Source of the DNA: Magnetococcales bacterium HCHbin5
GTDB taxonomy: Bacteria > Pseudomonadota > Magnetococcia > Magnetococcales > Magnetaquicoccaceae
Direction of reading: 5' to 3'
Assembly (NCBI GenBank): GCA_002753505.1
Contig: PEAG01000003.1
Coordinates: 62,001 to 126,000, forward strand
DNA: 64,000 nt
The notes beneath the pieces are model-generated. The model worked only from the letters and a program-made list of their open reading frames with translations, did no database searches and was not told the origin of the DNA. How positions within the stretch are numbered: the first letter of the stretch is position 1; the number at the start of each line of letters is the position of its first letter. Shown piece by piece: positions 1-64,000 of this stretch. Position numbers and translations under genes: made by a program.

Positions 1-843
1 CAACGGCGCAGTGGTGGGCAAAGAGATCTCCAGCCCGGCCCCAAACGCCAGACGGGTCAGATGAAAGCGGGCATCCTGCTCAATAACCGTTGCCTCAATC
101 AACGCACCAGCCTCCGGGCCATGGGCCAAAGGACGGTCCAAACGGGTTGCCAACAGATGCAGCGGTCCCTGCTCCACAATGCGCCCCGCTTCCAGAAAAA
201 TCAACTGATCAGCCAGTTGCATGATCTCCCCCACATCGTGACTGACATAAAGCATGGGCCGTTGCCAGTATCGATGCAGCTGTTTGATATAGGCCAAAAT
301 ATGCTGTTTGCCGATCCCGTCCACCGAGGCCAGGGGTTCATCCATCAACAACAGGGTCGGCGCAGTCAACAGAGCGCGACCAATGGCCACCCGCTGCCGC
401 TCCCCACCGGATAATTGGTGGGGATAGCGCGACAAGAGCCCCCCCAAAGCCAAAATATCAATCAATGCATCCTGATCGCGCTGGGTCAATAGCTGGCCCG
501 GCAGCGAAGAGGGGGGAGGACGGTGGATGGCCCGCTGGCGCGCAAAAGCCAAATTGCCGGCCACCGTCAAATGGCTGAACAACCGGCCATCCTGGAAGAC
601 AAAGCCGATCGAACGTTGATGCAAAGGGACAAAACATCGTGGGCTGGCAGCCTGCCATATCTGGTCGTCCAACTGCAAAAAGCCGCTCTTGTCCCGCTCC
701 AAACCAGCCAGAGCCCGCAAAAAGGTGGTCTTGCCACTGCCGGAAGGCCCAAAGATGGCGGTGATGCCCTGCAGCTGAGTCTCCATCTCAATGGCCAGGG
801 AAAAGTTGCCCCGCTGCACATGGAAACGACACCGGAGTCTCAT
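1..843 (-). CDS. modC: Molybdate ABC transporter ATP-binding protein ModC (3' end outside window)
   Basis: Reading the complement from the ATG at 843 gives an open frame of 281 residues that runs off the left edge. It has a Walker A motif GPSGSGKT at about residues 32-39, the ABC signature LSGGERQ, the Walker B stretch LLLMDEP and the H-loop SHD, and the start of the C-terminal MOP-like domain that binds molybdate in this family. The ATG overlaps the modB stop (ATGA), so the two are translationally coupled. It supplies ATP hydrolysis at the inner face of the membrane for molybdate import with ModA and ModB. The C-terminus cannot be judged because it lies outside the window. Confidence 0.95.
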   Translation of the reverse strand, partial: MRLRCRFHVQRGNFSLAIEMETQLQGITAIFGPSGSGKTTFLRALAGLERDKSGFLQLDDQIWQAASPRCFVPLHQRSIGFVFQDGRLFSHLTVAGNLAFARQRAIHRPPPSSLPGQLLTQRDQDALIDILALGGLLSRYPHQLSGGERQRVAIGRALLTAPTLLLMDEPLASVDGIGKQHILAYIKQLHRYWQRPMLYVSHDVGEIMQLADQLIFLEAGRIVEQGPLHLLATRLDRPLAHGPEAGALIEATVIEQDARFHLTRLAFGAGLEISLPTTAPL

Positions 844-1529
844 CGGGATTCCAACAGGGTGCGGCGATTGAGATAATAAATACCCAGTAGGGCCAAGAAA
901 GAGAAACCCAACAACAAACTGGAGAGAAGATGGGCCTGAGCATAGTGGAGACTCTCTACATGGTCATAGAGCAGGATGGCAATCACCTGGGTCTGGCCTG
1001 GAATATTGCCGCCCACCATCAACACCACCCCGAACTCTCCCAACGTATGGGCAAATCCCAACACCCCGGCGGTCAAATAACCCCGGCGCGCCAAGGGCAA
1101 GACCACATGCCAAAAGGTATCCCACGGCCCAGCCCCCAGACTCCAGGCGGCCTCCAGTGTTGATTTGCCGATGGCTTCAAAGCTCCGCTGCAACGGCTGA
1201 ATGACAAAGGGCAACGAATAGAGCAGCGAGGCCACCACCAACCCGGAAAAGGTAAACGACAGGGTGTGACCGCTCAACGATTGCCACCATTGGCCAAGCC
1301 AGCCGTTTGGCCCCAACAAGATCAACAGATAAAAGCCCAGGACAGTGGGGGGCAACACCAGCGGCAGGGCAACCAATGCCTCAACCCAGACCCGGGCCGG
1401 GTGACGACTGGTTGCCAACCACCAGGCCAGAGGAGTACCACCGACCAACAACAGGGCAGAGGTGACAGCCGCCAACTGCAGGCTCAATTGGATGGCCTGC
1501 CAATCCTGCGGCGAGACCCAATGCTCCAT
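840..1529 (-). CDS. modB: Molybdate ABC transporter permease ModB
   Basis: A 229-residue hydrophobic protein with about five membrane segments. It carries the EAA-type cytoplasmic loop of binding-protein-dependent permeases (EAAWSLGAGPWDTFWHVVLP, about residues 135-154), which docks on ModC. I start it at the ATG at 1529, which overlaps the modA stop (TGATG); the open frame extends further upstream, but that part is out-of-frame modA. The usual length of ModB is about 225-230 residues, which supports this start. It forms the inner-membrane channel for molybdate between ModA and ModC. Confidence 0.95.
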   Translation of the reverse strand: MEHWVSPQDWQAIQLSLQLAAVTSALLLVGGTPLAWWLATSRHPARVWVEALVALPLVLPPTVLGFYLLILLGPNGWLGQWWQSLSGHTLSFTFSGLVVASLLYSLPFVIQPLQRSFEAIGKSTLEAAWSLGAGPWDTFWHVVLPLARRGYLTAGVLGFAHTLGEFGVVLMVGGNIPGQTQVIAILLYDHVESLHYAQAHLLSSLLLGFSFLALLGIYYLNRRTLLESR

Positions 1530-2323
1530 CAGGGTTGCTCCCCCTGGGGGGTGGGGGGCAGCAGATAGCCCCGTTTTTGCAAAAGAGCCTGGACGGGGGG
1601 AGTGCGCAAATACCGCACCAGCGCAAGGGTGGCCTCTGTTGCTCCAGCCGACTTGATGCGTACCCCAGCCTGCTGTATCGGTTGATGGAGATGGGCGGGT
1701 ACCTCCCAATAACTGCCGGGTCGGGGCTGGCCCTGGGGGTCCAATATCTGGGCAAGGGAGAGAAAACCGGCATCCACATTGCCACTGAGTGCAAAGGCCA
1801 TCACCTGGCCGACATCCTCCCCAACAATCAACCGCTCTGCATAGGAGCGGGACAACCCCAAATTATGCAACGTCTCCTCGGCCGCCTTGCCATAGGGGAC
1901 CGTGCGGGGATTGCCCAGGGCAATCTTGAGCAGCTCTCCCGCCATCAACGCCTCTGTACCCCGGGCAAACCGCTTGGGGTCGGGACTCCAGAGGACCAGA
2001 CGACCAATGGCATAGACAAACAGGCTGTCAGGGATGGTCAATCCCTCCTGTTGCAACTGTTGCGGGCGTTGCAGATCGGCTGACAAAAAAAGCTGAAAGG
2101 GGGCCCCATGGTGGAGTTGGTTGAACAATTTGCCGGAGGAGGCGGAGCTGATCACAACCTGATGGCCGCTCTCCTGCTCAAACCGCTGTGCCAACTCGGC
2201 AAAAAGGGGTTTGAAATTGGCGGCAACGCCCACATGGACGCGCTCTCCGGCCCCGGCTGCCATGGGCCAAAGCTGTATGGCCAGCATGAGGGCCAACAGA
2301 CGGCGGAATAACAAACCGGTCAC
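1529..2323 (-). CDS. modA: Molybdate-binding periplasmic protein ModA
   Basis: A 264-residue protein with an N-terminal signal peptide (arginines, a leucine-rich core, then AAGAG, cleavage near residue 25). The mature part begins VHVGVAANF and contains SSASSGKLFNQL, matching the oxyanion-binding N-terminal half of ModA, and later the PYGKAAEETL stretch typical of the family. The start is a GTG at 2323, six bases after the moaA stop; it gives a complete signal peptide, whereas internal ATG codons would cut it. It captures molybdate or tungstate in the periplasm and delivers it to ModBC. It lies directly after the Moco genes, so uptake and use of the metal are linked. Confidence 0.95.
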   Translation of the reverse strand: MTGLLFRRLLALMLAIQLWPMAAGAGERVHVGVAANFKPLFAELAQRFEQESGHQVVISSASSGKLFNQLHHGAPFQLFLSADLQRPQQLQQEGLTIPDSLFVYAIGRLVLWSPDPKRFARGTEALMAGELLKIALGNPRTVPYGKAAEETLHNLGLSRSYAERLIVGEDVGQVMAFALSGNVDAGFLSLAQILDPQGQPRPGSYWEVPAHLHQPIQQAGVRIKSAGATEATLALVRYLRTPPVQALLQKRGYLLPPTPQGEQP

Positions 2324-2329
2324 CGTTGA

Positions 2330-3349
2330 CTATCCACCCAAGGCCGACATGTGGGCCCCAATATGGGGGTTCTCTGCCTGTTCAAAGGCGTGTCGCTCCG
2401 GTTTCAAGGCGACAGCCTGCTGGATGTGCTGTTTCAACTCCGCATCACTGGCCCCATCACGCATCGGTTGTTTGAGATCCATGCGATCCTGTCGCCCCAG
2501 ACAATAAACCAGCTTGCCTTTGGAGGTCAGGCGCATGCGATTGCAGGTATTACAAAAATGGCGGGAGCGGGCCGAGATGACGCCGACATTGGCCGTGGTC
2601 CCCTCCAGATTGAAATAGCGGGCCGGGCCAGAGCCGGGCTGTTCGACGGGCAGCAACTGGCTGCCAAAATGGCGGTGAATTTGATCCAGAATTTGATCTG
2701 CCGGGACAAAAAGATCGGCCATATCCAATCCGGCCTCTCCCACCGGCATGGTCTCAATAAAGCGCAACAACACCCCCTGTTGCCGGGCAAAACTGAGCAT
2801 GGCCGGAATTTCGTGGTCGTTGATGCCGCGCATGACAACCATGTTGACCTTGACCGGCTGCAGCCCGACCTGGAGCGCGGCAGCTATGCCGGCCAGCACC
2901 GCCGGCAGGCCGGCCCGATGCAGCAGGTTTTCCTTGGAAAGGCTGTTGTGTTGAGTGATCCGGTCAAAGGTTTCCGGGTTCAAGGTGTCGAGAGATATGT
3001 TGACCCGTTGCAGTCCGGCCGTTTTGAGGGCGGCCGCATAGCGTTCCAGCAGCAAAGCATTGGTGGTGAGGGTAAGCTCCTGCAAACCGGGGAGCTGGGC
3101 CAGGGCCTGCACAAGACCGACAATATTGCGCCGCAACAGGGGCTCCCCGCCGGTCAGGCGAATCCGTTCCACCCCCAACTCCAGAAACAGGCGAATCAGG
3201 CGGACAATCTCGCCAAAGTTCAAGATCTCCTGGTTGTTGGGGAGAATCGCTTCACCGGGCAGACGACAATAGCTGCAAAAAAGATTGCACCGATCTGTTA
3301 CGGAGACGCGAAGATAGCGAATGGTTCTTCCAAAGGCATCTGTCAGCAC
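2330..3349 (-). CDS. moaA: GTP 3',8-cyclase MoaA
   Basis: A radical SAM enzyme for the first step of molybdenum cofactor synthesis: it rearranges GTP to 3',8-cyclo-7,8-dihydro-GTP, which MoaC turns into cPMP. The N-terminal iron-sulfur motif CNLFCSYC (CX3CX2C, about residues 21-28) and the second cluster region CNTCNRMRLTSKGKLVYC near residue 270 are both present. The protein ends in Gly-Gly, as required in MoaA proteins. Length 339 is normal. The GTG start at 3349 has GGGAGA about nine bases upstream. It is separated from moaC by 85 bases and is followed at six bases by modA. Confidence 0.96.
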   Translation of the reverse strand: MLTDAFGRTIRYLRVSVTDRCNLFCSYCRLPGEAILPNNQEILNFGEIVRLIRLFLELGVERIRLTGGEPLLRRNIVGLVQALAQLPGLQELTLTTNALLLERYAAALKTAGLQRVNISLDTLNPETFDRITQHNSLSKENLLHRAGLPAVLAGIAAALQVGLQPVKVNMVVMRGINDHEIPAMLSFARQQGVLLRFIETMPVGEAGLDMADLFVPADQILDQIHRHFGSQLLPVEQPGSGPARYFNLEGTTANVGVISARSRHFCNTCNRMRLTSKGKLVYCLGRQDRMDLKQPMRDGASDAELKQHIQQAVALKPERHAFEQAENPHIGAHMSALGG

Positions 3350-3434
3350 GCTGTTATTTTCTCCCCTCGTTCAAATGGCGTCTGGGGGGATACCTCCTGG
3401 AAGCCATGCCAGTTTGTCATCCGGTTGATAAGGA

Positions 3435-3923
3435 TCATGGTGCAGCAACAAAGTGGCCGCTCTTGCCGCCCGCTTTCTCCAGCAGTCGAATGCGACCCAT
3501 CTCCATGCCGCGATCCACCGCTTTGCACATATCGTAGATGGTCAATGCAGCCACCGAAACAGCGGTCAACGCCTCCATCTCAACCCCTGTCTGGCCATAG
3601 GTTCGCACCCGGGCCACGATGCCGATGCTGTGACAACCGGCATCGGGCTCAAAGGCGATTTTGACCGAGGAGAGATTGAGTTGATGACACAAAGGGATCA
3701 GCATGTCCACCCGTTTGGCTGCCATGATGCCGGCAATCCGGGCCACCTCCAGCACATCGCCCTTGCTGAGTTGGCGGTTCATGATCAGTTGAAAGGTCTC
3801 CGGCTGCATCCGCACCTCGCCGGCGGCCACGGCCAGCCGTTCGGTACGCTCCTTGTCGGAGACATCCACCATGCGGGTCGCACCCTGGGCGTCAAAATGG
3901 GTTAAAGGCGTTTGATCAGACAT
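3435..3923 (-). CDS. moaC: Cyclic pyranopterin monophosphate synthase MoaC
   Basis: 162 residues, the normal MoaC length. Recognisable family stretches are [14 protein letters not shown] near the N-terminus, [20 protein letters not shown] (residues about 63-82, with the PLCH active-site region), [23 protein letters not shown], and the terminal [10 protein letters not shown]. It acts after MoaA to make cyclic pyranopterin monophosphate in the cytoplasm. The ATG at 3923 overlaps the end of moeA by eight bases, indicating one transcript with moeA. Nothing odd is seen in the active-site stretches. Confidence 0.96.
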
Positions 3924-5139
3924 AGTCGATCCATTGGACGGTTACCGGTTGGCCGTCGGTCAATTGGACCGGCCCTTCCGGCAGGATGATAAACACATTG
4001 GCCTTGGCCAGACTGGTAAGAATGCCGGAGCCCTGGGCACCGGTGACCTCCACCCAGGGGGCCTGATCGGGCTGAGCCTCCGACGGTGTGAAGTGGGCGA
4101 TACCCCGCAAAAACTCCATCCGACTGTGGCGTTTTTGCCACTGCCCCCGGAAACAGGCTTGAAATTGACGGGGAGCCTCCGGCAAAGCCCCCATCATCTT
4201 AAGCAGAGCGGGCCGCACAATCAGGAGAAAAACCGTCAGGCTGGAGACCGGATTGCCGGGCAGTCCAAAAAAGTGGGCCTTGCCCAGCTGACCATAGGCC
4301 TGCGGTTTGCCCGGCTTCATGGAGACTTGCCAAAAATGGATTTTGCCATCTTTGGCCAGCATCTCTTTGACCAGATCATAATCGCCCACAGAGACGCCGC
4401 CGGTACTGATGAAGGCATCGGCCTCTGCGCCGCCGCGCTGGAATGCAGCCTCGAGGGCAGCGCGATCATCCCGCACAATACCCAGATCCAGCACCTCCAC
4501 CCCCAGGCAGCGCAACGCCCCGTGCAAGGCGGCCCGGTTGCTGTCATAGATCTGCCCAGGCTCCAACGGTGTGCCGCTCTCCACCAACTCATTGCCGGTG
4601 GAGAGCAGGGCAACCCGCAGCGGTCGATAGAGGGGCACCGTCAGCCGCCCCAGGGCGGTCAACAGTCCCAGATCGGCCGCACTCAACCGCCGTCCCGCCG
4701 GGAAAATGGTGCTGCCGGCAGCAATATCCTCGCCGGCTGGTCTGATATGTTGGCCGGGTTGTTGGCCTGGGGGGATGGTTACCCAATCTCCCTGGCGTTG
4801 GGCCTGCTCCTGCATGACGACGCAATCACTGCCTGGGGGGATGGGAGCCCCTGTCATGATGCGTATCGCCTCGCCAGGCTGCAGAGGGGTCAACAGGCGC
4901 GCGCCTGCCGCCACCTCCGCGACCACCCGCAGGGTGACCGCCTGCCCGGTCAGATCTGCGCTGCGGACGGCATAGCCATCCATGGCCGAGTTGTCATGGT
5001 TGGGCACCGGGGCCGGAGCCACGACGGGCTGGGCCAATACCCGCCCCAGGGCCTGTCGGAGCGGCACCTCCTCCGGCGCAGCCTGGATCGGCCCAATCTG
5101 CTCCAGCACCCGCTGTTTTGCCTCATCAAATGAAATCAT
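3916..5139 (-). CDS. moeA: Molybdopterin molybdenumtransferase MoeA
   Basis: 407 residues, the usual MoeA size. It has the MoeA N-terminal region ([12 protein letters not shown], then [12 protein letters not shown]), the central MoCF/MogA-like domain with [11 protein letters not shown], and the C-terminal beta-barrel domain with [11 protein letters not shown] just before it ([10 protein letters not shown] here). MoeA inserts molybdate into adenylylated molybdopterin made by MogA. It starts 13 bases after the MoaE-MogA fusion and overlaps moaC, so the last steps of the pathway are encoded together. Confidence 0.96.
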
Positions 5140-5152
5140 GTGCTGTCATTCC

Positions 5153-6169
5153 TTACGAGTGTCCGCCGCCGTTGGCCATCCGCAAGGCGTGAGGTACCAG
5201 GTCGGCAATGGCCTCCAGACTGTGGGTGGCCCCGCGGGTGGAACCGGGAAGATTGATGATCAGTGTATTGCCGCAAAAGGCCGCCACCCCACGGGTAAAA
5301 ATGGCGTTGCGGGTCTGTTGCAGACCGGCTGCCCGGATCAGTTCAGCAAAACCAGGCAACTCCCGGTCGCACACCGCCCGGGTGGCCTCCGGGGTGCAGT
5401 CTCGCGGTCCCGGTCCCGTTCCGCCGGTGGTCAGGATCAGATCCAGCCGTTTTTCGCGGGCCCACTGAGACAGCAGATTCTGGATGGTCAGCCGATCATC
5501 CGGCAGTATCGAGCGGACGACTCCCTCTGCACCAAAATCCTTGACCATCTGTTCCAGGGCCGCACCGCTCTGATCGGTGGCCAGAGAGCGGCTGTCCGAC
5601 AGGGTCAAAATGCCAACCTGCAATCCTGTCCAACGGACCGCATGGCCAGTGGGGGGGGGCTGATGCGGGTTGGATGCGGGTGACGGCGGCCCGGGCTCAG
5701 TCCGGTGGCCACTCTGGGGAAGGCTCCATTGACCCGCCTGGCTGTCACAACCGGGACAGTTGTGTATCCAACGCTCCTCCCCGGATTGCAACACCTCTTT
5801 TTTCCAGAAGGTGGCCTGGCGTTTCAGGTGATCGATGACAAACCGACAGGCGAGAAAGGCATCCGCCCGATGGCTGGCAGCCGCCACCACCAGCACAATC
5901 GGTTCCCCGACGGCCAGTCGACCAACCCGATGGATGACCAGCAACGCCTCCACCGCAAACTGTGCCCGGGCGGCCTGTTCCACCTTTTCCAGCTCCAACT
6001 CTGTCATGCCTGGATAGTGTTCCAGAATCAATGCAGTCACCCCGGCCGTTTCCGTAAAATCTCGCACAATGCCCACAAAAGTGACAATGCCACCGATTTT
6101 GGGGTTGTGTTGGATCAATCGGCTACTCTCTTCCTCCGTCGAAAACAGCTCTGTTTGAATGCGGATCAT
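5153..6169 (-). CDS. MoaE-MogA/MoaB fusion: molybdopterin synthase large subunit joined to molybdopterin adenylyltransferase
   Basis: A single 338-residue frame. Residues about 1-150 are MoaE: GGIVTFVGIVRD, then HRVGRLAVGEP, ASHRADAFLACR and LKRQATFWKKE with the catalytic lysine region. A proline-rich linker (about 150-185) follows. Residues about 185-335 are MogA/MoaB: GILTLSDSRS, TTGGTGPGPRDCTPEAT and NLPGSTRGA. The first half would sulfurate cPMP with MoaD, the second adenylate molybdopterin before MoeA acts. I start at ATG 6169, where MoaE homology begins; the open frame continues upstream but resembles nothing. No moaD gene is next to it. I see no frameshift or stop between the halves, so the fusion is real in this sequence. 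Confidence 0.9.
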   Translation of the reverse strand: MIRIQTELFSTEEESSRLIQHNPKIGGIVTFVGIVRDFTETAGVTALILEHYPGMTELELEKVEQAARAQFAVEALLVIHRVGRLAVGEPIVLVVAAASHRADAFLACRFVIDHLKRQATFWKKEVLQSGEERWIHNCPGCDSQAGQWSLPQSGHRTEPGPPSPASNPHQPPPTGHAVRWTGLQVGILTLSDSRSLATDQSGAALEQMVKDFGAEGVVRSILPDDRLTIQNLLSQWAREKRLDLILTTGGTGPGPRDCTPEATRAVCDRELPGFAELIRAAGLQQTRNAIFTRGVAAFCGNTLIINLPGSTRGATHSLEAIADLVPHALRMANGGGHS

Positions 6170-6537
6170 ATGTGAGTTCCATTCCACTGGCTCAATTGAC
6201 AAGGTGCAGGTCCGTTGGGGAGAGCAAAAGACACCGTACTCGTCCCACCACTCCACCTGCACGCTCTTCTCATACCACAACCCCCCCTCCAGTACAAGCA
6301 CGGCAGACGGAATAAACCCGTTCATGGCATGGGGAGGAGCCATTTTTGGGGTGGCAGCAGGGGGAGATGTCGATGGGAGAGGGGGGGAGCATTTGAAAAT
6401 GACAGAACCAGGGGAAGGGTCAAGCTTCCCCTGGTCCGACGCTATGGGGGGGCACACACTTTGACGCGCACGCAGAGATGCAGAAAATATCTCCTGAGAA
6501 TAACCAAAAGGGGAATCGGATTCGCTGGCCTCGCTGG
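6170..6537. other. Intergenic region: leader of the Moco operon and terminator of the repressor gene
   Basis: About 370 bases without a convincing gene. It holds the repressor terminator (6407-6435) and the untranslated leader of the minus-strand Moco operon. The leader contains an 8 bp inverted repeat, GTGCAGGT at 6204-6211 and ACCTGCAC at 6255-6262, that could fold in the transcript. An open frame continues through here in frame with moaE but has no recognisable content. I could not match it to the Moco RNA motif by eye. Confidence 0.5.
6407..6435 (-). terminator. Rho-independent-type terminator of the repressor gene
   Basis: Perfect 11 bp inverted repeat (ACCAGGGGAAG and CTTCCCCTGGT) with a 7-base loop. 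Read on the minus strand it lies about 100 bases after the repressor stop and is followed by a moderately T-rich stretch. Confidence 0.7.
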
Positions 6538-7212
6538 TCAATACTCTTTATACTTGCCAACGATGACGCCGCAAACCCGAATGGTGCCCTGGACATCAAT
6601 CAGCGGGTAGCGTGAGTTCAAGGGTTTCAGATAGGTTCGACTGCCGACGACAATCAACTGCTTGAAAGTGGCCAAAGAGTCCCCCTCCATGCGGGCAACG
6701 AGAAACTGGTTGTGCCTCCCTGGCAGTGTGGGGTCGATGATGATAATCTCACCCTCCTGGAACTCCGGCTCCATGGAGTCATCCGGGACGCGCAGTGCAA
6801 AGGTACGGTCGCTGGAACGGGGGGCCACCGGAATCCAGGCTTCCACCTCTTTGGGGTGGAAAGACTCGGTGGGATCTTCGCAGGCTTTGCTGGCATCCTC
6901 CCAGGAGATGAGGGGCAGACGAGCAAAGAGTGGAGCGCGATAGATTTCGCCATCCTCAGCGGCTTTGGCAAACTCAGCCTGATTCATGCCAGGGGTTGCC
7001 CCAATGAGGGACATCTCCCCCCGTCCCGTATCGAGCCAGATGGGGTCCACGCCACATGTCAGGGCGATGGCCACAGTCCGTCGAGAAGATTTGGATCTGC
7101 CACACTCCAGCTTATGGACGGCTGTCTGACTGATGCCGACCCGGTCTGCCAACTCTTTTTGAGTGAGTTTGGCCTGCTTGCGAGCTGTTTGAATGCGTTC
7201 ACTGAGAGTCAT
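6538..7212 (-). CDS. XRE-type helix-turn-helix / S24 peptidase-like repressor (phage CI / LexA-like)
   Basis: 224 residues. Residues about 1-65 form a Cro/CI helix-turn-helix domain (KLTQKELADRVGISQTAVHKLECGRS). Residues about 125-220 form an S24/LexA-like autoprotease domain: DDSMEP holds the candidate nucleophile serine, and ATFKQL the general-base lysine. Both catalytic residues are thus present, so SOS-type self-cleavage is possible. It is transcribed away from the HNH gene across an AT-rich space that could hold its operators. This resembles a prophage-type repressor, but no other phage gene is nearby. Targets are unknown. Confidence 0.88.
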   Translation of the reverse strand: MTLSERIQTARKQAKLTQKELADRVGISQTAVHKLECGRSKSSRRTVAIALTCGVDPIWLDTGRGEMSLIGATPGMNQAEFAKAAEDGEIYRAPLFARLPLISWEDASKACEDPTESFHPKEVEAWIPVAPRSSDRTFALRVPDDSMEPEFQEGEIIIIDPTLPGRHNQFLVARMEGDSLATFKQLIVVGSRTYLKPLNSRYPLIDVQGTIRVCGVIVGKYKEY

Positions 7213-7593
7213 AGTGTTTCATCCTTGTTCGAGTTATTGCAACACCCCATAAGTAACCTGATTTGGTTGTTGTTTGCAAGATTAAATTATTCTTGACCTT
7301 TCATTTTTTAAATGGCTTGATCCTTTTTGCTTAATCACAGCAAACCTCTGAGTGGCACGGCGTAATCGGTGCTTTGTTGCTTGCCGGATAAATATATAGG
7401 TTGCAAACCTGTGATCAGAAAAAAGGCAAAATCTGCATGATATTTTCTAAACACCTATTTTTTTGAGTTTTGGACAGGGATGCAAATAAAAAGTTCCTAT
7501 TTTTTTTTCGTGTTGCGCTTTAGCTGTAAGTTACAACTGTTGTTTCATTGTTGGCGTTTGATTGCCATTGATAAACGGAGGAGGCAAACTGCG
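7213..7593. other. AT-rich divergent regulatory region between repressor and HNH gene
   Basis: About 380 bases, visibly richer in A and T than the flanks, with no gene. It contains a palindrome AGGTTGCAAACCT at 7398-7410 and a second CAAACCT half-site near 7341-7347, which could be operator sites of the adjacent repressor. This is inference from symmetry and position only. For the minus-strand repressor, TTGCAA and TACTTA separated by 18 bases, upstream of an AAGGA ribosome binding site, are plausible promoter boxes. Confidence 0.4.
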
Positions 7594-8007
7594 ATGTTGA
7601 GAAATATCCGCCGTCAAAGCGGGCCAAAATCGGGTGCCAATCGCCCGGAAAAAGTGGAAAAAATTATTGCCATGGCCCGGTCTGACGCAGAGGTGCGCCA
7701 GGCGGGCTACCGCACGCAATCCCTGAACATTCACCCCTGGGTCTGTGCCCGTTGCGGCCGAAACTTTGAACAGCACAACCTGACCGAACTGACGGTCCAT
7801 CATAAAGACCATAATCATGATAACAATCCGGCGGATGGAAGTAATTGGGAAAATTTATGCATCTATTGCCACGATAACGAGCATGCGCGCTATACCGACC
7901 ACCTGGCGGCAAGAGGGGTACAGATGGGATCAAAAACGGAGGAAGTGGCCACTTACAACCCCTTTGCCGATCTGCAGGCCCTGCTGGAAAAGCGGCAGAA
8001 CCGTTGA
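7594..8007 (+). CDS. YajD-like HNH nuclease family protein
   Basis: 137 residues from the ATG at 7594, which has a strong GGAGGAGG ribosome binding site ten bases upstream; the frame is open further upstream but unlikely to be translated. A CXXC pair (CARC, about residue 50) and a second one (CIYC, about 90) flank LTVHHKDHNHDNN and a following NWENL, giving the zinc-bound HNH fold of the YajD family. It should bind or cut nucleic acid in the cytoplasm; substrate unknown. It is divergent from the repressor. Confidence 0.85.
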   Translation: MLRNIRRQSGPKSGANRPEKVEKIIAMARSDAEVRQAGYRTQSLNIHPWVCARCGRNFEQHNLTELTVHHKDHNHDNNPADGSNWENLCIYCHDNEHARYTDHLAARGVQMGSKTEEVATYNPFADLQALLEKRQNR

Positions 8008-8221
8008 CCGACAGCTCAGGACGGAGGGCTGATCGGTTCGGATTTTGGCCATCTGACCGCAGTCATGCCGCTCCACAGGATCCGTGGAGGGAAAAATTTT
8101 ATGGCACCGACTTTTTTCTTGGTGAATGGATCTGGGAAATTTGTTACTGTGAGGAGCTTGCTGTTTTGTCTTTGCGTTTAAAACCCTGGAAAAATCAAAA
8201 TAAAACAAAGGAGTGGTTTTT

Positions 8222-8863
8222 ATGAACCTGATTCTTATGGGACCGCCTGGTGCCGGCAAGGGAACCCAGGCACGTCGAATTGCCGAACGATATAATATTC
8301 CTCAACTTTCTACGGGGGATATGTTGCGGGCTGCGGTCAAGGCGGGCACATCGGTGGGACTGCGTGCCAAAGCAGCCATGGAAAGCGGTGGGTTGGTGAC
8401 CGACGATATCGTGGTGGGCATCATCGCAGATCGGATTGGTGAGGCCGATTGTGCCCATGGTTTTATTTTGGACGGTTTTCCTCGCACGGTGGCACAGGCG
8501 ACCGCCCTGGATGGCATGTTGACCGAACGCGGCCTCAAAATTGATCATGTTATCGATATCACTGCCGACACTGAGGCGTTGGTCACCCGCATCACAGGAC
8601 GCAGCACCTGCAGTCTCTGCGGAGAGGGCTATCATGCCGTTTACAAAAAGCCCGCAGTAGCCGGCGAGTGCGATAAATGCGATGGAACCTTGACAACCAG
8701 GGCCGATGATAATGAGGAGACTGTACGCAACCGGTTAACCGTTTATCATCAACAAACAGCCCCAGTTATAGAACACTACCGTAATGGCGGCAAATTTAAA
8801 ACCATAGATGGTATGGAGGCGATGGATTCTGTATTTGAAAAGTTGTGTGCAATTCTGGGTTAG
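8222..8863 (+). CDS. adk: Adenylate kinase
   Basis: 213 residues, ATP + AMP to 2 ADP. The P-loop GPPGAGKGT lies at residues 7-15, the AMP-binding stretch LSTGDMLRAA follows, and FILDGFPRT is intact. The long LID domain carries four cysteines (CSLC and CDKC), the zinc-binding type of adenylate kinase seen in many bacteria but not E. coli. ATG 8222 has AAAGGAG eight bases upstream. A long inverted repeat overlaps its stop codon. Confidence 0.97.
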   Translation: MNLILMGPPGAGKGTQARRIAERYNIPQLSTGDMLRAAVKAGTSVGLRAKAAMESGGLVTDDIVVGIIADRIGEADCAHGFILDGFPRTVAQATALDGMLTERGLKIDHVIDITADTEALVTRITGRSTCSLCGEGYHAVYKKPAVAGECDKCDGTLTTRADDNEETVRNRLTVYHQQTAPVIEHYRNGGKFKTIDGMEAMDSVFEKLCAILG

Positions 8864-8902
8864 TTTTGATGTAATGTGATTAAATCAGGACTAACCCAGA
8901 AT
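8852..8902 (+). terminator. Long inverted repeat overlapping the adk stop codon, possible terminator or attenuator
   Basis: ATTCTGGGTTAGT at 8852-8864 is exactly complementary to ACTAACCCAGAAT at 8890-8902 (13 bp, 25-base loop). The left arm contains the adk TAG. There is no T-tract after it, so it may limit read-through to hppA or protect the adk 3' end rather than terminate on its own. Confidence 0.5.
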
Positions 8903-8955
8903 AAAGGTTATCTGGCGTGTAGGTTTATTTCCTGAAGGGAAAAGGAAGAGAAATT

Positions 8956-10989
8956 ATGGAAATGTCGATGGGCGGTTTATGGTTGGCCATCCTGTGCGGG
9001 GTTGGCGCGGTTGTATTTGGTGTGGTTTCAAGAAACTGGATTTTAAGCTTGTCCCCTGGTTCAGCCAGGATGCAGGAAATCTCGGGAGCGATTGAAGAGG
9101 GGGCGATGGCCTACATGCGTCGCCAGTATACAACCATTGGCTACGTGGGTGGGGTTTTGACGCTATTGCTGGCCATCTTCCTGGGGCTGCCAACGGCTCT
9201 CGGTTTTGTGGTTGGCGCGCTGCTCTCAGCGGCAGCCGGCTTCATCGGCATGAGCATCTCGGTCAAGGCCAATGTGCGTACCGCCGAGGCGGCCAAGGGG
9301 GGCTTGAATGCTGCCCTGCAGGTGGCGTTTCGTGGGGGAGCCATTACCGGCATGCTGGTGGTGGGTTTGGGTCTGCTGGGGGTCTCCATCTATTTCCTGA
9401 TTCTGATGAAGAGCGGGGATACCAGCAATCTGCCTCTCCTCTTGAAACCCCTGGTAGGCTTTGCCTTCGGTGGCTCCTTGATCTCCATCTTTGCTCGCCT
9501 GGGTGGTGGTATTTTTACCAAGGGTGCGGACGTGGGTGCGGATCTGGTCGGCAAGGTGGAAGCGGGCATTCCGGAAGATGACCCGCGCAACCCCGCCGTG
9601 ATCGCCGACAATGTGGGTGATAATGTGGGCGACTGTGCCGGTATGGCGGCTGACCTGTTTGAGACTTATGCGGTAACCGTGATTGCCAGCATGTTGCTGG
9701 GTGCCCTTGTCATGAAGGGTTTTCAGAATGCGTTGGTTTTTCCGTTGGTGTTGGGGGGTATTTCCATCCTGGGTTCCATCGCGGGCACCTATGCGGTCAA
9801 GGCTGAGCCCGGTCAAAAAATCATGAGTGCCCTGTACCGGGGTGTGATTGTCAATGGTGTCATCTCTGCTGTGTTGTTTTATCCGGTCACCAGTTGGTTG
9901 ATGTCGGGCAATGGCAGCTATAGCGTTGCGGCCCTGTATGGCTCGGCCATGATTGGTTTGGCATTGACCGCTGCCATGGTGATCATCACCGAATACTATA
10001 CGGCAACCGAATTCAGCCCGGTGCAGGATGTGGCCAAGGCATCTCAAACGGGCCATGGAACCAATGTGATCGCCGGTTTGGGCCTCTCCATGAAGGCTAC
10101 AGCGGCTCCGGTGTTGGCGGTTTGTCTCAGCATCTTGGGTGCCTATCATTTGGCTGGCCTTTATGGCGTTGCGGTGGCGGCCACCTCCATGCTCTCCATG
10201 ACCGGTATCATCGTTGCCCTGGATGCCTATGGACCCATCACCGACAATGCGGGTGGTATTGCGGAGATGGCGGAGTTGCCCTCAGAGATTCGGGACATTA
10301 CTGATCCGCTGGATGCGGTGGGTAACACCACCAAGGCGGTGACCAAAGGCTATGCCATCGGTTCTGCCGGGTTGGCGGCGTTGGTGCTGTTTTCGGACTA
10401 TACCCACGAGTTGGCTCACTTCAGAGCGGACGTTACCTTTGACCTTTCCAACCATCTGGTGATCATTGGTCTCTTCATCGGCGGCCTGTTGCCCTATCTG
10501 TTTGCTGCCATGGGCATGGAAGCGGTGGGTCGTGCTGCGGGGAGCGTGGTGATCGAAGTGCGTCGGCAGTTCAAGGAAATTCCGGGCATCATGGAAGGAA
10601 CGGCCAAGCCCGACTATTCCAAAGCGGTGGATATGTTGACCAAGGCGGCCATCAAGGAGATGGTTGTGCCCTCTCTGTTGCCGGTTCTGGTTCCCATCGT
10701 GGTAGGCGTTGCCCTGGGGCCCCAGGCGTTGGGTGGTCTGTTGATGGGTACCATCATCACGGGTATCTTTGTTGCCATCTCCATGACCACGGGTGGCGGT
10801 GCTTGGGATAATGCCAAAAAGTACATCGAGAGCGGTCATTTCGGTGGCAAGGGTTCCGATGCCCACAAGGCAGCGGTGACCGGTGATACGGTGGGCGACC
10901 CCTACAAGGATACGGCGGGTCCAGCGGTCAACCCCATGATCAAGATTGCCAATATTGTGGCCCTGTTGATCGTCTCCCTGATCGTCTGA
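8956..10989 (+). CDS. hppA: Membrane-bound proton-pumping inorganic pyrophosphatase, K+-independent type
   Basis: 677 residues with about 16 membrane segments. It couples pyrophosphate hydrolysis to proton export across the inner membrane. The substrate and Mg2+ site is visible: [23 protein letters not shown] (about residues 191-213) followed by [16 protein letters not shown], and near the C-terminus [27 protein letters not shown]. At the cation-determining position the sequence is GNTTKA (about residue 455); Lys rather than Ala marks K+-independent H+-PPases. ATG 8956 follows AAGGAAGAG. A good terminator follows the gene. Confidence 0.97.
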
Positions 10990-11011
10990 TCTGTTTTCGT
11001 ACTGTCTGTGG

Positions 11012-11051
11012 CCGTTGGATGGGGACCGTTCTGTCTCCACCCAACGGTTTT
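11012..11051 (+). terminator. Terminator downstream of hppA
   Basis: CCGTTGG at 11012-11018 pairs with CCAACGG at 11041-11047; the stem extends inward with one mismatch. A TTTT run follows directly. It sits only 35 bases before the alaC start, so alaC probably has little leader or depends on read-through. Confidence 0.7.
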
Positions 11052-11085
11052 CCTGCTTCTATTTGCTGACGTTTGGAAATGGTTC

Positions 11086-12276
11086 ATGGAAGAGTTTTAT
11101 CGAATCAGTCGTCTGCCCCCCTATGTGTTTGCTGCCGTCAATGAACTGAAAGATGCGGCCCGGCATCGGGGTGAGGATATTATTGACTTTGGCATGGGCA
11201 ATCCTGATCAGGCCACTCCGCAACATATTGTGGATAAGTTGTGTGAGGCCGCCCGTCAGGGACGCAACCATCGCTACTCTGTTTCCAAAGGGATAAACGG
11301 CTTGCGCAAGGCGATTTGTGCCTATTACAAACGTCGTTTTGCGGTTGAGCTGGATTCGGACTCGGAGGCCATCGTCACCATTGGTTCCAAGGAGGGGTTT
11401 TCCCACTTGGCTCTGGCCATCACCAGTCCTGGTGATACCGTGCTGGTTCCCAACCCGACCTACCCCATTCACGTTTACGCATTTGTGTTGGCAGGGGCGG
11501 ATATTCGTCATGTGCCATTGTGTCGCACCACCGATTTTTTTGAGGAATTGACCCAGGCGATGGCCCATACCTGGCCCAAGCCGAAGGTGCTGGTCATCAA
11601 TTTTCCCTCCAATCCCACCGCCATGGTGGTGGATTTGGCCTTTTATGAAAAGGTGGTGGCCTTTGCCAAGGAAAATGATCTGTATGTATTGTCCGACATC
11701 GCCTATTCGGAGGTCTGTTTTGATGGGTATGAGTGTCCCAGCATGTTACAGGTGCCGGGTGCCAAGGATTGTGTCATTGAATTCTACTCCCTTTCCAAGA
11801 CCTATAACATGCCGGGTTGGCGAGTGGGGTTTGCGGTGGGCAACAAAAGGCTGGTTCGGGCGTTGACCCGTATCAAATCCTATCTGGATTATGGCATGTT
11901 TCAGCCGATTCAGATTGCGGCAACGGTGGCCTTGAATGGCCCTCAGGAGTGTATTGGCGAAATTCGGAGCCTGTATCAGAGCCGTCGCGATGTGTTGGTG
12001 GAGGGATTGGGTCGGGCTGGATGGGAGATCGAGTCCCCCAAGGCCTCCATGTTTGTCTGGGCCCAGATTCCGGAAGAGTTTCGCAAGATGGGGTCGCTGG
12101 AATTTTCCAAGTTGTTGTTGAAAGAGGCGATGGTTGCCGTCAGTCCTGGTATTGGTTTTGGCCAGTATGGCGACGACTTTGTCCGTATTGCGCTGATTGA
12201 AAACGAACTGCGAACGCGCCAGGCCGTACGCAGTATTAAAAAATTTCTCCATGCAGGGGCGGATGTTCGCTCCTGA
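11086..12276 (+). CDS. alaC: AlaC-type pyridoxal-phosphate aminotransferase (alanine-synthesising family)
   Basis: 396 residues from the ATG at 11086, which starts just before the family opening [10 protein letters not shown]. Fold-type I aminotransferase: [45 protein letters not shown] and the PLP lysine in [15 protein letters not shown]. The match to E. coli AlaC extends over the full length, as I recall that sequence. It probably transaminates pyruvate with glutamate; LL-diaminopimelate aminotransferases are a related alternative. It lies 22 bases before hom. Confidence 0.88.
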
Positions 12277-12298
12277 TTGCACGAATAGGGTGTCACCC

Positions 12299-13609
12299 AT
12301 GCAAGAGCTGCGCGTTGGTATTCTGGGGTTTGGTGTGGTGGGTCGAGGGGTGGCGGATCTGCTGTTGACGCGGACCGCGCTTTTGTTGCAGCGGACGGGG
12401 GTGGCTCTGCGGTTGGTGCGTATTGCAACGCGAACGCCAGAGCGGGACCGGGGGCTTGAGTTGGGTTCGGTTGAGGTCACCAGGGATTTGCAGCGCGTGG
12501 TGGCGGCTGATGATATTGATGTGGTGATTGAGTTGATTGGTGGCCTGGAGCCGGCCAAATCCCTGGTGTTGGAGGCGTTGACCAACGGCAAGCATGTGAT
12601 CACGGCCAACAAGGCACTGATAGCTGTGCATGGGGCTGAGTTGACTGCCCGTGCCGCTGCTGTGGGTCGTGAATTGTTGTTTGAAGCGGCCGTGGCGGGG
12701 GCCATTCCGGTGATCAAGGTGTTGCGGGAGGGGTTGGCAGCCAACCAGATCGATCAGATCTATGGTATTTTGAATGGTACTTGCAATTATATTCTGACAG
12801 CGATGCGGGAGAAGGGGGCGGCGTTTGCGGATGTATTGAAGGAGGCGCAGGCCAAGGGGTTTGCTGAGGCGGATCCTTCGTTTGATATTGATGGCATCGA
12901 TGCGGCCCACAAGTTGGCCATTTTGGCGGCGATTGGTTTTGGCTCTTTTCCGCGTTTTGACCAAATTCATGTGGAGGGCATTCGGCATATATCCGATGTG
13001 GATATTGCCTGGGCCACGGAGATGGGCTATCGGATCAAGTTGCTGGGTATTGCCAAGCGGGATGCGGAGGGGTTGGAGTTGCGGGTGCAGCCCACGTTGG
13101 TGCCGGAAGCGGGCATGGTGGCTTCGGTGGAGGGAGTATTCAATGCGGTGTTTATTCGGGGGGATGCGGCTGGGACCACCATGTATTATGGTCGGGGTGC
13201 AGGGGAGCGGCCGACAGCCAGTGCAGTGATGGCGGACCTGGTGGATATTGCGCGTAACGGTCAGGCGGCTGTTGTGCAGCGGGTGGCGAGTTTTTCCACC
13301 TTGCCGTCCTATTTGAGCAGTCAGCCGGTGCGGGAGGCGGCTGAGTGGCGGGGGGAGTATTATCTTCGGTTGGCGGTGGCGGATCAACCTGGGGTTTTGG
13401 CAGAGGTGACGGCTGTATTGGCACGGCAGCAAATTTCCATCGATGCCATTCATCAGAAGGGTCGTTCGGACGTGGCGGCAGTGCCGTTGATCATGGTAAC
13501 GCATGAGACCACGGAGGGGCAGGTGCGGGCGGCGTTGGCGGCCATGGAGCAGTTGGAGGCGGTGCGGGAGCCCCCGAGGTTTATTCGGATTGAGCCGGGA
13601 TTTGTTTGA
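12299..13609 (+). CDS. hom: Homoserine dehydrogenase with C-terminal ACT domain
   Basis: 436 residues. The Rossmann motif GFGVVGRGVA is at residues 9-18; ITANKALIA and ILNGTCNYILT are the catalytic-domain signatures, followed by ADPSFDIDGIDAAHKLAILA with the acidic residues that bind substrate. Residues about 350-430 form an ACT domain (YYLRLAVADQPGVLAEVTAVL), so feedback control by threonine is likely. It makes homoserine for threonine and methionine. ATG 12299 is chosen because the Rossmann strand starts there; an in-frame upstream ATG lies inside alaC. Repeats follow the gene. Confidence 0.96.
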   Translation: MQELRVGILGFGVVGRGVADLLLTRTALLLQRTGVALRLVRIATRTPERDRGLELGSVEVTRDLQRVVAADDIDVVIELIGGLEPAKSLVLEALTNGKHVITANKALIAVHGAELTARAAAVGRELLFEAAVAGAIPVIKVLREGLAANQIDQIYGILNGTCNYILTAMREKGAAFADVLKEAQAKGFAEADPSFDIDGIDAAHKLAILAAIGFGSFPRFDQIHVEGIRHISDVDIAWATEMGYRIKLLGIAKRDAEGLELRVQPTLVPEAGMVASVEGVFNAVFIRGDAAGTTMYYGRGAGERPTASAVMADLVDIARNGQAAVVQRVASFSTLPSYLSSQPVREAAEWRGEYYLRLAVADQPGVLAEVTAVLARQQISIDAIHQKGRSDVAAVPLIMVTHETTEGQVRAALAAMEQLEAVREPPRFIRIEPGFV

Positions 13610-13692
13610 CAAACGGTTGCAGGGGGCCGGGGAGCGTCACGCTCCCCGACGGGGTGCAGGGGCGACTTGTTTCTGTTTTTTTTTAAACAATT

Positions 13693-13852
13693 GCAGGGGT
13701 CCGGGGAGCGTCACGCTCCCCGGCGGGGTGCAGGGGCAGAGCCCCTGCTGAACTGCGCGTTTTCCCAAAGCAAATTTTCGCAGAAAATTTGCGCAACGCG
13801 CACAAAACCGCCCCGCAGGGGCGACCTTGGGAGGGCGGCAGCCCGACTCGCA
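13693..13852 (+). repeat. Left copy of a roughly 160 bp repeated element
   Basis: Starts with the palindromic unit, then GCCCCTGC, a GCAAATTTTCGCAGAAAATTTGC hairpin-like segment described by positions 13771-13793, CGCGCACAAAACCGCCCCGCAGGGGCG and GGAGGGCGGCAGCCCGA. The same order of blocks occurs on the other strand at 13960-14128 with scattered differences. Confidence 0.75.
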
Positions 13853-13969
13853 CGGTTATGTCATGGACAATGCCTGGATAAGAAAGCAGAAGGTTCGGAT
13901 ATTCCGTTTTTTTTCTGATACAAGGCCAGGAATGTTTTTTTTCCAAACCCTCCCAAACTTGGCCAGCTT

Positions 13970-14128
13970 TCGGTCGGGCTGCCGCCCTCCAGGAGTGCCC
14001 CTGCGGGGCGTTTTGGGCGCGCTGCGCAAATTTCCTGCGGAAATTTGCTTCGGTGAAAGCGCGCCCTTGCATGCAGGGGCTTTGCCCCTGCACCCCACCG
14101 GGGACCGTGACGGTCCCCGGACCCCTGC
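13970..14128 (-). repeat. Right copy of the roughly 160 bp element, inverted
   Basis: On the minus strand it repeats the block order of 13693-13852: palindromic unit, GCAAATTTCCGCAGGAAATTTGC-type segment (14029-14051 region), GCCCCGCAGGGGC, and GGAGGGCGGCAGCCCGAC. The two copies face each other around a central unique stretch of about 110 bases. The differences between arms within each hairpin are compensated by changes in the opposite arm, which suggests the folded structure is selected. Confidence 0.75.
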
Positions 14129-14290
14129 AATAGTTTTAAAAGATTAGAAAAAGCATGGGTATAGCCATCATGTTAGCGCGTATGGGGCTTTGCCCCTGCA
14201 CCCCACCGGGGACCGTGACGGTCCCCGGACCCCTGCAATTGTTCAAAAAGATCAAAATCAAAAAGCAGTCACCGCAAGGAGCGGGCAAAA

Positions 14291-15280
14291 TCACCAGCGC
14301 ACCAAGGCGGAACCCCAGGTAAACCCACCCCCGAACGCCTCCAATAACAACAACTGACCCGGTTGAATGCGGCCATCCCGCACCGCTTCATCCAGAGCCA
14401 ACGGCACACTGGCCGCCGAAGTGTTGCCATGCCGGTCCACCGTCACCACCACCCGATCCATCTGCATACCCAACCGCTTGGCCGTGCTGTGAATGATGCG
14501 AATGTTGGCCTGATGCGGCACCAACCAATCGATCTGCGACTTTTCCAAACCGTTGGCAGCCAGAGTCTCATCCACAACCCCTTCCAATGCCATGACAGCC
14601 TGCTTGAACACCTCATTGCCACGCATCCGGGCCAAACCACTACCCGCACCGGGGTTGACCAACAACCCCTGGGAGATGCCCCCATCCGTACACAGCAACT
14701 GCTCATAACTGCCGTCCGCATGCAGATGCGTGGACAAAATGCCCGACCCGGACTCCGTACTGCCCTCCACAACAACCGCCCCCGCGCCGTCACCAAACAA
14801 AATACAGATGGAACGATCCTGCCAGTCCACCAACCGACTCATGGTCTCGGCCCCAATGACCAGAATGCGCCGCGCGGAACCGGCTCGAATCAAACTGTCC
14901 GCCATGGCCAAGGCATAAATAAAACCGGCACAAACCGCCTGAATATCGCAGGCCGGCATCTGCAAACGGGTCGCACCCAGCTTGCGCTGCACAATGGTGG
15001 CAGTGGCCGGAAAGATCAGGTCCGGGGTGGTGGTGGCAACCAGGATAAAATCCAACGAATCCGCCCCGACACCCGCGTGGGCCAACGCCTTGTTGGCCGC
15101 TGCCACCGCCAAATCCGATGTCATCTCACCAGCTGCCGCAATACGCCGCTCGCTAATACCCGTGCGGGACCGAATCCACTCATCCGTGGTATCCAACCGC
15201 GAGGCCAACTCCGCATTGGTCAATACCGTGGCCGGCAAATAAGAACCACAGCCTATGATGCGCGCAGAACGTATGGTCAC
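14291..15280 (-). CDS. fabH: Beta-ketoacyl-ACP synthase III
   Basis: 329 residues. It condenses acetyl-CoA with malonyl-ACP to start fatty acid synthesis. The catalytic triad is visible: Cys in [12 protein letters not shown] (about residue 114), His in [11 protein letters not shown] (about 256) and Asn in [11 protein letters not shown] (about 286). The start is a GTG at 15280 overlapping the plsX stop (GTGA). It closes the yceD-rpmF-plsX-fabH run, a common arrangement linking ribosome and lipid synthesis. Confidence 0.97.
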
Positions 15281-16314
15281 CGACTCATCCCTGTTGGCTC
15301 TGGTTGGGTCATCACCTGCATTTTGGCAACAATCGCCTGGGTCTTTTCCGTCACCCGGTTGGAGACCAAATCCTCCGCCGCCTTGATCGCATGATAGAAG
15401 GCAAAACCATCTGCCGAACCATGACTCTTGACCACAACACCCTTCAAACCCAGCAACATGGCACCGTTGTAAACCCTGGGGTCAAAGCGGTCCCGAAACC
15501 GCTTGAAAACAGGACGCACCAGCAGATAACCCAACTTGGCCAACCAGGAATGGTTGAACGATTGCCGCAAAAAATGAACCAGCATGGTGGCCACCCCCTC
15601 CGCCGTTTTTAAACTGACATTGCCGACAAAACCATCACACACGACCACATCCACCTTGCCCTGGAAAATACCGGTCGCCTCCACATTGCCGACAAAAGCC
15701 TGGCTGAGACCTTTGAGCCGCTCACCGGCCGCCTTGACCACATCATTGCCTTTCTCTTCCTCGGAACCAATGTTGAGCAGTCCAACCTTGGGATTGTCAA
15801 TATTCAGGACAGCCGTCGCAAAAACCTCACCCATCAAGGCAAACTGACAGAGATGCTCGGCGGTACAATCGACATTGGCTCCCAGGTCCAGCATCAAAAC
15901 CTGACCCGTTGTGGAGGGCATGAGAGAGGCAATGGCCGGACGGTCGATGCCAGGCAGGGTCTTGAGGACAAAGCGGGCGGTGGCCATCAATGCCCCGGTG
16001 TTGCCAGCAGAGACAAAGGCATCCACCTGACCCTCCTTGACCAGATTGGCTCCCACCCGGAGGGAAGAGTCCTTCTTGCTGCGCATGGCAGCCGCCGGTT
16101 TTTCCCCCATCCCCACCACTTGAGAGGCCACTTGAATGCGGAAGGCGTGCTGGGGCGCGCCCACACGCTGCAACTCAGCCTGGATCACCTCTGCGCGCCC
16201 CACCAGAGTAAACTCCGCCTGACTGCCAGCCGCAATCGCCCGCAACGCACCATCAATCACGGATTGCGGGGCATGGTCCCCCCCCATTGCATCGAGGGCA
16301 ATGCGGATAGTCAC
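15277..16314 (-). CDS. plsX: Phosphate acyltransferase PlsX
   Basis: 345 residues, the usual size. The N-terminus [21 protein letters not shown] is the family signature; further typical stretches are [27 protein letters not shown] and VCDGFVGNV. PlsX converts acyl-ACP to acyl-phosphate for phospholipid synthesis on the cytoplasmic side of the membrane. The GTG start at 16314 lies 36 bases after rpmF. It overlaps fabH by four bases. Confidence 0.97.
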
Positions 16315-16350
16315 GAGCGAAAGGTCTCCAACAGGGCGGTGATCGTGGTT

Positions 16351-16530
16351 CTACTCCTCCACTTGGACGACTTCCCGGCCATCATACCAGCCACAGGCGG
16401 GGCAAACACGATGAGAGGGGCGCATCTCCTGGCAGTTGCTGCAGACGGCCAAATGGGGGGTTGCAATGGAGTCGTGGGATCTGCGATGACCACCACGGGA
16501 CGAAGAGCTTTTTTTCTTGGGTACAGCCAT
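16351..16530 (-). CDS. rpmF: 50S ribosomal protein L32
   Basis: A 59-residue frame starting MAVPKKKSSSSRGGHRRSHD, the L32 N-terminus, and carrying two CXXC pairs (CSNC and CPAC), the zinc-binding form of L32. It ends GREVVQVEE. It lies between yceD and plsX, the conserved position of rpmF in many bacteria. Its small size explains why length-based gene finding could miss it. Confidence 0.96.
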   Translation of the reverse strand: MAVPKKKSSSSRGGHRRSHDSIATPHLAVCSNCQEMRPSHRVCPACGWYDGREVVQVEE

Positions 16531-16546
16531 TTTAATTCTCCCACTA

Positions 16547-17149
16547 TCAAACTGTTTTTAGATTTTTTAACACAGCGAACGGTCCTTCCGTCGTTGTCTC
16601 CACGCAACTGCACTTTTCCTGATTCCGATCAGCACCACAGGTTGGACATAAACCGGCACACGCTTGCTGACAAACGGGAATCATGGGTAACGCCAACAAC
16701 AACTCCTCTTCCACCACTGCAGCAATCGAGAGGGGATGACCATCCAGATAGGTCCGTTCCTCCACCATCTCCTGGCAGCTGTCCGCCTCGGCCGGATCCG
16801 ATCCTGGCACAAACAATCGATCCACCTCGGCAAACACCTGACTGGAAAATTCGGTCAGACAGCGCGCGCACATACGCCTGACCGTACAGGCCACCTTGCC
16901 CCGCACCCGTAACAGATTTTCCGCGAAGGCGGCCGTCAGATCCACCTCGGCCACCGTTTCCGGTTGCGCTTCAGAGGAGAGTTCCGACAATCGATCCCGG
17001 GCAACAAAACCACAGAACCGCTTGAATAACCGACGAACCCCCTCCAAGTCAATCCCTGTTTCACTTAAATCACGATGCAGCGTCTCATTGTCCTGCATCG
17101 GATCAGCCCACGGAGTCTCTGTGGGTAAATCATGACCAGCTGTTGTCAC
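16547..17149 (-). CDS. YceD family protein (DUF177), large-subunit rRNA accumulation factor
   Basis: 200 residues. The family core is seen as VRGKVACTVRRMCARCLTEFSS, with CXXC, and a C-terminal CPTCGADRNQEKCSC cysteine cluster. In other bacteria and plastids YceD homologues are needed for 23S rRNA accumulation; the position immediately upstream of rpmF is the classic context. The GTG at 17149 is used; no better start is visible. A three-base gap separates it from the DUF2065 gene upstream. Confidence 0.88.
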   Translation of the reverse strand: MTTAGHDLPTETPWADPMQDNETLHRDLSETGIDLEGVRRLFKRFCGFVARDRLSELSSEAQPETVAEVDLTAAFAENLLRVRGKVACTVRRMCARCLTEFSSQVFAEVDRLFVPGSDPAEADSCQEMVEERTYLDGHPLSIAAVVEEELLLALPMIPVCQQACAGLCPTCGADRNQEKCSCVETTTEGPFAVLKNLKTV

Positions 17150-17152
17150 CTG

Positions 17153-17338
17153 TCACCCTCGTACCAAATAGACCAGCAACAGACCAAAACACATCAGCAA
17201 AAAACCGGTACGGCGCAAAAAAGCATCCGGCAGTTCAGCGACATGAACCACCATGCGCCGCATACGCTCCGGAATGGCAAAATAGGGTATGCCTTCCAGA
17301 ATCATCACCAAGCCGATGGCTGTCAGAAAATCATTCAC
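17153..17338 (-). CDS. DUF2065 (YjeT-like) small membrane protein
   Basis: 61 residues with two hydrophobic segments: about 5-22 (LTAIGLVMILEGIPYFAI) and about 43-60 (TGFLLMCFGLLLVYLV), separated by a basic stretch PERMRRM. The pattern and its position directly after hflC match the DUF2065/YjeT family. The GTG start overlaps the end of hflC by eight bases. Function unknown; co-transcription suggests a link to HflKC. Confidence 0.85.
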   Translation of the reverse strand: MNDFLTAIGLVMILEGIPYFAIPERMRRMVVHVAELPDAFLRRTGFLLMCFGLLLVYLVRG

Positions 17339-18245
17339 CGTGATTTACACCATCCGATCGAGCGGTGCCACCTCCTCTCTCTGGATAGTCGACATCCTGC
17401 AGATAACGAAAAAATCCTGCCGGTTCCAGAACGATGGTCGTGTCCTTGGTAAATACCCGCTCATAGGCATCCAACGCCCGCTTGAACTCAAAAAACTCCG
17501 GATCCTGGCGATAGGCCTCTGCATAAATGCGGGTGGCGTCCGCATCGCCCTGTCCGCGCAACTCCTGGGCCTCCTTGTAGGCGGTTGCCAGCAAAATTTC
17601 CCGCTCCCGGGCTGCCTGGGAGCGAATCTTGACTGCCTCCTCTTCCCCCTGGGCGCGGTAGGTCTTGGCTTGCCGTTCCCGCTCCGTCTGCATGCGGCGA
17701 AAGACCGCTTTGGAGTTTTCCGGCGGCAAGTCGGTCCGCTGGATGCGTACATCCACAATCTCGATGCCATACTGGGAGGCTTGCGAACTGGCCTGCTCCC
17801 GGATGCGGGTAACCAGATCCGCCCGGGAACCGGCCACAATCTCCATCATCGTGTACTGCCCCAACACCTCCCGGATATTGGAGTAGATAATGTCGCTTAA
17901 ACGGGAGGTGGCTCCCTCCTCGTTGCGCACCGTTTGGAAAAATTTTAACGGATCAACGATGCGCCAGAGGGCATAGTTGTCCACCTTCAAATTTTTCTTG
18001 TCTGCAGACAGTACCTCCTGCGGATCCTGGTCAAAAACCAACAGACGCTTTTCAAAGGAGAAGGCATCCTGGACAAACGGAATCTTGAAGTGCAATCCCG
18101 GTTCGGTGATGGGACGGATGGGCTTGCCCAACTGTACGATCAAAACCTGTTCTACTTGATGGACCGTAAAAACCGCCTGGGAGGTCAACACCAAACCAGC
18201 CATGATGACAATCGTCAACCCCTTGAGGAGAGTGTTCTGATTCAT
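17331..18245 (-). CDS. hflC: HflC, SPFH-domain modulator of FtsH protease
   Basis: 304 residues: an N-terminal membrane anchor (about 9-27) followed by a periplasmic SPFH/band-7 domain and a helical region rich in A, E, R and Q. Recognisable stretches are LGKPIRPITEPGLHFKIPFVQ, VDNYALWRI and the C-terminal YRQDPEFFEFKRALDAYE. HflC pairs with HflK in a large cage that encloses FtsH and controls its access to membrane substrates. The ATG overlaps hflK by four bases. Confidence 0.96.
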   Translation of the reverse strand: MNQNTLLKGLTIVIMAGLVLTSQAVFTVHQVEQVLIVQLGKPIRPITEPGLHFKIPFVQDAFSFEKRLLVFDQDPQEVLSADKKNLKVDNYALWRIVDPLKFFQTVRNEEGATSRLSDIIYSNIREVLGQYTMMEIVAGSRADLVTRIREQASSQASQYGIEIVDVRIQRTDLPPENSKAVFRRMQTERERQAKTYRAQGEEEAVKIRSQAAREREILLATAYKEAQELRGQGDADATRIYAEAYRQDPEFFEFKRALDAYERVFTKDTTIVLEPAGFFRYLQDVDYPERGGGTARSDGVNHGE

Positions 18246-19321
18246 TGGGCGGCTCCTTTCTCAGCGGACGGCGCGTTGCGATTGCCGGGCAAGGGCAGAT
18301 AGGGCAAGACCGCCTGGCTGCCACCGGACTGGACAAATATTTTATTCATATCCGGCAAGATTTTCTCCATGGTTTCCAGATAGAGACGGGTGCGCGTCAC
18401 CTCTTTGGCCTTGTTGTATTCGTTCAACAGGGACAAAAAGCGGTGCACATCCCCCTCAGCCTTGGTCAGTTTGGCGGCTTTGTAGGCCTCTGCCTCCTGC
18501 ACCTGTTTGGCGGCTTCCCCCTTGGCCTTGGGCAAAATATCGTTGGCATAGCCCTCCGCTTCGTTGATGGCCCGTTCCCGATCCTCCCGGGCACTGGCCA
18601 CATCCTTGAAGGCATGAATCACCTCCTCCGGAGGGGCCACCTGCTGCAATTGGACCGCAATAATCCGTAAACCGCTACGATAGCCGTCCAATATGGCCTG
18701 CATGGTCTGTTTGGTATCCGCCTGGATCTTTTCCTTGCCGGTGGTCAAAGCGGTGTCAATGCTGTTGCGCCCGATCACCTGACGAATGGATGCTTCGGTG
18801 ACATCCCGCACGATCATATGGGGGTCACTACTGGGATTTCTCAGGTTGAACAGATAATTGGCTGCCCCGCTCTCCTCGATGCGATACTGGACGCTCAGGT
18901 TTATGTCGATGATGTTTTCATCCCCCGTCAACATCAGGGACTCTTCCGCCACGGTAACCGTGCTGCGACCGCGGGTCCGGTAGCCAATTTCGACCCGCTG
19001 CACCTGTGTCACTTTGGGGGTGTAGACGGTTTCAATGGGATAGGGCAGGTGAAAGTGCGGGCCGGAATCGGTGGTCTCCACATAGCGACCAAACCGCACG
19101 ACGACCCCTTTTTCATCGGGTGCAACCAGGTAGATGCCGGTGGCCATCCACAGGACAAAAGCGACTCCCAACAGCATGGGCCATGCCTTCCCCCCGGGGA
19201 CGTTGCCCGCCATTTTTTCCCGCAGCATTTCAACAATTTTTTCTATATCGGGTGGCTGAGGTGGCATGTTGCCGGACCCCCAGGGTCCCTGGGGCCCACC
19301 GCCGCTATCATTCCAAGACAT
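18242..19321 (-). CDS. hflK: HflK, SPFH-domain modulator of FtsH protease
   Basis: 359 residues. A glycine/proline-rich cytoplasmic N-terminus (SWNDSGGGPQGPWG) precedes one membrane segment at about 47-66, then the band-7 domain (VVRFGRYVETTDSGPHFHLPYPIE) and coiled-coil region with EAYKAAKLTKAEGDVHRFL. This is the normal HflK architecture. It is the first gene of hflK-hflC-DUF2065 and lies 48 bases after trmJ's stop. Confidence 0.96.
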   Translation of the reverse strand: MSWNDSGGGPQGPWGSGNMPPQPPDIEKIVEMLREKMAGNVPGGKAWPMLLGVAFVLWMATGIYLVAPDEKGVVVRFGRYVETTDSGPHFHLPYPIETVYTPKVTQVQRVEIGYRTRGRSTVTVAEESLMLTGDENIIDINLSVQYRIEESGAANYLFNLRNPSSDPHMIVRDVTEASIRQVIGRNSIDTALTTGKEKIQADTKQTMQAILDGYRSGLRIIAVQLQQVAPPEEVIHAFKDVASAREDRERAINEAEGYANDILPKAKGEAAKQVQEAEAYKAAKLTKAEGDVHRFLSLLNEYNKAKEVTRTRLYLETMEKILPDMNKIFVQSGGSQAVLPYLPLPGNRNAPSAEKGAAQ

Positions 19322-19369
19322 AATACGCTCCTAACCAATCGAGTTTTTTCCAAAGAATACAGTATCCCT

Positions 19370-20176
19370 TTATCCGGGCAATTCGTCAACTATCGTTGGT
19401 TGGTTCTGTTGTTTTGAGGGCCGATGTCGGTGGGCCAGCACCTCATTCAAGATGCCTCGCAGAATGGAGACCTCCCGCTGATCCAGGCAGGCCCGGTGAA
19501 AAAGTGCTTTCAAACTGCCCATGATATGGCGGTTTTGCTCGCTGCGGAGAAAGCCGATGGTCAGCAGAACCTCGCGCAGATGTTCAAAAAAACGCTCCAT
19601 TTCTGAGGTATTGGCTCGTGCCCCCTCCCGGGTCGGGTCAAAGGCGAAGGAGTGTCCTGCGCCCAGGCCCAGCATGATTTCGTATACCACCACCAGTACG
19701 GCCTGTCCCAGATTGAGGGAGCCGCTGCCGCCAAAGGTGGGAATGTTGCATATTCTGTGGGCCCGCTCCAGATCGACGGTTTCCAAACCGGTTCGTTCGG
19801 TGCCAAACAGCAAGCCCACCTCGGTGCCTGGCCAAGCCAGAATGGCGGGCAGCTCCTGGGCCAGTTGCCGTGGGGTGGAGACGGTGTGTCGTTGTCCCCG
19901 GGAACGGTTGCTGGTGGCGACCAGAAAGTTGAGATCGGCTGTTGCGCTGGCGAGGTCGGGAAACAGTGCTGCCGAATCCAGCACAGCCGTATGACCGGCC
20001 GCGTACTGGATGGCATCTTCGTGGGGGAACTGTCGGGGGTTGACCAGTCGCAGCCGGGAGAGTCCCATATTGCCCATTGCCCTGGCTGCCGCGCCAATAT
20101 TGCCCCCATGGGCTGGGCGGTCAAGAATGACGACGATCTGCTGGTGGGGCGATGGGATGGCGGGATGATTGGTCAC
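19370..20176 (-). CDS. trmJ: tRNA (cytidine/uridine-2'-O-)-methyltransferase TrmJ
   Basis: 268 residues. SPOUT-class methyltransferase with the group I TrmH signatures: RPAHGGNIGAAARAM near the N-terminus, LLFGTERTGL, and IPTFGGSGSLNLGQAV forming the knot that binds S-adenosylmethionine. TrmJ 2'-O-methylates position 32 of tRNA. The C-terminal extension is predicted helical. The start is GTG at 20176 without a strong ribosome binding site, so the exact start is uncertain. Confidence 0.93.
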   Translation of the reverse strand: MTNHPAIPSPHQQIVVILDRPAHGGNIGAAARAMGNMGLSRLRLVNPRQFPHEDAIQYAAGHTAVLDSAALFPDLASATADLNFLVATSNRSRGQRHTVSTPRQLAQELPAILAWPGTEVGLLFGTERTGLETVDLERAHRICNIPTFGGSGSLNLGQAVLVVVYEIMLGLGAGHSFAFDPTREGARANTSEMERFFEHLREVLLTIGFLRSEQNRHIMGSLKALFHRACLDQREVSILRGILNEVLAHRHRPSKQQNQPTIVDELPG

Positions 20177-20572
20177 AAGAGGTCACTGAACACACATGAA
20201 ATTGAATACCGTTATGGTCACTTTACCGGGCTGCGGCAAGAGGGGCGTACGTACACTGCGAGCAGATGCAACGCCAGCCTCAATCCGTTGCAGGATTTCC
20301 AGCTGTTTTTTTCAGAGCGCGTATTCTAGCACCATTGCTCCCACCCGCAAGGTTGATTGCAAAAATGGGTATACCGGTTTGGCGTCTGCATCGCCCATGC
20401 AACAGGCGTTGCAACGGAAAGGTGGCTTAATTGTCTTGACGATGCGAGGTTATTTATGCTATCAGTCAGCCGGTTTATGGGCTGGAGTGTCCGCGCGAAA
20501 CACGCTGGATTCGACGTTGTGTAGAGTAGTCAATTCCTTGATCTGGCGGCATTTAATCGAAAGGGGGTAGCC
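20177..20572. other. Intergenic region between trmJ and the 1206-residue protein gene
   Basis: About 400 bases between divergent genes. No convincing coding frame or RNA gene seen. A possible plus-strand promoter is listed separately at 20431-20460. Confidence 0.4.
20431..20460 (+). promoter_or_regulatory. Possible promoter for the 1206-residue protein gene
   Basis: TTGTCT and TATGCT separated by 18 bases, about 110 bases before the ATG at 20573. An overlapping alternative uses TTGACG as -35. By eye only. Confidence 0.35.
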
Positions 20573-23500
20573 ATGCAATTCATCAAAAACCCTTTGGGGC
20601 TTTTTAAGAAAGCGGGCGAAGAGGAAAAAAAGGGGACCGAGAACGCGAAGAGTCTCACCCATCCCGATCTCCAACCCAACTGCTTTTACGCCCTTCCCAA
20701 CCAGTATACCCCGGTGGTCATCAGCTCCCAGGGTATCTCCTGTCATATCGAGTATGGTTCTCGTGGGGATTACAACGTGACCACCTACTCCAAGGACCGG
20801 AACATGGGGCAGGAGAGTTTGAATGCCCGGGACCGCAAGAAAAGGCTGGTTACCAGCTTTGCCTTCAAGGGTTTGATCGGCGTTCATCTGCATCCAGCCG
20901 GTATGGTTTTGACGCTGGATGAAGAGAAAAACTTTCGGGGCGAGGCGCGGCACAACCAACCACCGGCCACGATTGTCAGTGGCCCCACTCCTCCCAACGA
21001 CGAACAGCTCAAGGCGGATCGGATCATGACCATCGATCTGACCAGGCTCTCGGAAGAGAACCCGTTGCTGATCGCCTCCAACAACCGTTTGCTCCACATG
21101 ATGGTCAAACCTCTGGGGACGGCTCAGACGAGCTGGGGTGTTTATTTATCCACCAACACCGGTGTCATTCGTCCCAACGCCCTGGCCGCTCTGGTGTTGA
21201 AGCGTGGGTCTAACGTCTGTATTGACCGCAATTTTCTGATCCGTCTGGCAGCCTCTCCCAATGGTGGCATCACGGCCCGGGCCTGGAATGTAGAGACCAT
21301 TGACCCCATCCTGATGCGGTTGGCTGTCGATGCGGAGGGGGTGTTGACCCTGGAGGAGCTTTTTACCACGCACGGTTTGAGCGTTGTGGTGGGGGATGGA
21401 AAGCCTGTCCGGTTGGGATTGGTAGGGGATGGCGCGTCGCCACAGGAGAACGAGCTGCGCAACCAGTGTGCCGAAACCCTGGGAAAATTGCGGGACCGGG
21501 CCCGGTCCGGTGTGGCAGAGCAGGGCCAGGAGGGGGCCCTGCAGGCTGTGCGGGATCAGATCCTCACGGAGGTGGCCAAGGCCATTCGGAAGGAGACTCC
21601 GGATGGTGTTGTCGTGTTGGCACTGGAGCTGGCGGTCAAGGAGATCATCGCTCCCCTCTACAATGAAGCCACCGGTAACGAGCATATTTCCAGCGTTGAT
21701 CATGAAACGGTGGCACTGCTGAATGCCATCACCGATGCGTTGACCGGCTGGGTTCAAGCGGACTCCACCATTGCCCTGGCGGCAGCCGCCATTGATCAGG
21801 TGATTACCGAGATCGCTGACGCTTTGCCCATGGAGGGTTTGGATGCCATGATGAGGCAGGCGTTGCCCAAGATTCAGGCCCAATCCCTGGACGAGGAGCG
21901 GATTCACCACGATGATCTGTGCCAGAGTGCGAAAAAATGGCTGACGACCAGCTCTGTCACCCGGGATATGCGCCACTTTGCCAAAGAGATATCACGAACC
22001 GATAACAAGGGAGAGCAGGGGGAGTTGACCGCCGCGCTGGAAAAAGTGGTGAACAGGATGATGCGGGAAGCCATGGTGCAAGCCATCGTCCGGTTGAGCG
22101 TCAAGGGCCATTTGATCCGCATCGAACAGGAAAAGCGCAAAGAGTTGGGTGTGGTGTTGCAAAGTCAGGATGTGCAGCCGGTCGGGAGCAGAGATCTGGT
22201 TGACATTATCGACCGCTACAACCAGTACGCCCTCTACATTGATCCAGCCTTTCAAGAGCGTGTGAGTGCCCCACTCAATGCCGCCATCAAGGATTTTCAA
22301 AAGGGAACCATTGACGATCAGGCTGTCGCTGTTGAAACCAAGGGGTTTGTCTCCTACCTGGCTTTGCTGCGCAACTCTGGCGGCAAGATTGATGCGGATG
22401 CCACCCCCACCATGCCGGCTTTTACCTGTCTGCACTCCATTCCCGATGCCATTCCCGATATCCAGGTGGAGCAGCCCGATCGGGCGGCCGCCAAAGGCGT
22501 TGTCCGAGTGGTGCATCGGGAGGGTCGGTTGCTGGAGTCCGACTTTGTTGCCGTGGCTCGTGCCAGTGACCTGCCTCCTGGTGTTCCCAGTGCCCTTTGG
22601 TTTGCCTTTCGGGATTTTACGGTTCGCTTTGTGGCATTTCACCTTACCGGAGATTTTCGGCGCGAGGAGGATCGCAAACAGTATGAGCTGATCGTCCAGC
22701 AATTTACCCACAGGTTGCTGTTGAAGCTGTTCAATCTGTTTCGAGGTCTGAAATCCCTGCCCATTGCCGGTAACCTTGACGGTATTCAGGAGTTGTTGGG
22801 AGCGGCCGACGGTGTTGTCGAGACGCGCCTGGGAGAGAATCCGGAGGATGAGTTGCTGGACCTGAGGAACCGCCCGGGGGGGATTACGGAGACGGCGATG
22901 AACCTCAAGTACGAACTCAGGCAACACATTGTCAAACTGCAAAAGGATGTGGCATCCCCTTCGGAGGCTTTCCGTTTCAAACAGCGCATGCGGGCGTTTG
23001 CCACGGCGGGTGGGCGTGCCCAGGATGTGACACTGCCTGTCACCATCACAGCTCAGCGTGGTGAGGTCACCATAGAGGTGGTTTTTGACGGTCAGCCTTT
23101 CAAAAAATCGGTGCGTTTGGCGGTTGTGGAAGATAAGGCTGCAGCTGGGACAGCGGTGGAAAAGCCTGCTTCCGAGGCGCAGAAGGGAGAGCCGGCTGTC
23201 AAGGAGGAGGCCCGCGTTGCTGCCGTGCGGAAGCAGACCGGTAAGCTCAGCCGACAGGGAATTTTGCAGTTGTTGGATGGTCTGGAGTTTTTCAAGGATT
23301 TTTCCAGCTACGAAAAAGAGCGTGTTGCCGAGTTTGATGTCAGTTTCAAGTTGATCAAGCCGTTGGAGGTGTTGATTCAGGAAAACACCAAAGACACCGC
23401 CTTTTTTATTCTGATCAAAGGTCGTGTGGCGGCGGTCAGGGGGCCCCTGGCGGGCAAGAAAAAAGTTTTGTTCAGTCTGGAGGCTGGTGACATCATCGGC

Positions 23501-24193
23501 GAGTTGGCCTTTCTGACCGGTACCCCCCGGACGTTGAATATTGTTTCCCAGCAGGAGGGTCTGGTATTCCGGGTGGATCAGGAGCTGTTGGGGCGTCTGA
23601 GCTGTAACAGTCGGGAAAAGTTCAAGGACAAAATTATTCACAAGCTGGTGCAGCGGATGGCGGACACCACCAACTGGGTGCGGGAGTTGCCTCACCTTGA
23701 CAGTACGGACCCGCTTCTGACCGCCCAGGATAGGGAGGGGGCCGACAGGGGGGTGCTGAAAAAGGTGAGTCGGGAGGAGGGGATGGCGATTATTGACCGG
23801 ATCAAGTTTTTTGACCTGTTTTCCGCCGATGAAAAACGCCTGATCACCGCCAACGACACCTCATTTCTTACCTATCCTGCCGGTACTTATGTCATCCGTG
23901 AGGGTGACACCGATACCGCCTTTTTTGTCCTGATCGATGGCCAGGTTACGGTTATCAAGGGTGAGACGGAGTTGGTTGATTTCGGGCCGGGTGAGTTTTT
24001 TGGTGACATGGCCTTTCTGACCAGTCTGCCCCGTACCAGCGGGGTACGCAGCAAAACGGAAATCTTGGCACTGAGGGTGGACCAGCGTCTGTTAAAACAG
24101 CTGAGCCCAGAGATACGGGAAAAGCTCAAGGACCGGTTTATTCACACGCTTTGTGAAAGATTGATTCAGACTACGGGGAGGGTAAACAAGTAG
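20573..24193 (+). CDS. Large protein with two C-terminal cyclic-nucleotide-binding-like domains
   Basis: 1206 residues from ATG 20573, with AGGGGG seven bases upstream. I do not recognise residues 1-900; they look soluble, mixed alpha/beta at first (HIEYGSRGDYNV, SFAFKGLIGVHLHP) and mostly helical later, without signal peptide or membrane segment. Residues about 900-1030 and 1065-1195 are two CRP-type cNMP-binding domains: FFKDFSSYEK then DTAFFILIKGRV and GDIIGELAFLTGTPRT; FFDLFSADEK then DTAFFVLIDGQV and GEFFGDMAFLTSLPRT. The PRT arginine that contacts the cyclic phosphate is kept in both. No DNA-binding helix-turn-helix follows. A stand-alone transcription unit. Likely a cyclic-nucleotide-responsive cytoplasmic protein of unknown output. 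Confidence 0.85.
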   Translation: MQFIKNPLGLFKKAGEEEKKGTENAKSLTHPDLQPNCFYALPNQYTPVVISSQGISCHIEYGSRGDYNVTTYSKDRNMGQESLNARDRKKRLVTSFAFKGLIGVHLHPAGMVLTLDEEKNFRGEARHNQPPATIVSGPTPPNDEQLKADRIMTIDLTRLSEENPLLIASNNRLLHMMVKPLGTAQTSWGVYLSTNTGVIRPNALAALVLKRGSNVCIDRNFLIRLAASPNGGITARAWNVETIDPILMRLAVDAEGVLTLEELFTTHGLSVVVGDGKPVRLGLVGDGASPQENELRNQCAETLGKLRDRARSGVAEQGQEGALQAVRDQILTEVAKAIRKETPDGVVVLALELAVKEIIAPLYNEATGNEHISSVDHETVALLNAITDALTGWVQADSTIALAAAAIDQVITEIADALPMEGLDAMMRQALPKIQAQSLDEERIHHDDLCQSAKKWLTTSSVTRDMRHFAKEISRTDNKGEQGELTAALEKVVNRMMREAMVQAIVRLSVKGHLIRIEQEKRKELGVVLQSQDVQPVGSRDLVDIIDRYNQYALYIDPAFQERVSAPLNAAIKDFQKGTIDDQAVAVETKGFVSYLALLRNSGGKIDADATPTMPAFTCLHSIPDAIPDIQVEQPDRAAAKGVVRVVHREGRLLESDFVAVARASDLPPGVPSALWFAFRDFTVRFVAFHLTGDFRREEDRKQYELIVQQFTHRLLLKLFNLFRGLKSLPIAGNLDGIQELLGAADGVVETRLGENPEDELLDLRNRPGGITETAMNLKYELRQHIVKLQKDVASPSEAFRFKQRMRAFATAGGRAQDVTLPVTITAQRGEVTIEVVFDGQPFKKSVRLAVVEDKAAAGTAVEKPASEAQKGEPAVKEEARVAAVRKQTGKLSRQGILQLLDGLEFFKDFSSYEKERVAEFDVSFKLIKPLEVLIQENTKDTAFFILIKGRVAAVRGPLAGKKKVLFSLEAGDIIGELAFLTGTPRTLNIVSQQEGLVFRVDQELLGRLSCNSREKFKDKIIHKLVQRMADTTNWVRELPHLDSTDPLLTAQDREGADRGVLKKVSREEGMAIIDRIKFFDLFSADEKRLITANDTSFLTYPAGTYVIREGDTDTAFFVLIDGQVTVIKGETELVDFGPGEFFGDMAFLTSLPRTSGVRSKTEILALRVDQRLLKQLSPEIREKLKDRFIHTLCERLIQTTGRVNK

Positions 24194-24227
24194 GGTCGCC
24201 GTGGTGTGTCTGTTTTCTCGAACGATT

Positions 24228-24266
24228 GCAGGGGTATGGGGGCCGTGACGCTTCCCAGGCCCCTGC
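24228..24266. repeat. Degenerate copy of the palindromic GC-rich repeat
   Basis: GCAGGGG at 24228-24234 and CCCCTGC at 24260-24266 enclose a diverged core containing CCGTGACG. It lies between convergent genes, 35 bases after the 1206-residue gene and before mtaB's end, so it may end both transcripts. Confidence 0.65.
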
Positions 24267-24311
24267 GGTCATTCAATCCATTAAAGATGAAAGATGGTTT
24301 TCAGGCTTTTG

Positions 24312-25640
24312 TCATCCATACAGAGTCTGTTGGACCGGATCAAATCCCAACAGGCGCACCGTAACCAGTTGGCCGGTTTGAGTATCCGGGGGGGCCGTAA
24401 AACGAACAGGCAAGAAAGCGGCGGTTTTGCCGCTGGCTGTCCCGGCCTCCAACGTCTCCACCAATACTGCTTCCGCTCGACCCAACCATTGCTGCGCCGT
24501 TTTGGCCAACAAGGCTAGGCCGGTCTGCCGCAGCTGCTCAGACCGCTGTTGGGCCTCCCGGGGGGAGACCCGGAACCGCCTTGGTATGGCGGCGGCCGGA
24601 GTGCCTGGGCGGTCGGAATAACGGAAGACATGTAAAAAGGTGATCCCTGCTTCATCCATAAGGGTCAGAGTCTGCTGAAAATCGGTGGCTGTCTCCGTGG
24701 GAAAACCAACAATCAGATCCGCCCCCAATACCATTTCTGGACGTGCGCTCCGCAACCGTTTAATCTGATCCAGTAACCATTGTCGTCCATAACCGCGCCC
24801 CATCCTTTTTAAAATTTTGTCGTTACCCGACTGGATGGAAAGATGCAGATAGGGACACAGCCCTGGATGGGCAAATTGCTGGATCAGAGGCTCCTGCAGG
24901 TCGATGGGGTCCAGGGAGGAGAGTCTCAGTCGCTTTCCCTGCATGACCGGCAATAGTGCGGCCACCAGCTCTGCCAGACTGGCTGATGGTGTGCGATCCC
25001 GGCCATACGCACCCAGATTGATGCCGGTAAGGACAACCTCCTGATAGCCATTTGCCAGATATTTGTTCGTCTGGGCAAGGACATAGTCGATGGAACGGGA
25101 GTTGCTCGGTCCTCTGAGCGCAGGAATGGTACAAAAGGTGCAGCGACTGTCGCAGCCGTCCTGAACCTGTAAAAAGGCGCGGCTGCGGTCGGAAAAACTC
25201 TCCACCAAGGCTACCGCATCCCGCTCTGGTCGATCCGTTACCGGACCGACACAAAGGTTCTGCCGGGTCACGGGCTGCTGGGCAAGGTGGGTCCAGAGGG
25301 ACTCCTTTTCGCTGTTGCCGACGACCAGTACCACCCCAGGCATATTGGCCAGGCTGGCGGCGTTGCCCTGGGCGTAACAGCCCGTGATGACCAGTTTGGC
25401 TTGGGGGTTGGCACGGGAGACGCGGCGAATCAACTGACGTGCCTGCCGATCACTTTCAGCAGTGACCGAACAGGTGTTGATAATGATGAGATCAGGGGCG
25501 TGACCCGGTTCCGACGGGTAAAAGCCGTGGGCCGCCCCGGTCTGGGAGAGACGTTCCGTTTCGACTTGATTAACCCGGCAGCCCATGGTCAGGACCGAAA
25601 AATACCGGGCAGGAGAACTTGGATGACTGACGATTTTCAT
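24312..25640 (-). CDS. mtaB: tRNA (t6A37-C2)-methylthiotransferase MtaB
   Basis: 442 residues from ATG 25640. Three parts: N-terminal UPF0004 domain (TMGCRVNQVETE), a radical SAM domain with CDSRCTFC (about residues 155-162) preceded by FLQVQDG, and a C-terminal TRAM domain. MtaB converts t6A to ms2t6A at position 37 of tRNAs. GCRVNQ rather than GCPKN and the LRLSSLDPID stretch favour MtaB over MiaB or RimO. Its first 18 bases overlap the start of the divergent nucleotidyltransferase-like gene. Confidence 0.92.
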   Translation of the reverse strand: MKIVSHPSSPARYFSVLTMGCRVNQVETERLSQTGAAHGFYPSEPGHAPDLIIINTCSVTAESDRQARQLIRRVSRANPQAKLVITGCYAQGNAASLANMPGVVLVVGNSEKESLWTHLAQQPVTRQNLCVGPVTDRPERDAVALVESFSDRSRAFLQVQDGCDSRCTFCTIPALRGPSNSRSIDYVLAQTNKYLANGYQEVVLTGINLGAYGRDRTPSASLAELVAALLPVMQGKRLRLSSLDPIDLQEPLIQQFAHPGLCPYLHLSIQSGNDKILKRMGRGYGRQWLLDQIKRLRSARPEMVLGADLIVGFPTETATDFQQTLTLMDEAGITFLHVFRYSDRPGTPAAAIPRRFRVSPREAQQRSEQLRQTGLALLAKTAQQWLGRAEAVLVETLEAGTASGKTAAFLPVRFTAPPDTQTGQLVTVRLLGFDPVQQTLYG

Positions 25641-27104
25641 GCTTTGTTTGCCCCTTCCATCATAACCCTGCTGGATGCGCTTGACCAACTGATTGGACCC
25701 GTCTATCTGGCGGGTGGCACAGTACGCAATATGCTGCAAAACAGGCCCCTTGCCAATGAATTAAACCTGTTGGTTCAACGTCCCCTGTCAGAATGTCACC
25801 ATCGTCTGGTGCAAGGGGGCTTTCCGATGGTGACGGTGGGTACCAAACGCCATGAAGTGTGGACCAGTGGCCACAGCTCCCTTTTTCTCCCTCTTGCCCA
25901 GGAGGGGGGGCTGAAACAGGGGGGAGAGAGTACACTCTTTGCACGAACTTCACACATTTCCCATCTGGAAATCACCTCATTTCGGCACCGCATGGAGTAT
26001 CCCCCCACCCTGGAAGAAGATTTGCTGCACCGAGACTTGACGGTCAACGCCATGGCGTTTGCCTGGCCCCATGGTCCACTGGTCGATCCTTTCAATGGCC
26101 AGGAGGATCTGGCCAATCGTCGGATTCGTTTTGTCAAGGGGAGTTCCACTCTGGAGGATGATCCCCTGCGGGCACTGCGATTTTTCCGTTTTCTGTTGCA
26201 GCTGGAAGCTGTTCCGGACGAAGCGGATCTCCAGGCCGCGGAAGAGACATCGATGGAGATGATTCCGAAAAAAAAGCTGCGTGCGGAGTTGGACCGCATG
26301 TTTTCCCTGCCATTTAACGGTCCCGATCGCTATCCGAATGTAGAGCGGTTTTTCTATTCGCCCCTGGCGCAAGAGATCTTTGCCGACATGGCCACCCCGC
26401 CCATTTGCAAGACCGGGGAGACCCCAGCCCATCGATGTCGCCGGGCCATAGAATTGATGCGGGTGATGACAGAGCCGGAGATTGGCGAGGAGGTGCCGCT
26501 GCATGATCTGCGTTGGACCGCGCTGTTTTATGCCATGGGGGAACTCAACTGTATTGGCCAGGAAAAAGGTCAAACCCGTTCCACCCTGCATGGTGTCACG
26601 CTCCAGCGCATACAGGAGATTCTGAAAAAATTTCGTTTTTCGCAACGACGGCAACACAATATTTTTCAAATGCTGCACCATCTGGATGTTCCGTTAACCC
26701 CGACAGATCGTACCCTGCTGCGAATGATGGGCAACAACGATATTCCCATACCGGCTCTGTTTCGTCTGATTCATGCCCGCAGTGTGGTGAATGCACGTGA
26801 GCTGAGAGAGAAAGCGGACGATGCGAGTCGCCAGACAGACTCGGATGCGCTGTTTGAAACGCAGCTGCACAAAACGTTGGGGCGGTACCGAATGTTGCAG
26901 AAGGCCAGCCTGCGACCAACTCCCCATGATTTGGCCATCACCGGTGGAGAGATCATCGACTTGGTACGGCAACCCCCGGGGGCCTGGGTGGGCGAGTTGG
27001 TCGCCCTGTTGCTGGAATGGATCAGTCATGACTCCAGTCGAAATAACCGCGCCCAGTTACATGAAAAAATTCGTGAGTGGGTCACCAAGCAAGTCCTTGT
27101 TTGA
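25623..27104 (+). CDS. CCA-adding enzyme / poly(A) polymerase family protein with altered catalytic residues
   Basis: 493 residues from ATG 25623 (AGGAGA about seven bases upstream). The family order is clear: LAGGTVRNML (usually GGAVRD), then ANELNLLV where a DxD motif is expected, LLHRDLTVNAMAFA (RRDFTxNA), DPFNGQEDLANRRIRFV and EDDPLRALRFFRF. The two metal-binding aspartates are replaced by Glu and Asn, and VRD is VRN. The body and helical C-terminus are complete, so it is not a decayed gene. It may have lost nucleotidyl transfer and act as an RNA-binding protein, or use an altered site. Divergent from mtaB with overlapping 5' ends. Confidence 0.8.
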   Translation: MTDDFHALFAPSIITLLDALDQLIGPVYLAGGTVRNMLQNRPLANELNLLVQRPLSECHHRLVQGGFPMVTVGTKRHEVWTSGHSSLFLPLAQEGGLKQGGESTLFARTSHISHLEITSFRHRMEYPPTLEEDLLHRDLTVNAMAFAWPHGPLVDPFNGQEDLANRRIRFVKGSSTLEDDPLRALRFFRFLLQLEAVPDEADLQAAEETSMEMIPKKKLRAELDRMFSLPFNGPDRYPNVERFFYSPLAQEIFADMATPPICKTGETPAHRCRRAIELMRVMTEPEIGEEVPLHDLRWTALFYAMGELNCIGQEKGQTRSTLHGVTLQRIQEILKKFRFSQRRQHNIFQMLHHLDVPLTPTDRTLLRMMGNNDIPIPALFRLIHARSVVNARELREKADDASRQTDSDALFETQLHKTLGRYRMLQKASLRPTPHDLAITGGEIIDLVRQPPGAWVGELVALLLEWISHDSSRNNRAQLHEKIREWVTKQVLV

Positions 27105-27213
27105 TGCAATCTGCGCAGGAAACCCGGTCGGCCAGCCTCTTGACGACAGCTCGCGCTGCCGAAAGGGATCATGCCTTTTAACCCAAAAATATTTGATGCA
27201 TGAAAGATAGTGC

Positions 27214-27242
27214 TTGCTTTTGCCCAGGCTTTTACCTAACCT
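27214..27242 (+). promoter_or_regulatory. Possible promoter of the cold-shock gene
   Basis: TTGCTT and TAACCT with a 17-base spacer, leaving a leader of about 85 bases before the ATG at 27333. Long leaders are usual for cold-shock mRNAs. The -10 match is weak. Confidence 0.3.
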
Positions 27243-27332
27243 GAGCGCACGGTTGGTCGTAAGGCAACTAGCTGGAAATAACAGGTTTTACGTTTTACCT
27301 CCTACGATTGATTCTTTTGAATGGAGCATGGT

Positions 27333-27545
27333 ATGTCGCAAAGAATATCGGGTACTGTCAAATGGTTTAACAATGCCAAAGGGTTTGGGTTTTTGGCCCC
27401 GGAAGATGGTGGAGAGGATGTGTTTGTCCATTTTTCTGCGATACAGGTAGAAGGATTCAAGGCACTGGAAGAGGGACAAAAGGTAACTTTTGAGGTTGTC
27501 CATGGCCAAAAGGGGTTGCAGGCGGCCAACGTCAGCCCAGCCTGA
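27333..27545 (+). CDS. Cold-shock-domain protein (CspA family)
   Basis: 70 residues forming one five-stranded OB fold. [22 protein letters not shown] includes RNP1 (KGFGFL) and DVFVHFSAI includes RNP2, both intact, so it should bind single-stranded RNA or DNA. I use ATG 27333 with GGAG eight bases upstream; another in-frame ATG lies four codons earlier. It is monocistronic, with about 230 bases of gene-free sequence before it and no clear terminator after it. Confidence 0.95.
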
Positions 27546-27696
27546 TTCGCCGATCGGTTTCCTGAGATTGATAGGGAACAGACCGGTTCAATCGGAACGG
27601 GGCATCGCCTCCGGGGGGTGCTTCAGAGGGGTTCTGTGTTGCTCCGGTCTTGTTTTTTTTCTGTAATGTTATTTGCTGTCGCTGGGTCTTTCCTGC

Positions 27697-28902
27697 ATGG
27701 ATCTTTTCCCCGCCCACGCTCAGGCAGGCACACCGGATGCGTCCGAGCTGGCCTTTTCCGAGCGGGCCTTTTTCCTGAAAGCGTTTCAAGGCATTTTTCT
27801 GACCTTTGTCCTTTCCGAGAACAGTGACCTCTCTCCTCTCTCCTTGGACGTCTTCCAGCAGGTACTGCAGGAGCTGATCACCAAGCCCTGGGCGTGCAAT
27901 GGAGAGACGGGTAAAGTGTTGATTGTTTATCAGGAATCTCCACAAATGCTCGCGCACCTGGAGCCGCTTTTTTTGTCATTGGCTCCCCATCTGTTCCGTT
28001 CCAGTGTGGTGGATCCCCATTCTGTCCCTGCCGTGTTGTGGCAACCGGCCAAACGGCTGGGCCGTCCGCCGCTGGTGGCTTTGGGTATTGCTGCAGAGAC
28101 ACCGCAACTTTTTGAGGAAAAAACCGTGGCCCTCGGTCTGCGCCTGCGCATGTCCCGGTTGATCTGGACCGACCAGGAGGGTGGTATTCGGGATGGCAAT
28201 GAGCAGGTGATGGGGTTTATCAACAGTGCCCGTCTGGCCGATATTGTGCGGGAAAACAGTGCCAAACGGAGTCGTTTGTTAACCCAATTTCAGGCCCTGT
28301 TGGCTGGTGGTATCAAGGCAATCTCCCTCTGTCGCCTGGCGGAGTTGGATCAGGAGTTGTTCACCTACCAGGGCATGGGCTCCTTTTTTTCCCGTCATCC
28401 CTACTGCCGGGTGCGCCGCCTGGGTCTGGATGATTTTGAACATACAGCAGCCATTATGCGCAAGGGTGAGCAGGAGGGATTTTTGCTGGCCCGGCCCGAG
28501 GAGGCTATTTCCGATGTGTTGGCCAATAGTTATGGTGCATTTATTCTGGAAGACAGGCTGGCGGGGATCTGCGCCCTGAAAACAGCACCCTATCAGCAGG
28601 AGCAGGCCGGTGAAATCGTCTCTCTCTATACCTTGACCCGCTTTCAACGGGTTGGTGTCGGTGGCCAGTTGCTCAGCCATGTGGTGCATGACGCCAAACG
28701 ACTGGGTTTGAAAACGCTGTTTGCCTGTACCCGTCATGACCGGGTGGCCGATTTTTTCCTGCGCGGTCGGTTTGGTCGCCATCGGCAGCAGTTCAGCCGG
28801 GTGGACGCCAGTCTGGTACCGGAAAACAAATGGCGTTCGTATGATCTGGAAAGAAAAAAAACGATTGTCTGCTTGATGTTAAACTTGGGAGAATCCGGGT
28901 GA
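27697..28902 (+). CDS. N-acetylglutamate-synthase-like protein: degenerate amino-acid-kinase-like domain plus GNAT acetyltransferase
   Basis: About 401 residues. The C-terminal third is a GNAT domain with the acetyl-CoA loop QRVGVGGQLL (about residue 320) and the preceding TLTRF strand. The middle, LLAGGIKAISLCRLAELDQELFTYQGMGSFF, matches the linker of ArgA-type N-acetylglutamate synthases. The N-terminal half has the layout of an amino acid kinase domain but lacks the glycine-rich nucleotide loop. It probably acetylates glutamate or a related amine in arginine synthesis. The start is uncertain: a TTG at 27673 or the ATG at 27697. Its stop overlaps the thiO-like GTG. Confidence 0.7.
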   Translation: MDLFPAHAQAGTPDASELAFSERAFFLKAFQGIFLTFVLSENSDLSPLSLDVFQQVLQELITKPWACNGETGKVLIVYQESPQMLAHLEPLFLSLAPHLFRSSVVDPHSVPAVLWQPAKRLGRPPLVALGIAAETPQLFEEKTVALGLRLRMSRLIWTDQEGGIRDGNEQVMGFINSARLADIVRENSAKRSRLLTQFQALLAGGIKAISLCRLAELDQELFTYQGMGSFFSRHPYCRVRRLGLDDFEHTAAIMRKGEQEGFLLARPEEAISDVLANSYGAFILEDRLAGICALKTAPYQQEQAGEIVSLYTLTRFQRVGVGGQLLSHVVHDAKRLGLKTLFACTRHDRVADFFLRGRFGRHRQQFSRVDASLVPENKWRSYDLERKKTIVCLMLNLGESG

Positions 28903-29990
28903 ATCCAGATGTCTTGATTGTGGGAGCCGGGGTGATGGGCTGCGCGTGTGCCCATCGCCTGCTGGAAGCGGGCTTGAAAGTCACGCTGCTGGAGCGGGCC
29001 CTGCCCGGGGCCGAATCCTCTGCCGCCGCCGCCGGCATTCTGGGTGCGCAATCGGAGGTGGCCGCTGCCGGACCTTTTTTTGAGCTGTGTCTGGCCAGTC
29101 GGCAGCTGTTCCCGGAATATATTCGTGTTTTGGAAACCCTTTCCGGGATTGCTATCGGTTATGAAACCTCCGGCGTATTGGAGGTGGCCTTGGACCCGGC
29201 TGAGGGTCGGTTGGCGGTTGGGCGGGTTGAATGGATGTTGGAGCGGGGCCTGCGTGTCGAAATTTTAGACCGTGCGGAGGCATTACGGTTGGAACCCGCC
29301 TTGAACCCGCGTCTGGTGGGTGCCAATTATTACCCGGACGACCATCAAGTGGAGCCGGAACGGCTCTCCCGTGCCCTGGCGACGGCAGCCAGTCGATTGG
29401 GAGCCACCTTTTTGAATGGGGTGCAAGTACGAGGGTTGCGGCGGGAAGGGGAGCGGGTGGTGGGGCTGGAGACAGATAACGGACCGCTGTCGGCGGCGGC
29501 GGTTTTGATTGCCGGTGGGGCCTGGAGTACCCGCCTGAACGGCCTGCCCCCCCTGCGCACCCAGCTGAAACCGGTGGCGGGCCAAATGGTGCAACTGGAG
29601 AGTCGACCAGCCTTTTTTCGGCATATTGTCTATGGATTTAACGGCTATATCGTGCCCAGAACTGATGGGCGCATTGTGATGGGCTCCACCTTGGAGGATC
29701 GAGGGTTTGACAAACAGGTCACCTGCGAAGGGGTACACCAGATTACCGGGATGGCCATGGCCATGGTGCCAGGGCTCAAACAGGCCCGATGGAGTCAAAG
29801 CTGGTCTGGTTTGCGACCGGCCACTGGGGATAATCTGCCTTTACTGGGAGCCTCCTCTTTGCCGGGACTGTTTTTTGCCACCGGTCATTATCGTAACGGC
29901 ATTTTGTTGACCCCCATTACCGCTCAAGTGATTTGTGCCTTGTTGCTTGGGCAAGCTCCTGGAGTGGAGATTGCCCCCTTTGCGCCCTGA
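28899..29990 (+). CDS. thiO: FAD-dependent oxidoreductase, glycine oxidase ThiO-like
   Basis: 363 residues of the DAO family. The FAD-binding motif is VGAGVMGCACAHRLLEAG at residues 7-24, with LLERALPGAESS following; IAGGAWSTRL in the middle and SGLRPATGDNLPLLG plus ATGHYRNGILLTP at the end match ThiO, which oxidises glycine to the iminoacetate used for the thiazole of thiamine. No other thiamine gene is present, so an amine oxidase with another substrate is possible. GTG start overlapping the upstream stop (GTGA). Confidence 0.85.
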   Translation: MNPDVLIVGAGVMGCACAHRLLEAGLKVTLLERALPGAESSAAAAGILGAQSEVAAAGPFFELCLASRQLFPEYIRVLETLSGIAIGYETSGVLEVALDPAEGRLAVGRVEWMLERGLRVEILDRAEALRLEPALNPRLVGANYYPDDHQVEPERLSRALATAASRLGATFLNGVQVRGLRREGERVVGLETDNGPLSAAAVLIAGGAWSTRLNGLPPLRTQLKPVAGQMVQLESRPAFFRHIVYGFNGYIVPRTDGRIVMGSTLEDRGFDKQVTCEGVHQITGMAMAMVPGLKQARWSQSWSGLRPATGDNLPLLGASSLPGLFFATGHYRNGILLTPITAQVICALLLGQAPGVEIAPFAP

Positions 29991-30101
29991 AGCGGCCTCT
30001 CTGCAGGCGTTGTTCTGAAGGTGACGGCGGTTGCAGCGGATGGCCCTCTCATGTTATGGAAATAGTGACCGATCAAACCGTTGTCGAGGATGGGTGTTGA
30101 G

Positions 30102-32024
30102 ATGGATTTTTTGATGGATATTGCGGAACCCGGCCAATCCCTTAAGCCCCATGAACTGGCTGCTGCGGCTGCTCTGCCCCGGCAGCGTCAGCGGGTGGTG
30201 GGGATTGATCTGGGTACCACCTACTCGTTGGTGGCCGCCATCGATTTGGCCGGCCAGCCGGTCTGTATCACCGATGAGGAGGGACGGGCGGCATTGCCCT
30301 CCGTCGTGCATTACGGGGCTGATGGCACCCTCCTGGTCGGGCGGGAGGCCCAGGAGCAGGCGTTGAGCCAGCCACAGCGGACGGTCAGCTCCGCCAAACG
30401 GTTGATGGGGCGGGGGCTGGCCGAGTTGGCAGCCGAGGAGGGGGGAGAGCAGACCCCTTTGCAGCTGCTGGACGGCGAGGGAGGAATGGTCTGCATCGCG
30501 ATCGGGCAGCGAACCCTCTCACCGGTGGAGGTGTCAGCGGAAATTTTAAAGGCGTTGAAAGCCCGCGCTGAAGAGGCCCTGGATGGCCCGCTCCACGGGG
30601 CGGTGGTCACGGTGCCCGCCTATTTTGATGATGCCCAGCGGCAGGCCACCAAGGATGCGGCCCGTTTGGCCGGACTGGAGGTGTTGCGATTGGTCAACGA
30701 GCCGACGGCTGCCGCATTGGCCTATGGCTTGGACAATTTCCAGACGGGAGAGGGGCGGGAAGGTCTGTTTGCCATCTATGACCTGGGGGGCGGCACCTTT
30801 GACATCTCCATTCTCAGACTGAACCAGGGGGTGTTTCAGGTATTGGCTACCGGCGGCAATTCCCACCTGGGGGGGGATGATTTTGACCAGCGGTTGGTCG
30901 CCTACCTGTTGCGGGAGTCGGCCCAGACCCAACCCACACCCTACCTGCTGCAAGCCTGTCGCGAAGAGGCCCGGCGGATAAAAGAGGCCCTTTCGGCAGC
31001 AGAGTCGGTGGCGGTGGCACTGCCATTGCCCGATGGCACCCTGTTGCAGCGGACCATTGACCGGGCAACCTTTGAAGGGTGGATTGCCGATCTGGTGAAC
31101 AGCACCGGGGTGGCCTGTCGCCGGGCACTGAAAGATGCCGGGGTGCGGGTTGCGGATCTGCAAGGGGTGGTGTTGGTGGGAGGTTCAACCCGGGTGCCGC
31201 TGGTACGGCGATTTGTGGCCCAACTGTTTGAACGGGAACCCTTGTCGGATCTGGATCCCGACCAGGTGGTGGCCCTGGGGGCTGCCCATCAGGCCAGTTT
31301 GCTGGCGGGCAACAGCAGTGCGGAGCTGCTGTTGCTGGATGTGACGCCCCTCTCTCTGGGCATTGAGACCATGGGGGAGTTGGTGGAAAAAATTATTCCC
31401 CGCAACACCCCCATCCCAACGGCCCGGGCCCAGGAGTTTACCACCTTCAAGGATGGTCAGACCGCCATGGCCATCCATGTGTTGCAAGGGGAGCGGGAGT
31501 TGGTCAGTCAATGCCGCTCATTGGCCCGTTTTGAGTTGCGTGGCATTCCGCCGTTGGTGGCGGGCGCGGCGCGGATTCGTGTCACCTTTCGGGTCGATGC
31601 CGATGGACTGCTGACCGTTTCCGCCCAGGAGGAGACCACCCGGATTGAACAATCGGTGGCGGTGAAACCCTCTTATGGGCTGAGTGATGGCCAAATTGAA
31701 CAGATGTTGCGAGAGGCTCTCACCCACGGTGAGGAGGATATGCGACTGCGGCTGCTGAACGAAGCCAAGGTGGAAGCAGAGCGGGTGCTGAGTGCCGTAG
31801 GTGCGGCCTTGAAGCAGGACAGTGATCTGCTCTCTGAACAGGAGTTGAAACAGGTCAAGGCCATCACACTGCGGCTTTGGGAGGCGACGCAGGGCGAAGA
31901 TCCGGAGCGTATCAACCAGATGATGAGCCAGTTGGACAAAGAGACCGCATTTTTTGCGCAGCGTCGCATGGACCGGAGCATCCAGTCGGCGATGACAGGC
32001 CGCAATATTGCGGATTTTGGATAA
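30102..32024 (+). CDS. hscA: Fe-S cluster biogenesis Hsp70 chaperone HscA
   Basis: 640 residues. Hsp70 ATPase domain: [13 protein letters not shown] (about residue 32), [28 protein letters not shown] and [14 protein letters not shown]. The substrate-binding half follows ([15 protein letters not shown]) and a helical lid. Identity as HscA rather than DnaK rests on the N-terminal LLDIAEPG-like opening ([15 protein letters not shown]), the short C-terminus and the downstream fdx-iscX. It helps transfer clusters from IscU. ATG 30102 is preferred over upstream alternatives. hscB and iscU are not in the window. Confidence 0.95.
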
Positions 32025-32037
32025 GGAGCGTTATGAG

Positions 32038-32361
32038 ATGCCAAAAGTCACCTTTCTACCCATGGACATTTGTGTTGAGGCAGAGGTGGGGGACACCCTG
32101 TTGGAGACGGCTCACGCCCACGGAATCCCATTGGAAGGGGCCTGCGAGGGGTCGTTGGCCTGTTCCACTTGCCATGTAATCGTGGCACCGGAGTGGTATG
32201 ACCGTTTGGAGGCGTTGAGTGAGGATGAGGAGGATTTGCTGGACAGGGCATTTGGTCTGACCGCAAAAAGTCGGCTGGGGTGTCAGATTGTCATGACTGA
32301 TGCGTTGGATGGCCTGCGGGTGACAGTGCCCGAATATTCTGTCAACATCAAGGTGCGATAG
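32038..32361 (+). CDS. fdx: ISC-type [2Fe-2S] ferredoxin
   Basis: 107 residues. The cluster ligands are CEGSLACSTCH (CX5CX2C, about residues 36-44) and a fourth cysteine in SRLGCQIVM (about 81), the adrenodoxin-like pattern of Isc Fdx. It delivers electrons during cluster assembly. ATG 32038 is 13 bases after the hscA stop with AAGGAG upstream (ATAAGGAGCG). Confidence 0.96.
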   Translation: MPKVTFLPMDICVEAEVGDTLLETAHAHGIPLEGACEGSLACSTCHVIVAPEWYDRLEALSEDEEDLLDRAFGLTAKSRLGCQIVMTDALDGLRVTVPEYSVNIKVR

Positions 32362-32415
32362 ACTCCTGGCGGGTCGTACAGCGGTAACCTTGTCGATAAG
32401 ATCGGAGAGAACAGG

Positions 32416-32610
32416 ATGAAATGGACAGATGTGCAGGAGATTGGCATTGCCCTGGCAGAGAGCAAGCCGGAGCTGGAACCCTTGTCGGTTCGCTTTACCG
32501 ACCTGATGCAGTGGGTGTCCGAGTTGCCGGGTTTCGATGATAAAATAGAGCGTTGCAATGAGAAAATTCTGGAAGCCATTCAGATGGCCTGGTTGGATGA
32601 GCGGGATTAG
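32416..32610 (+). CDS. iscX: IscX, small Fe-S assembly regulator
   Basis: 64 residues beginning MKWTDVQEIGIALAE and containing VRFTDLMQWVSELPGFDD and EAIQMAWLDER, all diagnostic of the acidic IscX family, which binds IscS and modulates cluster assembly. It lies 54 bases after fdx, completing hscA-fdx-iscX. Confidence 0.95.
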   Translation: MKWTDVQEIGIALAESKPELEPLSVRFTDLMQWVSELPGFDDKIERCNEKILEAIQMAWLDERD

Positions 32611-32664
32611 CGAGAAAAAAGTGGGACCGGATTGCGTGAACGCTTTTCTTTCGGGTCAAATGAG

Positions 32665-32670
32665 TATAGA
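32665..32670 (+). promoter_or_regulatory. Possible -10 box of the tRNA-Lys promoter
   Basis: TATAGA followed by GCGCGC, a GC-rich discriminator typical of stable RNA promoters, 34 bases before the tRNA. No good -35 box at standard spacing. Confidence 0.35.
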
Positions 32671-32703
32671 ATGCGCGCTTTGTTTGGATGCAGGGGGTTA
32701 TAT

Positions 32704-32779
32704 GGGCCGTTAGCTCAGTTGGCAGAGCAGTAGACTTTTAATCTGCGGGCCGCTGGTTCGAATCCAGCACGGCTCACCA
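32704..32779 (+). tRNA. tRNA-Lys (anticodon TTT)
   Basis: 76 bases with encoded CCA. The 7 bp acceptor stem GGGCCGT/ACGGCTC (one G-T pair) closes; D-arm AGCTCAGTTGGCAGAGC, anticodon loop CTTTTAA and T-loop TTCGAAT are standard. Confidence 0.97.
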
Positions 32780-32825
32780 AATTTATCCATCACTCACGGA
32801 GTGAGTGATGGCAAACAAAACAAAG

Positions 32826-32863
32826 TCCGGCCGGGGGTATCCTGGGCCGGATTTTGTTTTTTT
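32826..32863 (+). terminator. Terminator after tRNA-Lys
   Basis: TCCGGCC at 32826-32832 pairs with GGCCGGA at 32845-32851, followed by a T-rich run. Just upstream, 32787-32811, is another perfect 11 bp hairpin (CCATCACTCAC/GTGAGTGATGG) with a 3-base loop. Confidence 0.75.
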
Positions 32864-32881
32864 GTGGGGAGCAGGCCCATG

Positions 32882-33409
32882 TTAACGCCGATTGCCCGGG
32901 GTACCGTGGGGGTGTGGTTGCCAACCGGCGACCTGGCGTTGAATCTTTGCCTGCTCTTCGGGGGATAACTGGGCGGCGATATGGGCCTGAACGGCCTGGG
33001 CCTCCGATTGAAACTCTGCGGGTGTGTGGGTGGTGGAGAGGCAGAGCCAAAAATAGGCCTGGCTGACATCCTGCTCGACACCCAGCCCCTCATAGTAGAG
33101 GGCACCCAGGGTATGTTGGGAGCGGGGTTCTCCCTGTCGGGCGGCCGCCAAAAACCACCGGGCGGCCTCACCGGGATCGCGGCTGACACCCTGTCCTTGC
33201 AGCAGCATCACCGCCAGATTATGCTGCGCCAGGGGGATGCCCTGCTCGGCCGCCTTGCGCAGCCACTGGGCCGCTGCTGCATCATCCCTTGCCACCCCTT
33301 GTCCGTGGAGCAACATCGCGCCAAGATTGTATTGTGCCTTCGGGTTGCCCTGCTCGGCCAGGGTTTGCAGCAGGTGCAGGTAGGCTTCCGGAGTGGGTTT
33401 GGTTTGCAT
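32882..33409 (-). CDS. Sel1-repeat protein, cytoplasmic
   Basis: 175 residues made of about three to four 36-residue Sel1-like repeats, e.g. GNPKAQYNLGAMLLHGQGVARDD, then AEQGIPLAQHNLAVMLLQGQGVSRD and RQGEPRSQHTLGALYYEGLGVEQD, forming a short alpha-solenoid. The C-terminus is a helical SPEEQAKIQRQVA tail. There is no signal peptide. Such proteins act as scaffolds; the partner is unknown. It faces the tRNA-Lys gene and is divergent from the unknown 387-residue gene. The second Sel1 protein in the window (56.3 kb) is exported. Confidence 0.88.
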   Translation of the reverse strand: MQTKPTPEAYLHLLQTLAEQGNPKAQYNLGAMLLHGQGVARDDAAAAQWLRKAAEQGIPLAQHNLAVMLLQGQGVSRDPGEAARWFLAAARQGEPRSQHTLGALYYEGLGVEQDVSQAYFWLCLSTTHTPAEFQSEAQAVQAHIAAQLSPEEQAKIQRQVAGWQPHPHGTPGNRR

Positions 33410-33533
33410 GTCGGGTCAACAAGGTCAGGAGAGGGGAAAACACTTTATCAAGTCAGCGACCGCCAGCATATCCCAAGTCACCTGTTTGCGGAAGCAGGAA
33501 TCTGTCAACGGAATAAACAGAATGGAGAATCGA

Positions 33534-34697
33534 ATGGAAATCGGACCACGTGAAATTGTCGCGCCCCGTCTCAAAATGCCTTTGGCCATTCCAGAGGGAA
33601 TGACAGCGGTGGAATTTTTTAACAGTCCCAGCAACCTGAAACATCTCTCCCAAGAGAACGGCCTGCTGCGGACGCCGGAAGATTTTTTGATGTATCGCAA
33701 GCTGTTGGGACATAGTATGGAGTTTGACACCTCCATCATGTTGGATACTTCACAGCGCATTTTAAACCCCTTGGGCCGTCCGGTACGCCGTGATCAACTG
33801 TCGGTGCGGGAGCGAAAGGTCTGGAGCCGTATGACCCAGACCATCATGGCCTACATGTTGGAAAAATACCCGGATCCCGGGGAGGCACTGGTTTTATGTG
33901 GCGAGGCCAGCCTGGATCCTACTTGGCCGTTGAACAAGCCGGGTGTGCCCAGTATTCGCATGATTCATAACCATTTTATGGTTTTTCCCCAGGAGATGTT
34001 GCGACAGGCAAAGCAGGCGATGCCCACCGATGTCAACCTGACGGACAGCGGCCATCATGGGCTGTTTTTGCACACGTTGAGTGCCGTCTATCACCACTTT
34101 TTTGGCATATTGGATTTGCAACTGTTGAAGCCGGTTGCGACGGAGCATTCCCAGATTCGGGTGACCGGTTTTCCCCAGGGCTTGCCCAGTTGGGAGGTGG
34201 AGGGGGGGGCGGAACAGTTGGGCAATGCGCTGTTCTGGGCAGAGTATGATCGGGTTTTGCTGGGTTTTCTGGATTTTTACCGGACCTTTTTTGCGCTGGT
34301 CTCGGACCGGGCCGCCTCTGTTCCTCCCGGGGCCAATTTCCCCGACCAAGTGGAAAACATATTGTTGTTCAATAACGATTTTTTTAATGCAGCACGCGAG
34401 GTCAGGCTGAAGGTGTTGCAGGATCCCAAGTTTGCCAATGAAATCCGCTGGCAACCCGCCTACAAGCAGTTGCTTTATCGGGATGATCGGGGGCGGTTGA
34501 TTGTCACCATCAGCCAGAATTCGGTGGGCAACGCCATCACAGAGCTGTTGGGCATTGTGGTGCGGCGGATAGAGGATGAGGAGGCTTATCGTCAGGCAGA
34601 GCCAGCCCTGTTGGCCAAACTGCTGGAGGTTCGGCAGCGGTTGATTCTGGCCGATCTGGGAACCGGTATCGAGACCCCCTCCTGGCCAGCCCAGTAA
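33534..34697 (+). CDS. Unknown 387-residue protein
   Basis: I do not recognise it. ATG 33534 has GGAGA six bases upstream; another in-frame ATG is four codons earlier. The protein is soluble with no signal peptide. Notable stretches: SIRMIHNHFMVFP and DSGHHGLFLHTLSAVYHHFFGILD, giving a histidine-rich centre (about residues 142-205) that could bind a metal, and a C-terminal ITISQNSVGNAITELLGIVVRR. The neighbours are a Sel1 protein (divergent) and an exported rhodanese (convergent), neither of which suggests a role. Confidence 0.75.
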   Translation: MEIGPREIVAPRLKMPLAIPEGMTAVEFFNSPSNLKHLSQENGLLRTPEDFLMYRKLLGHSMEFDTSIMLDTSQRILNPLGRPVRRDQLSVRERKVWSRMTQTIMAYMLEKYPDPGEALVLCGEASLDPTWPLNKPGVPSIRMIHNHFMVFPQEMLRQAKQAMPTDVNLTDSGHHGLFLHTLSAVYHHFFGILDLQLLKPVATEHSQIRVTGFPQGLPSWEVEGGAEQLGNALFWAEYDRVLLGFLDFYRTFFALVSDRAASVPPGANFPDQVENILLFNNDFFNAAREVRLKVLQDPKFANEIRWQPAYKQLLYRDDRGRLIVTISQNSVGNAITELLGIVVRRIEDEEAYRQAEPALLAKLLEVRQRLILADLGTGIETPSWPAQ

Positions 34698-34724
34698 GAG
34701 GGGCTTCCTCTGTATGGAAACGCG

Positions 34725-34753
34725 CCCGGAATGCCCCGCAGGGGCATTCCGGG
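34725..34753. terminator. Strong hairpin between convergent genes
   Basis: Perfect 13 bp inverted repeat CCCGGAATGCCCC / GGGGCATTCCGGG with a GCA loop. No T-tract on either side; probably a shared terminator or 3' end stabiliser. Confidence 0.6.
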
Positions 34754-34774
34754 CAACATCACGTCAACCAACCA

Positions 34775-35401
34775 TTACGGCGTGGAGAGGGGCAAACCGG
34801 CATCCACCCACCCTTGGTTGCCGTCCCGGAAATAATAAATTTTGCCGGTATAGCCGAGCGCGACCAGATTTTTGATCCCTTCTGGACTTTGTCCACACCA
34901 CCAGCCGTTACAAAAGGCGATAATATCCTTTCCCTCCAATTTTTTGATCTTGGACTTGACCTTGGCTTCCGGTCCGGTCAGATCGCTGAATGGCAGGCTG
35001 ATGGCTCCCGGGATTGTTCCTTTCTGGAACCAGTCCGGGGTTCTCATGTCGACGATAAGAATTTTTTTGGCCGAAATGTCGGCAGCCATCTTGGCAAAAT
35101 CTTCCACACGAATGGTGGTGGCCCCGGGCAGAGTCTCCGGCTCTACACAAAAGGGCGGACACTTCCGGCTGGCAGGATCCTTGAAGGCGTCGGGTTTGGG
35201 CTTGCTGCGGTCTTGTTTCAGAGCAACACCATTCAGGGTAAATTCGGGAATGGTCACTTCCAGGGCATGCTTGGATTGAGCGGCGGCCACACTGGCCCCC
35301 AGAAGGGCCTCCTCAGCCTGTACCGTGGCGGACAGACCGGACGCGAACAGAACAGTTGCGGCGAGAAAAAAAAATTTTGAAATCTTTCCAGAGATTTTCA
35401 T
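34775..35401 (-). CDS. Exported rhodanese-like protein
   Basis: 208 residues. The first 29 form a signal peptide (KISKFFFLAATVLFASG, cleavage near VQAEE). A rhodanese domain covers about residues 95-205: IRVEDFAKMAADISAKKILIVDMR, GTIPGAISLPF and the active-site loop FCNGWWCGQSP, where the first Cys is the persulfide position. A second cysteine pair (CPPFC) precedes the domain. It probably handles sulfane sulfur or thiols in the periplasm; its partner is unknown. It is a single gene. Confidence 0.88.
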   Translation of the reverse strand: MKISGKISKFFFLAATVLFASGLSATVQAEEALLGASVAAAQSKHALEVTIPEFTLNGVALKQDRSKPKPDAFKDPASRKCPPFCVEPETLPGATTIRVEDFAKMAADISAKKILIVDMRTPDWFQKGTIPGAISLPFSDLTGPEAKVKSKIKKLEGKDIIAFCNGWWCGQSPEGIKNLVALGYTGKIYYFRDGNQGWVDAGLPLSTP

Positions 35402-35592
35402 GACATCAGCCCCCTTTATTTGGTAGATTGGTTACGATCGTGTAAACAGACACCCTGACCTAGAGGCTACGCTTGTGATTTTTGAAAAGCAACAAAAATC
35501 GAGGCAGGGAAACAGGTTTTTTGTTTTCCATCTGGTCAAAGTCGGAAAAACAATATCCGCATCTTAACTTTCAATCGACAGTAGAGGGTGGT

Positions 35593-37515
35593 ATGAACGA
35601 CATGATAAATAATGTGATTCGCAACTTAAGACTGTCTGGAATCATGGCGATTGGCTTTGGCAGTGTGATTCTGTTGCTGCTCATCATTGCCGGTTCTTCC
35701 TACACGGGATTGGGCAAGGCCATCCAGGGCTTTATGGATTACCGCAGCCTTGCCAGCGATACCAATCTGGTCGGGCGACTGCAAGCGAATATGCTGATGG
35801 TGCGCATGGATGTGGCAAATTTCAATGCCCTCGGTGATCAGGCCTATGTGGCTTCATACCAGCAGCATGTCAACACAATGAACCAGTTTTTGAGTGATGC
35901 AAAAAAGGCGATCACCCATCCAGAGCGGGCCAATACGATCGGTCGGTTGGAAAAAAATATTCGGGATTACGAGCAGGGGTTTGGTACGATTGTCCAGTTG
36001 TACAAGGATTTGGAGCAGTTGGTTGCCGACAGCATGAATCCCAACAGTTTGGAAATGCGCAAGCATCTGGCAGCCATCTCCAAACTTGCCTCGTCGGAAA
36101 GGGATTCGTCAAGTGCCTACTATGTTGGCCAGTTGCAAGAGCATGTTCTGCTGGGGTTGTTGCATGCTACCCGGTTTCTTGGTCAAAACATGGCAGACGA
36201 TGTCACAAAGGTCGAGCAGGAGTTGCAGACGGCGATCCAGTCGCTGGTCGCCACTTTGACCAGTGAGTTGGAATATTCTGAACCGCAAACGGCCTCGATC
36301 AAGGCCTTTGTTGTGGCCCGTAATGCCTACTACGATGCCTTCCAGAAGGCTGTCCAGAATATCAACCGGCGTAACGACACCCAACACACACTGTTGGAGC
36401 GGATCGGTACGGAAGTGGGCAAGGATGTGGAAGAGATAACCCGTTCGATCATGGCGGACCAGGAGGCATTGGGGCCCCTTGTGCAGCAAAACAATGAGCG
36501 AACGGTTAATGTTGTGGTGGGTGTTTCACTGGTAAGCCTTTTCGCCGCCTTTTTCCTGGCATGGAACACCACCCGCATGATTCGTGGACCGTTGGGCGGT
36601 GAGCCGGTTGTTCTGGCGGGCCTCGTGCAAAAGATCTCTCAGGGAGACTTGAGTGTCGACCTGGCCGTACCTGCAGGGGATACGACCAGTCTGGCTGCCT
36701 TCATGGAGTGCATGATTGTCAAACTGAGGGCTGTTACGGAAGACATTGCCGCTGCTGCCGACAATGTCGCTGCCGGCAGTAACGAGCTTTCCGATGCTGC
36801 CCAAAGCCTGGCTCAGGGGGCCTCGCAACAGGCGGCCTCCATCGAAGAGACCTCCGCTGCCATGGAGCAGATCTCCTCCAGTATTGAGCAAAATAGCAGC
36901 AATGCTCAAACAACCATGATTATCTCTCGACAGGCCGCCAAGGATGCAGAGGAAGGAAATGCGTCGGTACAGCAGGCTGTGCAAGCCATGCAAGAGATTG
37001 CCTCCAAGATAGGGATCATTGAAGAGATAGCCAGACAGACCAATTTGCTGGCTTTGAATGCAGCTATCGAGGCGGCACGCGCCGGTGAACAGGGCAAAGG
37101 CTTTGCGGTGGTTGCGGCCGAGGTGAGAAAGCTGGCCGAACGGAGTCAATTTGCGGCTGGGGAAATCAGCCAACTCTCTGCCTCCAGTGTGGCGGTGGCC
37201 GAGAAAACGGGCGAGATTATCAAAAAACTGGTACCGGATATTCAAAAAACGGCGGAACTGGTGGAAAAAATAGCGACTGCCAGTCAGGAACAGAATCAGG
37301 GTACCGGTCAAATCAACCAAGCCATCCAACAACTGGACCATGTGATTCAGCAGAATGCCGGATCCTCGGAGGAGATGGCAGCTACTGCTGAGGAGCTTTC
37401 CGCACAGGCAGAACTGGTCAAAGATTCCCTTGCCTTTTTCCAAACCCGGAGTTGCCTGGATCTGCCCTACAGGCCCTCCCAACAATCGAGCAAGGAAATT
37501 CAGCTGTTGGACTGA
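35593..37515 (+). CDS. Methyl-accepting chemotaxis protein
   Basis: 640 residues from ATG 35593 (AGAGGGTGG upstream). TM1 at about 14-36 and TM2 at about 304-324 enclose a periplasmic helical sensor of about 265 residues, longer than a simple four-helix bundle. A HAMP-like segment (about 325-380) leads to the signalling coiled coil with tip [32 protein letters not shown] at about 477-508, cited here by position; methylation-site-like [12 protein letters not shown] repeats flank it. There is no C-terminal CheR-binding pentapeptide. It signals to CheA/CheW; its ligand is unknown. Confidence 0.95.
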
Positions 37516-37596
37516 GTACGGACAACGCCATTGCCGTTACGCTTCAACAGTTAAACCGCCAAATCCTGGTTCACTTGCTGGAATTCTGACTTGCGG

Positions 37597-37644
37597 CCCC
37601 CCTGCCATTGAACACTTGACCATATGCGGCAGGTGGCAGGGGGG
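37597..37644 (+). terminator. Inverted repeat after the chemoreceptor gene
   Basis: CCCCCCTGCCA at 37597-37607 pairs exactly with TGGCAGGGGGG at 37634-37644 across a 26-base loop. No T-tract follows. Confidence 0.5.
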
Positions 37645-37709
37645 CATGCGTCGCGGATGAATGGCTATTCTTCCCAGCATGATTGCCCCGCCACGGTACG
37701 CTTTAATCC

Positions 37710-37738
37710 TGTTGCCCCCTGTATGGCCATGTTATAAT
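37710..37738 (+). promoter_or_regulatory. Promoter of the channel / CYTH-CHAD gene pair
   Basis: A perfect TATAAT at 37733-37738 preceded by TGT, an extended -10. The -35 is weak (TGTTGC at 17 bases, or TTGCCC at 15). About 90 bases before the ATG at 37831. Confidence 0.6.
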
Positions 37739-37830
37739 GGCTGTTCGGGTCGTTTTACCTGCCCGGCTCGTTCGTTCGTCGCTTGACGGGCTTGAGACGA
37801 TGTTCCCCATCAGTGGATAAAAGGTACACC

Positions 37831-40800
37831 ATGGGCAATGCTTCCGCGTTTTTTTCAGCCCTGATTGCCGCGTTGTGGACGTGGACACTCATCGGCTTGG
37901 CCGCATTTGTCGGTTATCAGATCAGCCAGGGGCAGACTGTGGAAACGATTCCCGGTTTTGGCCTGCTGCCGGATTTTCTTAAAGTCCCACTTCAGCATCA
38001 GACGGATAATACAATCGTCCTGACCCTGGCAGGAGTGTTGGGCGGCTTTTTGCTTTTTTTCCTGGTCGGTTATGTGTGGCAGGCACTGGTGGACTTTGTT
38101 CGCCTGGCACTGGTCAAGGGCAGCGTGGCCAGGGCTCGCAAGGGGGGACGACTGACCCAACCCTCCCAGAACCTGATCACGTGGCGGTGGTTTTACTATC
38201 CCCGGATGACACGCCTTTGGCAGGAGTATGCGGAAACACTGCATCGACAAACCTTACCTGCACGGCCTGACCAACCGTCCCAGGTCTGTTATCGTTCCAC
38301 CGTTGCGGCGGAGACCATTTTCAGTACCCAGGCCCTGGTGGACCTGCCGATGCGGGTGGAATTTTTTCGGCACCTGCCGGGCATATTGACCGGTGCGGGC
38401 ATTGTCAGTACCTTTGCCGGTATTTTGTTGGGCCTAAGCCAGTTCAACCCTTCGGTGGAGGCCCAGCAGATTGCCTACCAGTTAAAAAATCTGTTTGGCG
38501 GCATCACCACTGCCTTTATCGCCTCGTTTTTCGCCATTTTTACCGCCATTCTTGTCACCATTGTCGAAAAATTTCTTTTGCATTGGCGATATGCGCAAGT
38601 GGCCACCCTGCAGCACTACATGGATGATCTGTTCCGGGCCGGCATCGAGTCGGAATATTTGGCGCATCTGGTCAATCATGGCCAACCGGGTGCCTTGCAA
38701 CTCCAGACGGAGATGGGGCGTCTCATTGACAGTTTGGCCGCCCAGGTGCCGACCGCAACCCCACCGGCGGCAACCCCTTCCGCCATTCAGCCCCTGATGC
38801 CCTATGCCAATCCGTCCATGCCTGGCGACAGGCTGCACGAAACGGATTCGATCCAGACGGTTTTGAGCGGCTTTCTGGTTGACTTGTCTCAGTTGCTGCA
38901 CCGAACCATGGAGACCTATGGGCGGCGACGGGAGGATGGGCGTGCCTTTGAAATTCAGTTGATTTCGGCAGGGGAACGGCTGGACGTGGCTCTGGGGGAG
39001 TTTGCCCGCGCTGTGGTGGAAGCAAAATCAGAGCTGAACCATAACCATGCCCTCCTACAAGAGTTGCTGCAACGTCAGTTGAGCCTGCTGGAGCAGATGA
39101 ATGGCCATCTGGAGCAAGCCAATAAACCGCAGCCGCAACATCCGCCCGTAGCCGATCTCACAGCGGGTTTGCAACAAAATCTGGAGCATGCCTTGCGGCA
39201 ACTACCAGACAAGGGGGACATCGCAGATCTGCTCGCGGCGATCCAAGGCCAACATCAATCTGCAGCCGATCTTGCCCTGGGTTTGCAGAAGGGTTTGGAG
39301 CAGGCTTTGCGGCAAGCAGCGGATAAAGTGGATGTGGTGGATCTGCGTACAGCGATCCAGGGGCAGCACCAATCCGCAACCGATCTTGCCCTGGGTTTGC
39401 AAAAGAGCCTGGAGCAGAGCCTGCGGCAGGCACCGGACAAGGCAGACATCGCCAATCTGCTGATGGCGATTCAAGGTCAACAGCAAGTGGTCACCGATCT
39501 TGCCCTGGGTTTGCAGAAGGGCCTGGAGCAGGGCCTGCATCAGGTACCGGGCAAGGGGGACGTGGCCGGTTTGCTGACGGCGATTCAAGGTCAGCAGCAA
39601 GCGGTCACCGACCATCTCCTGGGATTGCAAAACAGCCTGGAGCAGAGCCTGCGTCAGGTGCCGGACAAGAGAGAGATGGCTGATCTGCTGACGGCGATTC
39701 AGGGTCAGCAGCAGGCGGTTACCGATCTTGCCCTGGGATTGCAGAAGAGTCTGGAGCAGAGCCTGCATCAGGTACCGGACAAAAGAGAGATGGCTGGTCT
39801 GCTGACGGCGATTCAGGGTCAACAGCAAGTGGTTACCGACTTCGCCACCGGTCTGCAACAGGGCCTGGAGCAGGCTGTGCGACAGGCAGCGGACAAGGCG
39901 GACAAGGCGGATATGGTGGATCTGTATACAGCGATTCAAGCTCAACAGCAGGCGATCACCGCTTTCGCCACCGGTCTGCAACAGGGCCTGGAGCAGGCTT
40001 TGCGGCAGGCCCCGGACAAAGCGGATATGGTGGATCTGCGCACAGCGATCCAAGATCAACAGCAGGCGGTCACCGATCTTGCCCTGGGCTTGCAAAAGGG
40101 TCTGGAACAGGCCCCGGACAAGACGGATATGGCAGATCTGTTGACGGCGATCCACGGCTTGCGCGCTGGCATGGTGGAAGCCTTTGTCCATCCGTTGCAA
40201 GAGGCAACAGAACAGCTTACGCAACAATTTGCCAGGATGGAGCAGGAGCTTTTTCAACAGCATCTCCAGGTGGAGAACCGTCTGTTGGACCAGCTCCAGG
40301 ACCAGTTTCAGGCCAATAGTGCCGCTGTGTCGACGGAGTTGGCCAATCAGGTAAAGGCACTGAGCAGGCAGAGTGAGCAGACGACCAGTACGCTTGTGCA
40401 AACCTTGGCGGCGCAACTGGTTCAGGATCTGAACGCGACGTTACAGGCCCATACTCAGACGGAATCCTCCCAGGAGATGGCCGAGAAAGTGACAGAGCTG
40501 CTCTCGGATCGCCTGGAGCAGACCTTTGGTGGTCTGTCCAGGGGGCTTTCCGAGTTGCGGGACCGCTTTTCCCTCGAGCGGGACGCCATCGTCACCACCA
40601 TGGAGGATTGGCGGGCAGACAGCTCCCGTTCCGACATGGAGAAGGACCAAAAAATTGATCAAAAAATTTCCGAAGTAATCTCGCATGTCAACACCCACCA
40701 CAGCCACCTGATCCAGGTGATCGACACCCTGAACCAGAATTTAAGCCAGGATCTGAACGGTATGCGAGGGGGGTTGCTCAGCAAGAGTGAAGAGAGTACC

Positions 40801-40941
40801 CGCCAGATGGTGGAGAAGGTTGGCGATCTGGGCCGGGTGTTGGAGGAGGTCATCAACACGGTGGGGCAGGAGCAGACAGTCTTTATTGAGATGTTGGGCG
40901 AGCGTTTGGAAGCTCTGCGCAAACGTCTGCGCACCAAATAG
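37831..40941 (+). CDS. MotA/TolQ/ZorA-like channel protein with long tandem-repeat and coiled-coil cytoplasmic tail
   Basis: 1036 residues. Four hydrophobic segments: about 10-32, 64-86, 180-203 (LPGILTGAGIVSTFAGILLGLSQF, cited by position) and 223-248 (GGITTAFIASFFAIFTAILV). The last two with their glycines, VSTFAGI and TAFIAS resemble the proton-channel helices of the MotA/TolQ/ExbB superfamily, and the overall plan of channel plus long tail resembles ZorA of the Zorya defence system. A proline-rich linker is followed by nine 38-residue repeats (about 441-780), then Gln/Glu-rich coiled coil to the end (LEALRKRLRTK). No MotB/ZorB-type peptidoglycan-binding partner lies next to it. It is 18 bases before the CYTH-CHAD-like gene. 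Function is inferred, not known. Confidence 0.75.
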   Translation: MGNASAFFSALIAALWTWTLIGLAAFVGYQISQGQTVETIPGFGLLPDFLKVPLQHQTDNTIVLTLAGVLGGFLLFFLVGYVWQALVDFVRLALVKGSVARARKGGRLTQPSQNLITWRWFYYPRMTRLWQEYAETLHRQTLPARPDQPSQVCYRSTVAAETIFSTQALVDLPMRVEFFRHLPGILTGAGIVSTFAGILLGLSQFNPSVEAQQIAYQLKNLFGGITTAFIASFFAIFTAILVTIVEKFLLHWRYAQVATLQHYMDDLFRAGIESEYLAHLVNHGQPGALQLQTEMGRLIDSLAAQVPTATPPAATPSAIQPLMPYANPSMPGDRLHETDSIQTVLSGFLVDLSQLLHRTMETYGRRREDGRAFEIQLISAGERLDVALGEFARAVVEAKSELNHNHALLQELLQRQLSLLEQMNGHLEQANKPQPQHPPVADLTAGLQQNLEHALRQLPDKGDIADLLAAIQGQHQSAADLALGLQKGLEQALRQAADKVDVVDLRTAIQGQHQSATDLALGLQKSLEQSLRQAPDKADIANLLMAIQGQQQVVTDLALGLQKGLEQGLHQVPGKGDVAGLLTAIQGQQQAVTDHLLGLQNSLEQSLRQVPDKREMADLLTAIQGQQQAVTDLALGLQKSLEQSLHQVPDKREMAGLLTAIQGQQQVVTDFATGLQQGLEQAVRQAADKADKADMVDLYTAIQAQQQAITAFATGLQQGLEQALRQAPDKADMVDLRTAIQDQQQAVTDLALGLQKGLEQAPDKTDMADLLTAIHGLRAGMVEAFVHPLQEATEQLTQQFARMEQELFQQHLQVENRLLDQLQDQFQANSAAVSTELANQVKALSRQSEQTTSTLVQTLAAQLVQDLNATLQAHTQTESSQEMAEKVTELLSDRLEQTFGGLSRGLSELRDRFSLERDAIVTTMEDWRADSSRSDMEKDQKIDQKISEVISHVNTHHSHLIQVIDTLNQNLSQDLNGMRGGLLSKSEESTRQMVEKVGDLGRVLEEVINTVGQEQTVFIEMLGERLEALRKRLRTK
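39151..40173 (+). repeat. Nine in-frame 114 bp tandem repeats inside the channel-protein gene
   Basis: Units start at 39151, 39265, 39379, 39493, 39607, 39721, 39835, 39958 and 40072. The period is 114 bp (38 codons) except unit 7 (123 bp, three extra codons KAD) and the shortened last unit. Consensus at protein level: TDLALGLQKGLEQ, then LRQAPDKADMADLL and TAIQGQQQAV. Differences between units are scattered, so it is not a recent expansion of identical copies. Confidence 0.9.
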
Positions 40942-40959
40942 CACCCCAAGGAGATCACC

Positions 40960-42612
40960 GTGGCTCTGTCGCTGACTAAAATGATCCGGTTCGATTTGAG
41001 CGGGCTGTTGGTGCCAGCCGGGGTGGGGCCTTTGCTGCAGAATCATCCGATTGTGCGTGGGGTTGGTGGGGAGCTGCACATCCAGGAACATAACGAAATT
41101 CACTATGATACGCCTGCATTGCAGTTGTATCGACATCATGGGGCCATTACCCTGAATCGTCGAGGCGAGCAGTGGATCCAATGGTGCATCATGGAGGAGG
41201 GGGCAGAGCAGGAAAAAAAAGAGCTGGAAACAGCGGTGGCTGACCAGGAACTTGACCTGAGAGCGATTCGAAAAGTTGTATCTGCCAGTATATTGAACAA
41301 TAATGACATCCGAACACTGGCTCCTGTTTTTACCTTGCATTGTCGGGAACAGAGATGGCCGCTGCACTTTCCGGCTGGTACATCCATGCTGTTGCGGGAG
41401 GAGCGTGGCTACCTCAAATTTGGTGCCACCCGCCACCCTTTTCATGAACTGGTGTTGGAATTTCAGTCGGGTGATCTGGCCCGTTGGTTTCAGACCGGGT
41501 TGGAGTTGGCTTATACCCTTTTTTTACAAGAGAAAAGTGGGGTTCCCGACAAGGGGGGGCCTGGTCTGGTCAGTTTGACCCCGGCAGCCCGTGGTTTTGC
41601 CTGGTTGGATCCCTCTCTGCTGATGCCAACGATTCCGCTTTCTCAAGACAGCAAGTTTGTTGGCTCCAGCGAGGAAGGGATGGCAGAGGCAATGGCTCCC
41701 ATTCTGGAGCCGGAGATGACAGCCCGACAGGCGTTTGTCGCCCTGTGTGGGAATCTGTTGCAACAGATGCAAACCCTGCACAGTACCGTATTGTATGGAG
41801 GCAAACAGGCCAGATTGGAAGGGATCCGGTTGTTGCACCAATACATGGCCCGTTTGCATGCCCTGTTTGTCCTCTACCATGCGCTACTGCCCAAAGAGAT
41901 CGCTCCGGAGTTGGATAAGGAGTTTGGCTGGTTGTTGAAAGAGTTGGCCTTGGTGCAGGAGTGCCAGAGCCTGCTCAAGGAGACATTGGAACCGTTGACA
42001 GAACAATTTTCCACCCATCCGGGATTGGAGGAGCTGCTGCTGAAAACAAAAAATGGCCTTATTCTTGCTGTCAAGCGATTGGAAAAGGCACTGACCTCGT
42101 TCCGTTATGTGCGCCTGGTCCTGGGTTTGGAAAACTGGCTCACCGGCAACCATTGGGAATTTTTATCCGATTCGGTGCAGAGGGAAGGATTGGAAGTGCC
42201 GGTTGTGCGGTTGGCTGCCGACTGGTTGCAGCAGTGTCATGGTCAATTGCGCAAGCAAGGGCGTCATTGGTCCGGCATGAGTTTGACGGCTCGTTGTGCG
42301 TTGCATAATGATGTGGATCAGTTGGTACATGCAACGGATCTGTTCGCAGATCTGTTTGCCAATAAGCGCAGCAAACAGGCGGGGGCCCGCTCTTCTTTTC
42401 AGGAGTGCCTGGGCCGGGTACACAACAATATCCACATGCTGCTCCATTTGCACACCAGCAGTCGTTTTTTGACCCGTGGGGTGAACAGCAAGGAGGGGAG
42501 CAGTGAACCCCATCCCATTCAGGCTTGGCAGGAGGCGCGTATCCAACGGCACCTGTTGGAAGGAAACAGGGAGTGGGAACAGTTTGCCAGCAAGTTATCT
42601 TACTGGTACTGA
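40960..42612 (+). CDS. CYTH-CHAD-like protein with degenerate active site
   Basis: 550 residues from GTG 40960, with AAGGAG six bases upstream. Residues about 1-200 follow the CYTH (triphosphate tunnel) layout: IHYDTPALQLYRHHGAITLNRRGEQWIQ and later HELVLEFQSGDLARWFQTGLEL. The hallmark N-terminal ExExK is absent (IRFDLSG). Residues about 260-540 are helical and resemble CHAD, a polyphosphate-binding domain, with ARLEGIRLLHQYMARLHALF at the position of the usual HxxRxxxRRLR helix but with several basic residues missing. It is coupled to the channel gene (18-base gap). No membrane segment. It may be a ligand-binding rather than catalytic protein. Confidence 0.65.
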   Translation: MALSLTKMIRFDLSGLLVPAGVGPLLQNHPIVRGVGGELHIQEHNEIHYDTPALQLYRHHGAITLNRRGEQWIQWCIMEEGAEQEKKELETAVADQELDLRAIRKVVSASILNNNDIRTLAPVFTLHCREQRWPLHFPAGTSMLLREERGYLKFGATRHPFHELVLEFQSGDLARWFQTGLELAYTLFLQEKSGVPDKGGPGLVSLTPAARGFAWLDPSLLMPTIPLSQDSKFVGSSEEGMAEAMAPILEPEMTARQAFVALCGNLLQQMQTLHSTVLYGGKQARLEGIRLLHQYMARLHALFVLYHALLPKEIAPELDKEFGWLLKELALVQECQSLLKETLEPLTEQFSTHPGLEELLLKTKNGLILAVKRLEKALTSFRYVRLVLGLENWLTGNHWEFLSDSVQREGLEVPVVRLAADWLQQCHGQLRKQGRHWSGMSLTARCALHNDVDQLVHATDLFADLFANKRSKQAGARSSFQECLGRVHNNIHMLLHLHTSSRFLTRGVNSKEGSSEPHPIQAWQEARIQRHLLEGNREWEQFASKLSYWY

Positions 42613-42924
42613 TGGGTGATTCGATGAGGATTGGCAGGGTGGATTCCATGCCCTTGCCGTTGCTTTTTGCGGTTGCCGTTTTTTTGCCCGAAGGGCATAA
42701 TGCTCCTCGGTTGTTGTTTGGAGGGCGAAGAAAACAGAGGGGCTATGCGCCAAAATTGGCGTGATTGGTTCGCTGGAAAGGGGGATTGGGGAGGTCAGAA
42801 CACGGAGAAAGCCACCAACGGCGTGGTTGTATGCGGCAAAATAGCATATATCGTTCGGAGATCGGGGAGAGATCAGTGCTGCTCGACTCCTATTTCAGCA
42901 ACACAGGAACAGGGAAGAGGTGAG
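42613..42924. other. Intergenic region before the CheX-like gene
   Basis: About 310 bases. An open frame runs through it into cheX-like, but without recognisable content; I see only a weak GCCC-GAA-GGGC hairpin at 42686-42696. No gene supported. Confidence 0.4.
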
Positions 42925-43428
42925 ATGAAAGAAGACTTATTTAGTCCGGCCGCAATGAGTGCTTTCGCTGCCATGATCAAGGATTCAGTCGGCGAAGTCT
43001 TCGGTACCTATCTGACTTGGGATATTTCTCCCGGTCCCATGGTTGTAAAGCGGGAAGGGGATCCTTACCGTCCCCCCGAAACCGAGGTTACCTCAATTGT
43101 CAATTTTTCCGGTGGTATTTACGGCGGCGTCCATTTGGCCTCGTCCCTTCCGTTGGCATTGCAGATGGCGACCAACTTTTCCGGGGAGGCGTACGATACC
43201 ATATTCGGGGAGGCCGGAGACGCTCTCGGAGAGTTGGCCAATATGATCGGTGGAGGGGTTCAGACAAGGCTGTCCAAGGAGTATGGTACCATTCACCTCA
43301 CGCCCCCAACCATTATTTCCGGGACAAACTACCGGATGCAGTACAAGTCCAACTTCGGCAGTGTCAGACAGTACTTCAAGGTTGCCGGCGGGCTGTTTTA
43401 TGTAGAGTTTTTCTTCTGGCCTGGTTAA
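42925..43428 (+). CDS. CheX-like chemotaxis phosphatase family protein
   Basis: 167 residues from ATG 42925 (AAGAGGTGAG immediately upstream). The core helix GEAGDALGELANMIGGGVQTRL (cited by position, about 92-113) carries the ExxN signature (E-L-A-N) that CheC/CheX/FliY proteins use to dephosphorylate CheY-P. VNFSGGIYGGVHLASSLPLALQMA before it is the typical beta-alpha unit. It probably removes phosphate from CheY-type regulators or acts as an adaptor. Closest chemotaxis gene is the MCP at 35.6 kb. Confidence 0.82.
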   Translation: MKEDLFSPAAMSAFAAMIKDSVGEVFGTYLTWDISPGPMVVKREGDPYRPPETEVTSIVNFSGGIYGGVHLASSLPLALQMATNFSGEAYDTIFGEAGDALGELANMIGGGVQTRLSKEYGTIHLTPPTIISGTNYRMQYKSNFGSVRQYFKVAGGLFYVEFFFWPG

Positions 43429-43450
43429 GAGGGCTGCTTGATACGCCTCG

Positions 43451-43470
43451 GTGCGCACGTCGGTGCGCAC
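43451..43470. terminator. Small hairpin between convergent genes
   Basis: Two copies of the palindrome GTGCGCAC with GTCG between them form an 8 bp stem with a 4-base loop, 22 bases after the CheX-like stop and 22 before the end of the minus-strand gene. Confidence 0.45.
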
Positions 43471-43491
43471 GGCTCTTGGCGGCAGGGGTGT

Positions 43492-43920
43492 TCAGGCAAA
43501 AAGATTGACGGACGGGGCGGCCACGGCAAAATCCCGCAGGATTGGGGTGTTGGCGGCGTACTTGGCAGCGGCCTGGGCCGGGCTGATGCTCTGCGGCAAC
43601 GGGGACACTGTGGGGGGGCGATCCGTCCGGTAGAGAAACAGCTCCATCCTGGCAGCGGCCTGGGTCGGGGTGGTCGTGTTGGATGCCGGGGGTTCAAGGG
43701 AGACAAACGGACGCAGCTTGAAGACAGTCCCGCGCTCCTCCGCGCCCGCGCTCTTGACCGCAGAACCACCTGCCTGCCCGTCTATGGGTGGGGCACTGCG
43801 CTCGTGTACCCGTTCAAGATTCTGAGTCAAAATTTCCGTATTGACCCGCTGCAGGTCGAGGGGAGCCTGCAAGGGGTTGGGTATGTTGTACAGGGTACCT
43901 GCAGAGACTGAATTCAACAT
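43492..43920 (-). CDS. Hypothetical protein, 142 residues
   Basis: Not recognised. From ATG 43920 the protein is low-complexity, rich in A, P, T and S, without hydrophobic segment: TLYNIPNPLQAPLDLQRVNTE, a central ERVHERSAPPIDGQAGG, and an Ala-rich C-terminus (SPAQAAAKYAANTPIL) ending SVNLFA. The frame is open upstream to a TTG at 44007. It is in the same direction as the 127-residue gene, about 170 bases away. Coding status is moderately supported by the absence of a competing frame. Confidence 0.5.
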   Translation of the reverse strand: MLNSVSAGTLYNIPNPLQAPLDLQRVNTEILTQNLERVHERSAPPIDGQAGGSAVKSAGAEERGTVFKLRPFVSLEPPASNTTTPTQAAARMELFLYRTDRPPTVSPLPQSISPAQAAAKYAANTPILRDFAVAAPSVNLFA

Positions 43921-44088
43921 GACTCGCTCACCAAGCCGCATCGAGAGACGTAAACCCACCCGGGGACCGGGAACAGCCAAAACCCTTACCCCGGTGGGGG
44001 CGCGCAAAACCCTGGCCCGGCGCAGTCACGAAACCGTCGGACCACGGAGCCGTCAGGCTCGGGCTCAGGCTACGGAACCGCCAAATAT

Positions 44089-44472
44089 TCAGCCAGCCAC
44101 ATCCATCGTCTGGGCATTGCCGCCGGCCACGGCATCCCGCTTGGGAGTCGTGTTGGCAATGGTGCGTTGAATCAGGGCGGCCGCCTGCTCCCGACTGACC
44201 CGTTCTGCCTCAACGGCGGCCTCTTCGGTTCGCGCCTGGGCCGCACGCTGTTTCAACAACGCCTCCACTCTGGCCCGCTCTTCCCGTGCGTCTGCCTGCT
44301 CCGCGTTGGTCTCGTTGCCCTCTTTCTGGATCTTTTCCACATTTTGTGCTTGCAACTGCTCTTCGTCATTGGTGCGGATCTGTTCATTGACGACTGCAAC
44401 ATTATTGTTGTTATATTGTTGCGCCGAATTGGCCGCTGTTGTGGCCGAAGTTTGCGGCAGTGCGTTCACCAT
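44089..44472 (-). CDS. Hypothetical coiled-coil protein, 127 residues
   Basis: Not recognised. An Asn/Thr/Gln-rich N-terminus (TTAANSAQQYNNNNVAVVN) is followed by a highly charged helix (about residues 35-105; DAREERARVEALLKQRAAQA) predicted to form a coiled coil, and a short Gly/Thr tail. No membrane segment or signal peptide. It is divergent from the HAD gene; a GTGTACAC palindrome lies just upstream of its start. Function unknown. Confidence 0.6.
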   Translation of the reverse strand: MVNALPQTSATTAANSAQQYNNNNVAVVNEQIRTNDEEQLQAQNVEKIQKEGNETNAEQADAREERARVEALLKQRAAQARTEEAAVEAERVSREQAAALIQRTIANTTPKRDAVAGGNAQTMDVAG

Positions 44473-44604
44473 TGGACCCTCTCCATTGTGTTGTGTACAC
44501 TATCAGGCGATATCAAACAAACCATTCCAGCTTGATCTTGGGACACGATACCAAAAAAATCAAGAGCTTTTTTGTTAAAAAATCATTTTTTACGGAGAGA
44601 TAAA

Positions 44605-45285
44605 ATGGCTTTAGCCCTGTTTGATCTGGATAATACCTTGCTGGCAGGAGACAGCGACTATTTATGGGGAGTTTTTCTGGTCAGCCAAAACATTGTGGAC
44701 GCAACAGACTATGAGAGGCAGAACAAAAAATTTTTCAGCGATTATCAAGCCGGTAATCTGGATATTCAGGCCTATCTGAAGTTTCAACTGGAAATATTGG
44801 CACAACATGATCGGGAAACCCTTTACCGTTGGCGGGCCCGTTTTGTTGCAGAGCGTATTGTCCCCATTGTGGCACCACAGGCCAGAGCATTGCTGCAATG
44901 GCACCGACAACGAGGGGATACCCTGGTCATTATCACCGCCACCAACCACTTTGTGACCAGTCCCATTGCCGAGTTGCTGGAGGTTTCCCACCTGTTGGCC
45001 ACCGAACTGGAACTGGAGCAGGGCCGCTTTAGCGGCCGACCGGCCGGCATTCCCTGCTTTCGGGAGGGAAAGGTGCAACGCCTGACCCAATGGATGGCAG
45101 ACAACCAGACCACGCTGGCGGGAAGCTGGTTTTACAGTGACTCCCATAACGATCTTCCCCTGCTGACCCAGGTATCCCATCCCGTGGCGGTCGATCCGGA
45201 TCAGCGATTGGCCCAAACGGCTCAACAGGCCGGGTGGGAGATCCTGTCATTGCGTCAATCCACCTTGCCCGCCCGCAGAGTATAG
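44605..45285 (+). CDS. HAD-superfamily subfamily IB phosphatase (SerB-like)
   Basis: 226 residues from ATG 44605 (GGAGA upstream). Motif I is FDLDNTLLAGDSD with both catalytic aspartates; motif II IITATN; motif III/IV GKVQRL and YSDSHNDLPLL. The helical cap between motif I and II (LWGVFLVSQNIVDATDYERQ) fits the IB hypothetical family related to SerB. It removes phosphate from a small substrate, perhaps a phosphoserine- or lipid-type phosphate given the glycosyltransferase seven bases downstream. Substrate not deducible. Confidence 0.9.
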   Translation: MALALFDLDNTLLAGDSDYLWGVFLVSQNIVDATDYERQNKKFFSDYQAGNLDIQAYLKFQLEILAQHDRETLYRWRARFVAERIVPIVAPQARALLQWHRQRGDTLVIITATNHFVTSPIAELLEVSHLLATELELEQGRFSGRPAGIPCFREGKVQRLTQWMADNQTTLAGSWFYSDSHNDLPLLTQVSHPVAVDPDQRLAQTAQQAGWEILSLRQSTLPARRV

Positions 45286-45292
45286 GCCCGAC

Positions 45293-46972
45293 ATGAAATT
45301 GATACCATTTCCATGGTCCCTTTCCGCATTCAGGCGTGGGGAGAGCGGAGATCCTCCCGGCTGGCTGTTGGGCCTGTTGGTGTTGGCCTGGCTGTTGCCG
45401 GGGCTGGTGGGACATGACCCCTGGAAACCCGATGAGGGTTACAGCATGGGTCTCATCTACCACATCATGGAGAGCGGGGATTGGGTCGTACCCACCCTGG
45501 GTGGTGAACCCTTCATGGAAAAGCCGCCCATCTACTACATCACTGCGGCCCAGCTGGCACATTTTTTTTCGCCCTGGCTGCCTCTGCATGATGGGGCGCG
45601 TCTGACCAGCGGTTTCTACATGGCGATTGTTTTGCTCTGTGTCGCCCTGACCGGGCGGGAACTCTATGGCAAAGGCAATGGTCGCATCAGCCTGCTTCTG
45701 CTCCTGGGTGCCATTGGTCTGGTGCCCCATGCGCATCAAATGATCACCGACACTGCCCTGTTGGCCGGCTTTGCCATAGCCTTGTATGGCTTGGCACTGA
45801 CAGGCCGCTGCTTTTTGTTGGGAGGCGGGCTGTTGGGATTGGGGACCGGGTTGGGATTCATGGCCAAGGGTCTGTTGGCTCCGGTCATCCTGGGCGGGGT
45901 TGTCTGTGTTCTGCTGCTGTTTCATGACTGGCGCAACCGCCGCTTTTTTTACGCGCTGGCTGTCGCCCTGCTGGTGGCACTCCCCTGGTTGACCCTCTGG
46001 CCCTATCTTCTGTACCAGTACCATCCGGTTCAATTTGATACCTGGTTCTGGGACAACAACTATGGCCGCTTTTTTGGCTCCTCCGAGTTGGCCACTCGCC
46101 ATGATCCGAGCTATTATCTGCAAGCACTCACCTGGTTTACCGGACCGGGGATCCCGCTGGCTCTGCTCGCCCTCTGGCAATCCCGGCCTTCGGTCGCCGC
46201 GACCACCCCCGGTTATCCGGTGCAGCTGCCCCTGGTCATGGCATCGGTTGTGCTGTTCACCCTGTTTGCCTCGGCCGCCATGCGCACCTTGTATATCTTG
46301 CCTTTTCTGCTCCCGATCGCCCTGCTGGCGACCCCGGCCGTGGCCGGTTATCGCCGACAAATGCCCCGCTGGCCCGGCATGTTGTTGATCACCCTGTTTG
46401 GCAGTTTGCTCCTGCTGATATGGGGGGTATGGTTGCTGGTGATTCTGCAACTCGTGCCGCCTGCATTCTGGCAGCGTGTAGGGGTGATGAGTCTGCCTGC
46501 AGGTGGAACCCCCTGGCAGGGGTTGGCCTTTGCGGTTGCAGCGTTGGCCAGCGGGGCCTGGATCGTGGGGATCCGTCGCATGGCTCCCTCGGCCAGGGAT
46601 CTGCTGACAGGCTGGAGCAGCGGTGTTGCTCTGGTTTGGCTGTTATGGATGACCCTTTGGCTGCCGGTGATCGATCATGGCAAGAGCTATCGCTCCATGG
46701 TAGAGGGGTTGAAACAGGCCATACCCGCCTCGTCCACCTGTATCGCCAGTCGTGCGCTGGGAGAGCCACAACGGGCCCTGCTGCACTATTTTGGGCCAAT
46801 ATTTACCCATCGGCTGGAGAACGGTCCCGCAGATCCACCGTGTGACCTGTTGTTGATTCAAAGCGAGTCGGCAACAATCCACAACCCTCCTGCGGATGGC
46901 GTACTGTTGTGGCGCGGGGGACGGCCGGGGGACAACAAGGAGTGGTATGCCTTATACCGGTTACGCCGCTGA
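45293..46972 (+). CDS. ArnT/PMT-family (GT39/GT83) membrane glycosyltransferase
   Basis: 559 residues with about 12 hydrophobic segments. The first periplasmic loop has PWKPDEGYSM with the catalytic acidic pair, and PFMEKPPIYYI, both hallmarks of lipid-linked sugar transferases such as ArnT and PMT. It would move a sugar from a polyprenyl phosphate to an envelope acceptor (lipid A, polysaccharide or protein). A soluble C-terminal domain of about 110 residues follows. Starts seven bases after the HAD gene, so co-transcribed. No arnBCA-like genes nearby; the sugar is unknown. Confidence 0.85.
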   Translation: MKLIPFPWSLSAFRRGESGDPPGWLLGLLVLAWLLPGLVGHDPWKPDEGYSMGLIYHIMESGDWVVPTLGGEPFMEKPPIYYITAAQLAHFFSPWLPLHDGARLTSGFYMAIVLLCVALTGRELYGKGNGRISLLLLLGAIGLVPHAHQMITDTALLAGFAIALYGLALTGRCFLLGGGLLGLGTGLGFMAKGLLAPVILGGVVCVLLLFHDWRNRRFFYALAVALLVALPWLTLWPYLLYQYHPVQFDTWFWDNNYGRFFGSSELATRHDPSYYLQALTWFTGPGIPLALLALWQSRPSVAATTPGYPVQLPLVMASVVLFTLFASAAMRTLYILPFLLPIALLATPAVAGYRRQMPRWPGMLLITLFGSLLLLIWGVWLLVILQLVPPAFWQRVGVMSLPAGGTPWQGLAFAVAALASGAWIVGIRRMAPSARDLLTGWSSGVALVWLLWMTLWLPVIDHGKSYRSMVEGLKQAIPASSTCIASRALGEPQRALLHYFGPIFTHRLENGPADPPCDLLLIQSESATIHNPPADGVLLWRGGRPGDNKEWYALYRLRR

Positions 46973-46979
46973 CCCGCTT

Positions 46980-47753
46980 TTATTCGGGCCTGTCCGGCTG
47001 TACCGGGGTGGAATCGGCTGCTGTCAAGCCTGCTTCCTGTGCAATTTCAGCCATCATCTCCTCAATGGCGGTCTGGACCTGGATCAACAGATTCTTGCGC
47101 GCCTGTTTTTCCAGTCCCTGGGTTTCGATAGGGTGGCCGATGCGCAGTTGGATGGTTCCCGGCTTTTTAACAAAGGATCGACGGCCCCAGAACAGGCCGG
47201 CGTTGTGTGCCACAGGCACGATGGGTACCCCGGCCGCCATCGCCAGTGCCACGCCGCCTGCATTATAATGGCCGACGGCCCCCGGCGCGACGCGGGTGCC
47301 TTCGGGAAAAATCAGAATCGATGTTCCTTGCGCACAGGCGCGTTTTCCTTCGGTTTGCAGAATGCGCAATGCCTCTATTTCCCGGCTGCGGTTGATGGCA
47401 ATCTGGCCGGTTGCCTTCAGTGCCCAACCAAAAAAGGGGATATAGAGCAGGCTTTTTTTCAAGACCAGCACAAAGGTTGGGAACAGGGCGTGCAGCGTGA
47501 CCGTTTCCCAGGCCGACTGATGTTTGCACAACAGCACAAACGGTGGGGGAGGCAGTCGTTCCAGACCGATGATGCGGTCCCGCAAACCGCAGACAACAGC
47601 CAACAGGCGACGGTTGTATTGGGCCCAGGAACAGGCGATCTGACGCCGTTGAGCCAGGGTCGTGAAGGGCCACGCGGCCACGATGAGAGTGGCATAAACA
47701 ACGATGCCCGCTACAAACAATACAAAAAAGAGACCGGAACGCAGTAGATTCAT
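46980..47753 (-). CDS. 1-acyl-glycerol-3-phosphate acyltransferase (PlsC family)
   Basis: 257 residues from ATG 47753. An N-terminal membrane helix (LRSGLFFVLFVAGIVVYATLI) precedes the acyltransferase motifs: CKHQSAWET (the HX4E variant of HX4D), a later PFFGWALK, and FPEGTRVAPG. It acylates lysophosphatidic acid in phospholipid synthesis, or a related acceptor. It converges on the glycosyltransferase gene with a seven-base gap. A copy of the palindromic repeat lies upstream. Confidence 0.92.
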   Translation of the reverse strand: MNLLRSGLFFVLFVAGIVVYATLIVAAWPFTTLAQRRQIACSWAQYNRRLLAVVCGLRDRIIGLERLPPPPFVLLCKHQSAWETVTLHALFPTFVLVLKKSLLYIPFFGWALKATGQIAINRSREIEALRILQTEGKRACAQGTSILIFPEGTRVAPGAVGHYNAGGVALAMAAGVPIVPVAHNAGLFWGRRSFVKKPGTIQLRIGHPIETQGLEKQARKNLLIQVQTAIEEMMAEIAQEAGLTAADSTPVQPDRPE

Positions 47754-47844
47754 ACGGGGGTTGCCATCGGGTAGAGCGGTAGCACAGGTCAAGGGAGCAG
47801 ACGAGGTCAGGTGCGGTTGCGCTTTGCCAAACCTTTTCACAATG

Positions 47845-47879
47845 GCAGGAGTAGGGACCGTTACAGTCCCCACTCCTGC
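47845..47879. repeat. Palindromic repeat copy upstream of the plsC-family gene
   Basis: GCAGGAGT ... ACTCCTGC enclosing GGGAC/GTCCC with loop CGTTACA. It is a diverged member of the family seen at 13.6-14.2 kb; base changes in one arm are matched in the other. Confidence 0.65.
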
Positions 47880-47964
47880 AACCAATCATAAAGAGCAGGA
47901 ACGGCAGTCCGTGCTGACATGCCTGGGGCAAAGCCGCCAAAAGGGTTTGCCCTATCCCAGGCAA

Positions 47965-48165
47965 TCAGTGACCAGTTGTGTGACCCGCCGAAGCCGGTGC
48001 CGATGGATCAGCATATCGGCGCACCGCCTGTTTCAGACTGGACAACCGCTCATAAATGATCCACGCACCGCGAAAACTGCGAATGCCTGTGACGACGGTC
48101 TGATCCTGGTCGCAGTCAAAAATTTTATACTCTTCTTTGTTGGCAACTATCTGTAATGGCTCCAT
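47965..48165 (-). CDS. Hypothetical protein, 66 residues
   Basis: Not recognised. ATG 48165 has AAGGA nine bases upstream. The sequence EPLQIVANKEEYKIFDCDQDQTVVTGIRSFRG looks like a small beta-rich domain, followed by a basic helix (LSSLKQAVRRYAD) and a low-complexity tail. No signal peptide. It is a single short gene between two plus/minus units; real coding is plausible because of the good ribosome binding site. Confidence 0.55.
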   Translation of the reverse strand: MEPLQIVANKEEYKIFDCDQDQTVVTGIRSFRGAWIIYERLSSLKQAVRRYADPSAPASAGHTTGH

Positions 48166-48255
48166 TTTTGGTATCCTTGTCAATGAGTGACCTGCTATCA
48201 TTGAGTCAAGCAAACTTTGTGCCATTATCAGTTTAGCGATACCGACAGCCCCCCG

Positions 48256-48939
48256 TTATTGCAGGGTTTTGTTGACCAGGGGAATGATCGTGGTCGTCTT
48301 TTTGGTCGACGGGCCACCCATGGCATCCCTCTGCAAGGCCTCCCGGTCAATCCACCACTCATCTCCCACCATGACCTCGAGGCAATTCAAGACAATGGGC
48401 ACATAGTACTCGGGATCATCCAATCGATTCTGAGCAACCCATTTTTTAAAGGCATCATCCCCAACGATACCCACCGAATCCATCACCAAAGAGAACATCT
48501 GTTGAGATTGTCCCTGCGCCAGTGCCCGGTCCGGGTGGTCTGGTGTCCGGTGTTTGGCCATCAGGTGGGCCAGGGCGGCGATGGGACCGGCCACCTCATG
48601 CTGTGGTCCCAGGGTATTCAGCAGATGGAACAGTGCAAGGACAACATCCGTCACCGGTGCATCCGTCTTTAACGCGATCCAGACCCGCATGGCCAACGCT
48701 TTGTAAATTTCATGGCTCTTCTGTTTTTTTGACAGCGCGGTCAGCAGTTCCAACGCCTCTTTCCATTGACCATTTCTGCTGAAACGGCCGACAGCCGCCT
48801 TGTTGAGCCGCCACTCCTCCTCGGAGCTCAATCGTTTACTGGATGGGGGGGGATCTCCCCCTTCTGGCGCACATCCCTCATTTTCTTCCACGACGGGAAC
48901 CAGCAGGGTCAATTTATTCTCTTTGTCGGGGTGGGTCAT
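48256..48939 (-). CDS. Hypothetical protein, 227 residues, helical
   Basis: Not recognised. ATG 48939 has TTGGAG seven bases upstream and is preferred over the TTG at 48951. A charged, disordered N-terminus (PPPSSKRLSSEEEW) leads to alpha-helical repeats of TPR-like character (AVGRFSRNGQWKEALELLTAL, YKALAMRVWIALK) and a C-terminal EVMVGDEWWIDREALQRDAM. It begins 16 bases after the fabD stop, so it probably shares the fabD transcript. Function unknown. Confidence 0.7.
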   Translation of the reverse strand: MTHPDKENKLTLLVPVVEENEGCAPEGGDPPPSSKRLSSEEEWRLNKAAVGRFSRNGQWKEALELLTALSKKQKSHEIYKALAMRVWIALKTDAPVTDVVLALFHLLNTLGPQHEVAGPIAALAHLMAKHRTPDHPDRALAQGQSQQMFSLVMDSVGIVGDDAFKKWVAQNRLDDPEYYVPIVLNCLEVMVGDEWWIDREALQRDAMGGPSTKKTTTIIPLVNKTLQ

Positions 48940-48955
48940 ATAGGACTCCAATCTA

Positions 48956-49900
48956 TCAAGACAGGATCAGGGGGGATATTTTGTCAACGTCCTCAACACC
49001 ATTAACCGCTACAGCCTGTACCGACTCATCAATCCGTTTGATCATGCCGGTGAGTACCTTGCCGCTTCCCAGTTCAATGAAGGTATCCACCCCCAGGGCG
49101 ATCAACCGGCGTATGGAGGCCTCCCATTGCACGCTGCCTGTGACCTGCTGGACCAAAAGTTGGCGGATGGTGGTCGCCGAGGTGACCTCTTGGGCGGTGA
49201 CATTGGCGATGAGGGGAACCGCAAGATCCTGAATGGCTGTTTGCGCCAACGCGCCCGCCATGACGGCGGCGGCCGGTTCCATCAGGGGCGAATGAAAGGG
49301 GGCTGAAACCGCCAGCATGATACAGCGTTTGGCCCCCCGTCCCTTGGCCAGTGCAACCGCCTGCTCGACAGACCGTTTATGGCCAGAAATGACGATTTGT
49401 TGAGGGGTGTTAAAGTTGGCAGGGACACAAATGCCGTCGGTGGTTGCCGCCGCCTCGGCGCACAGCTCCACCACCTCCGCCGCTGCCACATTCAACAAAA
49501 CCGCCATGCCACCTTCACCCACCGGGACAGCCTGCTGCATGGCTTGCCCCCGCAGGCGAACCAGTCGCACCGCCTCGGCGGCAGAGAAGCCGCCCGCTGC
49601 GGCAATGGCCGCATACTCCCCCAGAGAGTGGCCCGCCACATAATCTGGCCGGATGCCCGTGCGGTTGACGAGAAGTTGATGGGCCGCCAGGGCAGTGATC
49701 ACCAAAGCGGGTTGGGCGTTTTCTGTCAGGGTAAGGGTGGCTTCCGGGCCCTCAAACATCAGGGTACTCAGTGGAAAACCAACCACCTGATCGGCCATGG
49801 CAAACAGATCGGCAGCGGCCGGGTCAGCAGCGGCCAGACCCTGACCCATTCCAACGGCCTGAGAACCCTGTCCGGGGAAGAGAAAGGCAATTTTGCTCAT
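48956..49900 (-). CDS. fabD: Malonyl-CoA:ACP transacylase FabD
   Basis: 314 residues from ATG 49900. FPGQGSQAVGMG at residues 8-19 and the nucleophile elbow GHSLGE with Ser92; the catalytic His is in APFHSPLM (about residue 200). It loads malonyl onto acyl carrier protein. Unusually for fabD, no fabG, acpP or fabF follows in this window; plsX and fabH are 33 kb away. A hypothetical gene follows directly. Confidence 0.96.
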   Translation of the reverse strand: MSKIAFLFPGQGSQAVGMGQGLAAADPAAADLFAMADQVVGFPLSTLMFEGPEATLTLTENAQPALVITALAAHQLLVNRTGIRPDYVAGHSLGEYAAIAAAGGFSAAEAVRLVRLRGQAMQQAVPVGEGGMAVLLNVAAAEVVELCAEAAATTDGICVPANFNTPQQIVISGHKRSVEQAVALAKGRGAKRCIMLAVSAPFHSPLMEPAAAVMAGALAQTAIQDLAVPLIANVTAQEVTSATTIRQLLVQQVTGSVQWEASIRRLIALGVDTFIELGSGKVLTGMIKRIDESVQAVAVNGVEDVDKISPLILS

Positions 49901-49919
49901 GTCATCCTCTCTTTGTGCG

Positions 49920-50453
49920 TCAGACCGCACTCCGAATCAACTCTTTTTTAATGGAATCCAGCTCAATAAACTCGTCTGCCTGGCGGCGCAACTCATCCGC
50001 GATCATCGGGGGTTGGGTCATGAGAGAGCTGATGACGGTGACATGCTTACCCAGATCCTGTACTGCCTCCACGACGCTCCGAAAATCCCCATCGCCGGAA
50101 AAGAGGACAGCATGGTCATAGTAGGGGGCCATGCGCAGCATGCCGATGGCAATCTCAATATCCATGTTGCCTTTTGTGCGTTTGATGCCTGTTGCGGGGT
50201 CTATGTACTCTTTGATGGGTTTGGTGATGACGGTGTAGCCGTTGTAAGCCAACCAATCCACCAGGGGGCGAATGGGTGAATACTCCTGATCATCGCCCAG
50301 GGCCGTGTAATAATAGGCACGCACCAGGCGACTTTTATTCTGAAAAAATGTCAGCAGCTTTTTGTAGTCAAAGTCAAATCCCAGGGAGCGTATGGCAGCA
50401 TACAGATTGGACCCGTCAATAAAGATGACAACGCGCTCGTCGGCATAGAACAT
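49920..50453 (-). CDS. NYN-domain (LabA-like) putative ribonuclease
   Basis: 177 residues. The PIN-like NYN fold is marked by VVIFIDGSNLYAAIR at the N-terminus, KGNMDIEIAIGML in the middle and AVLFSGDGDFRSVVE, giving the conserved acidic residues for metal binding. LabA-like proteins are predicted RNases. It lies between the tRNA cluster and fabD, 19 bases before fabD's start, and could act on RNA; the target is unknown. Confidence 0.88.
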   Translation of the reverse strand: MFYADERVVIFIDGSNLYAAIRSLGFDFDYKKLLTFFQNKSRLVRAYYYTALGDDQEYSPIRPLVDWLAYNGYTVITKPIKEYIDPATGIKRTKGNMDIEIAIGMLRMAPYYDHAVLFSGDGDFRSVVEAVQDLGKHVTVISSLMTQPPMIADELRRQADEFIELDSIKKELIRSAV

Positions 50454-50641
50454 AATAGATTCCTTGAAATAAAATTTGGCCTGCGAAAATTAAGCAGACA
50501 AAAACCCCACCCGCGAATACGGGCGTTCGCCGATCCAGAGTCAGATCGACCTGTTTTATAATGAAGGCCGGAGACAGCAAGGCCACGCCAAAAATATGGC
50601 CACCTTTTTGTGTAAAATTTATTCAGCAGCTAAAAAAAAAT

Positions 50642-50716
<75 letters not shown>

Positions 50717-50786
50717 ACGGCAAAAACAACCTACTTGCAGAACAAAAAAGTGAACACCAATCCCGTTGACCGGAGGGGAGTTGGCG

Positions 50787-50864
50787 TGGAGGCCGGGGTG
50801 GGATTTGAACCCACGGAATAAAGGTTTTGCAGACCTCCGCGTTAGGCCACTTCGCCACCCGGCC
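50787..50864 (-). tRNA. tRNA-Cys (anticodon GCA)
   Basis: 78 bases including CCA. Acceptor GGCCGGG/CCCGGCC with discriminator U73, as required for cysteine tRNA; anticodon loop CTGCAAA; T-loop TTCAAAT. Confidence 0.95.
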
Positions 50865-50876
50865 GAACAAAAAAAT

Positions 50877-50951
<75 letters not shown>

Positions 50952-51052
50952 ATGTTTAATTCTGCTTACAGCAGCCGCCCCCTTAATGAGCGATGGGCGC
51001 ATGCTAAAAAAAAAACGCGCCAGAGTCAACCGTTCTTGATTGATTTCATGCA

Positions 51053-51601
51053 TCATGTTCCTGTTTTCAGGTTTGGCCAGGCATTTTTCAGGTAGTAATA
51101 ACCGGACAAAATAGTCAAAAATGTTGAAATATAAAGACAAAGCACCCCTGGTATCTGGAACGGGATTTCCCACAGTCCCTCTTGCACCAGCAGCATGATA
51201 ATGGCGGTCATCTGGAAGCCTGTTTTCCACTTGCCGGTTTTGGAGACGGGTATCCGGTGGCCCAGGCCGGCCATGCGTTCCCGCAGGGCCATCACGGTGA
51301 TCTCCCTGGCCAGAATGATCAGCACCAGTATAAACGGGGCATGGCCGTTGGAGACCAGCAGCACCAGGGCCGAAATGACCAGCAGTTTATCGGCCACCGG
51401 GTCGAAAAATCGGCCAAAGTTGGTAAGCTCTCCCCGTTGGCGGGCGATATAGCCATCAGCCCAATCGGTAATGGCGGCCAGGCTGAAAAACAGGGCAGAA
51501 AGAATATATCCCCACCGACCGGGCAGATAGGAAAAGCCCACAAAAAAGGGAATCAGCGCAATCCGCGTGGCGGTGAGTGAGTTGGGTAGATTCCAGACCA
51601 T
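51053..51601 (-). CDS. pgsA: Phosphatidylglycerophosphate synthase PgsA
   Basis: 182 residues. The CDP-alcohol phosphotransferase signature spans DWADGYIARQRGELTNFGRFFDPVADK, cited by position (about residues 46-72): DX2DGX2ARX8GX3DX3D is complete. N-terminus WNLPNSLTATRIALIP is typical. Several membrane helices. It makes phosphatidylglycerophosphate from CDP-diacylglycerol and glycerol-3-phosphate. It follows uvrC by six bases, a common gene pair, and precedes the tRNA cluster. Confidence 0.95.
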   Translation of the reverse strand: MVWNLPNSLTATRIALIPFFVGFSYLPGRWGYILSALFFSLAAITDWADGYIARQRGELTNFGRFFDPVADKLLVISALVLLVSNGHAPFILVLIILAREITVMALRERMAGLGHRIPVSKTGKWKTGFQMTAIIMLLVQEGLWEIPFQIPGVLCLYISTFLTILSGYYYLKNAWPNLKTGT

Positions 51602-51607
51602 TTTGAC

Positions 51608-53527
51608 TCAGGGCTCTTCCTGAAAAAATTGAACAATGCGTTGTGCCAACCCTTCGGATACTCCGGCTACCGTCATCAACTCCCCCACATTGGCCTGTCG
51701 CAATTTTTTGACTGAGCCAAATTGGCGCAGCAGGGCTCGCTTTCTTTGTGGCCCAATGCCGGGGATTTTGTCAAGGCTGGAATAGACCTGGGCGCGACTT
51801 CGCTGGGATTTGTGCAGACCGATGGCAAACCGGTGCGCCTCATCCCGTATCCTCTGTAGCAAGAATAATACCGGAGAATGTGTGGGTAAGACAATGGGTT
51901 CTGGCAGGTTGGGCAGGAAGAGCCGCTCTTTACCCGCATCCCGCTCCTCTCCTTTGGCGATGGCGCAAAACTTCAGTCCTGGCAGAACCAGACGGTCGGC
52001 CACTGCCAGTGCGGCGTTCAGTTGTCCACGTCCGCCGTCCAGCAAGATCAAATCCGGCCATGGAGGGGGTGGCTCAGAGGAGTCCGAGGCCCTCTCTGGG
52101 GGGAGCAGGCGGCTCAAACGACGGGAGAGCATGCGGGCCATGCGAGCGGTATCATCCAGCAATTCCGGGTCCGCAAGGGTGAAATGGCGATAGCTGCTCT
52201 TCTGCCAGCCTTCCGGGCCAAACACGATCAGGGAGCCGACGGGATGGCTGTCCTGGAAATGGGAAATATCGTATGCCTCAATGCGTTGCAGAGGCTGGGG
52301 CAAAGAGAGCAGGCTGGCCAATGCCTGCAGGAGATGGTCAAAGGTGTCCAGGCTTTGCTGGCGTCGCAGGAGGGCCTGTTCGGCGTTGAGGGTGGCCATC
52401 TGAAGCAGTCGCAACTTTTCACCTTGGGTCGGCTTGTGGAGTCGGACCGGGCTGCCCCGCAGACCACTCAATGCGGCGGCCAACCATTTTCGCTGTTCCA
52501 ATACCCGATTGACAATAATTTCGGCCGGGGGGGTGGCACGACTCTCCCCGTCCCGGGGGCTGTAATATTGGCCCAGAAAGGCCTCCAGCAACGCCTCCGG
52601 GCTCTGTTCCGTGCTGTTTTCCAGAAAAAAGCTGGTATTGCCCCAGTTGATGCCATTGCGGACCGCAAACAGTTGCACCGCCGAACCGTTGCCATCCTGG
52701 GCGATGCTGACCACATCCAGGTTGCTGTTTTCCGCCAGGTTGACCCGTCGCTGATCCTGAATCAGGGTGATGGCTTTGATCCGGTCCCGTATTTTGGCGG
52801 CCTCTTCAAAGGCCCTCTCTTCCGCTGCCCGCCACATGCTCTGTTTCAGTTGTTCCAGCAGGGCGGTCGATCTGCCCTCCAGAAACAGGCAAACGTCCCG
52901 CACCAGCAGGGTGTACTGCTCCACCGAGATGCGACCACTACAGGGGCCGCTGCACCGCTTGATCTGATAGTTCAGACAGGGGCGTTGCCGTTGCTTGAAC
53001 TGACTATCCTCGCAGGTGCGGATGGGAAACATGCTTTGCAGCCATTTGACCGTCTCCCGGAGCGCGCTCACCGAGGGAAACGGGCCAAACCATTGACCTT
53101 TTGTCGGAGCGGTTGTGCTTGCGGGCGCGGAGTCCTCTGCCCGGTCCGCTTTGGGAGGGGTGCGCAACAACAGCAGGCGGGGAAAGGGGTGTTCCGTGGA
53201 GAGGTGGAGATAGGGATGGGATTTGTCATCCTTCAGCAACACGTTGTATGGTGGGCGAAACCGTTTGATCAGGTTGGCTTCCAGGATCAGGGCCTCGTTT
53301 TCGGTGGTGGTGACCGTTACCTCCAGGGTTCGGGCCAGCGCGAGCATGGCCTGAATCCGGGGAGGGTGGCTGCCCCGCTGGTGAAAATAGGAGCTGACCC
53401 GTTTTTTAAGGGACTTGGCCTTGCCGACATAGAGCACCCGTTCCTGGCCCCCCAGAAACCGATAGACACCCGGGAGCAGGGGAAGGGTGGCAACGGTCTC
53501 CAGCAAGGCGGAAGGGTGTTCGGTCAT
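51608..53527 (-). CDS. uvrC: Excinuclease ABC subunit C
   Basis: 639 residues from ATG 53527. N-terminal GIY-YIG nuclease (PLLPGVYRFLGGQERVLYVGKAKSLKKRV, cited by position), a cysteine-containing CLNYQIKRCSGPC segment, a UVR motif (about 205-240), the RNase-H-like C-terminal nuclease with YDISHFQDSHPVGSLIVF and LILLDGGRGQ, and tandem helix-hairpin-helix (IPGIGPQRKRALL). It makes both incisions in nucleotide excision repair with UvrB. It overlaps lgt by four bases. Confidence 0.96.
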   Translation of the reverse strand: MTEHPSALLETVATLPLLPGVYRFLGGQERVLYVGKAKSLKKRVSSYFHQRGSHPPRIQAMLALARTLEVTVTTTENEALILEANLIKRFRPPYNVLLKDDKSHPYLHLSTEHPFPRLLLLRTPPKADRAEDSAPASTTAPTKGQWFGPFPSVSALRETVKWLQSMFPIRTCEDSQFKQRQRPCLNYQIKRCSGPCSGRISVEQYTLLVRDVCLFLEGRSTALLEQLKQSMWRAAEERAFEEAAKIRDRIKAITLIQDQRRVNLAENSNLDVVSIAQDGNGSAVQLFAVRNGINWGNTSFFLENSTEQSPEALLEAFLGQYYSPRDGESRATPPAEIIVNRVLEQRKWLAAALSGLRGSPVRLHKPTQGEKLRLLQMATLNAEQALLRRQQSLDTFDHLLQALASLLSLPQPLQRIEAYDISHFQDSHPVGSLIVFGPEGWQKSSYRHFTLADPELLDDTARMARMLSRRLSRLLPPERASDSSEPPPPWPDLILLDGGRGQLNAALAVADRLVLPGLKFCAIAKGEERDAGKERLFLPNLPEPIVLPTHSPVLFLLQRIRDEAHRFAIGLHKSQRSRAQVYSSLDKIPGIGPQRKRALLRQFGSVKKLRQANVGELMTVAGVSEGLAQRIVQFFQEEP

Positions 53528-54300
53528 TGATGGCGCAGCGAAAAGAGCCACAAGGCCACCCCCGCCACAATCATGGGGAGGCTCAACCATTGACCCATGG
53601 TCAAGTTCAAGGCGAGCAGACCCAATTGGGGGTCGGGTTCCCGTACATATTCAGCCACGAAGCGGCAGAGACCATAACCGGCCAGAAACCAGCCCAACAA
53701 AAACCCGGGCGGGCGGGCTGACCGTCCCAACCATTGCAGCAGCAAAAAGAGGGAGAGCCCCTCCAATCCCGCCTGGTAGAGTTGGCTGGGGTGGCGTGGT
53801 TCGGCACCGGCCCCTGGGAAGATTATCCCCCAGGGCAGGTCGGTTGTGCGGCCCCACAGCTCCCCGTTGATAAAGTTGCCGATTCGGCCCAGAAAAAAGC
53901 CGATGGGGGCGATGGGAGCCACCAGATCGGCCAGTGCCAGACAGTTGAGCTGATGGCGGCGGGCGTAGAGCAGACAGACGGTCAGCACGCCCAGCAAGCC
54001 GCCGTGGAAGGCCATGCCCCCCTCCCAGACCCGCAGCATGGCCAACGGCTCCTGCCAATAATAGTCAAATTGATAGAAAAGAATGTAGCCGCCGCGACCA
54101 CCCAGGACAACCCCCAGCAATATCCACAGGATCAGATCCCCCACGTCATCCGGGGAGAGTCGCGGCAAAAACCGCCTGGCCCGCGCCAACAGCATGGGCC
54201 AACCGATGAGAAAAGCCAGGCTGTACATGAGGCCATACCAACGGATGGCCAACGGGCCGATATGCAGCAGGACAGGATCGATGTTGGGATAGTTGATCAT
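53524..54300 (-). CDS. lgt: Prolipoprotein diacylglyceryl transferase Lgt
   Basis: 258 residues with about seven membrane helices. The Lgt signature GRIGNFINGELWGR (about residues 134-147) is intact, and HPSQLYQAGLEG follows as expected. It attaches diacylglycerol to the lipobox cysteine of prolipoproteins, for example the Sel1 lipoprotein at 56.3 kb. It starts nine bases after pheA and its stop overlaps the uvrC ATG. Confidence 0.96.
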   Translation of the reverse strand: MINYPNIDPVLLHIGPLAIRWYGLMYSLAFLIGWPMLLARARRFLPRLSPDDVGDLILWILLGVVLGGRGGYILFYQFDYYWQEPLAMLRVWEGGMAFHGGLLGVLTVCLLYARRHQLNCLALADLVAPIAPIGFFLGRIGNFINGELWGRTTDLPWGIIFPGAGAEPRHPSQLYQAGLEGLSLFLLLQWLGRSARPPGFLLGWFLAGYGLCRFVAEYVREPDPQLGLLALNLTMGQWLSLPMIVAGVALWLFSLRHQ

Positions 54301-54309
54301 GAGGAGGGA

Positions 54310-55143
54310 TCACTCCATATGGTTGGAGGCTTCCGGGTAACAACCCAAAATCTTGAGAGAGTCGGTAAAAAAGGAGATCTCTTCCATTGCCAGTTGGCAG
54401 TCAGGCTCTTCCGGGTGTCCCTGGAAATCCAGGTAAAAATGATAACTCCAATGTCGGCCCGGGAGGGGACGGGACTCCAGTCGGGTCAGGTTGATGCCAT
54501 TGGTGGCGAAGCCGCCCAGGCATTTATAGAGTGCGGCCGGGATGTTGCGCACCTCAAAAAGCAGGCTGGTTTTGCAGGGGAGTGCGGCGGGGGGATGGGC
54601 ACTTTCCCGTGCAATCAGCAAAAAGCGGGTGGTATTCAGGTGGCTGTCCTGAATATCTTGTTGCAAAATATCCAACTGATACAGCTCCGCACACAAGGCT
54701 GAGGCCAAGGCGGCTTCGGTCGGGTTGCCCCGTTTGAGCAGATCGACGGCAGCTCCGGCGGTATCGTAGACAGAATAGCGTTCCCAGCCATGTTTTTTGA
54801 TAAAGGCATGGCATTGGGCCAGGGCTTGGGGATGGGAGTAGACGGTGCGAATCTGTTCCAGTTGGCTGCCTCGAATGCCCAGCAGGCAGTGCCGTACCCG
54901 TTGGTAGTGCTCCCCGACGATAAACAGGTTGTGGCGGGCCAACAGGTCGTAGCTGTCGCTGACCACACCGGCCACGCTGTTTTCGACGGGGAGCATACCC
55001 AGATCCACCACCCCCTCTTCCACCTGTTGAAAGATATCCTCGAAGGTTTTGCAGGGCACGTAGAGGTTGCCGGGCATTTTTTCCCGGCAGGCCTGTTCGC
55101 TGTAGGCACCATGTACACCCTGGAACGCAATGGTTTTTTGCAT
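54310..55143 (-). CDS. pheA: Prephenate dehydratase with ACT domain
   Basis: 277 residues. The PDT domain shows FQGVHGAYSEQAC, LPVENSVAGVV, and the catalytic NTTRFLLIA (TRF) motif; the C-terminal ACT domain has the ESRP phenylalanine-binding motif (LTRLESRPL). There is no chorismate mutase domain, so this is the monofunctional form. It converts prephenate to phenylpyruvate and is expected to be inhibited by phenylalanine. Confidence 0.95.
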   Translation of the reverse strand: MQKTIAFQGVHGAYSEQACREKMPGNLYVPCKTFEDIFQQVEEGVVDLGMLPVENSVAGVVSDSYDLLARHNLFIVGEHYQRVRHCLLGIRGSQLEQIRTVYSHPQALAQCHAFIKKHGWERYSVYDTAGAAVDLLKRGNPTEAALASALCAELYQLDILQQDIQDSHLNTTRFLLIARESAHPPAALPCKTSLLFEVRNIPAALYKCLGGFATNGINLTRLESRPLPGRHWSYHFYLDFQGHPEEPDCQLAMEEISFFTDSLKILGCYPEASNHME

Positions 55144-55262
55144 GATCGGTTACACCACTTGATAAGGCGCAGGATTGAGATTTGTTGTCTGTTGGGTCAT
55201 TATGGACCTTTTCCCGGGTTGATTAAACCCATGGCCCATATTTTTTCCGGCTGAGGCGCATT

Positions 55263-56069
55263 GTGTTGGATTCCACCCATTTTGTCACGGAACCGTTGGT
55301 CGCTGTATTGGTGGATTCGGCAGATCTCCTGTCCCAGGGCAGGGCGTGGGCGGACCGGTTGGCTTTGCCGCTGACCCAGAGGGCTGACCCCGGGGTGGCA
55401 ACGCTGTTTTTAACACTGACCGCTGACCGGTTGGAGTTGCGCAGTGCGGATCCGGCAGAGGGGGGGGCCGTGTATGTGGATTTTGTGGCCGGCAAAGGGG
55501 GCTTTCGGCGGCAGCGGGAGGGGGGGCTGCGGCAGCCTCTGGCCCGTGCGGTGGGTTTGCGTGGCAGCCGTCCCTGCACCATTGTGGATGCGACCCCGGG
55601 TTTGGGACAGGATGCGTTGGTCTTGGCTGCCTTGGGAGGAGAGGTGCAGATGGTGGAGCGTTCGCCGGTGGTGGCGGCTTTGTTGGCGGATGGCCTGCGA
55701 CGTTTGGCGGCGCAAAGGCTGGAGCAGCCGCTGTTGTTGACTCTGCAGGAGGGCGATGCCCGGCTGGTTCTGGCCGGTTTGGAGGTGGAAGGGGTTTGCC
55801 CGGATGTGGTCTATCTGGATCCCATGTATCCCCATCGGGATGGTTCCGCGTTATCCAAGAAGGAGATGCGTCGGTTGCGCATTTTGGTTGGAGATGATGA
55901 CGATGCAGCGGCATTGTTGGCCGTCGCAGTACGGGTTGCCCGGCAACGGGTGGTGGTAAAGCGGCCGCGTCAGGCTCCCGTGCTGGGAGATCAGAGGCCA
56001 AGTATGGCCATTTACAGCAAAAACACCCGGTATGATGTCTATTTGACCGCTGATCGGCAGCGCGTGTGA
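55263..56069 (+). CDS. rsmJ: 16S rRNA (guanine1516-N2)-methyltransferase RsmJ
   Basis: 268 residues from a GTG at 55263. VDFVAGKGGFRRQ, VDATPGLGQDALVLAALG (the S-adenosylmethionine site) and YLDPMYPHRDGSALSKKEMR are the RsmJ family landmarks. It methylates G1516 of 16S rRNA. It is divergent from pheA and stands alone. Confidence 0.92.
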   Translation: MLDSTHFVTEPLVAVLVDSADLLSQGRAWADRLALPLTQRADPGVATLFLTLTADRLELRSADPAEGGAVYVDFVAGKGGFRRQREGGLRQPLARAVGLRGSRPCTIVDATPGLGQDALVLAALGGEVQMVERSPVVAALLADGLRRLAAQRLEQPLLLTLQEGDARLVLAGLEVEGVCPDVVYLDPMYPHRDGSALSKKEMRRLRILVGDDDDAAALLAVAVRVARQRVVVKRPRQAPVLGDQRPSMAIYSKNTRYDVYLTADRQRV

Positions 56070-56325
56070 ACTGCGTTTGCGGAGGGATTCATTCAGGCGG
56101 CGTACGGACAAAACGATTGGGCAAGGGTATTTTTTTTGCTCTTTGGCTGGAGAAAGGGGTGCCCAAGGGGATGGGGCAGGTTTTTTCTTTTACTTTGTCT
56201 GCTGCCTTCTGGTACCCTGTCGGGAAAATATGTTTCTGCAACAACGGGTTCATGTGGTCAAACAGGCCAACGGGATGGCCTTTGCACTGTGGATAAAAAA
56301 TTCACCGTCGGACAGGAGAAGGGGT

Positions 56326-56913
56326 ATGAGATTTTTTGCTGTTTTGCTGCTGGCACTGTTTGGGACCGCTTGTGTTCCGAAAGATATATATAACTACCAC
56401 CCTTTTCGGGAGCCTGTGAGCCAGTTGAGTCAGGCGGCGGAGGCGGGAGACACGAAGGCCCAGTTTAAACTGGGGGGGCGTTATTATAATGGTGATGAGG
56501 TGTTGCAAAACTATGGCGAGGCCTTCAGGTGGTATCGCAAGGCGGCCGAGCGGGGTCATGCCGGGGCGCAAAACAGTTTGGGCATGATGTATTTTGAAGG
56601 CAAATCAGTTCCCAGAGATGCCGTTCAGGCCCACATGTGGTTGAATCTGGCCGCATCTCAAGAGGACAAGTTTGCGGAAAATCGTGACTATGTAGCCAAG
56701 CGAATGACCTCCGAACAGATTATCAAGGCGCAGGAGATGGCCCGGGAGTGGAAGCCGCTGGCCGTCCCGGTTGCGCAGGGGGCAGCGGTGAGTCAGGGCG
56801 AGGTGCCGAATGTTGTGGTTCGCAAATTTGGTGAGCGGGATGCCGCCGCTGGCCTCGGCCACTCTCCAGAGGTCGGCCCGGTCGATGAGTTGTTGCCGCA
56901 GGAGGCAAAATAG
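56326..56913 (+). CDS. Sel1-repeat lipoprotein
   Basis: 195 residues from ATG 56326, which follows AGGAGAAGGGG; the frame is open far upstream but that part is not protein-like. RFFAVLLLALFGTAC forms a lipoprotein-type signal with Cys16 as the likely lipidated residue, although Gly at -3 is not ideal. Two Sel1 repeats follow (GDTKAQFKLGGRYYNGDEVLQNYGEA and GHAGAQNSLGMMYFEGKSVPRD), then VQAHMWLNLAASQ and a C-terminal unstructured stretch. Probably a periplasmic scaffold on a membrane; partner unknown. Confidence 0.85.
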   Translation: MRFFAVLLLALFGTACVPKDIYNYHPFREPVSQLSQAAEAGDTKAQFKLGGRYYNGDEVLQNYGEAFRWYRKAAERGHAGAQNSLGMMYFEGKSVPRDAVQAHMWLNLAASQEDKFAENRDYVAKRMTSEQIIKAQEMAREWKPLAVPVAQGAAVSQGEVPNVVVRKFGERDAAAGLGHSPEVGPVDELLPQEAK

Positions 56914-56938
56914 CCTCGATTCCGTGTTTTAAATAATG

Positions 56939-56977
56939 GCAGGGGTCTGGGGACCGTTACGGTTCCCGGTTCCCTGC
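56939..56977. repeat. Palindromic repeat copy between convergent genes
   Basis: GCAGGGG ... CCCTGC around GGGGACCGTTACGGTTCCC, the same architecture as the copies at 13.6-14.2 kb. Lies 26 bases after the Sel1 lipoprotein stop and 26 before the end of macB. Confidence 0.7.
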
Positions 56978-57002
56978 GGTTGTTTTACCAGCGGAAAACC
57001 CC

Positions 57003-58967
57003 TCAGGTAGCCAGGGCCACAATGGGGTCCACCTGCGCCGCCTTGCGCGCCGGCATGTAACCAAAAATCAACCCGGTGGCAAAGGCACAGTGGAAAGCCA
57101 ACAAGACCGGACCCAACGCATACTGGATCGGCGTGCCAAACATCCCGACTACCGCCGTCGCCCCCAAACCGACCAACACACCCAACAGCCCTCCCAGCAG
57201 GGAGACCACCAACGCTTCAGTCAAAAATTGCTGCAATATATTGCGCATCCGTGCCCCGGTTGCCATGCGGATGCCAATCTCGCGGGTGCGCTCTGTCACC
57301 GAAACCAGCATGATATTCATCACCCCGATTCCCCCCACCAACAGTGAAATCGCCGCCACAGAACCCAACAGCAGGGTGAGGGTATTCTGTGTCTCTGTCA
57401 TCGTCTCCAGAATGGAAGCCATGTTGCGAATGCGAAAATCTTCGGTCCGGTGCCGACTTTTCAGCAACTTTGTCACCACCTCCTGCGTCTCATCGATGCG
57501 GGCCACATCCTGCACCGCAACCGTGATGCTGCGCAGAGAACGTTGCCCAAACAGCCGCAGACCGCCGGTCGTCAAGGGGATAAAAACCACATCATCCTGA
57601 TCCTGTCCCATGGGGGAGGCTCCCCGTACGCCCATTACCCCCACCACCTGGAACAGTACCGTGTCCAGCATCACATATTGACCGATCGGATTCACCCCAG
57701 GGGGAAAAAGATTATCCACCACTGTCTGTCCGAGGACAGCCACCGCCGCGTAACTTAGTAAATCGGCATTGGAAAAAAAGAACCCGGACTGGAGCTCCCA
57801 ATGCCGCGCAAACGGCAACTGGGGCGAGGTGCCGGTGGCCTGACTCTGGTAGTCGGCGTTGCCAAAACGGACCGTTACCCCCTTGCCGATCTCCGGGACT
57901 GCCGCCGACACGTTGGGAAGGCTGAGAATGGCGTCGGCATCCTCCGGCAACAAGGTGGAGACGGAGCCCCCCATTCCTCTCTGATTGGGGGCCCCTGGAC
58001 GCACCAGCAACAGATTGGTCCCAATCGCATTCATGCTGTCCAGCACGGATTGCTTGGCCCCATCCCCAATGGCCAGCATGGTGATCACGGAGGCGACCCC
58101 GATCATGATCCCCAGCAAGGTCAAGATGGTGCGAAACAGATGCGCCCGCAAGGCCCGGAACGCCGTCTTGGCAGACTCCACCACCCCACCAAACCAGGAG
58201 TCAATCTCCTTTTTGTGCCGCTTCTCCTCTCTGGGGTGCGTTGCCAGGGTCTCCACAGGGGAGCCGGAATCCTCGACCACCAGACCATCCCGCAGATGAA
58301 TCAGCCGCTGCGCCTGTCGGGCCACCTCTTCGGCGTGGGTGATCAAAATGACGGTGTAACCCTGGCGGGAGAGATCCTTCAACATGGCCATGACCTCGGT
58401 GCCACTTTTGCTGTCCAACGCCCCGGTCGGTTCGTCTGCCAGAATCACCTCTCCCCCATTCATCAGGGCACGGGCGATGGAGACCCGCTGTTGCTGTCCA
58501 CCGGATAGCTGCGCAGGGCGGTGGTGCAACCGCTCCTGCAGACCCAGCGTTGCGAGCAACTCCGTTGCCCGCGTGCGGCGATTCCGGGGCGACAACCCGG
58601 CATAAACGGCAGGCATCTCCACATTTTCCAAGGCACTGGCGGTTGCCAGCAGGTTATAATTCTGGAACACAAACCCAAAGGCTTCCCGCCGCAATCCTGC
58701 CAACCCATCGGCAGTAAAGCCCGAAATGTCTGCGCCCATGAAACGGTACTGGCCGCTGCTGGGACGGTCCAGGCAGCCCAGTATGTTCATCAAGGTGGTT
58801 TTGCCTGAGCCGGAAGCCCCCATGATGGCCACAAACTCGCCAGCATAGATACGCAGCGAGAGACCGTGCAAAACGGTGACGGCCAACTCTCCGCTCTGAT
58901 AGGTTTTGGTGATCTGGGTCAGTTCGATGAGTGGCGGTGGCGTAGCGGCCAAGTCAGCCGCGCTCAT
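57003..58967 (-). CDS. macB: MacB-type ABC transporter, ATPase-permease fusion
   Basis: 654 residues. The N-terminal ATPase has Walker A GASGSGKT, signature [15 protein letters not shown] and Walker [16 protein letters not shown]1 at about 280 is followed by a large periplasmic domain and three C-terminal membrane helices ([30 protein letters not shown] cited by position). It is the MacB mechanotransmission type: with MacA and an outer-membrane TolC-like partner it exports lipopeptides, toxins or siderophores. TolC is not in the window. Overlaps macA by four bases. Confidence 0.94.
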
Positions 58968-60295
58968 GGGTGCCGGCCCGACATGGGGGTCAACGCACTT
59001 CTCCCCTTGCGGCCCTTTGACTCCGCAGCAGTGGCTTTGTTGCCACCGGTCAACACCTTCTCTCCAAGCTCCAGGCCGGAGAGAATCTGGGCGGTGAAAC
59101 GGTTCATGACCCCCACCTGCACCTCTCGCTCTGTGATCTCCCCATCGTTTTCCAGAACCTGCACGCGGGCCCGGCCATCGGCAAAGAGGCTGCGCGGGTC
59201 TGTTCCGCTTGTGTTGTTCATGGCCTCTCGATTCCCGGAGCTGGTCCGATGGCCAGCCTCTCCTTTTTTGGAGCCGTTCGAGGGTGGTTGCAAGGCTGTC
59301 AGCGGAATCTGTAACGCATCTTTTGCAGCAGCGACCACAAAAAAGACTTGGGCAGTCATTTGGGTCATCAGGCGATGGTCCGGGTTGGGGACATCAAACA
59401 GGGCATCATAAAGGACAACATTGTTGACAACGTTGGGGGTGGGTGAAATCTGACGCAAGGTGCTGTGATACCGCTCTGAACTGCCCAGGGTGGTAAAGTA
59501 GACCGGCATGCCCAGCCGCAGCTTGGGAATGTCCGCTTCCGACACCTGAGCCTGCACCGTCATGGTGGAGAGATCGGCAATGCGGACAATGATGGGGGCC
59601 TGTTGGTTGGCGTTCAAGGTCTGACCCTGCTTGGCCACCTGCAACATGACGGTGCCCGCCATGGGTGCGTAAATGCTGGTATAGCCGAGATTGGCCAGGT
59701 CGCCCCGCAAGGTGGATTCCATTTGCTGCTTTTGGGCCTGCAACGCCTCCACCTGGGCCTTGGCGGAGTGCAGCGTTGCCTCCGCACTCTGTTGTGCATC
59801 GATCGCCGTCGCATCATCCCGCATCAAATGCTGTTGGCGATTGAATCGTCGCTCTGCCAGCGTCCGTTGTGCCTGACGATCCGCCAGTTGGGCCTCCAGA
59901 TAGCGCAACTGGGCACGGCCGGCATCCACCTTGGACTGGTAGAGGGTCGGGTCCATCTCCGCCAGCAGCTCTCCCACCTGGACCACGGCCCCGATCCCCA
60001 CATGCAATGTTTTGAGTTGGCCGGATACCTGCGTCCCTACGTCGACAAACTCTTTGGGTTGCAGCGTACCGGTTGCGGTAACGGTATCCTCCAGATCCGC
60101 CTGCTGGACGCTGACGGTGCTGAGGCTGCTTTTGGCCGACTCTCGCAGCACTCCGTTGCGCCAACCGTAATAGCCGCCAGCGATCAGCAGGGCAAGGAGA
60201 GTGAACAGCATAAAAAAACGACCCAGCCCCATGCCGGCTACCGAGGAGGCCGTACGGTGGGGCGGGTCGTTGAATGTGTGCAATATCTCAGGCAC
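58964..60295 (-). CDS. macA: MacA-type periplasmic adaptor protein
   Basis: 443 residues. A membrane anchor at about 27-48 ([20 protein letters not shown]) is followed by the biotinyl-lipoyl-like domain ([24 protein letters not shown]), an alpha-hairpin coiled coil (about 110-190), and beta-barrel domains ([26 protein letters not shown]). It links MacB to an outer-membrane channel. A Gly/Ser/Asn-rich insertion lies at about 340-375, unusual for MacA. GTG start at 60295, ten bases after trxB's stop. Confidence 0.93.
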
Positions 60296-60304
60296 AGATT
60301 ATCC

Positions 60305-61282
60305 TTAGATACGGGTTGCAACCCCAGCCTGTTCGTTCAGAAAGCGTTCTGCCTCCAAGGCCGCCATGCAGCCGGTACCGGCAGCGGTGATGGCCTGCCG
60401 GAAGGTTTTGTCCTGGACATCGCCGGCTGCAAAGACACCGGGAATGTTGGTGGCGGTGGAGTGGGGTCGGGTGATCAGATAACCCGCCTCATCTTTTTCC
60501 AATTGCTCTCCAAAAATGGCGGTGTTGGGGGTGTGGCCGATGGCAACGAAGAGCCCGGTCACCGTCAGCACATGGCTCTCTCCCGTTTGGACATTCTTGA
60601 TCCGCACACCGGAGACACCTCCCGCCTGGGGATCTCCCAAAACCTCTTCCACCGCCGAGTTCCAGATCGGCTGAATTTTGGGGTGGGCCAGCAGGCGGGC
60701 CTGCATCATCTTTTCTGCCCGCAGGGCGTCGCGGCGATGGATCAGAAACACCTTGCTGGCAAAGTTGGTGAGAAAAAGGGCCTCTTCAACGGCCGTATCA
60801 CCGCCGCCGACAATGGCAATCTCCTGGCCACGATAAAAAAAGCCGTCACAGGTGGCACAGGCGGAGACGCCGAAACCGCTCAACCGTTTTTCCGACTCCA
60901 AACCCAGCCAACGGGCCGAGGCTCCGGTGGCGATGATGAGGGCGTCACAGGTGTAGACGTTGCCGGAGTCGCAGGTCAAACGGAACGGCCCACCCTGTCG
61001 GCGAGCCGGCTCCAAATCCGCCTGGACGACCAGGTCAGAGAGGATGGTGGTGTTGAACCGCTTGGCTTGCGCCTCCATTCTGGTCATCAATTCGGGGCCC
61101 TGGATCCCTTCTTCAAACCCTGGAAAATTGTCCACTTCTGTGGTAACAGTGAGTTGTCCGCCTGGTTGCATTCCCTGGATCAGGATGGGGTTCAGGTTGG
61201 CACGGCCGGTGTAGATGGCAGCCGTGTAGCCCGCCGGGCCGGAACCAAGAATGATGATGGGAGAATGGGTTACCGTAGCCAT
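60305..61282 (-). CDS. trxB: Thioredoxin reductase
   Basis: 325 residues. FAD motif [15 protein letters not shown] at residues 9-23, redox-active CATC in [13 protein letters not shown] (about 141-144), NADPH motif [14 protein letters not shown], and the C-terminal [23 protein letters not shown]. It reduces thioredoxin with NADPH. Standard in every motif. It is divergent from the H-NOX-like gene. Confidence 0.96.
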
Positions 61283-61374
61283 AAATCATGCCTCCAAATA
61301 ATGGACAGGGTGTGCTGTGGTTTCTCGCTTTTAGCCACAGGGTGATCCCAAAGGATATAGAGGTTGGAGAACCG

Positions 61375-62637
61375 ATGCACGGCATAATTTTTTTAGCTTT
61401 GGAAGATTTTCTGGAGTCACGCAGCGGCAAAGGGGCCTGGGCCCGGGCCATGCGGGAGGCCAATCTGGTGGAACAAAGCTTTTCCCCGGACCGTTTTTAC
61501 CCGGACGAAGGGGCGGCGGATCTCTTTGCGGCCTCTGCCAAGGTATTAAAGCTGCCCATGGGGGAGACCCTGGAGCAGTTGGGTTGCCATATGAGTCCTG
61601 GCCTGATTGAGATGGGTCGTTCCATGGGATTGATCCAGCCAGAGTGGCGGACCTTGGATATTCTGGAACGTTTGAACAAAGACATCCTCTCTGCTTTTCG
61701 CACGGACGGTACCGGCCTGAAACCGCCGGATATCCGGACCTATCGCCTGAAATATGGTGAAATTGCCGCCGCCTACGTCTCCGATCGCCGGTTGTGCCAG
61801 CTGTTCAAGGGGATTGTGAAGGGGGTGGGGGCCTTTTTCAACGAGCCTATCCGTATTGAGGAGCGGGTTTGCATGTTGGAAAGCGCGCCACTATGCCGCA
61901 TGTCCATCTATCTGGACGATCCAGCCCTTAAAAATCATGTCGACATCACCCGGGAGTTTCAGACCGTTCACAGCCGGATTCAGGAGATCCGATTTTACAA
62001 CCAGTTTGCCGGTGTTGCGGTGGTCAACCAGGGGCTTGTGCTGCAATATGGTCCGAAAGGGGTGTTGGTACAGATTCAGCCCGAGTCCCTGTTGGCCATG
62101 CGGGAGGAGGGGGGTACCTATCTGGCGTTGCCCCATCTGCATCTGGGTTTGAAGGCTGCGGTGGCCCAGGTGGATATGACCCAACGGACGGCACTGTTGA
62201 AACAGATTGTCTCCACCGATGGTCCCATCGGTCGCCGCATTCTGCCCCGGGTGGTGCCCGTCAAGCCGCTTCCCATCGAATTGCGCATCCACAAGCAGAC
62301 GTTGCGGGGCTGGATCGCCAATATTTCAGAAAGCGGTCTCTGCATCGTGCTGCGAGCCGATCCCATACTCAATGAAACCATTATCTTCACCCCCCTCAAG
62401 GTACGCTTTACACTGCCTGTCCAAACTGTTGACAGCGAGGTGACAACAGCGTCAATTCCAAAAATTGTGTTGGATGGCAATATCTTGAATATTGAAGAGC
62501 GGGAGGGGCGTCACAGCATACGCATCGTTTTTCAACCCTATGCTGTCAACGAAGCGCACCAGATCCAACGCTATTACCGGGAGAGGGAGACCGCTGCCTT
62601 TCAGCAATTAAATGCCTTGATTGCATTAATAAAATAG
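61375..62637 (+). CDS. H-NOX-like (HNOB) domain fused to PilZ domain; proximal heme histidine absent
   Basis: 420 residues from ATG 61375 (GGAGA upstream). Residues about 1-180 have the H-NOX layout: MHGIIFLALEDFL, a PP pair and then YVSDR (Y134, S136, R138), the YxSxR motif that holds heme propionates, followed by KGIVKGVGAFFNEPI. The position of the proximal histidine, 29 residues before Y134, is Leu105, and residues 90-130 contain no histidine. Residues about 285-410 are a PilZ domain with RRILPR (288-292, RxxxR) and NISESG (316-321, NxSxxG), both c-di-GMP contacts. An unassigned region of about 100 residues lies between. Likely a c-di-GMP-responsive cytoplasmic sensor whose input domain no longer binds heme normally. 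Confidence 0.85.
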   Translation: MHGIIFLALEDFLESRSGKGAWARAMREANLVEQSFSPDRFYPDEGAADLFAASAKVLKLPMGETLEQLGCHMSPGLIEMGRSMGLIQPEWRTLDILERLNKDILSAFRTDGTGLKPPDIRTYRLKYGEIAAAYVSDRRLCQLFKGIVKGVGAFFNEPIRIEERVCMLESAPLCRMSIYLDDPALKNHVDITREFQTVHSRIQEIRFYNQFAGVAVVNQGLVLQYGPKGVLVQIQPESLLAMREEGGTYLALPHLHLGLKAAVAQVDMTQRTALLKQIVSTDGPIGRRILPRVVPVKPLPIELRIHKQTLRGWIANISESGLCIVLRADPILNETIIFTPLKVRFTLPVQTVDSEVTTASIPKIVLDGNILNIEEREGRHSIRIVFQPYAVNEAHQIQRYYRERETAAFQQLNALIALIK

Positions 62638-62864
62638 TAATACATTGATTTGTCATTCTCTTTTACAAATCTGTTGCACGTGCGTATTTTTCTCCCTGTC
62701 CGACGGGGATCGATTCGTTTTGCCAAAATAAGTTGGCGCGGCTTTTGCTCTTCCCTGCCCATGATCGGTTGGATCTGTCGGCGCAGGGACGCTGCCCCAG
62801 ATTGCTCCAGATCTCTCTAGGTTGAACTAAGAAAGAGTGGCGGAATCCAAGGGGAGAAGTGAAG

Positions 62865-63020
62865 ATGTCGAAGTATATCGCGAGTGCCAAAGAGCGTTGG
62901 CATGCTCAGGAAGCGTTGGTTCGGTTTTTGTCTTTTGTCTGTGTCGGTGGTACTTATGGCTTGATTGCCATCTCTTTGGTTCAGGCTTATATCCTGGTTA
63001 CTTGGCTCAAGACCTACTAG
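62865..63020 (+). CDS. Small membrane protein, 51 residues
   Basis: ATG 62865 preceded by AGGGGAGAAGTG. A basic amphipathic N-terminus (SKYIASAKERWHAQEALVRF) is followed by one hydrophobic segment (about 22-46, CVGGTYGLIAISLVQAYILV) and ends WLKTY. No homologue recognised. It lies downstream of the H-NOX/PilZ gene, separated by about 230 bases, and converges on panE. Confidence 0.65.
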   Translation: MSKYIASAKERWHAQEALVRFLSFVCVGGTYGLIAISLVQAYILVTWLKTY

Positions 63021-63043
63021 ATGTTTTTCGTTGTGGCGACCCG

Positions 63044-64000
63044 CTACCCAGTGGTGGCGGGGGTTGCGTCTGTCCGTTGGGCAAGCAGTGAGAGCAGGCT
63101 ATAGAGATTTTCCAAATGGGGTGCTGCGACGTGATGGCGTTGGGCGGCGCGCAGGGCGTTGCCCAGGATGGCTTCCACCTCCATGGAGCGGCCTGCCAGG
63201 TAGTCCAGCAGCATGCTGGTTTTGTAGGGTTTCATCTTGCGGGTAGCGGCCAAGTTTTTTTGGACGCAGTCTGCTGGCAGCGAGTATCCGGCGGCGGCGG
63301 CGATTTGGCATACTTCCGTCATGAGTTGTTCGACCAGTTGTGCAGTCGGGGGGTGTGCCAGGATCTCCTGGGTGGTGGCTTGTCCCAGTACCGAGACCGG
63401 GTTGAAGGCGGCGTTCCAGACCAGTTTTTTCCAGCGATCCAGGACAATGCTTTCGGTGACGGAGCAGGGGGTGCCGGCGGTTTCAAACAGGTGTGCCAGT
63501 TGTCGGGCAGCGTGGGAGGGGCCGTCGGGAAAGCGGCCGATGGCCAGGTGGCCGTAGCAGGTGTGGCGGATATGACCTGGGGCGGTGCGGCTGAGGCAGA
63601 CAAAGGCCAGGCCGCTGAGAATTTCGTTATTGGGAAAGGCGGCCGCCACGGGGGGCTCTGTTTCCACGCCGTTTTGCAGCAGCAGGATGGTGGTATCCGG
63701 TCCCACTGCGGGGCGAATAATATCTGCGGTAGCAATTTCTTCGAGTACTTTCAGACCAACCAGGATATAATCCGGAAATCCGTTGTAGTCGGCGACGGAT
63801 TGGAGGACTTGAGCGGGTTGAAAATGGTAGGGGCCCTGCATGCCGTCGATCTGGATGCCGTGGGCCTGCACGGTGGCGAAGTCGGAGCGGTGGGTGGTGG
63901 AGACCCGTGCGCCGGCCTTGGCCAGTTGTGCCCCGTAATATCCGCCCACGGCTCCTGTTCCCACCACCAGGATGTTGGTGGGGGCAGCGGGTTGTGGGCT
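63044..64000 (-). CDS. panE: 2-dehydropantoate 2-reductase family protein PanE (5' end outside window)
   Basis: The frame is open to the right edge; ILVVGTGAVGGYYGAQLAKAG is the NADPH-binding motif at the visible N-terminus, and a few residues before it (PQPAAPTN) suggest the start is at or beyond the edge. VLLLQNGVE-like LLLLQNGVET, a lysine in RWKKLVWNAAFNPVSVL (the catalytic Lys) and KPYKTSMLLDYLAGRSMEVEAI with the catalytic Glu are present. It reduces ketopantoate to pantoate in pantothenate synthesis; family members with other keto-substrates exist. Confidence 0.9.
   Translation of the reverse strand, partial: SPQPAAPTNILVVGTGAVGGYYGAQLAKAGARVSTTHRSDFATVQAHGIQIDGMQGPYHFQPAQVLQSVADYNGFPDYILVGLKVLEEIATADIIRPAVGPDTTILLLQNGVETEPPVAAAFPNNEILSGLAFVCLSRTAPGHIRHTCYGHLAIGRFPDGPSHAARQLAHLFETAGTPCSVTESIVLDRWKKLVWNAAFNPVSVLGQATTQEILAHPPTAQLVEQLMTEVCQIAAAAGYSLPADCVQKNLAATRKMKPYKTSMLLDYLAGRSMEVEAILGNALRAAQRHHVAAPHLENLYSLLSLLAQRTDATPATTG

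Follow-up and report, generated by a model that had tools for sequence, protein, structure and literature searches.

Described H-NOX and c-di-GMP Receptor Systems

Zinc is held in the H-NOX proteins of Shewanella, Vibrio, and Caulobacter by three cysteines together with one histidine or glutamine, and oxidation of the zinc-site cysteines is what switches heme-free Vibrio H-NOX and what, rather than NO, activates Caulobacter H-NOX (PMC7108781, PMC12329717). Among 598 relatives of these zinc/redox H-NOX proteins surveyed, the proximal heme histidine was absolutely conserved (PMC7108781). The proteins in which the zinc/cysteine switch was studied bind heme as well, so the switch may be either a physiological sensor or an in vitro side effect. 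H-NOX domains without heme are already known as well: human sGC alpha keeps the H-NOX fold but lacks the histidine, an N-terminal extension fills its pocket, and its partner is the heme-binding beta subunit (PMC8196705).

H-NOX input into c-di-GMP signaling has been described for SwH-NOX, Legionella Hnox1, and HnoX/HnoK, in which a partner changes c-di-GMP synthesis or breakdown, and a sensor census ties HNOB only to GGDEF proteins, with PilZ unmentioned there (PMC8846402). The c-di-GMP receptors YcgR, MotI (DgrA), and PP4397 consist of an N-terminal barrel, a PilZ domain with RxxxR and NxSxxG motifs, and a C-terminal helix, with no H-NOX attached. YcgR and MotI are flagellar brakes, which bind the motor and slow swimming. 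We did not find, in the open-access literature searched, an H-NOX domain fused to PilZ or to a YcgR-type receptor.

An H-NOX Domain Fused to a YcgR-Like Receptor

The Magnetococcia are relatives of the magnetotactic cocci. The window analyzed here is a 64,000-nucleotide stretch of contig PEAG01000003.1 from Magnetococcales bacterium HCHbin5. A gene on its forward strand (61375..62637, stop codon included), with orthologs across Magnetococcia, encodes a 420-aa protein that matches HNOB (80.6 bits, residues 2–162, cut-off 25.5) and PilZ (24.9 bits, residues 298–401, cut-off 22.5) above the Pfam cut-offs in a single open reading frame (ORF), confirming the H-NOX-PilZ fusion described in an earlier note on this DNA. 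Alignment with homologs places the start at the ATG at 61375 (MHGIIF) and gives no support to an in-frame upstream ATG at 61288, which would yield a protein of 449 aa.

An AlphaFold2 model (mean pLDDT 86.1, pTM 0.52) orders the protein as H-NOX domain, β-barrel, PilZ domain, and C-terminal helix, although the low pTM and a large rmsd make the arrangement of the domains relative to one another unreliable. Foldseek matched the N-terminal part to H-NOX structures, with a TM-score by target length of up to 0.88 (4u9b), and the C-terminal half, with probability 1.00, to E. coli YcgR (5y6f, E-value 1.9e-8), Bacillus subtilis MotI/DgrA (5vx6), and PP4397 (3kyf). The H-NOX domain spans residues 1–182 (61375..61920, forward strand, as are all features of this gene) and is followed by the YcgR-N-like barrel at about residues 205–280 (61987..62214), the PilZ domain at about residues 296–390 (62260..62544), and the helix at residues 391–419 (62545..62631). 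Both PilZ motifs, RxxxR (Arg288–Arg292; 62236..62250) and NxSxxG (Asn316–Gly321; 62320..62337), are intact as had been noted, with Arg288, Arg292, and Gly321 present in 47 of 47 fusion proteins and Ser318 in 46. The earlier description of a domain fused directly to PilZ needs amending, however, since the modeled C-terminal half resembles the two-domain c-di-GMP receptors of the YcgR/MotI type and not a bare PilZ domain. The HCHbin5 genome encodes FliG and has 27 GGDEF matches, and the flagellar motor may be the target of the YcgR-like module. In contrast to the H-NOX systems acting through enzymes of c-di-GMP synthesis or breakdown, the fusion places the H-NOX input on the c-di-GMP receptor itself.

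Leucine at the Proximal Heme-Histidine Column

Residue 105 is leucine (codon CTC, 61687..61689), 29 residues before Tyr134 of the YxSxR motif (Tyr134-Ser136-Arg138; 61774..61788), and there is no histidine in residues 90–130; the double proline is Pro117-Pro118. A family profile aligned with the Shewanella oneidensis H-NOX puts Leu105 on His103 with no gap nearby, and with another H-NOX of solved structure (6ocv) Leu105 likewise falls on the proximal histidine. At this column close relatives differ without any insertion or deletion (SEIHSSF and SDILSSF, ILHGAV and ILQGAV, LIHAAI and LIQAAI); together with the profile alignment, this rules out a misaligned histidine. Sequencing error or a single aberrant gene is also ruled out, as leucine is found in 23 of the 26 members of the clade to which the protein belongs (the Leu105 clade; families f1, f8, and f13), specified by five different leucine codons. 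The remaining clade members have phenylalanine (one) or histidine (two).

In the family alignment, the proximal helix offers no conserved residue that could replace the histidine as ligand. His99, part of an LEHL motif in many relatives, is arginine in the HCHbin5 protein and asparagine in others, and His72 is not conserved throughout and is common in canonical H-NOX proteins. Among the hallmarks of a heme-binding H-NOX, the proximal histidine on helix F is absent and the heme-propionate clamp YxSxR is present, the latter in all 26 clade members. Phe108 is also invariant in the clade, and Pro118 is found in 24 of 26. The loss of the ligand argues for a heme-free H-NOX domain, a conclusion that has to stay provisional because the propionate clamp is fully kept.

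Distribution of the Fusion Family and Loss of the Histidine

The missing histidine, which had been presented as a feature of one protein, is real but is not a one-off. A family alignment search matched the fusion in 43 of 48 Magnetococcia genomes, including all 27 of good quality (completeness ≥90%, contamination ≤5%), and the proximal histidine is absent from 35 of 47 fusion proteins and present in 12. This apparent loss in most members sets the family apart from the 598-sequence survey. A genome scan returned 28 Magnetococcales loci and two from elsewhere, L085 and L086, both with the proximal histidine; L085 is a stand-alone H-NOX on a contig labeled Gemmatimonadetes. The L086 protein (L086:8001-10184), from Planctomycetota, is a single 727-aa frame that runs from an H-NOX domain with the histidine through a long repetitive linker into a Ser/Thr protein kinase–like region. 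Among 397 sampled genomes of the phylum, no H-NOX-PilZ fusion was seen outside Magnetococcia, and the non-Magnetococcia HNOB reading frames inspected there were stand-alone. An HNOB search of the HCHbin5 genome detected no other HNOB protein, and no second, canonical H-NOX was found there; within family f8, a canonical H-NOX coexists with a His-less fusion.

In a family tree from which the proximal-helix columns were excluded, the histidine is found in the outgroups and in basal fusion proteins, so that it appears ancestral and lost within the fusion family. Seven changes between histidine and other residues are needed, at least five of them forced by strongly supported branches, although this was a quickly built tree containing long branches, which leaves the exact number and direction of the changes uncertain. 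A single base often separates histidine from non-histidine codons (CTC/CAC, CAG/CAT), and outside the Leu105 clade the residue may be His, Phe, Gln, Val, Pro, Trp, or Asp. Some genomes encode a pair of fusion paralogs, one with the histidine and one without (L012/L047 and L032/L009), which suggests division of labor after duplication.

Two further groups depart from the common pattern. The fusion proteins at L043:5006-6253 and L035:3981-5228 lack the zinc-site cysteines as well as two residues of YxSxR, its Ser and its Arg, and the L043 protein also lacks the proximal histidine, having glutamine there. A separate set of stand-alone HNOB proteins in the phylum sample (family f39: L136, L138–L143, L145–L148, and L150) has no proximal histidine (FLHSLDDLPDRARL...), no YxSxR, and no zinc cysteines; as judged from its sequences, it represents an independent and fuller loss of heme features, unrelated to the fusion family.

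A Conserved Cys3-Glu Site

The three cysteines of the Vibrio/Caulobacter zinc site are present in the fusion protein: Cys141 (61795..61797), Cys166 (61870..61872), and Cys174 (61894..61896) align with the zinc ligand Cys139 and with Cys164 and Cys172 of Shewanella H-NOX (PMC7108781). The histidine or glutamine serving as fourth ligand in zinc/redox H-NOX proteins is absent, and its column (Shewanella His161, Vibrio Gln; PMC7108781) is occupied by a conserved Glu163 (61861..61863). All four residues are invariant in the 26 Leu105-clade members, and 42 of 47 fusion proteins carry the full set, including 33 of the 35 that lack the histidine; the other two cysteines, Cys71 and Cys323, are not conserved. 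By analogy with the characterized proteins, the Cys141-Glu163-Cys166-Cys174 set would bind zinc. The fourth cysteine of Vibrio H-NOX, Cys177, has no counterpart. Since L085, L086, and most of the His-retaining fusions carry the Cys3-Glu pattern, it is older than the loss of the histidine and did not arise as a replacement for heme.

Linkage to Thioredoxin Reductase

Divergently oriented and 92 bases away is trxB (60305..61282, reverse strand), encoding the only thioredoxin reductase found in the genome (TIGR01292, 395 bits, cut-off 343). The same divergent neighbor adjoins the fusion gene in 24 of 24 flanked loci of the Leu105 group (L058–L081, that is, the Leu105 clade plus L079, which has Phe105), and the pair stayed together whereas macAB, and panE in the sister genus, did not. 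At L009, trxB is about 1.3 kb away (L098). No trxB was found near 15 other family members for which at least 4 kb of upstream sequence is available, nine with the histidine and six without (L010, L032, L033, L035, L036, L037, L038, L040, L042, L043, L047, L052, L055, L084, and L087). Linkage does not track histidine loss, as these six His-less members outside the clade lack trxB and two His-containing members inside it have trxB; it marks the clade and not the loss as such, and probably reflects one event.

Function of the Fusion Protein

We tentatively favor, as the most likely reading, a heme-independent zinc-thiolate redox switch that controls the YcgR-like c-di-GMP output, the sensor probably responding to redox state rather than to nitric oxide. 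This reading is favored because leucine stands at the ligand column and nothing conserved on the proximal helix takes its place as ligand, because the Cys3-Glu set is the invariant one (26/26 in the clade and 33/35 of the His-less proteins) and the other cysteines vary, because the same cysteine set forms the zinc/redox switch of the heme-free Vibrio protein and, in the Caulobacter protein, the sole site of activation, because trxB lies beside all 24 Leu105-group loci and is absent beside the 15 others, and because the C-terminal half is YcgR/MotI-like in a genome with FliG and 27 GGDEF matches. The earlier suggestion of a heme-free sensor, or one with an alternative ligand or cofactor, is partly supported and points in the right direction, loss of the ligand being borne out, and the likeliest alternative is the Cys3-Glu zinc/redox site and not another heme ligand.

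The protein would then combine a cytoplasmic H-NOX sensor, in which heme is no longer ligated, with a c-di-GMP receptor of the YcgR type. Under reducing conditions in the cell, a zinc ion would be held by Cys141, Cys166, Cys174, and Glu163; oxidation would most likely form a Cys166–Cys174 disulfide, by homology with Vibrio Cys174–Cys182, rearranging the zinc site and rotating the H-NOX subdomains, as has been suggested for the H-NOX proteins of Vibrio and Caulobacter. These changes could alter binding of c-di-GMP or of a target by the YcgR-like module, and if that target is, as seems most plausible, the flagellar motor, swimming would be set jointly by redox state and c-di-GMP. The thiols would be reset by thioredoxin, which in turn would be recharged by the TrxB of the divergent gene. 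The fusion protein shares with Vibrio and Caulobacter H-NOX the fold, the three cysteines at identical columns, and this proposed heme-independent oxidation switch (PMC7108781, PMC12329717), but those proteins have the proximal histidine, a separate kinase as target, and His or Gln as fourth ligand, in place of Leu105, a fused output, and Glu163.

Several observations count against a redox switch: the Vibrio Cys177 equivalent is missing, two clade members have His105, and the trxB linkage follows the clade, probably through a single event, rather than histidine loss. The Cys3-Glu set, shared with most His-retaining relatives, could also be structural. As a first alternative, the H-NOX domain might be a pseudo-sensor of the sGC alpha kind, binding no ligand and serving in structure or protein interaction, with zinc in a structural role and c-di-GMP alone sensed, via PilZ. 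We consider this rather unlikely, despite the precedent of the heme-free sGC alpha domain, which is kept in all sGCs (PMC8196705), the freedom of residue 105 to vary outside the clade, and the persistence of the fusion in the L035/L043 lineage without the cysteine set and YxSxR, given that seven residues (YxSxR and Cys3-Glu) are invariant across 26 divergent clade members. The fusion protein, unlike sGC alpha, has no extension, an intact YxSxR, and no other HNOB protein in its genome.

Retention of YxSxR and Pro118, which also counts against the redox switch, fits continued ligand binding. A different carboxylate ligand, perhaps a fatty acid or some tetrapyrrole other than heme, might sit in the pocket under the YxSxR clamp and be the signal itself; an unrelated His-less group has lost YxSxR, and among the closest Foldseek matches is a Nostoc H-NOX carrying BAY 60-2770, a heme mimic (4iae). 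Yet no such ligand is known, the pocket may just be occupied by Leu105 and Phe108, and the role of YxSxR may be structural, making this reading distinctly unlikely. We assign little probability to a protein that continues to bind heme, whether by way of another axial ligand (His72, for example) or without any proximal ligand, and that senses NO or redox state with it: the clamp is kept and residue 72 is histidine in 24 of 26 clade members, but it is tyrosine in the other two, His72 is common in His-retaining and canonical H-NOX proteins alike, and the proximal helix has no conserved ligand.

It is possible, though doubtful in all its parts, that Magnetococcia turned a heme gas sensor into a heme-free zinc-thiolate redox sensor wired directly into a flagellar-brake receptor. 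A single protein would then tie swimming at the oxic-anoxic boundary to both redox state and c-di-GMP, and the paralogs of the same order that keep the histidine would be the original, NO-sensing form. The protein is a candidate for feeding redox information into the motility of bacteria of the magnetotactic type. A lineage without the heme ligand but with the cysteine set naturally separates the two functions, which makes the physiological role of the H-NOX zinc/cysteine switch testable.

The divergent intergenic region (61283..61374) forms the leader of the fusion gene, and a GGATATAGAGGTTGGA-like stretch beside the fusion start, just upstream of GATGCAC, is conserved in the genus; it may combine a −10 element with a ribosome site.
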